A DNA stretch of 34,377 nt, from contig JARKSS010000341.1 in NCBI GenBank assembly GCA_029974175.1, forward strand, positions 1-34,377, read 5' to 3'. This document shows, piece by piece, positions 1 to 34,377 of the stretch. The translations under genes were made by a program, and so were the position numbers. The notes under the pieces are model-generated. The model did no database searches. It was not told the origin of the DNA and was given only the letters and a program-made list of their open reading frames with translations. Source of the stretch: Vicinamibacterales bacterium. Its GTDB lineage: Bacteria; Acidobacteriota; Vicinamibacteria; Vicinamibacterales; Fen-181. Position 1 is the stretch's first letter. Each line of letters starts with the position of its first letter.

Positions 1-2
1 CG

Positions 3-317
3 TTGCGCGCCGAATGGGCGGGCCGCCCCGGCACGCGATGGCTGCGCCTGGGGCAAGGCGATCGGCAGGCGGCACGCAGGGCCGTGGTACGAGGCGCCGG
101 GACGATCCTTGCCACGCTCGACCTCGATCGCGGGGGTGAACGGATCTTCGTGGGACGCAACGGGCATCGCCTCGTGGTGGCGTCGCACGAAGGGACCGTC
201 GCGGTCGTGGATGCGGGATGCCGCCACCAGCACTGCGTGCGGCAGGGGCGCGTGAGCCTTGCCGGCGAACGCCTCGTCTGCGCGCCGGCCGGCCTGCTGG
301 TGTCGCTGGAGGTGTAA
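3..317 (+). CDS. NusG domain II-like small protein, possibly 5'-truncated by window edge
   Basis: C-terminal part GGERIFVGRNGHRLVVASHEGTVAVVDAGCRHQHCVRQGRVSLAGERLVCAPAGLLVSLEV resembles NusG-II domain proteins that sit beside Rnf/ApbE genes; followed 3 nt later by apbE. True start may lie upstream of the window. Confidence 0.6.
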   Translation: MRAEWAGRPGTRWLRLGQGDRQAARRAVVRGAGTILATLDLDRGGERIFVGRNGHRLVVASHEGTVAVVDAGCRHQHCVRQGRVSLAGERLVCAPAGLLVSLEV

Positions 318-320
318 GCG

Positions 321-1283
321 GTGCCCAGGACGGGCTGGCGGGCCGCGGCCATCCTGGTGGTGCTGGCCCTCGCCGGGTTTGCCGTGGGACGCGCGCTTCG
401 GGGAACGCCCGAACGGCCCGAGGCGCTGGCCACGAGGACCCGCCCGTTGATGGGGACCCTCGTCGAGATCCGGCTGCCGGCACCCGAGGGCGCCATTGAC
501 GAGCGGGCCGTGGACGCCGCCTTCGAAGAGATGTCCCGCGTCGAGCGGGTCTTCTCGCCGGCCAAGCCAGGGGGCGGCCCGGTAAACCAGGAAGAGTCGG
601 CGGAGGTGGAGCGCCTGCTCGCGCTTGGACGCCGGCTCGAGTCCGAGAGCGATGGCGCCCTCGACCTGCGCATCCGCGACTGGGTTGACCTGTGGGGGTT
701 GGAGGGCACCCCCAGGCAGCCTTCAGATGCTGAGATACGAGCCGTCCGCGAGGCGCGGCGGACCAGGAAGGCAACCGGCCCGCTCGCTGAATACTCGTTC
801 GGAGCGGTGGCAAAGGGGTACGCTGTAGACAGGGCCCTCGCGGTGCTGAAGGCGCGCGGGGTGACCCGGGCCCTGGTCAACGCGGGCGGCGAAGTGGGCG
901 TTCTCGGCAGCGGCTGGACGGCTGGCGTTCAGCATCCGCGCAACCGCGGCGCCCTGCTGACGAGCGTTCGTCTCGACGAGGGGCGGGCGATTGCCACGTC
1001 GGGCGACTACGAGAACGCGTTCGTCGTGGATGGGCAACGCTTCCACCACCTGCTGACGCCGGCGACCGGGATGCCGGCGCTCGAGGTGCAGAGCGTCTCG
1101 GTGGTGGCGCCGAATTGCGCCGAAGCGGACATCTGGGCAACGGCGCTGTTCGTGATGGGACCGGAACGGGCGATGGCGCTGGCCCGGCAACACCCGGAAC
1201 TCGATGTCCTGCTGGTGGACGCGCAGGGGCGCGTCACAACCAGCGACGGGTGGCACGCGCGTGTTTCCGGCGGGAGGCCTTGA
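321..1283 (+). CDS. apbE: FAD:protein FMN transferase (ApbE family)
   Basis: N-terminal TM/signal segment, then TRPLMGTLVEIRLP, YSFGAVAKGYAVDRA, LVNAGGEVGVLG, ATSGDYENAF, HHLLTPATGMPA; typical ApbE motifs. Confidence 0.9.
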   Translation: MPRTGWRAAAILVVLALAGFAVGRALRGTPERPEALATRTRPLMGTLVEIRLPAPEGAIDERAVDAAFEEMSRVERVFSPAKPGGGPVNQEESAEVERLLALGRRLESESDGALDLRIRDWVDLWGLEGTPRQPSDAEIRAVREARRTRKATGPLAEYSFGAVAKGYAVDRALAVLKARGVTRALVNAGGEVGVLGSGWTAGVQHPRNRGALLTSVRLDEGRAIATSGDYENAFVVDGQRFHHLLTPATGMPALEVQSVSVVAPNCAEADIWATALFVMGPERAMALARQHPELDVLLVDAQGRVTTSDGWHARVSGGRP

Positions 1284-2147
1284 ATGGAACCAACCCTCAT
1301 CCCCGCCCTGCTGACGATGAGCGGGCTGGGTGCGCTGCTGGCCGGCGGGCTGGCGTTCGCGGACCGCAAGCTGCGCGTGGAGGAAGACGAGCGGATCGGC
1401 GAGGTGCTCGGCGTGCTCCCCGGTGCGAATTGCGGCGGGTGCGGCCTCGCGGGATGCCAGGATTTCGCCGTCAAGGTCGTGGCGGGCGAGAAGGACGTGA
1501 ACGGGTGCCCGGTGGGAGGACCGGACGTCGCCGCCGAGATCGCGCGAATCCTCGGTGTCGAGGCCGGCGACTCCATCAGGCTGGTGGCGCGCGTGCACTG
1601 CCGCGGCGGCAACGGCCTGGCGCAGGTCAAGGCCAGCTACGCCGGGCCCGCCTCCTGCAGCGCCAAGGCGCTGGTGAGCGGCGGCGACAAGGCGTGCCTG
1701 TACGGGTGCCTGGGCGGCGGCGACTGCGTCGAGGCGTGCCAGTTCGACGCGATCTTCATGGACGAGCAGGGCCTTCCGCAGGTGATGGACGTGCTCTGCA
1801 CCGGGTGCGGCGCCTGCGTGAAGGCGTGCCCGCGCGACATCATCGAGCTGCACCCCGAGACCCACGAGCTGTTCGTCTTCTGCCGGAACCGGGACGATCC
1901 CAGGACGGCCCGCAAGGTCTGCGCGGTGGCCTGCATCGGGTGCGCGATCTGCGCGAAGAAGTCGAACGGCGCCATCTCGATGAAGGACAACCTCGCCGTC
2001 ATCGACTACGCGCGCCTCGACCCGGGCATCATCCCCATCGAGCGGTGCAGCACGAAGGCAATCGGGTTCCTCCGCCCGCCAGAGCCGGCCCGCGAGGCCG
2101 GCACCGCCAGCGGCACGGGCGCGACGCAGGGCGAAGCAGCCCTGTGA
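1284..2147 (+). CDS. rnfB: Electron transport complex subunit RnfB (Fe-S protein)
   Basis: N-terminal TM, GANCGGCGLAGCQDF cluster motif, CTGCGACVKACP ferredoxin motif and CAVACIGCAICAK cysteine motif. Abuts apbE (stop then ATG). Confidence 0.9.
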   Translation: MEPTLIPALLTMSGLGALLAGGLAFADRKLRVEEDERIGEVLGVLPGANCGGCGLAGCQDFAVKVVAGEKDVNGCPVGGPDVAAEIARILGVEAGDSIRLVARVHCRGGNGLAQVKASYAGPASCSAKALVSGGDKACLYGCLGGGDCVEACQFDAIFMDEQGLPQVMDVLCTGCGACVKACPRDIIELHPETHELFVFCRNRDDPRTARKVCAVACIGCAICAKKSNGAISMKDNLAVIDYARLDPGIIPIERCSTKAIGFLRPPEPAREAGTASGTGATQGEAAL

Positions 2148-2158
2148 CGTGTTGAGCG

Positions 2159-2698
2159 ATGGGGAAAGCCATGCGTGGCGAGGTCGAGACACAGATCGAG
2201 AGAGGAATGATCCTCGAGATCCTCACTGGGCCGCCGCTGCGTGCCCGGGTCGTGCTGTCGGCGGGAGCGGGCTGCGAGGAGTGCGGGGCCCGCGCCATCT
2301 GCAGTCCTGAAGATGCCGAGCGCCGGAGCCTGCTGGCGCTCGTGCCGGTCGCCCGGGGCTCGGGCGCTGGCGCGAGGAGTCTCCGCCCGGGCGACCAGGT
2401 GCGCGTGGCGGTGAGCGGCAGCCGTGTTCTCTCGGCGGGGATGTGGGCGTATGGTCTTCCCTTGCTCGGCCTGTGCGGCGGCCTCGCGCTGGGGTGGATC
2501 GGGTTCGCCGGTCACGCCGGCCGCGAACTGCTCGCCACGCTGCTTGCCGTCGCCGGCGCCGCCGTCCCGTTCACGGTGTTGTGGTGGCGCAGCCGTTCGC
2601 GTCCCGCGGAAGAGTGGCTCGACGCCCGCATCCTGCCCGCCGACCCCTTCGAAGTCCCTCCCCCGCCGGTCGAACGTGACTGCTGCCGCCAGGCATGA
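2159..2698 (+). CDS. SoxR-reducing system / RseC family protein
   Basis: N-terminal cysteine cluster (CEECGARAICSP) and two TM segments in the RseC/MucC arrangement; located directly after rnfB. Confidence 0.75.
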   Translation: MGKAMRGEVETQIERGMILEILTGPPLRARVVLSAGAGCEECGARAICSPEDAERRSLLALVPVARGSGAGARSLRPGDQVRVAVSGSRVLSAGMWAYGLPLLGLCGGLALGWIGFAGHAGRELLATLLAVAGAAVPFTVLWWRSRSRPAEEWLDARILPADPFEVPPPPVERDCCRQA

Positions 2699-2730
2699 TC
2701 CGCTCGCGGTGACCCGGTCGCGTCCCCCGA

Positions 2731-3708
2731 TCAGCGCCGATGCCTGGCCGCGGTCGCGGCTCCAGGTTTCGTTCCGCATGCCACGATGACCGTGAAGGGA
2801 TCGCCCTTCCGGCGGGCGCCGACCTGCTGGCGCACGTCGGTGAACCCCGCCTTGCGCATCGCGGCGCCGAGCGCGCGATCCTCGAAGCCGAGCCACCGGT
2901 CGTCGAGCCGGTCGCGCACCCAGTGCTGCTCGTGGCGCCGAAGATCGAGAACGAGCGCCCTGCCGCCGGGAACCAGCACGCGCGACGCCTCGGCCAGCGC
3001 CACCGCCGGGTCGGAAGCGTGGTGCAGCGCCTGCGAGAGCAGCGCCAGGTCCACGCGAGCGTCCGGCAACGGCAGCGCCTCGATCTCGCCGCGCTTCCAC
3101 GTGATGTTCTTCATGCCGTGGCGCGCCGCCAGCTCACGGGCCGACTGCAGGACGGCTTCCGAACGGTCCACGGCGATCACGCGGCGCGCCCATCGCGCCA
3201 CCTCGATGGTGAGATAGCCCTCGCCGCATCCCAGGTCGGCGACCGTCAGCGGCGGCATCAGCAGGCCGAGCGCCCGCGCCCATGCCGCCCAGCTGCGGCC
3301 GGGCACCAGCTGCCGTCCCTCGCCGCCGCTGTGCTCCTCGAAATTCTCCTGCCGCAGCCGCAGCACCTCCTGCAGCCGCGCCTCGTCTTCGCGCCCCGTT
3401 GGTCCCGCCGCGATGATGGCGAAGTGGGCATCGAGGAGGTTCCAGAGCGCATCCGCCGCCTCGCTGCCGTCGCGCGGCGCCACGCGGTAGTAGGCAAACC
3501 CGCCCGCGCGCTCCTCGGCCACCAGCCCGGCCTCCTTGAGCAGCCCAAGGTGCCGCGAGACCCCCGACTGCGCGACGCCAAGCACGGCGGTCAGCTCCGT
3601 GACGTTGAGGCGCTCGCGGGCGAGCACCCTGAGGAGGCGGAGGCGGGCCTGGTCTCCGAGCAGGCGGTAAAGGGCCGGCGTCAGTTCCACGCCCAGATCT
3701 GACCACAT
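2731..3708 (-). CDS. ArsR-family HTH regulator fused to a class I SAM-methyltransferase-like domain (SahR-like)
   Basis: HTH: LYRLLGDQARLRLLRVLARERLNVTELTAVLGVAQSGVSRHLGLLKEAGLV. SAM-binding motif VADLGCGEGYLTIEVA. ORF is open to 3795, but MWSDLGVELTPALYRLL at 3708 is the more likely start because the extra 29 aa overlap the divergent promoter region. Confidence 0.85.
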   Translation of the reverse strand: MWSDLGVELTPALYRLLGDQARLRLLRVLARERLNVTELTAVLGVAQSGVSRHLGLLKEAGLVAEERAGGFAYYRVAPRDGSEAADALWNLLDAHFAIIAAGPTGREDEARLQEVLRLRQENFEEHSGGEGRQLVPGRSWAAWARALGLLMPPLTVADLGCGEGYLTIEVARWARRVIAVDRSEAVLQSARELAARHGMKNITWKRGEIEALPLPDARVDLALLSQALHHASDPAVALAEASRVLVPGGRALVLDLRRHEQHWVRDRLDDRWLGFEDRALGAAMRKAGFTDVRQQVGARRKGDPFTVIVACGTKPGAATAARHRR

Positions 3709-3811
3709 CACCCGGGGCCGTGCCAACCCGTCGCTGGGGCCGCAAAGCGCCAAGCCCGGATGCGGCGTCGGAACGTTACATACACAAATTGACATACGTT
3801 GATATTTCTTC

Positions 3812-3841
3812 TTGACAGCCCCTCCCCTCCGGCCCTAGAAT
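3812..3841 (+). promoter_or_regulatory. Putative sigma70-type promoter for the asd-lysC-metY-metX operon
   Basis: TTGACA (3812-3817), 18-nt spacer, TAGAAT (3836-3841), in the only AT-rich patch of the divergent intergenic region. Confidence 0.65.
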
Positions 3842-3891
3842 CCGTTCCCAGAGTGACGAACCTCCTTTCCCCCACCGGTGCCCCGCGGCTG

Positions 3892-3939
3892 ATGTCGATG
3901 CGCAGCTACAGCATCGGTGGGGGAGCCGTGCCCGGGTAG
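3892..3939 (+). CDS. Putative 15-aa leader peptide MSMRSYSIGGGAVPG*
   Basis: ATG TCG ATG CGC AGC TAC AGC ATC GGT GGG GGA GCC GTG CCC GGG TAG within the leader. Open in frame back to a GTG at 3853 just after the predicted +1. No clear Shine-Dalgarno for the internal ATGs. Confidence 0.35.
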   Translation: MSMRSYSIGGGAVPG

Positions 3940-3971
3940 CCGCCGGGCGCGAACGGGCCGAGGCCGAGCAA

Positions 3972-4011
3972 ACCCGCCGATTGGCAACAGCCGGTCGGCG
4001 GGTCTTTTTTT
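3972..4011 (+). terminator. Rho-independent terminator/attenuator upstream of asd
   Basis: ACCCGCCGATTGGC (3972-3985) AACA GCCGGTCGGCGGGT (3990-4003): 14-bp stem with two G-U pairs, then CTTTTTTT (T run 4005-4011); 22 nt before the asd start. Confidence 0.85.
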
Positions 4012-4032
4012 GCGTGCGAGGAGACACACCAG

Positions 4033-5163
4033 GTGGAACCGGGCCAGTGTTGGGACGTCGGCGTGCTCGGGGCGACCGGCCTCGTGGGGCAGCAGATCGT
4101 GCGGCGTCTCGAGGGGCACCCCTGGTTCAGGACGTGCTGGCTCGGGGCGAGCGAACGCTCCGCCGGCTCCCGCTACGGCGACCTTCCCTGGCTGCTGAAT
4201 GAGCCGCGGCCCGCGAGCGTGAACGATCTTTTCGTCCAGCGCGCGACGCCCGGCCAGGCGCCCCGCCTGCTCTTCTCGGCGCTCGATGCCTCTGCCGCAC
4301 TGGACATCGAGAAGGCGTTCGCCGAGGCCGGACACATCGTCGTCAGCAACGCTCGCCCGCACCGCCTGGATGCCGACGTTCCGCTGATCGTCCCCGAAGT
4401 GAACCCCGGCCACCTCGCGCTCCTCGACGTGCAACGCCGCCAACGCCGATGGCAGGGCGCCATCGTCACGAATCCAAACTGCTCGACCGTCTTCCTTGTC
4501 ATGGTGCTCGCGGCCTTCCGCGAGTTCCGCCCACGGCGGGTCGTGGTGACCACGCTGCAGGCGGTGTCGGGTGCCGGGTACCCGGGCCTGCCGTCGTGGG
4601 ACGTCCTGGGCAACGTCATCCCGTTCATCGACGGCGAGGAGGAAAAGATCCAGACCGAGACGGCAAAGATCCTCGGCACGCTGGAGGGCAACTCGGTGGC
4701 GAACGATCCGGTCGCGGTGAGCGCGCACACCACGCGCGTTCCGGTCGCCGACGGGCACACCGAGACGATCAGCATCGAATTCGAACGGCCACCGGCGGAG
4801 GAAGCGCTCGTCGAAGCGCTCGCGCGCTTCTCGGGCCGGCCGCAGCAGGCCGGTCTGCCCTCGGCGCCAAGGTCCCCGATCGAGGTCGTGCCGGGGCACG
4901 ACCGGCCGCAGCCAAGGCTCGACCTGGCGCGGGGCAACGGGATGACGGTGTCGGTCGGCCGCATCCGCCGATGCCCGGTGCTGCACTACCGGCTCGTCGC
5001 GCTCGGCCACAACACCGTTCGCGGCGCCGCCGGCGCAGCCCTTCTCAACATGGAGCTGCTGGCGGTGGACGGCTGGCTGGGGCCGCCGCCCGGTGCCGGC
5101 ACGCCCTCCTGCGAGCCGGCGCTTGCAACCGGAGGCCTGGCAGGCCAGGGAGGTGACGCGTGA
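4033..5163 (+). CDS. asd: Aspartate-semialdehyde dehydrogenase
   Basis: VGVLGATGLVGQQIVRRLEGHPWF, IVTNPNCSTVFLVM (catalytic Cys), QAVSGAGYPGLPSWDVLGNVIPFI. GTG start with GAGGAG (4018-4023) upstream. Confidence 0.95.
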   Translation: MEPGQCWDVGVLGATGLVGQQIVRRLEGHPWFRTCWLGASERSAGSRYGDLPWLLNEPRPASVNDLFVQRATPGQAPRLLFSALDASAALDIEKAFAEAGHIVVSNARPHRLDADVPLIVPEVNPGHLALLDVQRRQRRWQGAIVTNPNCSTVFLVMVLAAFREFRPRRVVVTTLQAVSGAGYPGLPSWDVLGNVIPFIDGEEEKIQTETAKILGTLEGNSVANDPVAVSAHTTRVPVADGHTETISIEFERPPAEEALVEALARFSGRPQQAGLPSAPRSPIEVVPGHDRPQPRLDLARGNGMTVSVGRIRRCPVLHYRLVALGHNTVRGAAGAALLNMELLAVDGWLGPPPGAGTPSCEPALATGGLAGQGGDA

Positions 5164-6587
5164 TCGTCATGAAGTTCGGCGGGTCGTCAGTGGCGACCTC
5201 CGCGGCGATCGCGAGGGTGAGGTCGATCGTCTCGAGCGAACGCAGGCCGCGCGTCGTGGTGGTGTCGGCCCTCGGCGGCGTGACCGACGCGCTGCTCTCC
5301 GCGGTTGCCAGCGCCGAGGCCGGGGATTCGGCCACGGCGCTCGGAGTGGTGGACGCGCTGCGCGAGCGGCACCGCGACACCGCCCGCGCCCTCCTGGCGG
5401 CGGTCCCCGCGGCACTTCTCTCGGCGCTGGACGACTGCTGGTCCCGTGCGTTCCAGAGGTTGCGCGGGATGGCACGCACGGGCCGCGCGACGGCCCGCCT
5501 GCGCGACGAGGTTGCAGCCGTCGGAGAACTCGCCAGCAGCCTGCTGGTGAGATCGGCGTTCGAGGATGGCGGCCTGCGGACGATGTGGGTCGACGCGCGG
5601 CGGGCCGTGGCCACCGACGACCGGCACGGCGCCGCGTCTCCCCTCTTCGGGCCAACGGCCGAGCGCCTGCGATGGTCAATCCTGCCCGCGCTCGAGCGGG
5701 GCAACGTCCCGGTTGTCGGCGGCTTTGTCGGCTCCACGCTCCGCGGCGTCACCACGACGCTCGGCCGCGGCGGGTCAGACCTCAGCGCGTCGTTGATCGG
5801 GGCTTGCCTCCAGGCCGAGGAGATCCAGATCTGGACCGACGTGGACGGCCTCCTGACGGCCGACCCGCGGGTCTTCGACCGGCCGCGCCCGGTCGACGCG
5901 CTGACCTTCGGCGAGGCGGGTGAGCTGGCCCACTTCGGCGCGAAGGTGCTGCACCCGGCCGCGGTGGACCCGGCAGCAAGCGCCGGGATACCGGTTCGCA
6001 TCCTGAACTCGAGCCGCCCCGACGCGCCAGGCACGCTGATCGCGGGACATCACCACGCGCGTCCCGGCCTGGCCGCCCTGGCCTGCCACCGCGACCTGGC
6101 GGCGCTGGAGGTGGACTGCCCCCCTGGCACGCGCGAACGAGTCCTCGCCGAGTTGTTCGGCGAGTGCGCGCAAGCCATGCTCCCCGTGCACCTGGCTGCC
6201 CTGGCCGACTCGCGAATCTCGATCGTGGCCGGCTCGGGTGCGCCGCTCGAGAACGTCACGAAGGCGATCGGCCGGCGATTGAGCCTTCGCCGCCGCGACG
6301 GGCTGGCGCTGCTGGCCGCCGTGGGCGAGGGCCTGCGCGAGAGGGGCCCGGGCGAAGAACACGCCGTGGCGCCTCGCTGGTCGCCCGCAGACGTGTTCGC
6401 CGCGCTCTCGGGGATTTCCCTTCACCTGGTTTCGCGCGCGCCCGGCAGCCGCCACATCGCGTTCGTGCTGTCGGACGCCGACCTCCCGGCCGCGACGGCG
6501 CGACTTCACCACGAATTCCTTTCCGCTCCGGCCTGGAGCGACTGCTCCGCCGCTTTCGGGGTTGCCGCGGCCGGCGGTGCGAGATGA
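5160..6587 (+). CDS. lysC: Aspartate kinase
   Basis: [65 protein letters not shown] start overlaps the asd stop codon (GTGA). Confidence 0.93.
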
Positions 6588-6646
6588 CTCCTGCAGCTCC
6601 CAGACGACGGGTGGCCGGCCGAGGCCGCCCCGAGGAGGATGGATCG

Positions 6647-7969
6647 ATGCCTCGACACGGATCGTTCGGGCCTGCCACGACCGCGCTGCACGGCGGCCAC
6701 ACGCCAGACCTTGCCACCGGCGCCTGCGCCGTCCCGATCTACCAGACCGCGTCCTACGTGTTCGAATCAGCCGACCACGCGGCCGCGCTCTTCTCGCTCG
6801 AGAAGCCGGGCTACATCTACACGCGGATCGGCAATCCCACCACCGACGTGCTCGAGCGGAGGCTTGCCGGGATGGAGGGCGGGGTGGGGGCGCTGGCGCT
6901 GGCGTCGGGCCAGGCGGCCATCACCACCGCGGTGCTCACGCTCGCGCGCGCCGGCGACAACATCGTCTCGACCACGTCGCTCTACGGCGGCACCGTCAAC
7001 CTGTTCCACCACACGCTCGCGCGCATGGGCATCGAGGTCCGCTTCGTGGACACCTCCGACGCGGCCCGTGTGACATCGGCCATCGACGACCGGACGCGGC
7101 TCGTCTACACCGAGTCGATCGGCAACCCGGGCAACAACGTGGACGATTTCGAGGCCCTCGCGGATGTGGCCCACGCGGCCGGCGTGCCGTTCGTGGTGGA
7201 CAACACCGTGACGCCCCACCTGTTCAAGCCGTTCGACCACGGTGCCGACCTCATCGTCTACTCGCTGACGAAATTCCTCGGCGGCCACGGCACCTCCATC
7301 GGCGGTGCGGTGGTTGATTCGGGCCGCTTCAACTGGGCGAACGGACGGTTCCCCGAGTTCACGACGCCCGACCCGTCGTACCACGGCCTGGTCTACTGGG
7401 ACGCCTTCGGCCTCCACGACCGTGCGCTCGTTCGAGGCGCCGCGTTCATCACCAAGGCCCGCGTGCAGGTGCTGCGCGACCTCGGGGCCTGCCTCTCTCC
7501 GTTCAACGCGTTCCTGTTCCTGCAGGGAATCGAGACGCTGCCCTACCGGATGGCCGCGCACGCCTCGAACGCGAGGCGCGTCGCGGAGTACCTGAGCGCC
7601 CACCCCGACGTCGCCTGGGTGAACTACCCGTTGCTGCCCGATCACCCCGACCACGAGCGCGCCCGGCGGTACTTCCCTTGCGGCGCCGGTGCCATCATCG
7701 GCTTCGGCATCAAGGGCGGCCGCGAGGCGGCAGAGCGGTTCATCGGGGGCGTCCGGCTGTTCAGCCACCTGGCGAACATCGGCGACGCGAAGAGCCTGGT
7801 CATCCACCCGGCTTCTACGACGCATCAGCAGCTGACGCCCGAGCAGCGGAAGGCGGCGGGCGTGACCGACGACTTCATCCGGCTCTCGGTGGGGATCGAG
7901 GATCCCGACGACCTGATCGCCGATCTCGAACAGGCCATCACCAGGGCCCGAAAGGTGCCGGCAGCATGA
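6647..7969 (+). CDS. metY: O-acetylhomoserine sulfhydrylase (Cys/Met metabolism PLP-dependent enzyme)
   Basis: [72 protein letters not shown] (PLP Lys). ATG at 6647 preceded by GAGGAGG. Confidence 0.93.
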
Positions 7970-9183
7970 GGGACGAGGGAGCCGGCGGCATCGGCCAGGT
8001 CGAGGCGAAGATCGTCGAGGTGTGTTCGGGCGGGCTGACGCTCGAGAGCGGGCGTCGCCTCGAATCGGTCGAGGTCGCCTACGAGCAGTACGGCGAGGTG
8101 GACGAAGCGCGGGACAACGTGGTGCTGGTGTGCCACGCGCTGTCTGGAGGCGCACACGCGGCGGGGTGGCACCGGGGCGCGCGAAAGCCCGGGTGGTGGG
8201 ACAACCTGGTCGGGCCGGGCAAGGCGTTCGACACGCGGAAGTACTGCGTGATCTGCTCCAACGTGCTCGGCAGCTGCTACGGCACCACCGGCCCCTCGTC
8301 TGCAGATCCGGCAACCGGGCGTCCCTACGGCAGCCGTTTCCCGATCGTGACCATCGGCGACATGGTCACCGTGCAGAAGGCCCTCCTCGATCGGCTCGGC
8401 ATCCGCCGCCTGCTGGCGGTCGCCGGCGGGTCGATGGGCGGGATGCAGGCGCTGCAGTGGGCCGTCGCCTACCCCAGGTCGGTGCGCTCGGTGATCGCCA
8501 TCGCCACCGCGGCCCGGCACTCGCCGCAGCAGATTGCCTTCAACGAGATCGCCCGGCGCGCGGTGATGGCCGACCCGGCCTGGGCAGGCGGCGACTATTA
8601 CGGGGGCGCGCGCCCCGATCGCGGCCTCGCGGTCGCACGGATGGTCGGGCACGTCACGTACCTGTCTGCCGGCGGCATGGAGCGGAAGTTCGGCCGGCGG
8701 ACGGCGGGGCCCCACCCGGCGTGGACGCTCGAACCAGAGTTCGAGGTCGAGCGCTACCTCTCGCACCAGGGCCGCGAGTTCACGGCCCGGTTCGACGCCA
8801 ACTCGCTCGTGTATCTCACGCGCGCCATCGACTATTTCGACCTGGGAGCGGGGTGGCCGTCGCTGACCGAGGCGTTTCGCGCGACGCGGGCCTCCTTCCT
8901 GCTGCTGACCTTCTCATCCGACTGGCTGTATCCGCCGCCCCAGCTGGCCGAGGTTGGCCAGGCGGCCAGGGACGCCGGCCGCGAGGTGGAGTATCACGAG
9001 ATCCCGAGCGGGTACGGTCACGACGCATTCCTGCTGGAGAGCGAGACGCAGACGCGCATCATCCGCTCGTGGCTGGAACGCGTGGCCGAGTCGTCGCGGC
9101 GGCCGCGCGTGCCGGTGCCGGCGCTGGCGAGAACAAAGACTTCTTACTGGATGCCGGCCCGGGCAGGCGGGCAAGGACGGTGA
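7966..9183 (+). CDS. metX: Homoserine O-acetyltransferase
   Basis: [69 protein letters not shown] overlap with the metY stop. Confidence 0.94.
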
Positions 9184-9657
9184 TCAGCCGCGGCGCGCCG
9201 CTTCGATCTTCGCGACGTCGATCTTCTGCATCGACAGCATCGCTTCGAACGCGCGCCTGGCTTCGTCGCCACCGGCTGCAAGCGCCTCGGTGAGGACCCT
9301 CGGCGTGATCTGCCAGGAGATCCCCCACCTGTCCTTGCACCAGCCGCAGGCGCTCTCCTGGCCGCCGTTCCCCACGATCGCGTTCCAGTAGCGATCGGTC
9401 TCTTCCTGGTCCTCGGTGGAGATCTGGAAGGAGAACGCCTCGTTGTGCTGGAACACGGGGCCGCCATTCAGGCCAACGCAGGCGACGCCGGCAACGACGA
9501 ACTCGACCGTCAGCACGTCGCCCTTCTTCCCGCCGGGGAAGTCGGCGGGCGCGCGGAGGATCGCGCCCATCCTGCTGTCGGGAAAGGTGGCGGTGTAGAA
9601 GCGGGCCGCGGCCTCGGCGTCCTTGTCGAACCAGAGGCAGATCGTGTTCTTCGGCAT
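9184..9657 (-). CDS. VOC superfamily / PhnB-like protein
   Basis: CLWFDKDAEAAARFYTATFPDSRMG ... GWCKDRWGISWQITPRVLTEAL: PhnB/3-demethylubiquinone methyltransferase-like VOC fold. Confidence 0.88.
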   Translation of the reverse strand: MPKNTICLWFDKDAEAAARFYTATFPDSRMGAILRAPADFPGGKKGDVLTVEFVVAGVACVGLNGGPVFQHNEAFSFQISTEDQEETDRYWNAIVGNGGQESACGWCKDRWGISWQITPRVLTEALAAGGDEARRAFEAMLSMQKIDVAKIEAARRG

Positions 9658-9767
9658 CTGCTCGTCCTTTCCGCATCGTGGGGGCGATGCGAGCGTCGGG
9701 AAATGCAGAATCCATGCCGCGGCCCGACGTGGGGCGCTACGAACGCGGGGGCTTTGCTGAGTGGGGC

Positions 9768-10862
9768 CTACTTGGCAGTCGTCGCTGCCGGTGCCGGCCC
9801 TGGCACCTTGCCCGCCGACTCCACCACGCGCCGCGCGATGAGGCTCTCGATCCGGGCGGCGTTGCGGAGGCCGTCGATGTAGGCCGCCCGCAGCAGCTGC
9901 TCGCGGCGCGCCTTGAGCGAGTCCCTGATCGCGTCCTTGACGCCTGGCGTGCTGAGGTCCTTCTGGCCGGCAGGGTCCTTGCCGAGAACGAGGACGATGA
10001 GGAAGCCGTTGCGGTCGCCGATCGCCTGGGCGGCTCCGGGCTTGGCCTTGAGCACCGCGTCGCGCAGCCGCGGCGGGTACTTCTGGATGACCGACAGCGG
10101 GATGAACCCGAGGTCGCCGCCGCGCGGTGCGCTCTCCGGATCCTCCGAGTAGTCGGCCGCCAGCTCGGAGAACTGCGCGCCGCTCTTCAGCTTCTCCATG
10201 ATCATCCGGTACTTCTGCACCGACTCGAGGGCCGTCGTCGCATCGCTGCCGGTCCGGTTGGTGATCTGCGGCTCCTTCACGGGCGTCACGACGATCTGGG
10301 CCACGCGGTAGGCGTCCTCGGGCCGGTTGAACTGCGCCTTGTTGGCCTCGAAGAAGGCGGTGATCTCCTCGTCGGTCACCGTGACCTTCGACGACACCTC
10401 GCGCTCGAAGAGCTTGTTGATGAGCATCTCGCGCCGCAAGCCTTCTCGAACGTCGGCCTCTGTCAGGGTCCGCCTCGCCAGCTCCTGCTTGAAGGTCTCC
10501 TCGGGGATGTTCTTCCGGGCCTCCCCCATCGCGCTGTCCAGCTCGGTCTGCGGCACGTCGATCGCAAGCTCCCGCGCCCTTGCCAGGAAGATCTCCTGCG
10601 AGATCAGGTCGTCGAGGAGGGCCAGTTTGCCGGCGAACACCTCGTCTTCAGCGAGCGTCTGGCCGCCCTGGTTGCTTCGCCGCCAGGCCTTGTCCACGTC
10701 GTCGGCCGTGATCTCGTGATCGTTCACCACCGCCCAGGCGCTGGCCGAGACGGGCTTGGCCGCCGGCTTCGACTGGCAGGCCGCCGCCACGGCGGCCAGG
10801 GCGATGGTCGTGACTGCGAGCCGCCATGCGGCAGGAAAGGAGAAGCGAAAGTAGCTGGTCAT
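9768..10862 (-). CDS. SurA-like peptidyl-prolyl cis-trans isomerase lipoprotein
   Basis: Lipobox-like AAVAAACQSK; SurA-N-like helical region; parvulin segment YRVAQIVVTPVKEP...FSELAADYSEDPESAPRGGDLGFIP. Start MTSYFRFSF at 10862. Confidence 0.85.
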   Translation of the reverse strand: MTSYFRFSFPAAWRLAVTTIALAAVAAACQSKPAAKPVSASAWAVVNDHEITADDVDKAWRRSNQGGQTLAEDEVFAGKLALLDDLISQEIFLARARELAIDVPQTELDSAMGEARKNIPEETFKQELARRTLTEADVREGLRREMLINKLFEREVSSKVTVTDEEITAFFEANKAQFNRPEDAYRVAQIVVTPVKEPQITNRTGSDATTALESVQKYRMIMEKLKSGAQFSELAADYSEDPESAPRGGDLGFIPLSVIQKYPPRLRDAVLKAKPGAAQAIGDRNGFLIVLVLGKDPAGQKDLSTPGVKDAIRDSLKARREQLLRAAYIDGLRNAARIESLIARRVVESAGKVPGPAPAATTAK

Positions 10863-11128
10863 CGCTTGATTATTCCATTGAGCGGAGGCCTGTTCTGCCT
10901 GTTCTCCGGTTCTGCTGCCGGCCAGCCAACCGCGCCGCCGGGGCGGCGGGCGGGCCTGCCAGAACCTCGCGGTGCCCGAGGATTGTAGCACCGCGAGGGG
11001 GCCTCCCCGGGTATCGGCCGGCTGCCGCCTTGCCAAGCCCACTTCCCACGTCGCCACCGAACCCTGGAGGCCTCCGCTGCGTTTCCGTGGAACAGGATGG
11101 ATCTCTGGAACAGGGACGGAGGTGCCCG

Positions 11129-11488
11129 ATGCGAACCGGCGTTCTCACGCTTCTGTTCGTGCTGGCGTTGGCCCTGGGGGCGACGGCCCAGGATTCCGAC
11201 ATCACCGGCCGCTGGCGCGGCACGGCGGCAACCGGAACCGAGATTGCTCTCGACCTGGCAAGGGACGGCTCGACCGTGACCGGCACCGTGAGCCTGAACC
11301 GGGCAGACCCCCAGCCGATCTCAGATGGGCGGTTCGAGGACAACCGCCTCTCCTTCACGATGCCCTCGATGTTCGGGAAAGACACCGTGACGGTGAGGGG
11401 CACGCTCGAGGAGGACGAACTGGCGCTGGTGCTCGAGGCCGAGCGAGGCACGACCACCGCGCGGCTGAAGCGCGAACCGGCGTCGTGA
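11129..11488 (+). CDS. Small secreted protein of unknown function
   Basis: Signal peptide MRTGVLTLLFVLALALGATAQ followed by about 98 aa of predicted beta-rich sequence (DITGRWRGTAATGTEIALDLARDGSTVTGTVSL...). Confidence 0.6.
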   Translation: MRTGVLTLLFVLALALGATAQDSDITGRWRGTAATGTEIALDLARDGSTVTGTVSLNRADPQPISDGRFEDNRLSFTMPSMFGKDTVTVRGTLEEDELALVLEAERGTTTARLKREPAS

Positions 11489-11562
11489 TTCGGGCCAGCA
11501 TGCGCAGGGAAGGCCGGCGTCCGGGTCGGTCATGACCCGGATCCTGGCCGAACGACGCGCGC

Positions 11563-12714
11563 TCAGTGCGAGCCCGAGCCGGCCGGCGTCAGCTTCAAGA
11601 GGCGCCCGCTGCCCCCGCGGCGCCCGTCCTCGAGCAGCCAGATGGCGCCGTCGGGCCCTTCCTCGGGCTCGCGGATGCGCTCCCCCATCGGCCACTGATC
11701 GCCCTTCCTGGCCGTGGTGCCGTCGATGTCGACGCGGATCAACGCCTGGCTGGACAGGCCGCCGATGAACAGGTCGCCCTTCCACTGCGGCCACAGCTTG
11801 CCCGAGTAGACAATCAGCCCGGCCGGCGAGATCACGGGATTCCAGGACACCTTGGGCTTCTCGAACTCGGGGCGCGTGCTGTGATCGGGGATGGGCCTGC
11901 CGTCGTAGTGATCGCCGTCCGACACGATGGGGTAGCCGTAGTTGCGGCCGGGCAGGATCAGGTTCACCTCGTCACCACCCCGCGGACCCATCTCCTGTTC
12001 CCACAGGTTGCCGCTTTCATCGAAGGCGATGCCGAGCGGGTTGCGGTGGCCGTAGGACCAGACGGCCGGATGGAAGCCCTTGGCGGCCAGCGGGTTCCCC
12101 GGCGCCGGCGTTCCGTCGTCCCGGAGGCGGAGGACCTTCCCGAGCGTCGCCTTCGGATCCTGCGCCGGGTCGAATTTCTGGCGCTCGCCGTTGGTGAAGA
12201 AGAGGTGCCCGTCACGCGAGAACGCGATTCGGCCCGCGAAGTGGCCGTCGCCATCGACGTACGGCTCGGCGCGGAACAGGATTTCGACGTTCTGCAGCGC
12301 CGGCTGCTCACCGTCGGCGAGCACGCCACGGGCCAGGACCACTCCCTTCCCACCCGGCCCGGCCTCGGAATAGCTGAAGTACACGAAACGGTTCCTGGCG
12401 AAGGCGGGGTGCAGCACGACGTCCATCAGGCCGCCCTGTCCTTCGTCTGCCACCTTTGGAATCCCGTCCACGCGCGTCCGCTGCTGCGCGTCCGCGGACA
12501 CGAGGTAGAGAACGCCGGATTTCTCGGTGATCAGCATGCGACCGTCGGGCAGGAAGGTCATCGCCCAGGGTGATTCGAAGTCGGCCATCACCTGCACCTG
12601 GAACGGCAGGCTCGTTGCCTGCCCGGCCGCGCCTGAAGCCCGGCGCTCAGCATCGACGGCCCAGGCGGCAGCCAGCAGCACGAGAACGGCACCCGTCAGG
12701 CGTGCTCGCGTCAT
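11563..12714 (-). CDS. PQQ-dependent sugar dehydrogenase (aldose sugar dehydrogenase-like)
   Basis: FESPWAMTFLPDGRMLITEKSGVLYLV, GQGGLMDVVLHPAFARNRFVYFSYS, WSYGHRNPLGIAFDESGNLWEQEMGPRGGDEVN; signal peptide at MTRARLTGAVLVLLAAAWAV. Confidence 0.9.
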   Translation of the reverse strand: MTRARLTGAVLVLLAAAWAVDAERRASGAAGQATSLPFQVQVMADFESPWAMTFLPDGRMLITEKSGVLYLVSADAQQRTRVDGIPKVADEGQGGLMDVVLHPAFARNRFVYFSYSEAGPGGKGVVLARGVLADGEQPALQNVEILFRAEPYVDGDGHFAGRIAFSRDGHLFFTNGERQKFDPAQDPKATLGKVLRLRDDGTPAPGNPLAAKGFHPAVWSYGHRNPLGIAFDESGNLWEQEMGPRGGDEVNLILPGRNYGYPIVSDGDHYDGRPIPDHSTRPEFEKPKVSWNPVISPAGLIVYSGKLWPQWKGDLFIGGLSSQALIRVDIDGTTARKGDQWPMGERIREPEEGPDGAIWLLEDGRRGGSGRLLKLTPAGSGSH

Positions 12715-12846
12715 CGTTTTCCCCCGATCGCTACTGCGTCGTGTTGGACGCCCCGCCTTCCAGCTTACGGGGAATTGACGCAAACGTCACCGCCGATCGG
12801 GCGCGGGCGACTGCGGATGAGCTGGCCGCGCCGGCTCTGCTCCCGG

Positions 12847-15546
12847 CTACTCGGCGCGCAGCGCCTCGACCGGATCGATCCGGGTCGCGCGCCTGGCCGG
12901 CATCCAGGCCGCTATCAGGCCCACGGCCATCAGCACGGCCGTGACCACCGTGAACGCGAGCGGATCGGTGGGTGTCACGCCGAACAGGAACGTCCGCAGC
13001 ACACGCGTCACCGCAACCGCACCCGCGAGGCCGAGTACCACGCCGGCGGCGACGACCCGCAGCGCGCGGCCGAGCACCAGGCGCAGGACGTCGCGCCTCT
13101 CGGCCCCGAGTGCCACCCTGACGCCAATCTCCCGGCGCCGCTGCGTGACCGCGTAGGCCATCAGGCCGTAGATGCCGCAGGTCGCGATCAGCGTGGCGGC
13201 CAACGCGAACAGCCCGAGCACGAGCATCCGGAACCGCGGCGGGGCCACCGACGCCGCCACCGCTTCATCCATCGTCACCGCGGCCGTGATGGCCAGGTCG
13301 GGCGCGGCGCGGCGGATCTCGGTGCGGATGCCTTCCACCACCGTGGCGGGGGTGGTGGTGCGAGCGACGAACGACACGAGCCGCACGAAGTCGCTGCGGT
13401 CCTGCTGGAACGGCACGTAGATCATCGGCTGCACGTCGCGGTCGAGCCCCATGTGACGGATGTCGGCGACCACGCCCACCACCGTCATCCACTCGCTCGC
13501 GTCGTTCAGCCCGTCCAGGCGAACGCGCCGGCCGAGCGCCTCGCCCGGGCCCCCCGGGAAGCACTCGCGCACGATGCGCTCGCTGACGATCGCCACCTTC
13601 GACGCGTCCGCCGTGTCCGCCTCGGTGAACTCGCGTCCCGCGAGCAACGGAATCCCCATCGTCCGGAAGTAGCCCGCGGCAATCTTCGGCCTGCCGGCGT
13701 CGAAGTCCGGCTTCGGCTGCCCCTCGATGCTGAACTCGCCCTGGATGAACATCCTGCCGAACGGGGGCGAATTGACGAGGCTCGCCGACTTCACACCGGG
13801 CAGGTAACGGATGCGATCGAGCACGCCGCGCGCGAAGGCGTGGATGCGCTCGGGCCCGTCGAAGAACGTCTCGGGCAGCATCACCCTCACGGTCGACACC
13901 ACGCCGTCGCGCCCGCTTGCTTCGAACCCGGGCGACACCGACGTGAGACGCACGAAGCTGTGCATCAGCAGGCCCGCCCCGATCAGGAGGACCAGCGTCA
14001 TCGCGACCTGCCCGACGACCAGCAGCGTCCGCAGACGCTCGCCCGGCCCGTCGCCCGTCGTGCGCGCCTCGCCGGCGTGCAGGGCGCGGCCGTCGGCCAG
14101 CGCGGTCCTGCTGACGCGCAGCGCCGGCACGAGGCCGATCAGCAGGCCCGAGACGAGCGTCAGCGCGACCGAGAACGCCAGCACGCCCCCGTCGATCTCG
14201 ATGCGGCCGAGGCGCGGGAGCACCGCCTGCGGCACCAGCGGCAGCGTGAGGTCGATCGCGATCCGCGCGAGCAGCACGCCGAAGGCCGCGCCGGCGAGCG
14301 ACAACACGATCGTCTCGGTCAGGAGCTGACGCACCACCCGCCGCCGTCCCGCGCCGAGCGCCATGCGCACCGACAGCTCGCCGCGCCGCGCGGTCAGGCG
14401 CGCCATCTGCAGGTTCGCGACGTTGACGCAGGCTATCAGCAGCACGAACGCGACCGCGCCGAGCACGACCAGCAGCAGCGTGCGCACCGGCCCCGCCCCG
14501 TACTCCTGCAGGCCGGCCGTGCGCGCGATCGTCCGGACGTTCGGCGCGAGGACGCCTTCCGGTGCGAGCGCGCCCGGGGCGACCACCGACGGGTCGTTCA
14601 CCAGCGCGGTCAGCTCCGCTTCGGCACGCTCCTTCGTCACGGCCGGTTTCAAGCGGCCCAGCAGGTACAGGAAGGCGCTCCGGCCCTGGTCGCCGGGCGA
14701 GCGGCTGGGCAGGAAGACGTCGGCTTCGGGCAGCGTGCCCGCCCGGATCACGGGCCTGAAGCTGAACCGGGGCGGCAGCACGCCGACGACGGTGCGGGGC
14801 ACGCCGTTGATGGTGATGGACTGGCCGACGATCGCCGGGTCGGCCTTCAACGCCGAGCGCCACAGCCTGTCGCTGACGATGGCGGCGCGATCGTCCTCGG
14901 CAGCCCCGGCGGCGGTGAGAAACGAGCGGCCGCGCACCGGGCCGACACCCAGCGTGGTGAAGAAGTTGGGGCTCACTTCCACCGCCGGCACCTGCAGGGG
15001 CTCCCCGCGTCCCGTGAGCTGCGCCTCGATCGAGACGTAGGCCGCGAGGTGGTCGAACGCGCCGAGGCGTTGGGCAAGCGCCTCGTACGACACCGGCGCC
15101 CAGGTCCAGATCGTCTTGACGCCCTTCTCTGCCTGTTGCGCCGCCGAGAGGATGACGAGGCGGTCGGGATGGGGATACGGCAGCGGGCGCCAGAGCACGC
15201 CGTAGGCGACCGAGAAGATTGCCGTGCTGAGGCCGATGCCGAGTGCGAGCGTGGCGAGCGCGGTGAGGGTGAACGCCGGGTCGCGCCGCATCAGCCGCAG
15301 GGCGTGGCGCACGTCCTGGACGAGCGTCTCGACCGTCACGAACGTCCATGGCTCGCGCGCCCGCTCGCGGAGCTGCAGCGAATGGCCCAGCCGCCGGCGG
15401 GCGGCGGCGCGCGCCTCGTCGCCGCCCATGTCGTCGGCAAGCGACTGCGCCGTCATCTCCTCGTGGAAGCGCAGTTCCTCCTCCAGGTCGCGGTCGAGAC
15501 GATCGCGGCGGAACAGGAACAGCAGACGTCGGAGCAGAGAACCCAC
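12847..15546 (-). CDS. ABC transporter permease, acidobacterial duplicated orphan permease (ADOP) type
   Basis: N-terminal ADOP cap (LRRLLFLFRRDRLDRDLEEELRFHEEMTAQ), two MacB/FtsX-like permease halves, C-terminal WMPARRATRIDPVEALRAE. Confidence 0.92.
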   Translation of the reverse strand: MGSLLRRLLFLFRRDRLDRDLEEELRFHEEMTAQSLADDMGGDEARAAARRRLGHSLQLRERAREPWTFVTVETLVQDVRHALRLMRRDPAFTLTALATLALGIGLSTAIFSVAYGVLWRPLPYPHPDRLVILSAAQQAEKGVKTIWTWAPVSYEALAQRLGAFDHLAAYVSIEAQLTGRGEPLQVPAVEVSPNFFTTLGVGPVRGRSFLTAAGAAEDDRAAIVSDRLWRSALKADPAIVGQSITINGVPRTVVGVLPPRFSFRPVIRAGTLPEADVFLPSRSPGDQGRSAFLYLLGRLKPAVTKERAEAELTALVNDPSVVAPGALAPEGVLAPNVRTIARTAGLQEYGAGPVRTLLLVVLGAVAFVLLIACVNVANLQMARLTARRGELSVRMALGAGRRRVVRQLLTETIVLSLAGAAFGVLLARIAIDLTLPLVPQAVLPRLGRIEIDGGVLAFSVALTLVSGLLIGLVPALRVSRTALADGRALHAGEARTTGDGPGERLRTLLVVGQVAMTLVLLIGAGLLMHSFVRLTSVSPGFEASGRDGVVSTVRVMLPETFFDGPERIHAFARGVLDRIRYLPGVKSASLVNSPPFGRMFIQGEFSIEGQPKPDFDAGRPKIAAGYFRTMGIPLLAGREFTEADTADASKVAIVSERIVRECFPGGPGEALGRRVRLDGLNDASEWMTVVGVVADIRHMGLDRDVQPMIYVPFQQDRSDFVRLVSFVARTTTPATVVEGIRTEIRRAAPDLAITAAVTMDEAVAASVAPPRFRMLVLGLFALAATLIATCGIYGLMAYAVTQRRREIGVRVALGAERRDVLRLVLGRALRVVAAGVVLGLAGAVAVTRVLRTFLFGVTPTDPLAFTVVTAVLMAVGLIAAWMPARRATRIDPVEALRAE

Positions 15547-15585
15547 GGCAGCATCCCCCCGGTGAGTCGGTCCGTCACCCGGCCG

Positions 15586-15924
15586 TTACGTCGTCTTCAT
15601 CACGCGCATGATCGCGCCGAACACCTGCGAGAACCTCGACTCCTCGACGCCGAGCTGCTTCCTTCCGGCCGGGGTGAGCGTGTAGAACCGCGCCCGCCGG
15701 TTGTTCGCCGAGACCTTCCATTCGGCCGAGACCCAGCCCTTCACCAGCATCCGCTGCAGCGCGGGATACAGGGATCCCTCTTCGACGGTGAGCACGGACC
15801 GCGAGATCGTCCGGATGTGCTGGGCGATGCCGTAGCCGTGCATCGGCTGGATCGACAGCGTCTTCAGGATCAGCATCTCCAGCGTGCCGGGCAGCAGCTC
15901 GTTCTTGCCCTTGGTCTCGTTCAT
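15586..15924 (-). CDS. PadR family transcriptional regulator (ADOP-associated type)
   Basis: LLPGTLEMLILKTLSIQPMHGYGIAQHIRTISRSVLTVEEGSLYPALQRMLVKGWVSAEWKVSANNRRARFYTLTPAGRKQL; immediately upstream of the ADOP permease. Confidence 0.95.
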   Translation of the reverse strand: MNETKGKNELLPGTLEMLILKTLSIQPMHGYGIAQHIRTISRSVLTVEEGSLYPALQRMLVKGWVSAEWKVSANNRRARFYTLTPAGRKQLGVEESRFSQVFGAIMRVMKTT

Positions 15925-15938
15925 CAGTCCGCCTTTGC

Positions 15939-15951
15939 ATAGACCATCTAT
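15939..15951. promoter_or_regulatory. Candidate PadR operator
   Basis: Inverted repeat ATAGA-CCA-TCTAT in a short AT-rich patch 15-27 bp upstream of the padR start. Confidence 0.35.
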
Positions 15952-16115
15952 ATAAACTGGAAGTGTCCACCGAACAGGGAACAGCTGTCAAGTTTGCCAG
16001 CCACAGTCTGCGAGGCACCTGCCAGGACGAGTTGCGCCGGCTTCCGAACGGCACCCGCCTTGCCCTGCCATCCGCCGAACTCCGCGGCGGCTCCAGCACG
16101 ACTTCACGGGACCAC

Positions 16116-16592
<477 letters not shown>

Positions 16593-16639
16593 TCAGGACC
16601 TCGACGCACGGCTTGCCCGGATTTCACCACAGAACCAGA

Positions 16640-16678
16640 GACGCAGAGGCTCCTGATCGTTCCAGGAACCTCTGCGTC
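16640..16678. repeat. Long imperfect inverted repeat between convergent genes
   Basis: GACGCAGAGG (16640-16649)/CCTCTGCGTC (16669-16678) plus inner TCCTG (16651-16655)/CAGGA (16663-16667). Confidence 0.75.
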
Positions 16679-16693
16679 CCCTGTAGCGCGCCG

Positions 16694-18955
16694 CTACCTG
16701 CCCGCGGCACCGTGCGCCGCCTCGCCCCGCTCGAGGTCCGGGCCCCTCAGGACAACGGCGGACGGGTCGTGCGCGTACGAACCAACCTCGAGGTCCACGT
16801 CCGCGGGGTCTGGCATCACACGCGTCTTCTTCGACGCGTCCCACCGCGCCAGCGGTGTGAACGACACGGGCACCTCGACGCGGACCGACTTCCCGGCCGC
16901 CACGGGGGCAGCCGCGAAACCGATCAGCATCAGCTCGCCGGGATAGCCGCCCTGTCGGCAGCGCCCGTACACCTGGACGACGTGGTGAGCGTCGCGCCGG
17001 CCGGTGTTCGTGACAGTGGCGGCCAGCCGCATGCCCGCCGGGCCCCGTTCGATCACGGCCACCTCGCCAATTCCGAACGTGGTGTACGACAGGCCGAACC
17101 CGTGCGGGAACGCCGCCTTGACGCCAAGCTTGTCGAGCAGGCGCTGGCCGTGGAAGCGGTCGTAGGTGACCTTGGCGGCCGTCCGGTCGAAGGGGGGCAG
17201 GTGCTGCGAAGAAACGGGGATCGAGAACGGCAGACGCCCCGACGGGTTGTGGACGCCGGTCAGGACGTCGGCGAGCGCGCGTCCGCCCTCCATGCCCGCG
17301 TACCACATCATGAGGATGGCCGGAACCTCGCGGCGCCAGGCCTCCATCATCACGGCGCCCGCGGCGACGATGCACACGATCGTGCGGGGGATGACGGCGG
17401 CGACGGCGCGGATGATCTCCTCGTCCTGGGCACGAAGCGCAAGCGAGGCCCGGTCGCCCCCGAACTGGTCGCCGGCGGTCATGACCGGGTTCGGGCCAGG
17501 CCCCGCCGGCCGGCTTCCGCCCCCTGCGGCAGCCTGCGGCCTGCCCCCGGAGGGCGGCAGCGGCGGGAAGAGCGCCAGCAGCTCGGGGCGCCGCATCGTG
17601 TCCGCCCCGACGTACTCGCCCTCGTCGCGCGCGTCGTACCCGGCGATGACGATGGCCACCTCCGCCGAGCGGGCGATGGCACGCGCCGCCGCCGCGTCGC
17701 CGTCGGTGATGGCCGCGATCTTCGCGCCGGGGAACGCCGCGGTGATTCCCGCGAGCGGCGAGACGTAGCCCGGCGCCCGGACGTCGGAGGAACCGTGGTC
17801 GCCCATGTTCGGCGCGTCCGCGAGGCGCCCGACGACGGCGATCGACGAGACAGCCGCCGGCGTCAGCGGCAGCAGTGGCGCGCCGCCGACCTCGTCGTTC
17901 TTCAGGAGCACCATGGAACGCGCCGCGACCGTCCGGGAGAGCGCGCGTGCCTCCTCGTTCGCCATGAGGTCGAGGCCGAACGGCCCCTGGGCGCGGGTGG
18001 CGTACGACCGCAGCTGCGCGGCCAGCAGCCGGACGCCCGCGCGCTCGACCTTGTCCCAGGAGGTTTCGCCCGCCGCGAGCTGGCGGCGCAGGTGAGTGGC
18101 GCGCTGCTGGGCGAGGGGCTCCTCGAGGTCGAGGCCGGCGTTGAGCGACTTGGCCGCGTCGCGCAGGCCCCAGATGAAGTCGCTGACGGTGATCCCGCTC
18201 CACCGCCACTGGTTCCGCAGCACCTCCGTCAACAGGTACTCGTTCTGGCCGGCCCACTCGCCGTTGACGGAGTTGTACGCCGACATGACGGCCGCGACAC
18301 CCTCGTCCACGGCCCGCTTGAAGTGCGGCAGGTACACGTCGTGCAGCGTCGCCTCGTCGATGGTCACGTCCACCGTGAACCGGGCGTTCTCCATCGAGTT
18401 CAGGGCGTAGTGCTTCGCGCAGGCCATCACGTACTTCTGCGCGCCCCGCGTCAGCGCGGCGCCGAACTCGCCGAGGTGGCAGGGGTCGTCGCCGTAGGTC
18501 TCCTGGATCCGGCCCCACGCCGGATGGCGCGGGAGGTTGATGCAGACGCCGCCGAAGAAGTTGCCGCCCTGTGCCCGGATCTCGCGCCCGATCACCTCGC
18601 CGACCCTCTCTTCGAGGCCGACGTCCCACGTCGCGCCGCGCGCCATCGACACGGGGAATGCCGTGCCCTTTCCGGCCACGCAGCCGCGCGGGCCGTCGAC
18701 GAACCGCGTGCCTGGGATGCCGAGCCGGCCGATGGCGCCGTGCACGTACGGCCGCGCGTTGTAGCCTTCCTCCCGCATCGACCGCATGCCCTCCCAGAAG
18801 GGCGTGTCGCCGTCGAGCAGGTTGAGCCGCTCGTCCTCGGTGAGCCGATCGTAGAGCGCCTTCGCCTGGCCCTCGGGCGCCTCACCCGCCCGCACGGCGG
18901 CGACGGCGCGGTCGAATGCAGTGTCAGATCCCTCACGAGCGGCGATGTGGGTCAT
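16694..18955 (-). CDS. Glycoside hydrolase family 3 protein (beta-glucosidase-like)
   Basis: GTRFVDGPRGCVAGKGTAFPVSMARGATWD, CAKHYALNSMENARFTVDVTIDEATLHDVYLPHFKRAVDEGVAAVMSAYNSVNGEWAGQN, ITVSDFIWG; C-terminal fibronectin-III-like region. Start MTHIAAREG at 18955. Confidence 0.92.
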   Translation of the reverse strand: MTHIAAREGSDTAFDRAVAAVRAGEAPEGQAKALYDRLTEDERLNLLDGDTPFWEGMRSMREEGYNARPYVHGAIGRLGIPGTRFVDGPRGCVAGKGTAFPVSMARGATWDVGLEERVGEVIGREIRAQGGNFFGGVCINLPRHPAWGRIQETYGDDPCHLGEFGAALTRGAQKYVMACAKHYALNSMENARFTVDVTIDEATLHDVYLPHFKRAVDEGVAAVMSAYNSVNGEWAGQNEYLLTEVLRNQWRWSGITVSDFIWGLRDAAKSLNAGLDLEEPLAQQRATHLRRQLAAGETSWDKVERAGVRLLAAQLRSYATRAQGPFGLDLMANEEARALSRTVAARSMVLLKNDEVGGAPLLPLTPAAVSSIAVVGRLADAPNMGDHGSSDVRAPGYVSPLAGITAAFPGAKIAAITDGDAAAARAIARSAEVAIVIAGYDARDEGEYVGADTMRRPELLALFPPLPPSGGRPQAAAGGGSRPAGPGPNPVMTAGDQFGGDRASLALRAQDEEIIRAVAAVIPRTIVCIVAAGAVMMEAWRREVPAILMMWYAGMEGGRALADVLTGVHNPSGRLPFSIPVSSQHLPPFDRTAAKVTYDRFHGQRLLDKLGVKAAFPHGFGLSYTTFGIGEVAVIERGPAGMRLAATVTNTGRRDAHHVVQVYGRCRQGGYPGELMLIGFAAAPVAAGKSVRVEVPVSFTPLARWDASKKTRVMPDPADVDLEVGSYAHDPSAVVLRGPDLERGEAAHGAAGR

Positions 18956-19071
18956 GGGGTCCTCCAGAGACCGATCGGACCCGCACATCCTCTCTCGTTC
19001 GGGCCGCGGAGGCAATATTCGGGGCGTGCGCCGCCCTCACCGCCGTGGCTTCGGCGGGGGCCGCCGCCTCT

Positions 19072-20469
19072 TCACCGGCCCGCAGCCGCCGCTCGACGGC
19101 CTCCCCACCGCTCCGCGTACTCCCGGAAGATCTCCGCTTCGGCGATGACGGTCTTCCTGAACTCGTCGAGCAGGACGCGCTCGTTCGGCGCGTGGATGTT
19201 GCTGAAGCCGTCGGTCGCCCCGAGCAGGAGGATCTCGGCCTGCGGGACGGCTTCGTGCAGCGCGTTGACGAGCGGGATCGAACCGCCGGTGGCGACGCTG
19301 ACCGTCTCACCGCCCCAGGCCGACGAGAGGGCCGCACGCGCCGCGTCGTATGCCGGACCGGAGGTGCTGGCGGCAAAGCCGTTGCCGATGGCGCCGGGCG
19401 TCACGTCGAGCGCGATCCCGAAGGGACGCAGTCCGCGGAGATGCCGGACGAGTGCATTCTGCGCCTCAGCCGCGTTCTGCTCGGGATGAACGCGCAGGTT
19501 GATCCTGGCGCGCGCCTGCGGCACCACGGCGTTGACCGCCTTGTCGACCGGCAGCGCATCGAGGCCCGTCACGGTAATCGCCGGTCCCGACCAGAGCCGC
19601 TCGCCCAGGGTGCCGGTGCCGAACAGCGGAAGGCCGGGCATGATCTCTGCGAGCGCGCGGAACTCCCGCTCGTCGTACGACGCGCCGGTCCACGCGTCGC
19701 GGCGCAGGCCCTCGACCGTAACGTCGCCCTTCACGTCGTGCAGGGTCGCGAGACCGTGCAGGAGCGCAATCAGCGCATCCGGCGCCGCGCCGCCGTATTG
19801 CCCGCTGTGCTTCGGGCCGGCGAGCGTCCGGACCTCGACCGTCACGACCGCGGTGCCCCGAAGGGCAACGGTCAGCGTGGGCACCCCGGGCCTGACGCTG
19901 CCCATGTCGGCGATCACCATCGCGTCGCAGCGGAACCGGTCGGCGTCGAGGGGCGGATACGTGTTGAAGGCGCTGCCCACCTCCTCCTGGCCCTCGATCA
20001 CGACCTTGATTCCAACCGGCGGCTTCCCGCCGTGCGCGCGCAACGCGCCCACGTGCGCGAGGACGTTCGCCTTCGAGTCGGAGGTGCCGCGGCCGAACAG
20101 CGCCCCGTCGCGCTCGGTGGGCTCGAATGGCGGCGACAGCCACTTCGACTCGTCCCCGGGCGGCACGACGTCGTAGTGCCCGTAGAGCAGGACGGTCGGC
20201 GCGCCGGGGGGCGCCGGTATCTCCCCGGTGACGATCGGATACGTGTTCGGCAGATCCAGCTGCGACACGTTCACCCCGGCATCGCGCAAGAGCTCGGAGA
20301 CCACCAGATGCGCCTCGTGCATCGGCTCGGGTGGAAACCCCGCCTCGGAAATCGAAGGAATGCGTGAGAGCCGGACGAGTTCCGCCGTCAGCTGCGGCAT
20401 CAGCGAATCGACGGCCGCGGCCATCGGCTCGCGCGACGCGCCGGATCGTTCGTCTGTCATACGGGCCAT
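19072..20469 (-). CDS. M20 family metallopeptidase (dipeptidase-like)
   Basis: TVLLYGHYDVVPPGDESKWLSPPFEPTERDGALFGRGTSDSKANVLAHV, IEGQEEVGS; M20 zinc-ligand motifs. Confidence 0.92.
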   Translation of the reverse strand: MARMTDERSGASREPMAAAVDSLMPQLTAELVRLSRIPSISEAGFPPEPMHEAHLVVSELLRDAGVNVSQLDLPNTYPIVTGEIPAPPGAPTVLLYGHYDVVPPGDESKWLSPPFEPTERDGALFGRGTSDSKANVLAHVGALRAHGGKPPVGIKVVIEGQEEVGSAFNTYPPLDADRFRCDAMVIADMGSVRPGVPTLTVALRGTAVVTVEVRTLAGPKHSGQYGGAAPDALIALLHGLATLHDVKGDVTVEGLRRDAWTGASYDEREFRALAEIMPGLPLFGTGTLGERLWSGPAITVTGLDALPVDKAVNAVVPQARARINLRVHPEQNAAEAQNALVRHLRGLRPFGIALDVTPGAIGNGFAASTSGPAYDAARAALSSAWGGETVSVATGGSIPLVNALHEAVPQAEILLLGATDGFSNIHAPNERVLLDEFRKTVIAEAEIFREYAERWGGRRAAAAGR

Positions 20470-20760
20470 AGGGAACCTCCTGGGGCTGCGTCCTGGCAGG
20501 AGCCAACTCCGTGCCACGCCAGCGTCCGCGCTTGCCCGGCTGGGACGGCCTGACGAGTCGCGGCACCCGCCGCATGTCGCGAGCCCCCCACGTAATGGCG
20601 CCGATTGCCCGTCCGCATCCAGCCGTCGCCCGGCTTTCACGTTCGCGCGCGGGCCTGCACGCACGCATGCCAACGTGCGGGATCTTGCAGAACGGAACGG
20701 CCGCGAGCCGACTTCCTCCAGCTCGAGGCCGCCGCGCCCGGACCCGATCAGGAGCGTTCC

Positions 20761-21789
20761 ATGCCTGTGCCCGCGCGAGACACCAACCGTCCGGCGGCCG
20801 CCGCGCCGTTCGTTTCCACCGGCCGCCTGCCTCCACCCGAGCGGGTCCGCAGCTGGGTTCTCGAGGCACACGAGAAGTACCGCCTGAACGGCGAAGGGCA
20901 GGTGTCGCAGGTCTACCCGGCGCTGGCGCGCGTGCGCCCCGACCTCTTCGGGGTGTGCGTCGTCGCGGCCAGCGGCGGCGTCTACGCCGCCGGCGATGCC
21001 GGGCACGAGTTCGCGATCATGAGCGTGTCCAAGCCCTTCGTGCTCGCCCTGGTCTGCGAGGCTCTCGGCCCCGGCGAGGTGCGCGAGAAGGTAGGTGCGA
21101 ACGCCACGGGTCTGCCGTTCAACTCGCTCGCGGCCGTCGAAGAGAGCCCCGACGGCAGGACGAACCCGATGGTGAACGCCGGGGCCATCGCGACCACGAG
21201 CCTGGTCCCCGGCGCGACGCCGGAGGCACGGTGGGAGTTTATCCACGAAGGGCTGTCCCGCTTCGCCGGCCGAGTGCTGACGCTCGGAGAGGAGGTGTAC
21301 GCCTCGGCCTCGACGACGAACCAGAGGAACCAGGCCCTGGCCCTCTTGCTTCAGAGCCGGGATCGGATCTACTCGCCTCCCTCAGAGGCGACAGACCTCT
21401 ACACGCGTCAGTGCTCGCTGAACGTGACCGCGAAGGACCTCGCGGTCATGGGGGCGACCCTGGCCGACGGCGGCGTGAACCCGCTGACCGGGCAGACGGT
21501 CGTCGGCACGGCGACCTGTCACTACACCCTGGCCGCCATGAGCACCGCCGGGCTCTACGAAACCTCCGGCGAGTGGCTCTACGACATCGGGCTGCCTGGC
21601 AAGAGCGGCATCGGCGGCGGCATCGTGGCCGTCTCTCCGGGCAAGGGTGGGCTGGGAACCTTCGCGCCGCCGCTCGATGGGGCGGGCAACAGCGTGAAGG
21701 GGCAGCTCGTGGCCAGGTTTCTATCGCATCAGCTCGGCCTGGACCTCTTCGCGTCGCGGCCCGCCGATTCATCCGACCCGCGGGCGTGA
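20761..21789 (+). CDS. glsA: Glutaminase
   Basis: GQVSQVYPALARVRPDLFGV, FAIMSVSKPFVLALV, GLPFNSLAAVE, NPMVNAGAIATTSLV, GLPGKSGIGGGIVAVSPGKGGLGTFAPPLDGAGNSVKG. Confidence 0.95.
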   Translation: MPVPARDTNRPAAAAPFVSTGRLPPPERVRSWVLEAHEKYRLNGEGQVSQVYPALARVRPDLFGVCVVAASGGVYAAGDAGHEFAIMSVSKPFVLALVCEALGPGEVREKVGANATGLPFNSLAAVEESPDGRTNPMVNAGAIATTSLVPGATPEARWEFIHEGLSRFAGRVLTLGEEVYASASTTNQRNQALALLLQSRDRIYSPPSEATDLYTRQCSLNVTAKDLAVMGATLADGGVNPLTGQTVVGTATCHYTLAAMSTAGLYETSGEWLYDIGLPGKSGIGGGIVAVSPGKGGLGTFAPPLDGAGNSVKGQLVARFLSHQLGLDLFASRPADSSDPRA

Positions 21790-22020
21790 GCCGGGCAACG
21801 CCTCGGGGGGCTCGACACGACCTGCCGCCCTGGGGCCGGGGCCGGCCGGATGATCCCCACTCCGTTGCCGCGAGATGTCGCGGGAAAGCCGCACGCCAGC
21901 GTGAGTCCCGCCTGATTCGAGTGGTCGCGTTCAGCACGGCACAACCGTGGCAACGCTCATGCAGTCCGGGTCAGCGGCACAACACGCCGTCGTAGGCGGC
22001 GATCAAGTGGGAGCCGGCTG

Positions 22021-23097
22021 TTGGCGGATGCGAACTACTGGGGCGCTTTCCTCTCGGCGCTGCTGCCGACGCTGCTCATCGCGTGGCTGGCAGCCTGGCT
22101 CGCCAGGCGCCTGGCTCGGAACGCCACGCTCGCCGTTGTTGGTGACAGGCTCCGGGCTGACAGCCCGGTGATCCGCGGACCGCTGCGGCTGGTTGCCGCT
22201 GCGGCGTTCGTGCTGGTCGTGGCGTTGCTCCTCTTCCCCGCGATGGAGCTGGCCGGCTTTCGCCCGACCGTCGGGCGCAAGGCGCGCGAGATGGCGGTCT
22301 GGCTCTTCGGCGGCGGGTTGCGGGTGGGCATGATCGCCCTGATTGCGTACAGTCTGCGCCGCGCCACCCTTCTGTACGTGCAGCGCTTCGAAGACGAGCT
22401 CACCGCGGGCGCCACCATCGGCGAACTCGAACGGAACAGGCGCGCCCGCACGCTCGGATCGATGGTCAACAAGGCCATCACCGGCCTCATCGTCGGGGTC
22501 GCCGGGGTCCTGATCCTGGACGAAGTCGGCGTCGACGTCGCCCCGATCCTGACCGGGGCGGGGATCGCCGGCATCGCCATCGGCTTCGGGGCGCAGACGC
22601 TCGTCCGCGACGTCCTCAGCGGGTTCTTTCTCATCCTGGAAGACCAGGTGCGCGTGGGCGACGTCGCCGAGATCAACGGGACGACCGGCCTCGTCGAACA
22701 ACTCAACGTGCGGACGATCGTGCTGCGCGACGACAGGGGCACCGTCCACGTGGTCCCCAACGGCGCCATCGTCACGCTGGCCAATCACAGCAAGGACTTC
22801 TCCCGTTACGTCATCGACGTGGATCTCCCCTACGCAGAGGATCCGGATCGCGTGGCCGAGATCGCGCGCGATGTCGATCGGGAAATGCGCAGCGATCCGA
22901 AGTTCAAGATCCTCATCCTCGAACCTATCGAGATCGTGGGCGTTGTCGCGTACAGCCAGTGGTCGATGCAGTGGAGGATTCGAATGAAGACGGTCGCCCA
23001 GCGGCAGTGGGTGGTGGGGCGGGAGTTCCGCAAGCGCCTCAGGAAGGCGTTGAACCTCCACGGGATCGAGGTGCCGTATCCCGTGTTCCGCCCCTGA
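22021..23097 (+). CDS. Mechanosensitive ion channel, MscS family
   Basis: Multiple TMs then ILTGAGIAGIAIGFGAQTLVRDVLSGFFLILEDQVRVGDVAEINGTTGLVEQLNVRTIVLRDDRGTVHVVPNGAI. TTG start. Confidence 0.9.
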   Translation: MADANYWGAFLSALLPTLLIAWLAAWLARRLARNATLAVVGDRLRADSPVIRGPLRLVAAAAFVLVVALLLFPAMELAGFRPTVGRKAREMAVWLFGGGLRVGMIALIAYSLRRATLLYVQRFEDELTAGATIGELERNRRARTLGSMVNKAITGLIVGVAGVLILDEVGVDVAPILTGAGIAGIAIGFGAQTLVRDVLSGFFLILEDQVRVGDVAEINGTTGLVEQLNVRTIVLRDDRGTVHVVPNGAIVTLANHSKDFSRYVIDVDLPYAEDPDRVAEIARDVDREMRSDPKFKILILEPIEIVGVVAYSQWSMQWRIRMKTVAQRQWVVGREFRKRLRKALNLHGIEVPYPVFRP

Positions 23098-23208
23098 CGC
23101 GCGGCGCGCCGCCGCAAGGCTGCGTGGCTTCCGGCTTGCACCAGGCGCCCGCAGCCCGTCGTTAACCCCGGTGCCCGCATCGGGCACGCACACTGGCCGG
23201 AGGCTCCG

Positions 23209-24093
23209 ATGCCCAGAGAGCTGGCGGAAAAACTGAAGGACTCGATCGTATCGACCGTACGGGGGACCGGAGAGATCGTCAACGCCGTCACCGAGACCGT
23301 GAGCGACACCCTCGTGACGGCGCTGCAAGGGACCGGATCGGTCGGCAAGGCGCTGACTGGCGCCGTCGCCGACGTGGCCAGCGGCGCGATCGAAGGAACG
23401 TCGCAGGTCGGCGGCGACCTCGGCAAGGCCGCCAAGGGCGCCGTCATCGGCGTTCTGCAGGGGACCAAGCGGGTCGGCGCCGAGGCCGTTGACACGATCG
23501 GCTCTACGGTGCAGACGCTGGTGAAGACGACCGTGGAGGTGGGCGGCGACGCCGGTTCTGCCGCCCGGCAAGCGATGGAAGGCACCATCGAGGGCGCTCG
23601 CAGCATCAAGCTGGCGGGGGTCGAGGCGGTCACGGCGGCGGCCGCGGGCGCCGTCCAGGGCGTCGGACGCGTGGGCGTCTCGGCCACGACGACGACGGCC
23701 GACGTGGCCCGGGAACTGATCAGCGGCGCGGCGAACGTGGGCGGCGACCTGGGCTCGGCGGCCAAGGGCACGATGCTCGGCGTCCTTCGCGGAACGAAGG
23801 AATTGACGGCACAGGCGACCGACACGGTCGGCGCCACGGCAGGCAGTCTCGTCAGGGCCACGGCCGGGGTCGGCGGCGATATCGCCGCGACTGCCAGGGC
23901 TGCGGTCGACGGTACCATCCAGGGTGCAAGGGAAGTCGGTGTCGATGCGGCTGGTGCAGCGTCGGCCGCCGCGACCGGCGCGCTCGCGGCCGCCGGCGAC
24001 ATCAGCACCGCCGCCGTCGAGCAGGTGGAACGGGCCGCGACCGGTGTGATCTCCGGCGTGAAAGTGGTGGTCACCTCGCCGTTCCGAGGGTAG
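23209..24093 (+). CDS. 11/22-residue tandem repeat amphipathic protein (LEA/synuclein-like architecture), function unknown
   Basis: VGGD blocks start at residues 67, 111, 177 and 221 (all 1 mod 11). The whole 294-aa sequence divides into gapless 11-mers. RBS-like CCGGAGG before the ATG. Confidence 0.85.
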   Translation: MPRELAEKLKDSIVSTVRGTGEIVNAVTETVSDTLVTALQGTGSVGKALTGAVADVASGAIEGTSQVGGDLGKAAKGAVIGVLQGTKRVGAEAVDTIGSTVQTLVKTTVEVGGDAGSAARQAMEGTIEGARSIKLAGVEAVTAAAAGAVQGVGRVGVSATTTTADVARELISGAANVGGDLGSAAKGTMLGVLRGTKELTAQATDTVGATAGSLVRATAGVGGDIAATARAAVDGTIQGAREVGVDAAGAASAAATGALAAAGDISTAAVEQVERAATGVISGVKVVVTSPFRG

Positions 24094-24111
24094 GAACGGC
24101 GGCGCCGGCGC

Positions 24112-24555
24112 CTACGCGGGCGAGGGCGGCCGCGTGCGGGTGCCGGAGGCGGGCTTCCTGCGGCGACGCGGCTTCATGCGCCGGCGGCGGACGCTGCTCC
24201 GGACGGCCCCCTCCGTCGCCTGCAGGGCGGCGTCGATCGCGGCGCCCAGCGAGCGGTGTCGCCGCTCGACCACAACGCTTGGGAGCCCGCTGAGGACCAC
24301 CTTCACGCGGCACACCTGGTCGACCCCGCCGCGCGGCCCGTTCGCATCGGTCACGCGGACGCTCACGCGCTCGATCGACGTCGCAAACTTCCCCAACTTC
24401 GCGCCCAGCTTGAGACGGATGAGCTTTCGGTCGTCCTTGTCGAGTTCCACTCCGATCACACGCACGTGCGCGGGTGTCCGCGACGCGTCCGTGCGGCCGC
24501 TCGCTCGCTTCACACGTTTCGGAATGAACCGGGGCATTGCGGGCTGAGTCGCCAT
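24112..24555 (-). CDS. HPF/RaiA-family ribosome hibernation factor-like protein with Arg/Lys-rich tail
   Basis: VRVIGVELDKDDRKLIRLKLGAKLGKFATSIERVSVRVTDANGPRGGVDQVCRVKVVLSGLPSVVVERRHRSLGAAIDAALQ. RBS AAGGAG overlaps the end of the preceding gene. Confidence 0.8.
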   Translation of the reverse strand: MATQPAMPRFIPKRVKRASGRTDASRTPAHVRVIGVELDKDDRKLIRLKLGAKLGKFATSIERVSVRVTDANGPRGGVDQVCRVKVVLSGLPSVVVERRHRSLGAAIDAALQATEGAVRSSVRRRRMKPRRRRKPASGTRTRPPSPA

Positions 24556-24559
24556 CCTG

Positions 24560-24796
24560 CTACTCCTTCGAGTCGCGGCCCGCCTGTCGCCGCCGGCCGG
24601 CTGACGACGTGTGGGCCCTGGAACGGTGGGCATGCGAGGCGCGCAGCACCCGCGCCTTCGCGCTGGGGCTTGCCGCCTTTCGTGCCCTTCGCTTTCCGGC
24701 TGCCTGCGGGCCCTTCCCGCCCGCTGCGCCAGTGCTGCCGGATGCGGTGCGCCGTTTCGCCGCCTTCCTCTGGACCGGTCGCTTGTCATTCTTCAT
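24560..24796 (-). CDS. Small Lys/Arg/Ala-rich basic protein, unknown function
   Basis: MKNDKRPVQRKAAKRRTASGSTGAAGGKGPQAAGKRRARKAAS...GRDSKE. Its last codons and stop (GACTCGAAGGAGTAG) contain the HPF Shine-Dalgarno. Confidence 0.5.
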   Translation of the reverse strand: MKNDKRPVQRKAAKRRTASGSTGAAGGKGPQAAGKRRARKAASPSAKARVLRASHAHRSRAHTSSAGRRRQAGRDSKE

Positions 24797-24880
24797 CGGA
24801 CTTGTCCTACCCGCGACATATCGCGAAGGCCGCCACGAGGTGGCGCCTGATGTACGCCGGCCTCTTCCTGCCGCCCCCAT

Positions 24881-26263
24881 TCAGCCGGCGCGCGGGGGCG
24901 AGCCGGCCGGCAACCCTGCCCCGGCGGTGGCCCGCCGCATGCCCCACATGGTGAGCGCGACGGTCGCCGTCGCGGTGACGATGGTGAAGAGCGGCAGGCC
25001 CCACGACGCGATGAGCGGGACCGACAGCGCGGTGATGAACCCGCCGCCGAGCACGGGGCGGGTGATCAACTGCCGGTAGCTGTAGGCTCTTACCACGTCG
25101 GTCCTGCGGTCCGGGTCGGCCATGTCGACCATCACGAAGCCCGTCGCCACGTTGCCCTGCGACTCGCCGAACTCGGCCAGCCCGTGCTCGAACCAGTTGC
25201 GCTGGAAGATCCGCGGCGAGATCACCAGCGTGACGAAGACGCTCCACGCCACCGACGCCACGGCCAGCACGATCAACGGCCCGAGCTGGGAGCCGAGCGC
25301 CGCGAGCGACAGCGTGCCGATGGCGCAGATCACGATGCCGTCCACGGCAAGCCCCCCGAGCCCCTCGACCGCGAGGCGGTTGACCGCCCACTCGAAGTTG
25401 AACCTCACCGCGCAGACCTGAACGATCGCGCCGCCCAGGATGGTGAAGGGGAAGAGCGGAAACTTGTCGAAGAAGCTCGAGCCGAGCAGGGAGAATGTCA
25501 CGCGGAAGAGCTCGAGCAGGACGTAGCCGACGGCAATCGACACGCCGATGAACACGGCCGCCGCCGTGACCTGGGTCATGCCGCGCCACTCGTCAATGGG
25601 GACGTCGTCGGGGCCGGGCAGGTGGTAGTCGATGTCGTAGTCTTCCTCGGGAGAGGTCGGCTGCTGACGGGCGACCGGGATTCGCGGCGAGGTGATCGCG
25701 TAGTTGACGAGCGCCGTCCCGATCACGATCCCGGTGACCATGCCGATGGTCGCCAGTCCCAGTCCCAGCTCGAGCAGTTCCTCCGCGCCGTATTGGACGA
25801 GGACCGGGGTCAGGCCGGCGAGCGTGCCATGACCGCCGGCAAACGACATCTCGATGATCGAGCCCGCCTTGCTGTTGAGGCCGAAGAGCGGCCCGAGCAC
25901 CAGCAGCACCAGGATGCTCCCGACCGCGAACTGACCCGCCGACATGATGGAGGCCAGGACCACGTGGCTGCGCGAGATCGTCCACACGGTCTTGAGAGGC
26001 GGCAGGTGCTCGCCGAGCAGGAGCGCGGCGCACATCACGTTGATCAGCAGCCCCGGCAGGGCCTTCCACACCGCGAGTGTCTCGGCCGAGAACGCACCCT
26101 GGCCGCCGGTGACGCGGCCCACCCCGTCCGGCCCGAGCGCGAGAACGAGGAAGCCGCCGATGACGGCCGTCGGAATGAACCGTGCGCGCAACGGGCGTGA
26201 CCAGCGCCGGATGAGCGCCGCGAACGCGAACATGAGCGCGAGGATCACCAAGGCCGGAGCCAT
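24881..26263 (-). CDS. gltS: Sodium/glutamate symporter, GltS family
   Basis: RARFIPTAVIGGFLVLALGP, SIIEMSFAGGHGTLAGLTPVL, many TMs; second half EWRGMTQVTAAAVFIGVSIAVGYVLLE. Start MAPALVILALMF at 26263. Confidence 0.88.
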   Translation of the reverse strand: MAPALVILALMFAFAALIRRWSRPLRARFIPTAVIGGFLVLALGPDGVGRVTGGQGAFSAETLAVWKALPGLLINVMCAALLLGEHLPPLKTVWTISRSHVVLASIMSAGQFAVGSILVLLVLGPLFGLNSKAGSIIEMSFAGGHGTLAGLTPVLVQYGAEELLELGLGLATIGMVTGIVIGTALVNYAITSPRIPVARQQPTSPEEDYDIDYHLPGPDDVPIDEWRGMTQVTAAAVFIGVSIAVGYVLLELFRVTFSLLGSSFFDKFPLFPFTILGGAIVQVCAVRFNFEWAVNRLAVEGLGGLAVDGIVICAIGTLSLAALGSQLGPLIVLAVASVAWSVFVTLVISPRIFQRNWFEHGLAEFGESQGNVATGFVMVDMADPDRRTDVVRAYSYRQLITRPVLGGGFITALSVPLIASWGLPLFTIVTATATVALTMWGMRRATAGAGLPAGSPPRAG

Positions 26264-26440
26264 GGCTTCCGCGGTGAACGGCACGGGGCAGCTCCATGCG
26301 GAAGGGCGCAACCAACGGTCGTGATACCGCGTGATACCGGCGTCGCGGATGCGACCTGCACGGACCAGGCCAGAGGGGCTCGCCTGCCGCGAGGCGATCG
26401 GCACGCGGCTGGCATCTCGGGTTCACGGGAAAGGCCCGGC

Positions 26441-27358
26441 TTGCAGCCGCCTACGCTACGGTCACGAACCACGCCGAACTCGTTCGCCGGCCTGCTGCGG
26501 GCAGCCTGGCAGGAGTACGAGCGCGACCACGCGCGGTACTTCGCCAGCGCGATGGTCTACCATGCGCTGGTCTCCCTCCTGCCGCTGCTGCTGCTCGTCC
26601 TGGCGGCCCTCGGGTTGTTCCTGCGCTTCTCGACCTTGGCAGCGGGCGTCGAAGAGCAGGTCCTCCAAGCCGTCGAAAGCAGCGTCGGAGGGTACCTCCG
26701 GACGACGATCGAGCGGCTCTTCGCCCAGTTGCAGCACGAGTCGGTCGTTGCTACCCTCGTCAGCCTGGGCGGCCTGATGCTCACCGCCTCGGCGCTGTTC
26801 CGCCACCTGCGCCTGAGCTTTCGCGCGATCTGGAGGCAGGCACCGCCACTGGTGGCGGGACCCATCCGTGTCGTCGTGCGCGCAACGGTCCTCGAGTACG
26901 CGGTCGCCTACCTGATGGTCCTGGCGGGAGGCCTGTTGCTGGTCGCGACTCTCGTCCTGCTCTCCGTGACGCAGTGGCTGGGCGACCTGCTGATCCGGGT
27001 GCCGCTCCTCAGCCGCACGCCGGCCTGGATGCTCGCCCTTCCGGGCTCCGTCATCGTGGTCGGGATCACGTTCCTGCTGCTCTTCAAGTTCCTCCCGCCG
27101 GTCAGGCTCCGGTGGCGCCACGTCTGGCTTCCGGCCGCGTTGTGTACCGCCGCCTGGATTGCGGGGGCCGAGCTGATGGTGTTCGTCGGCGCCGTCTTCG
27201 GGCAGAGCCCCACCGCCTCGGGAGCCTTCGGGGGGTTACTCGCCGCGATCCTGTGGATCAACGCGGTGAGCCAGCTGCTCTTCCTCGGCGCCGAGATGTG
27301 CAAGGTCATCGCCTGGCGGGACGAAGCCTGGAACTGGCCGCTGAAGAACGCCGACTGA
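26441..27358 (+). CDS. YihY/UPF0761 (BrkB-like) family membrane protein; start uncertain
   Basis: FASAMVYHALVSLLPLLLLVLAALGLFL, FKFLPPVRLRWRHVWLPAALCTAAWIAG, GAFGGLLAAILWINAVSQLLFLGAEMCKVIA. ORF open from 26321; in-frame TTG at 26441 just before the conserved region. Confidence 0.85.
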   Translation: MQPPTLRSRTTPNSFAGLLRAAWQEYERDHARYFASAMVYHALVSLLPLLLLVLAALGLFLRFSTLAAGVEEQVLQAVESSVGGYLRTTIERLFAQLQHESVVATLVSLGGLMLTASALFRHLRLSFRAIWRQAPPLVAGPIRVVVRATVLEYAVAYLMVLAGGLLLVATLVLLSVTQWLGDLLIRVPLLSRTPAWMLALPGSVIVVGITFLLLFKFLPPVRLRWRHVWLPAALCTAAWIAGAELMVFVGAVFGQSPTASGAFGGLLAAILWINAVSQLLFLGAEMCKVIAWRDEAWNWPLKNAD

Positions 27359-27369
27359 CGGCACTTCCG

Positions 27370-27469
27370 GCACCACCAGCACTGCACCTTCAGCACCTCC
27401 TGCACCGTCGGCACCTCCTGCACGATCATTCGAAAGAGATCTCTGCGTCCTCGGCGTCTCCGCGGTGAA
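27370..27469. repeat. Intergenic composite repeat copy B (GCACCTCCT 9-mers + GCACGATCATTCGAA + CTCTGCGTC...GCGGTGAAA)
   Basis: TTCAGCACC TCCTGCACC GTCGGCACC TCCTGCACG run, palindrome AGAGATCTCT (27435-27444), then CTCTGCGTCCTCGGCGTCTCCGCGGTGAAA; shared with copies at 30829-30954 and, in part, 16622-16650. Confidence 0.7.
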
Positions 27470-27483
27470 ATGTCCGCAGGACA

Positions 27484-28539
27484 TCAGAACGACCAACCCA
27501 GCGACAACGCCAGGCCGAGGTTGCTGCGCGGGCGATCGGCGGGCGGGTCGCTGTCGAACCCTTCGTGCACGCTCAGAGCCCAATACAATCTCCAGAACAC
27601 GTCGCGGCGTATCGTGGCGTCCAGCTCGAGTCTCGCCCGCGGCCGCTCCAGGCCGATGAAGGTCGTCGCCGCGACGGCCGCTTCCACGGCACCGCCCGAT
27701 TCGAACCAGTCCCAGTCCACGCCCGCGAAGACCTCGGCAGAGTGCTCGAAGGACTGTGCACTTTCGTACCGTTCCGCGTCGTAGTCCAGTCCTCCTTGCA
27801 GGTACAGCCGCGTGCGGTTCGACTGTACCAGCACGCGTCCGACGCCGCCGCCTGCCAGTATCCGCACGTCGAGCTGCAGCGGTCCATCCTGCTGCGTTTC
27901 GAACTTCGCCACCGCGAACCAGCGGCCCTGGAGCCTGCGGCGCACGTCGAACAGGAAGTCGTTGCGTGTCAACGTCTCCGTCTCGTCGCGCGCCGACAGC
28001 CAGGAGTCGAAGGCGAACTGCGCCTCGTAGGCATGCCCCGGGCTGCGATAGGAGGCCTCGGTTCGCAGCGTGTACGTCCGCGCTCCCTCCGCGCTCGAAT
28101 AGCTCACGCCGAGGTCGACCGACCCGACCGTGCGGCCGCGAAACCCGGCCTCGATCGGCGCGATCCAGACGAACTCGGCGACCGGAATCGGCCTGGTCGG
28201 TCCTGAGGCGGTTTGCACCACGAGCCGGCCCGGCGAGGGCGAAGAGATCGATCCGGCAAACCTCTCACCGGAAGCAAGCTCGACGTCGAGGTGCTGCGAG
28301 CACGTGAGGCTGACCACCTCGGCCCAGACGATCGAGATCGTGCCGGCGAATCGCTGATGCCCGGGACCGGCTGACGCCGTGCGAAACGCCAGCCGGCCGC
28401 GTTCGAGCCGGCTCACGCTGCCCGTGATCCGATCGCCGCTGGCAACCTCCACCGCGTCGCCAGGCTGTGCGTGCAGCGTCCCCGGCGAGGCGGCCATCAC
28501 GAGGGTCAGCGTCAGGGCTCTCAGTGACATCCGCGGCAT
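27484..28539 (-). CDS. DUF481-family outer membrane protein
   Basis: Signal peptide MPRMSLRALTLTLVMAASPGTLHAQ; VGSVDLGVSYSSAEGARTYTLRTEASYRSPGHAYEAQFAFDSWLSARDETETLTRNDFLFDVRRRL; C-terminal beta-barrel-like LGLALSLGWSF. Confidence 0.78.
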   Translation of the reverse strand: MPRMSLRALTLTLVMAASPGTLHAQPGDAVEVASGDRITGSVSRLERGRLAFRTASAGPGHQRFAGTISIVWAEVVSLTCSQHLDVELASGERFAGSISSPSPGRLVVQTASGPTRPIPVAEFVWIAPIEAGFRGRTVGSVDLGVSYSSAEGARTYTLRTEASYRSPGHAYEAQFAFDSWLSARDETETLTRNDFLFDVRRRLQGRWFAVAKFETQQDGPLQLDVRILAGGGVGRVLVQSNRTRLYLQGGLDYDAERYESAQSFEHSAEVFAGVDWDWFESGGAVEAAVAATTFIGLERPRARLELDATIRRDVFWRLYWALSVHEGFDSDPPADRPRSNLGLALSLGWSF

Positions 28540-28574
28540 CACGTATCCAGGGGCATTTGGCTGGCCGCGTGCCC

Positions 28575-28985
28575 CGGCCTTCAGGCCAAGGCGGCCGTAG
28601 CGCTGCGGCCGTAGCCCAGGGCTTTGCCCTGCGGCGTCGCGCGGGGCCTGAGCTCTGCGGCCGCTCGACTGCCAGCGACGTGCCACCCAGCGGTCGCGGT
28701 TCCCGGCAGCGCCGGGCAGTCCTCGCTCGTTCCGCACGCGTCTCCGGTGCGCCGAGAGGCGCCGATGAATGGGCGAGGCACACAGCCCGAGTCCGGGCGG
28801 GGCCGCGACCCCGCGCGGGACGCTCGCCGCGGGACGCGGGCGGGCGCGCCCGTGCGTAGCGCTTGTTGTAGCGCGGGGCTTTGGCCCTGCGGGGCTCAGG
28901 CTTTAGCCTGCGGGGCTCAGGCTTCAACCCTGCGGGCTCGGCGCTCGAGGGCCAGGCTTCAAGGCTCGAGGCTCGCGGTTGGCAG
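28575..28985. repeat. Two clusters of short GC-rich hairpin repeats in a divergent intergenic spacer
   Basis: CAGGGCTTTGCCCTG (28617-28631), twin GCGGCCGTAGC (28591-28601, 28605-28615), tandem GCGGGGCTTTGGCCCT / GCGGGGCTCAGGCTTTAGCCT / GCGGGGCTCAGGCTTCAACCCT (28873-28931). Confidence 0.8.
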
Positions 28986-29046
28986 CGTTCGTGTAGACGA
29001 GGGTCACGCGGATCGGGCGAGCGAACCACCGCAGCCTTGGCGCGGG

Positions 29047-30837
29047 ATGGCGAGCGAGATGGCAAAGCACAGCGATCGCGCTGTGGGCGCGGGTCAAGCC
29101 CTGGCATCGGATTCCATCCTGGATCTCCGCCGCGGCGATGCCGACGATGATCGGACGAGCCCCTACGGCCGGGGCTGGCGGAGCATCGTGATTTCGACGG
29201 CGCTCGAGTCGAACTACCTCACGGCATCGATCGCCTTCGTCGCGCTCATCATCGTGCCGGCGCTTCTCGTCGGTATCGCGGCGCCTTTGCTGCTCGCGTA
29301 CGGCCGGTCCACGCTCGGCGCTGTCGCCGTGATCCGCAGCCATCCGTTCGCCGCCCTGGCCTCGCTCGCCGTGCTGGTCGGCCTGGCCCTGTCGGCCGGC
29401 CGGCCGCTCGCGGCCAAGGCCGTCGAGAACCTCTGGCACCTTCACTACACCCTCGTCCTGCCGTTCTTCGTCGGGCTGCGCGAAACGATCAGCGCCGCCA
29501 TCGAACGGCTGCCCGGGCAGACGCACGCCTCGGCGCAGCTCGATCGGCGCCGCCGGCTTGCGACGGTGCTCGCAACGCTGCTGCTGGCGGCCTGCGGGAT
29601 TCTCCTGGCTGCGAGCGTCGGGGCGCTGGCGCACCCCGGGCTCGTCGACGTGGTGAGGCAGCCCCGGGCGGTGGCGAGGGCCGGTTTCGGCAATGCCGCC
29701 GTGGTCCTGGGGGTGTCCACCGCCCTCGCGAGCGTGTATTGGCTGTGGCGCGAGCTTGCGGGGCGGCCGCCGCTCCGCGACTGGACTGCGGAGCCGCCAG
29801 CCGGTCAGGGGCGGATGGCGCGGGTGGCGCACCTGTCCGACCTCCACGTTGTCGGCGAGCGCTACGGCTACCGCATGGAATGCGGCACGCACGGTCCCCG
29901 GGGCAACGGCAGCATCCGGCACGCGCTCGACAAGCTCCAGGCGATCCACGCGTCCTCTCCAATCGAGCGCGTACTGGTCAGCGGCGACGTCACCGACGCC
30001 GGCACGCGCGCCGAATGGGCGGAGTTCCTCGATCTGCTCCGGTGCCGGCCTGAGCTTCGAGCGCGCGCCCTCTTCGTCCCGGGCAACCACGACCTCAACA
30101 TCGTCGATCGCACGAACACCGGGCGCGCCGACATCCCCTGGAGCGTCGGCCACGCGCTGCGGCGTCTCAGGTTCGTGGTTGCGCTCGACGCGATCCAGGG
30201 TGAGCGCGTCCACGTCGTGCGCGCCGCTGGCGCCCTCGGCCCCTCCCTGCGCGGCTACTTGCGGGAAGGCGAGCGGCCGGCACGACTCCGGGGGCTCGCG
30301 GAGCGCGGCACCTGGCGCGGGCGATGGGAGATTGCCCAGGTGTGGTCGGATGCCTTCCCGCTGGTCGCGCCGCCCCGCGATGGGGGAACCGGCGTGATCC
30401 TGCTCGATTCGAATGCCCGCAGCCACTTCTCGGCGACCAATGCGGTTGGCGTGGTCAGCCGGCTGCAGCTGAAACGGCTCGCCGGAATCCTGGACGCGTT
30501 TCCCGACAGCGGCTGGATCGTCGTGCTGCACCACCACGTCGCCGAGTACCCGGTAGCCTCTGTCAAGCTGGCCGATCGGATCGCCCTGTCGCTGATGAAC
30601 GCTCCCGACGTGCTGTCAGCGGTCGGGCGGCACTGCTCGCGCGTGGTGATCCTGCACGGCCATCGACACCATGACTGGATCGGCACCAGCGGCGGCCTCG
30701 TGCTGTGCTCGGCGCCGTCGGTGTCGCTCGGCTCGGTCGGGTCCGACCTCTACCGCGGCAGTTTTCACATCAACGAGCTGGCCCTGTCCAACGGCGGAAT
30801 GCGGCTGGCGACGTCGCAACGGGTGTTCTTCGAATGA
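29047..30837 (+). CDS. Membrane-anchored calcineurin-like metallophosphoesterase
   Basis: N-terminal half with several TM segments; C-terminal half with HLSDLHV, VSGDVTD, VPGNHDLN, VVLHHHV, LHGHRHHDW motifs. Start MASEMAKHSD at 29047 (ORF open further upstream). Confidence 0.88.
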   Translation: MASEMAKHSDRAVGAGQALASDSILDLRRGDADDDRTSPYGRGWRSIVISTALESNYLTASIAFVALIIVPALLVGIAAPLLLAYGRSTLGAVAVIRSHPFAALASLAVLVGLALSAGRPLAAKAVENLWHLHYTLVLPFFVGLRETISAAIERLPGQTHASAQLDRRRRLATVLATLLLAACGILLAASVGALAHPGLVDVVRQPRAVARAGFGNAAVVLGVSTALASVYWLWRELAGRPPLRDWTAEPPAGQGRMARVAHLSDLHVVGERYGYRMECGTHGPRGNGSIRHALDKLQAIHASSPIERVLVSGDVTDAGTRAEWAEFLDLLRCRPELRARALFVPGNHDLNIVDRTNTGRADIPWSVGHALRRLRFVVALDAIQGERVHVVRAAGALGPSLRGYLREGERPARLRGLAERGTWRGRWEIAQVWSDAFPLVAPPRDGGTGVILLDSNARSHFSATNAVGVVSRLQLKRLAGILDAFPDSGWIVVLHHHVAEYPVASVKLADRIALSLMNAPDVLSAVGRHCSRVVILHGHRHHDWIGTSGGLVLCSAPSVSLGSVGSDLYRGSFHINELALSNGGMRLATSQRVFFE

Positions 30838-30954
30838 TCGTGCCGGTGGTGCAGGAGGTGCAGCCCCAGCACCCTAGGCAATGCAAGAACGGAGGGATCT
30901 TTGAAAGATCCGAGGTTGCGTACGTCTCTGCGTCTCCGTGCCTCTGTGGTTGAC
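30829..30954. repeat. Intergenic composite repeat copy C
   Basis: TTCGAATGATCGTGC (30829-30843, inverted relative to copy B 27420-27434), GGTGGTGCAGGAGGTGCAG, hairpin GGATCTTTGAAAGATCC (30895-30911), TCTCTGCGTCTCCGTGCCTCTGTGGTTGA. Confidence 0.7.
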
Positions 30955-30998
30955 GTGGACAAGCCGTTCCGTCTGTTGCGTGCGTCTCATCACAAGGC

Positions 30999-31658
30999 TC
31001 AGAGGCGCGGCGACGACAGCATGATGGCCACGCAGCCGAGCAGCGTCAGGCCCCCCAGCGCGAGCACCAGCAGGTCGATCGCAGGCTTCCGGAACTTGCC
31101 GCTGATCCCTCCAAAGAACAGCACGGAGGCGTAGATGATCGTGAAGAGCAGGTAGCGGCTCGACTGCGAGTCGGCGTGGTGGGCCGCGGCCGTCTCCCGC
31201 TGTGCGGACTCCTCCCAGCGGTCGGCATCGGTCCTCTCCTGAAGGACGTACTCGGGCATCTCGAACGGCGAGGCGGGCGCCGCGGGATTCTCGAGCGGCC
31301 TGGTTGCCCGCCAGGCGCTGGCGGCCGCCTTCAGCGGCTCGGGGAAGCGATCGAACAGGTAGGCGGCCATGCCGCCGTCGCCCCTGCGGACGGCCGAGAC
31401 CCAGTGCACGAAGAGGTTGACGTGGACCGACGTTCTCTGCAGGGCCATGTTGCTCAACTTCCCCACCCTGACCACGGCCGTCGCCGCCTGCGCCGTGTGC
31501 CTGTTCTTCTCGCTGCTCCACAGGGACGACTGATAGGCGCTGTACGCCGTCGCCACCGTGGCCCCAGCCATCACGACTGCAGAAAACAGGTCGATCGACC
31601 GGCGCAACCGCAACGCCCACCGCTTCATGGCGGCTGCTGACACGAGGTCTGGAGTCAT
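30999..31658 (-). CDS. Membrane protein of unknown function
   Basis: TM near N-terminus (SIDLFSAVVMAGATVATAYSAY) and two at the C-terminus (YLLFTIIYASVLFFGGI, LLVLALGGLTLLGCVAIML). Start MTPDLVSAAAMKRW at 31658. Confidence 0.65.
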   Translation of the reverse strand: MTPDLVSAAAMKRWALRLRRSIDLFSAVVMAGATVATAYSAYQSSLWSSEKNRHTAQAATAVVRVGKLSNMALQRTSVHVNLFVHWVSAVRRGDGGMAAYLFDRFPEPLKAAASAWRATRPLENPAAPASPFEMPEYVLQERTDADRWEESAQRETAAAHHADSQSSRYLLFTIIYASVLFFGGISGKFRKPAIDLLVLALGGLTLLGCVAIMLSSPRL

Positions 31659-31839
31659 GGGTGAGACTTCTCCTGAAGCGCGCGACGGCAAGGACTTCGC
31701 AGGTCGCGTGCCAGGAAGGGCTGTCGAGCCTGGGCTGCCCATGGCGCGAATGTTGATACGGATTTTCTTCCCTTTCGAGGCCTGGCGCCGGCCGCATCGC
31801 ACGCGGCGTACACGTCGACAACCGGAGGAGGCGAGCGTC

Positions 31840-33192
31840 ATGGGCAAGCAGACAGCAGAGGCCGGCGCCACGCCGGCCGCCGTTCAGCAGCGGGGCTTCA
31901 CGCGAGAGCTCGAGGAGCGCCTGCTGCGCTACGTGCGGATCGACACCCAGAGCGACGACAGCTCAGCGACGTCGCCGAGCACCGCCAGGCAGTACGACCT
32001 GCTGAACCTGCTCGTCGAGGAACTGAGATCCATGGGGGCCCAGGACGTCAGGCTGACCGGCTATGGCGTGGTCCTGGCGACGATCCCCCCGACCGTCCCG
32101 GCCGATTGCCCCGTCATCGCGCTGCTGGCGCACGTCGATACGGCGCCGGCGTTCAACGCCACGGGTGTCAAGCCGATCGTTCATCGCAACTACGACGGGG
32201 CCGACATCGTGCTGCCCGACGAGCCCGGCGTCGTGCTGTCGCCGAGTCAGTTCCCCTATCTTGCGGCGAAGGTGGGCGACGACATCGTCACCGCCAGCGG
32301 GACGACGCTCCTCGGCGCCGACGACAAGGCGGGCGTGGCGATCGTCATGACCGCGGTGCGCCACCTGCTGGAGAATCCAGGCCTCGCGCACGGGCCGCTC
32401 CGCGTCGCGTTCACACCCGACGAGGAGATCGGGCGGGGAGTTCACAGCAGTCTGCCCGCGGACCTCGGCGCCGACGTCGCCTATACGCTGGATGGCGCCG
32501 GGCTTGGCGAAATCGTCTTTGAGACGTTCTCGGCCGACCGGGCTGACGTGCACGTCAAGGGAGTCTCGATCCATCCCGGGCAGGCCAAGGACAAGCTGGT
32601 CAACGCGCTGCACCTGGCGGCGAAGATCTTGGACACCCTGCCTCACGTCACGCTGACACCGGAAACGACGGAGGGCCGGCAGGGGTTCATCCACGCCTAC
32701 CAGTTGAACGGGACGGCCGCAGCGGCCGACCTCCACTTCGCGCTGCGCGACTTCGAGTTGCAGGGCTTGCGCGAGCGCGGCGAGCTGGTCACGAAGATCT
32801 GCGCCGCGATCGAGGCGACCGAGCCGCGTGCGCGGATCACCTGCTCCATCACGCCGCAGTACCGCAACATGCGGTACTGGCTCGAAGACGACATGCGGCC
32901 GGTCGATCTCGCGCGGGAGAGCTGCCGGCGGATTGGCATCGAGCCCTTCACCCAGCCCATTCGCGGCGGCACCGACGGCTCCCGCCTGACCGAGATGGGT
33001 GTGCCGACGCCCAACCTGTTCACGGGCATGCAGAACATCCACGGCCCGCACGAGTGGGTGAGCCTGCAGGACATGGCTCACGCCACGGCGATGTGCGTCA
33101 AGCTTGCCGAGCTATGGGCGGGCGAGCGGCGCGGGGCTGCCGCCAGGCGGGCGACGCCGCTGGAGGCAGCGCCGGTAGATTGGGCCGGTTGA
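31840..33192 (+). CDS. pepT: Peptidase T (tripeptidase, M20B)
   Basis: LEERLLRYVRIDTQSDDSS, VIALLAHVDTAPAFNATGVKPIVHRNYDG, TTLLGADDKAGVAIVM, FTPDEEIGRGV, GGTDGSRLTEMGVPTPNLFTGMQNIHGPHEWV. RBS CCGGAGGAGG upstream. Confidence 0.96.
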   Translation: MGKQTAEAGATPAAVQQRGFTRELEERLLRYVRIDTQSDDSSATSPSTARQYDLLNLLVEELRSMGAQDVRLTGYGVVLATIPPTVPADCPVIALLAHVDTAPAFNATGVKPIVHRNYDGADIVLPDEPGVVLSPSQFPYLAAKVGDDIVTASGTTLLGADDKAGVAIVMTAVRHLLENPGLAHGPLRVAFTPDEEIGRGVHSSLPADLGADVAYTLDGAGLGEIVFETFSADRADVHVKGVSIHPGQAKDKLVNALHLAAKILDTLPHVTLTPETTEGRQGFIHAYQLNGTAAAADLHFALRDFELQGLRERGELVTKICAAIEATEPRARITCSITPQYRNMRYWLEDDMRPVDLARESCRRIGIEPFTQPIRGGTDGSRLTEMGVPTPNLFTGMQNIHGPHEWVSLQDMAHATAMCVKLAELWAGERRGAAARRATPLEAAPVDWAG

Positions 33193-33212
33193 TCCTGCGC
33201 GTCCCTCGATCG

Positions 33213-34376
33213 TCAGACGCCCCAAGGAAGCCCGAGGACGTGCCAGACCGCCAGCAGCAGCGGCCACAGCACGAAGAGCACGGCAACGTAGGGCAGCATC
33301 AGCGCGATCACCGTGCCCACGCCCGCGTCCTTCTGGTACTTCATGGCGAAGGCCACGATCAGGCCGAAGTAGGCGTTCATCGGCGAGACGGCGTTCATGG
33401 GCGAGTCACCCACCCGGTACGCCGCCAGCACGGCTTCGGGATCGACGCCCAGCCGCATGAGCAGCGGCACGAAGATCGGAGCGAAGATCGCCCATTTCGG
33501 GATCGCACCGGTCATGATCAGGTCGAGGATCGCGACGACGAAGGCGAACCCGACGAGCAACGGCAGCGCGCCGAGCCCGGCCGCTTCGAGGACGACGCCC
33601 ACCTTCACGGCCGCCAGCGTGGCCATGTTGGTGTAGGCGAAGAACGCGTTGAACTGGCTGATGACGAACAGCAGGAAGATCAATCCGCCCAGCCCGGCGA
33701 CCGCCTTCTCCATCGCCTGGATGACGTCCACGCTGCTCTTCATCGTGCCCGCGCCGATGCCGTAGGCCCCGCCGATCGCCAGGAACGCCAGCGCAATGAA
33801 CACGATCAACCCGTTCATGAAGGGCGAATCGGCGACGAGCGCCCCCGTGTCGGGGTTGCGCAGGGGGGCCCCGGGCGGGAGCCAGAGGAGCGCGAAAAAG
33901 ACGAGGGTGGCGACGAGCGCCCAGCCGGCGTACTTCAGGCCCCGCCCCTCCTCTGCCGTCACGCCTCCGGCGGCGGCCTCCTCGGCTCCCTCGCCCGTGT
34001 ACTGGCCGAGACGAGGCTCGATCAGCTTGTCGCTGATGAGGGCCACGACCACCGTGAGCATGAGGACCGACGCGATGGAGAACCACAGGTTCGACGTCAG
34101 CGAGACCGTGCGGCCCGGGTTCATGAGCGCAATGGCGTCGTTCGTGATGCCGACGAGCATGCCGTCGAGCGGTTTGACGAACAGGTTGACGCTGAACACC
34201 GCGGCGACCGCCGCGAACGACGCGGCAAGGCCCGCCAGCGGATGCCGGCCGATGCTGAGATAGGCGGCAGCCGCCAGCGGGATCAGGACCAGGTATCCGG
34301 CATCGGCGGCGATGCTCGAGATGATCCCGATGAACACGAGGATGTAGGTCAGGGCCCTGGCCGGAGCGACCATCAC
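33213..34376 (-). CDS. AbgT family transporter (p-aminobenzoyl-glutamate transporter-like), 5'-truncated by window edge
   Basis: NPGRTVSLTSNLWFSIASVLML, GIGAGTMKSSVDVIQAMEKAVAGLGG, FVISQFNAFFAYTNM, DPEAVLAAYRVGDSPMNAVSPMNAYFGLIVAFA: AbgT signature regions. Confidence 0.92.
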   Translation of the reverse strand: MMVAPARALTYILVFIGIISSIAADAGYLVLIPLAAAAYLSIGRHPLAGLAASFAAVAAVFSVNLFVKPLDGMLVGITNDAIALMNPGRTVSLTSNLWFSIASVLMLTVVVALISDKLIEPRLGQYTGEGAEEAAAGGVTAEEGRGLKYAGWALVATLVFFALLWLPPGAPLRNPDTGALVADSPFMNGLIVFIALAFLAIGGAYGIGAGTMKSSVDVIQAMEKAVAGLGGLIFLLFVISQFNAFFAYTNMATLAAVKVGVVLEAAGLGALPLLVGFAFVVAILDLIMTGAIPKWAIFAPIFVPLLMRLGVDPEAVLAAYRVGDSPMNAVSPMNAYFGLIVAFAMKYQKDAGVGTVIALMLPYVAVLFVLWPLLLAVWHVLGLPWGV

Positions 34377-34377
34377 G

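Follow-up and report, generated by a model that had tools for sequence, protein, structure and literature searches.

The window, a stretch of 34,377 nucleotides from a Vicinamibacterales bacterium (contig JARKSS010000341.1), carries the operon asd-lysC-metY-metX, which makes homocysteine from O-acetylhomoserine. Between its promoter and asd lies a leader with a short upstream open reading frame (uORF), two hairpins and an intrinsic terminator (Table 1). The promoter is not expected by chance (0.0 in shuffles), and in the relatives, a promoter of this type stands at the corresponding position before the leader. The terminator also has counterparts in most of them.

Table 1. Features of the asd leader and the operon downstream in the window.
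Feature	Position	Strand	Basis
Sigma-70-type promoter, TTGACA-18-TAGAAT	3812..3841	+	consensus scan, 11/12 matches
uORF, GTG start, TAG stop, predicted leaderless, encodes VTNLLSPTGAPRLMSMRSYSIGGGAVPG	3853..3939	+	translation, position, blastn match
Stem 1, 15 bp (3867-3881/3911-3925), pairs segment 2 in untranslated RNA	3867..3925	+	MFE
Proposed control codons Met14 (AUG 3892) and Met16 (AUG 3898)	3892..3900	+	last-codon position; proposed role
Segment 2, 5' half of the antiterminator, within the uORF	3913..3921	+	pairs 3973-3981 in MFE of 3911-3985; same place in 61 leaders
9-bp hairpin (3927-3935/3943-3951) across the uORF stop codon	3927..3951	+	MFE
Intrinsic terminator, 14 bp (3972-3985/3990-4003), 4-nt loop, then seven T's (CTTTTTTT)	3972..4011	+	
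Segment 3, common to the antiterminator and the terminator 5' arm	3973..3981	+	
asd, aspartate-semialdehyde dehydrogenase	4033..5163	+	NCBIfam TIGR00978, 401.9 bits
lysC, aspartate kinase	5160..6587	+	NCBIfam TIGR00657, 281 bits
metY, O-acetylhomoserine sulfhydrylase (start approximate)	6644..7969	+	NCBIfam TIGR01326, 635.7 bits
metX, homoserine O-acetyltransferase	7972..9183	+	NCBIfam NF001209, 492 bits

The leader is predicted to fold stably, as the MFE of 3848-4012 is -92.3 kcal/mol vs -71.0 +/- 4.4 kcal/mol in shuffles (z = -4.8), with stem 1 itself at z = -4.2. The original prediction had described the promoter, a 10-bp first stem, an 8-bp second hairpin, the 14-bp terminator with its seven T's and a competing 8-bp pairing, and all of these were recovered at the same positions; the 10-bp stem is contained in the 15-bp stem of the MFE fold, in which the second hairpin has 9 bp. 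The competing pairing, 3914-3921 with 3973-3980 (one G-U), is present and gives the mutually exclusive structures that had been proposed for an attenuator, with the antiterminator formed by the 3' part of the uORF. This pairing grows to 9 bp (3913-3921:3973-3981) while the 3' arm of the terminator is not yet made, and the antiterminator is the MFE structure when a ribosome is placed on the Met codon at 3898 and only segment 3 has been synthesized. Once the 3' arm is present, the complete terminator is more stable than the antiterminator by 13 kcal/mol, and kinetics and the order of synthesis must therefore decide between them. In classical attenuators, it is likewise the order of synthesis that decides between the structures.

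A stable fold combined with a mutually exclusive terminator would also suit a riboswitch, in which the leader RNA would itself be the receptor for SAM, Met or another metabolite of the aspartate family and the uORF would be incidental. However, no Rfam 15 family reached its gathering threshold anywhere in the window, and under gathering and loose thresholds nothing usable or near threshold was obtained in the leader, be it from the covariance models for SAM riboswitches (RF00162, SAM-II and others), lysine riboswitches and the T-box, or from the Rfam amino-acid leader families (Trp, His, Thr, Leu and Phe leaders); the original prediction had likewise recognized no known riboswitch. A conserved core resembling an aptamer was not noticed in the related leaders, in which it is the position of the uORF and the control codons that are conserved, and stem 1 is weakly conserved among them (mean z -1.0, below -2 in 11/61). 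Direct metabolite binding is thus highly improbable. The riboswitch-type SAM or aspartate sensor that had been envisaged for this leader is left unsupported, whereas the other option that had been raised, translation of a short uORF, now has a concrete counterpart in the uORF of Table 1, which had not been picked out before.

The GTG start of this uORF lies 11 nt past the -10 box, and the 5' UTR would consequently be only a few nt long; the frame closes with TAG at 3937-3939. It contains just two internal Met codons, which by our own estimate would occur by chance in ~13% of cases at 2.3% Met. As two Met codons are not unusual by themselves, the assignment to methionine rests on the relatives of the leader. 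The last Met codon of the window uORF is located at -42 nt from the stop end.

The Asd search covered 162 genomes of the order and found the gene in 112, and the upstream regions of 97 loci were taken. At ~62 of these asd loci, a promoter is followed, mostly at 9-11 nt after the -10 box, by an ATG or GTG that opens a uORF of ~20-40 codons, and in most of these leaders a terminator is found some 22-44 nt past the uORF stop. The short uORF between promoter and terminator is thus shared by the window and its homologs within the order; the promoter-based scan found no such leader before Asd relatives outside it. By blastn against 60 relatives, the same place was matched 5' of asd in two other genomes (G041 and G032), where the uORFs encode MPARLHTTPAAAMRMMAMRMTSIGGGAVAGP and MARPTDSTPAAAMRMMAMRMTGIGGGAVSGP; a third Met-type relative, G010, has MATRFLSPRPATMSMPMMAMRMTSIGGRIVSGP. 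A second blastn match in the window's own genome (C377, L002) was set aside, being a 47-base, GC-rich stretch mostly outside the uORF.

The control codons of these leaders follow the operon. The majority are Lys/Arg-rich ('TRKR...GRKRA.RVGG') and are found before asd-lysC-dapB-dapA-dapD-dapE, whereas the four Met-type leaders, those of the window and of the three f5 genomes G010, G032 and G041, precede asd-lysC-(hom)-metY-metX and contain no Lys (metY was undetected by tblastn in G041, L044). The three f5 uORFs have 5-6 internal Met codons, the last at -39 from the stop end. A scan blind to composition, using promoter, start spacing, length and T run as its only criteria, gave the same picture: all leaders found before lysC/dap (50/50) contain Lys, which makes up 8.9% of leader residues, compared with 2.4% for Asd proteins and 2.8% when the same DNA is read in its other frames, while the three Met-operon leaders that it found have 14.6% Met and zero Lys. 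At 24 asd loci without lysC/dap neighbors, it returned 0 candidates. Control codons thus match the amino acid of the operon across the family, weakly so in the window alone with its two Met codons. The place of these codons is also shared: in Lys-type leaders, the last Lys codon has its median at -42 nt from the stop end, exactly where the last Met codon of the window uORF is found. With segment 2 at about -35 to -20 and with ribosome edges assumed, a ribosome stalled on the last control codon would leave segment 2 free. In the Lys-type leaders L046-L135, the Arg preceding Lys is nearly always encoded by the rare codon CGA, resulting in an almost invariant CGA-AAG dicodon; CGA accounts for 35% of Arg codons in leaders vs 5% in asd. 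Placed directly ahead of Lys, this rare Arg codon may make stalling sharper.

The alternative pairing is conserved where it would be required. The uORF stretch from -40 to -12 relative to the stop end pairs with the 5' arm of the terminator at a mean z of -2.0 against the leaders' own shuffles, and the segment 2:segment 3 pairing is below -2 in 34/61 leaders; the leaders are related, so these values are not independent tests. Three control windows gave mean z values of -0.3 to +0.2, confining the pairing to its proper place. Both sides of the pairing change between families (CCGUGUCGG:CCGACACGG in f6, AUCGGUGGG:CCCGCCGAU in the window, CCGCGCGCGGGU:ACCCGCCGCGCG in f4). Of the switch between stem 1 and antiterminator that had been predicted, the mutual exclusion of antiterminator and intrinsic terminator is therefore conserved, but stem 1, as stated above, is weakly so. 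That the leader holds an unregulated terminator accompanied by a chance pairing is scarcely credible: terminator-like sites as such are not rare here, with 0.7 expected in shuffles of the region, but the whole arrangement is kept at ~62 loci and the pairing is limited to one place.

The leader is best read, with a probability of roughly 0.83, as a ribosome-mediated transcription attenuator that controls the methionine operon asd-lysC-metY-metX. Translation of the uORF, stalling, Met specificity and read-through are what we infer from the elements and their conservation in the sequences. Transcription would begin at ~3848, and the uORF would be translated leaderless from GTG 3853. When Met-tRNA is ample, the ribosome would cover segment 2 and block its pairing while the polymerase makes the terminator, which would form and end transcription at ~4011. 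When Met-tRNA is scarce, the ribosome would halt on AUG 3892 or 3898 and segment 2 would stay free to pair with 3973-3981 ahead of the terminator 3' arm, allowing the polymerase to proceed into asd. In untranslated RNA, stem 1 would fold and termination would follow, such that the switch would be set by the position of the ribosome and not by stem 1 alone. Two further points speak against this attenuator: a ribosome sitting on the last control codon has its 3' edge near segment 2, and pairing of stem 1 around a stalled ribosome is conceivable. Moreover, the related leaders that support the model are not independent of one another.

Ribosome stalling could also be brought about by the nascent peptide, if the leader peptide, for example with its SIGGGAV end, sensed methionine or SAM in the ribosome tunnel. 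SIGGGAV and RVGGV endings do recur, but their codons coincide with segment 2, and RNA pairing therefore explains the recurrence. In the 17 close pairs of leaders, no amino-acid conservation beyond the constraints on the RNA and no purifying selection on the leader peptide was seen, as substitutions fall on the three codon positions without bias (57/59/57); these pairs are few and partly non-independent. Given this lack of bias, the coding nature of the uORF is supported by its position, its open frame and the in-frame enrichment of control codons only. Together with the tandem leaders described below, whose endings differ while Met runs are kept in all, this makes peptide-mediated arrest very unlikely.

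Such tandem leaders occur in three genomes from the family to which the window belongs (G003, G004 and G005; L245, L246 and L247), which are without this asd but have hom-metY-metX. This operon is preceded by two tandem Met-rich leaders with 6-8 internal Met codons each, in G003 MLPRTTTMSMRMPMSMGMRVGGVCAIGS (predicted leaderless) and VTLFIFDSSSSSARLTAVSAVVSMGMAMRMRSMAAMSMRRRAGG, and each has its own terminator and is able to form its own antiterminator, possibly making up a double attenuator. These loci were reached via MetX, without the use of any Met pattern. Among the matches to the pattern ATGNNNATGNNNATGNNNATG in 161 genomes, the four that were inspected outside the metX loci of G003, G004 and G005 look like parts of ordinary protein genes. 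Neither the scan nor the upstream sequences inspected showed Met-rich leaders before metX or metY in the remaining families of the order. The first G003 leader ends in RVGGVCAIGS and the Lys-type leader of G013 has CRVGGMCALGA, a similarity of endings that suggests a common origin of the two.

These leaders also bear on whether attenuation in the window might answer another amino acid (Thr or Ser) or general starvation. The window has just two Met codons, and some Lys-operon leaders (those of f4, L102 and others) are also Thr/Ile-rich. The nearest homologs, however, carry 5-6 Met codons at the same place, the leaders of the window's family carry 6-8, and the operon makes homocysteine, all of which renders another specificity unlikely. 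Attenuation through Met codons is accordingly retained, and the best reading of the sequences is that the window leader is a re-specified relative of a lysine attenuator.

In the Asd tree, the Met-type proteins form one clade (support 100/99). The root of this tree is arbitrary, and we thus infer a Lys-to-Met direction from how widely the Lys type is distributed. DapB models have no match in the window genome (G000; PF05173 and PF01113) or in the three f5 genomes (PF05173), and no Lys-rich leaders were found before DHDPS-family genes of Met-type genomes. LysA and DapF are nevertheless present in all four. Loss of lysine synthesis and lysine auxotrophy are therefore not claimed; DapB may be divergent in these genomes, or lysine may be made by an unusual route. 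SAM-I riboswitches were found in 2/4 of the Lys-type genomes tested and in 0/6 of the Met-leader genomes tested.

In trpL, hisL and thrL of enterobacteria, a short uORF begins near the promoter, carries control codons specific to the end product and is combined with competing antiterminator and terminator structures. The window leader shares this short uORF, its control codons, the competing structures and the start near the promoter. Unlike these systems (the Trp, His and Thr leaders of Rfam), the Vicinamibacterales leaders use Met or Lys codons, are predicted to be leaderless, belong to another phylum, and have segment 2 within the uORF, where it precedes the stop by 20-35 nt instead of lying around or after it. 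Methionine and lysine synthesis is mostly known to be controlled by riboswitches, the T-box or repressors. Methionine and lysine operons of other species are listed as riboswitch-controlled (PMC1262725); SAM and lysine riboswitches thus serve the same pathways elsewhere, but the window leader has no sequence or structure match to them and would be controlled via uORF translation.

Among the leaderless leader peptides of Actinobacteria, the specificities include Trp, Leu, Ilv and Cys, and obvious terminators are lacking in several (PMC8079986, PMC1262725); these peptides share the leaderless uORF as amino-acid sensor but do not concern aspartate-pathway biosynthesis. A methionine candidate is metL, which stands before metNIQ of Streptomyces lividans and is leaderless, with two internal Met codons and no clear terminator (PMC8079986). 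It likewise puts Met codons in a leaderless peptide before a methionine gene set, while, compared by description, it precedes transporter genes in Actinobacteria and the window leader has a terminator and biosynthesis genes. A 2010 survey knew leader peptides from Proteobacteria and Actinobacteria only and left almost all attenuators of Acidobacteria unassigned (PMC2965389). In the literature searched, which mostly did not cover subscription journals, metL is the one, weak, candidate for a methionine leader peptide, and no paper uses the term 'lysine leader peptide'. The class of mechanism is thus classical, and the Met and Lys specificities, the swap between them, the tandem copies and the phylum appear to be new. 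The Vicinamibacterales leaders, with predicted leaderless uORFs on the aspartate pathway, re-specified from Lys to Met where asd-lysC joins methionine and not dap genes, and including tandem double Met attenuators, are probably the first leader-peptide attenuators for methionine and lysine that are well supported. One homologous leader in Lys, Met and Thr/Ile-flavored versions that track the operon provides a natural series for the evolution of attenuator specificity.

Divergent from the operon, a gene at 2731-3795 (-) encodes a protein with an ArsR-type HTH at the N terminus and a methyltransferase domain at the C terminus, which could act as a co-regulator of the operon; no relative of it was found at the f5 or G003-G005 loci retrieved. 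Just 5' of the -35 box, the window has ATACGTTGATAT at 3794-3805 and G010 (L042) has ATACGTGGATA at the equivalent position; these sequences are a possible operator.

Follow-up and report, generated by a model that had tools for sequence, protein, structure and literature searches.

The repeat gene and its neighborhood

The analysed window, a stretch of 34,377 nucleotides from a Vicinamibacterales bacterium, carries a gene for a 22-mer repeat protein at 23209..24093 on the plus strand. It reads from ATG to stop, has full-length orthologues and encodes 294 aa (13 x 22 + 8). A GGAGG ribosome-binding site (23199..23203, plus strand) is located 5-9 nt 5' of the ORF, and similar purine-rich sites precede the genes of relatives. 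The gene is present in a single copy in the window's genome. Substitutions among relatives are biased to third codon positions. This supports the coding status and makes the repeat a property of a selected protein. Neither a σ70-like promoter nor a terminator was found near the gene. Two long antisense ORFs on the minus strand (522 codons, 22003-23571, and 414 codons, 22830-24074) overlap the MscS and repeat genes. They were rejected as genes and are probably high-GC artefacts.

The N-terminal unit (residues 1-22; 23209..23274, plus strand) has the sequence [VL]K[DN]xIVxTIxGTGEI conserved among the relatives compared. No signal peptide or TM segment was seen in this unit, so the protein is probably cytosolic. 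The C-terminus, residues 279-294 (24043..24090, plus strand; GVISGVKVVVTSPFRG), is also conserved in relatives. This GVKVVVxxPF tail lies outside the repeat pattern and belongs to the most conserved parts of the protein; its last residues have low confidence in the structural model.

The gene of an MscS-type mechanosensitive channel (22021..23097, plus strand; matches in Pfam, PF00924, and NCBIfam) lies upstream of the repeat gene, with about 110 nt between the two. Further downstream, a BrkB/YihY membrane protein is encoded at 26321..27358 on the plus strand (profile match to PF03631). Of eight distinct contexts across the class, five have BrkB within a few genes of the repeat gene and three lack it. 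The linked genes show varied orientations and divergent BrkB sequences. By comparison, the whole genome of the window yields four matches to BrkB, of which two are fragments. Neighbours of other relatives comprise BON-domain genes, an AI-2E transporter, MarC, CNNM/CorC and Usp, and in L035 the stop codon of the BON gene precedes the repeat-protein start by 2 nt. Neighbours differ between lineages. The gene context suggests envelope or osmotic stress.

Two further neighbours deserve mention. Directly downstream of the repeat gene and convergent to it, a gene similar to ribosome hibernation factors (24112-24789, minus strand; S30AE, E 1e-5) might be a stress neighbour. Upstream of a relative, an ORF of about 2300 codons (L009, 966-7865) resembles an Omp85/TamA barrel at its end when judged by eye, which may point to transport of lipid or protein at the outer membrane.

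The 22-residue unit

An earlier note on this DNA had described the entire protein as gapless repeats. Thirteen gapless 22-mers are indeed present; the 8 residues left over and the non-repeat C-terminal tail do not belong to them. A recount placed the VGGD blocks, as reported there, at residues 67, 111, 177 and 221, each 1 mod 11. These four predicted turns, which model and 22-mer profile suggest to be a helix break and N-cap, span residues 67-70 (23407..23418), 111-114 (23539..23550), 177-180 (23737..23748) and 221-224 (23869..23880) on the plus strand. The proposed confinement of charged residues to 11-mer positions 3, 4, 7, 10 and 11 applies to 50 of 52, and 63 of the 72 V/I/L/M/F residues occupy positions 1, 2, 5, 6 and 9, as the note had stated for hydrophobic residues.

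The 11-residue register has a chi-square of 163, compared with 61 for the largest of 500 residue shuffles (z 17), and for the 22-residue register z = 20. The Fourier spectrum peaks at 98.25 degrees with a power of 46 (shuffle maximum 11.9). This means that the 98.2-degree period behind the proposed 11/3 amphipathic pattern is very strong, but it is no evidence for a special 3-11 helix. In any helical 22-residue repeat the amphipathic peak falls on a multiple of 360/22 degrees, and the sixth (6 x 360/22, 98.18 degrees) is the one nearest to 100.

A 110-residue duplication had also been noticed and was found again: residues 67-176 (23407..23736, plus strand; five units) and 177-286 (23737..24066, plus strand) are identical at 50 of 110 positions (45%). 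Identity drops to 18-29% when the blocks are shifted by 22 or 44. In pairwise comparisons, units within the protein are identical at about 1 to 14 of their 22 residues.

In the 22-mer profile, Gly reaches 73% at position 2 and 40% at position 3, and Asp/Glu 47% at position 4. In the second half, Gly amounts to 70% at position 15 and 62% at position 19. Judged from this profile, the Gly-Gly/Asp group at positions 2-4 resembles an N-capped turn, and the glycines at positions 15 and 19 look like a GxxxG packing stripe. The charges are split by side. Over 16 members, position 10 has 120 K/R and 5 D/E, whereas position 4 has 18 K/R and 80 D/E and position 11 has 32 K/R and 116 D/E. Hence, parallel neighbour helices would face each other basic to acidic. 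The hydrophobic face is conserved at 0.76, the flanks at 0.72 and the outer face, the least conserved, at 0.56.

The hydrophobic positions 1, 2, 5, 6 and 9 would fit the core of a hendecad coiled coil, a right-handed association of helices from separate chains. Since predicted helix-breaking turns recur every 22 residues, the helices are too short for a long stalk and the flanks are Gly-rich, we regard such an assembly as highly improbable.

Relatives and growth by whole units

Relatives occur in MAGs of Acidobacteriota and Chloroflexota, where they are rare and scattered. Of the 193 genomes of the class, 10 carry the family, and a few more in Acidobacteriota do so. Family matches were obtained in about 3% of sampled genomes from the phylum of the two Chloroflexi MAGs. 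Within the Chloroflexi group, the weakest matches come from MFS transporters that end in a comparable repeat tail. Two of them (L052, 1-2004; L053, 1-2025) have a C-terminal helix-repeat tail of about 150-200 residues with a family-profile E of ~1e-11, which places such repeats beside a membrane. One acidobacterial genome encodes two short-form paralogues, L028 (G297:C196) next to Usp and L030 (G297:C305) next to a Crp/Fnr-type gene. In comparisons with L025 and L026, the copy L046 from a genome drawn from the Chloroflexi group proved to be 78% identical to the acidobacterial L026, a short form of 200 aa; this reflects either gene transfer or MAG contamination.

Searches in Pfam, NCBIfam, PHROGs and PDB sequences yielded no match above threshold. 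The expectation that the protein would not match a characterised family was thus confirmed, and by sequence comparison the bacterial repeat family appears absent from all these libraries. A family-profile match to the phage tape-measure protein 6v8i (E 0.0014) was rejected as homology and attributed to a shared small-residue helical composition. No relatives were found in phages, plasmids or viral contigs, and a mobile-element origin was rejected for this reason.

The unbroken register predicted for homologues was borne out: an alignment of nine full-length orthologues including the window's own contains 0 gaps in 2,556 cells (residues 8-291). Family members deviate from each other in length by exactly 22, 88 or 110 residues. 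The N-terminal V-K-D anchor and the C-terminal GVKVV lie 272 residues apart in the long form, whereas this spacing is 184 residues in Chloroflexi and 162 in other Acidobacteriota. Each value is 8 mod 22, and 7, 8 or 12 units lie between the terminal motifs. These whole-22 steps identify the 22-mer as the evolutionary unit. The short forms lack five units and are exactly 110 residues shorter than the window's long form. The difference of 110 residues (272 - 162) is as long as the block duplicated within the protein, so the window protein is most readily interpreted as a short form enlarged by a five-unit tandem duplication.

Predicted structure

AlphaFold2 inputs were shallow, with alignments of 12 sequences for the long and 11 for the short form. 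The long form was modelled with 13 helices, in most units a single one of 15-20 residues (pLDDT 82.9, pTM 0.83). The independent short-form model has the same helix-per-unit layout (pLDDT 76.2, pTM 0.71). Both are helix-turn stacks and not the single long helix implied by the earlier note. According to these models, helices of ~18 residues, one per unit, are predicted to stack as an alpha-solenoid. Both models have their closest PDB counterparts among designed helical repeat proteins: 8cwy with TM 0.73 (long form) and 0.70 (short form), and 5cwb/DHR4 with TM 0.65 (short form). PDB searches revealed no solved structure of a relative. AlphaFold2 can yield confident but unreal beta-solenoids on perfect repeats (PMC11795689). 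Here, the units are imperfect and the prediction is helical, which lowers this worry, although it is still present. The reasoning that insertions of an odd number of units rule out a solenoid of two layers was abandoned, since either layer could be formed by equivalent helices.

The models, their similarity to designed helical repeats, the BrkB linkage and flanks conserved like a packing interface would all suit a rigid alpha-solenoid scaffold that binds proteins, e.g. BrkB or the tail of a channel, without ever contacting lipid. Scaffolds of this kind usually retain a conserved surface patch, whereas here the outward polar face is conserved least. In addition, the composition is unusually rich in small residues and free of aromatics, as in lipid-surface helices. 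We therefore consider a pure protein scaffold possible, if on the whole rather doubtful.

Composition and the lipid-surface question

The window protein has a mean moment of 0.29 and contains 44.6% hydrophobic, 0.3% aromatic and 17.7% charged residues. The synuclein/perilipin-like weak amphipathicity that had been proposed is reflected in these values. For alpha-synuclein, moment and hydrophobic, aromatic and charged fractions are 0.30/0.47/0.02/0.24, for perilipin 4 0.257/0.35/0.002/0.15 and for ApoA-I 0.39/0.40/0.065/0.35 (PMC5889406, Table 1).

The earlier note had concluded that the protein is disordered in solution and forms one long 11/3 helix on lipid or upon drying, as in synuclein, perilipin or LEA proteins. 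The 11-residue register and a moment that stays coherent at 0.30 over all 294 residues are consistent with this. The latter value is near those of synuclein (0.30) and perilipin 4 (0.257; PMC5889406), and the positive charges gather on one side of the helical wheel as they do in perilipin 4 (PMC8064757). Register and moment are thus present, but the Gly-Gly/Asp group in the 22-mer profile and the discrete helices of the confident helix-turn models break the helix every 22 residues. Furthermore, every length change is an even multiple of 11. The charge-hydropathy value of 0.54 lies well on the folded side of the boundary (0.42), and all 21 sequences examined fall on this side. A LEA-like protein is disfavoured by the low charge of 18%, unlike that of group 3 LEA proteins, and by the absence of an LEA_4 (PF02987) match when the protein was compared with Pfam at E up to 5. 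LEA_4 was not detected in the window's genome either; control genomes likewise gave none. Although the pattern is true and strong, the disordered reading is the less likely one, and we judge it improbable.

Resemblance to perilipin 4 in composition and weak, sub-threshold Phasin_2 matches of short forms (E 0.1-0.27) could hint at a coat for carbon-storage granules of PHA or of triacylglycerol and wax ester, similar to phasins or perilipins. PhaC and WS/DGAT were found in 0 of 10 carrier genomes of the class, some of which are incomplete, and no granule genes are nearby. A granule coat has very little chance of being correct; if the protein acts on a surface at all, the cytoplasmic membrane is the likelier one.

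A leader peptide upstream of relatives

In five relatives, a short ORF ending in FRNLGRGVF directly before its stop codon terminates 114-132 nt before the repeat gene. It follows a promoter-like site, TTGAC[A/G]-N17/18, and comprises ~15-37 codons. A codon-degenerate pattern of this leader detected 16 sites, distributed over 11 of the 193 class genomes (L055-L061, L064-L072; examples are L004 7833-7862 and G158:C92:49445-49474), and the reversed control detected 0. Codons vary synonymously (CGC/AGA/AGG, TGA/TAA), which suggests that the leader is translated, though some sites differ at the Arg codon.

The leader also precedes EctA-EctB for ectoine (TIGR02406 above cut-off), HflK (TIGR01933), RodZ followed by an MscS-type gene, and DUF3014, LysM-SLT and radical SAM genes. 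One more gene behind the leader seems to be MscS-like, judged by eye only. The genes behind it look like an osmotic and envelope stress set, and FRNLGRGVF may define a candidate leader-peptide stress regulon. Rfam contains no known RNA family matching the leader regions, and no match to the peptide was found in the literature searched. A pattern search did not detect the leader in the window's genome, so that it counts for the window gene by orthology only.

Proposed role and implications

We tentatively favour, at somewhat less than an even chance, a cytoplasmic, membrane-associated helical-repeat stress protein that is built of 22-mers, has grown by whole units and is stacked as an alpha-solenoid. 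Each 22-residue unit of this all-alpha tandem repeat would consist of one ~18-residue amphipathic helix and a Gly-Gly-Asp turn. Lengths in the family change in steps of whole units, and the window's long form would have arisen by the 110-residue five-unit tandem duplication. The predicted solenoid may be held together by the V/I/A face, the GxxxG flanks and the basic-to-acidic flank contacts. Under osmotic or envelope stress, the protein might work on the inside of the cytoplasmic membrane. There, an apolipoprotein-like array of helices could probably direct its faces, which are weakly hydrophobic, towards the membrane or towards BrkB and other membrane proteins. Lipid binding is what we infer here.

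The family would provide a clean system for asking under which conditions an 11/3 amphipathic repeat packs against itself and under which it rests on a membrane. The context links an unnamed family from mostly uncultured bacteria to osmotic and envelope stress, and it led to a conserved leader peptide absent from the literature searched.

Comparison with known systems

In exchangeable apolipoproteins (ApoA-I, A-IV and E), 22-mers are made of two 11-mers (PMC7431520). The bacterial family follows the same rule (22 = 2 x 11, whole-unit growth): its 22-residue units consist of two 11-mers, an amphipathic helix lies between breakers and growth occurs by unit duplication. Apolipoprotein homology is not detectable, as PF01442 matched neither the window protein (E up to 5) nor its relatives (E up to 1). 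Prolines break the apolipoprotein 22-mers, whereas the breaks found here are Gly-Gly-Asp. Charged residues account for 18% as opposed to 35% in ApoA-I, and the window protein is bacterial and probably cytosolic.

With perilipin 4 and alpha-synuclein it shares the weak moment, few or no aromatics, a small V/T/A/G face, one-sided positive charges and gapless repeats. It differs from them by a break every 22 residues, a predicted folded state and an occurrence in genomes without PhaC or WS/DGAT. The chemistry is therefore perilipin/synuclein-like and the punctuation apolipoprotein-like. Group 3 LEA proteins also have 11-residue repeats; they are highly charged, in contrast to the 18% charged and 45% hydrophobic residues here. 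DUF883 proteins (YqjD/ElaB) and phasins are likewise small and helical, with weak profile scores (E 0.1-0.4) below the gathering scores. DUF883 proteins carry a C-terminal TM anchor, which is not visible in the window family.

The predicted fold is so far best matched by designed proteins. The stacked helix-turn-helix architecture resembles that of the de novo helical repeat proteins 8cwy and 5cwb/DHR4. Unlike these, the family is natural, has no sequence relation to them, is rich in Gly, Ala and Val, has GxxxG flanks and uses a single-helix unit of 22 residues. More speculatively, and with considerable doubt, it may be a natural counterpart of designed helical repeats: an effector that acts at the membrane in osmotic or envelope stress, built up from single Gly-capped helices of 22 residues in two layers that would themselves be interchangeable and tolerate odd-unit duplications, and controlled in several lineages by the FRNLGRGVF leader in common with ectoine synthesis, HflK and mechanosensitive-channel genes.
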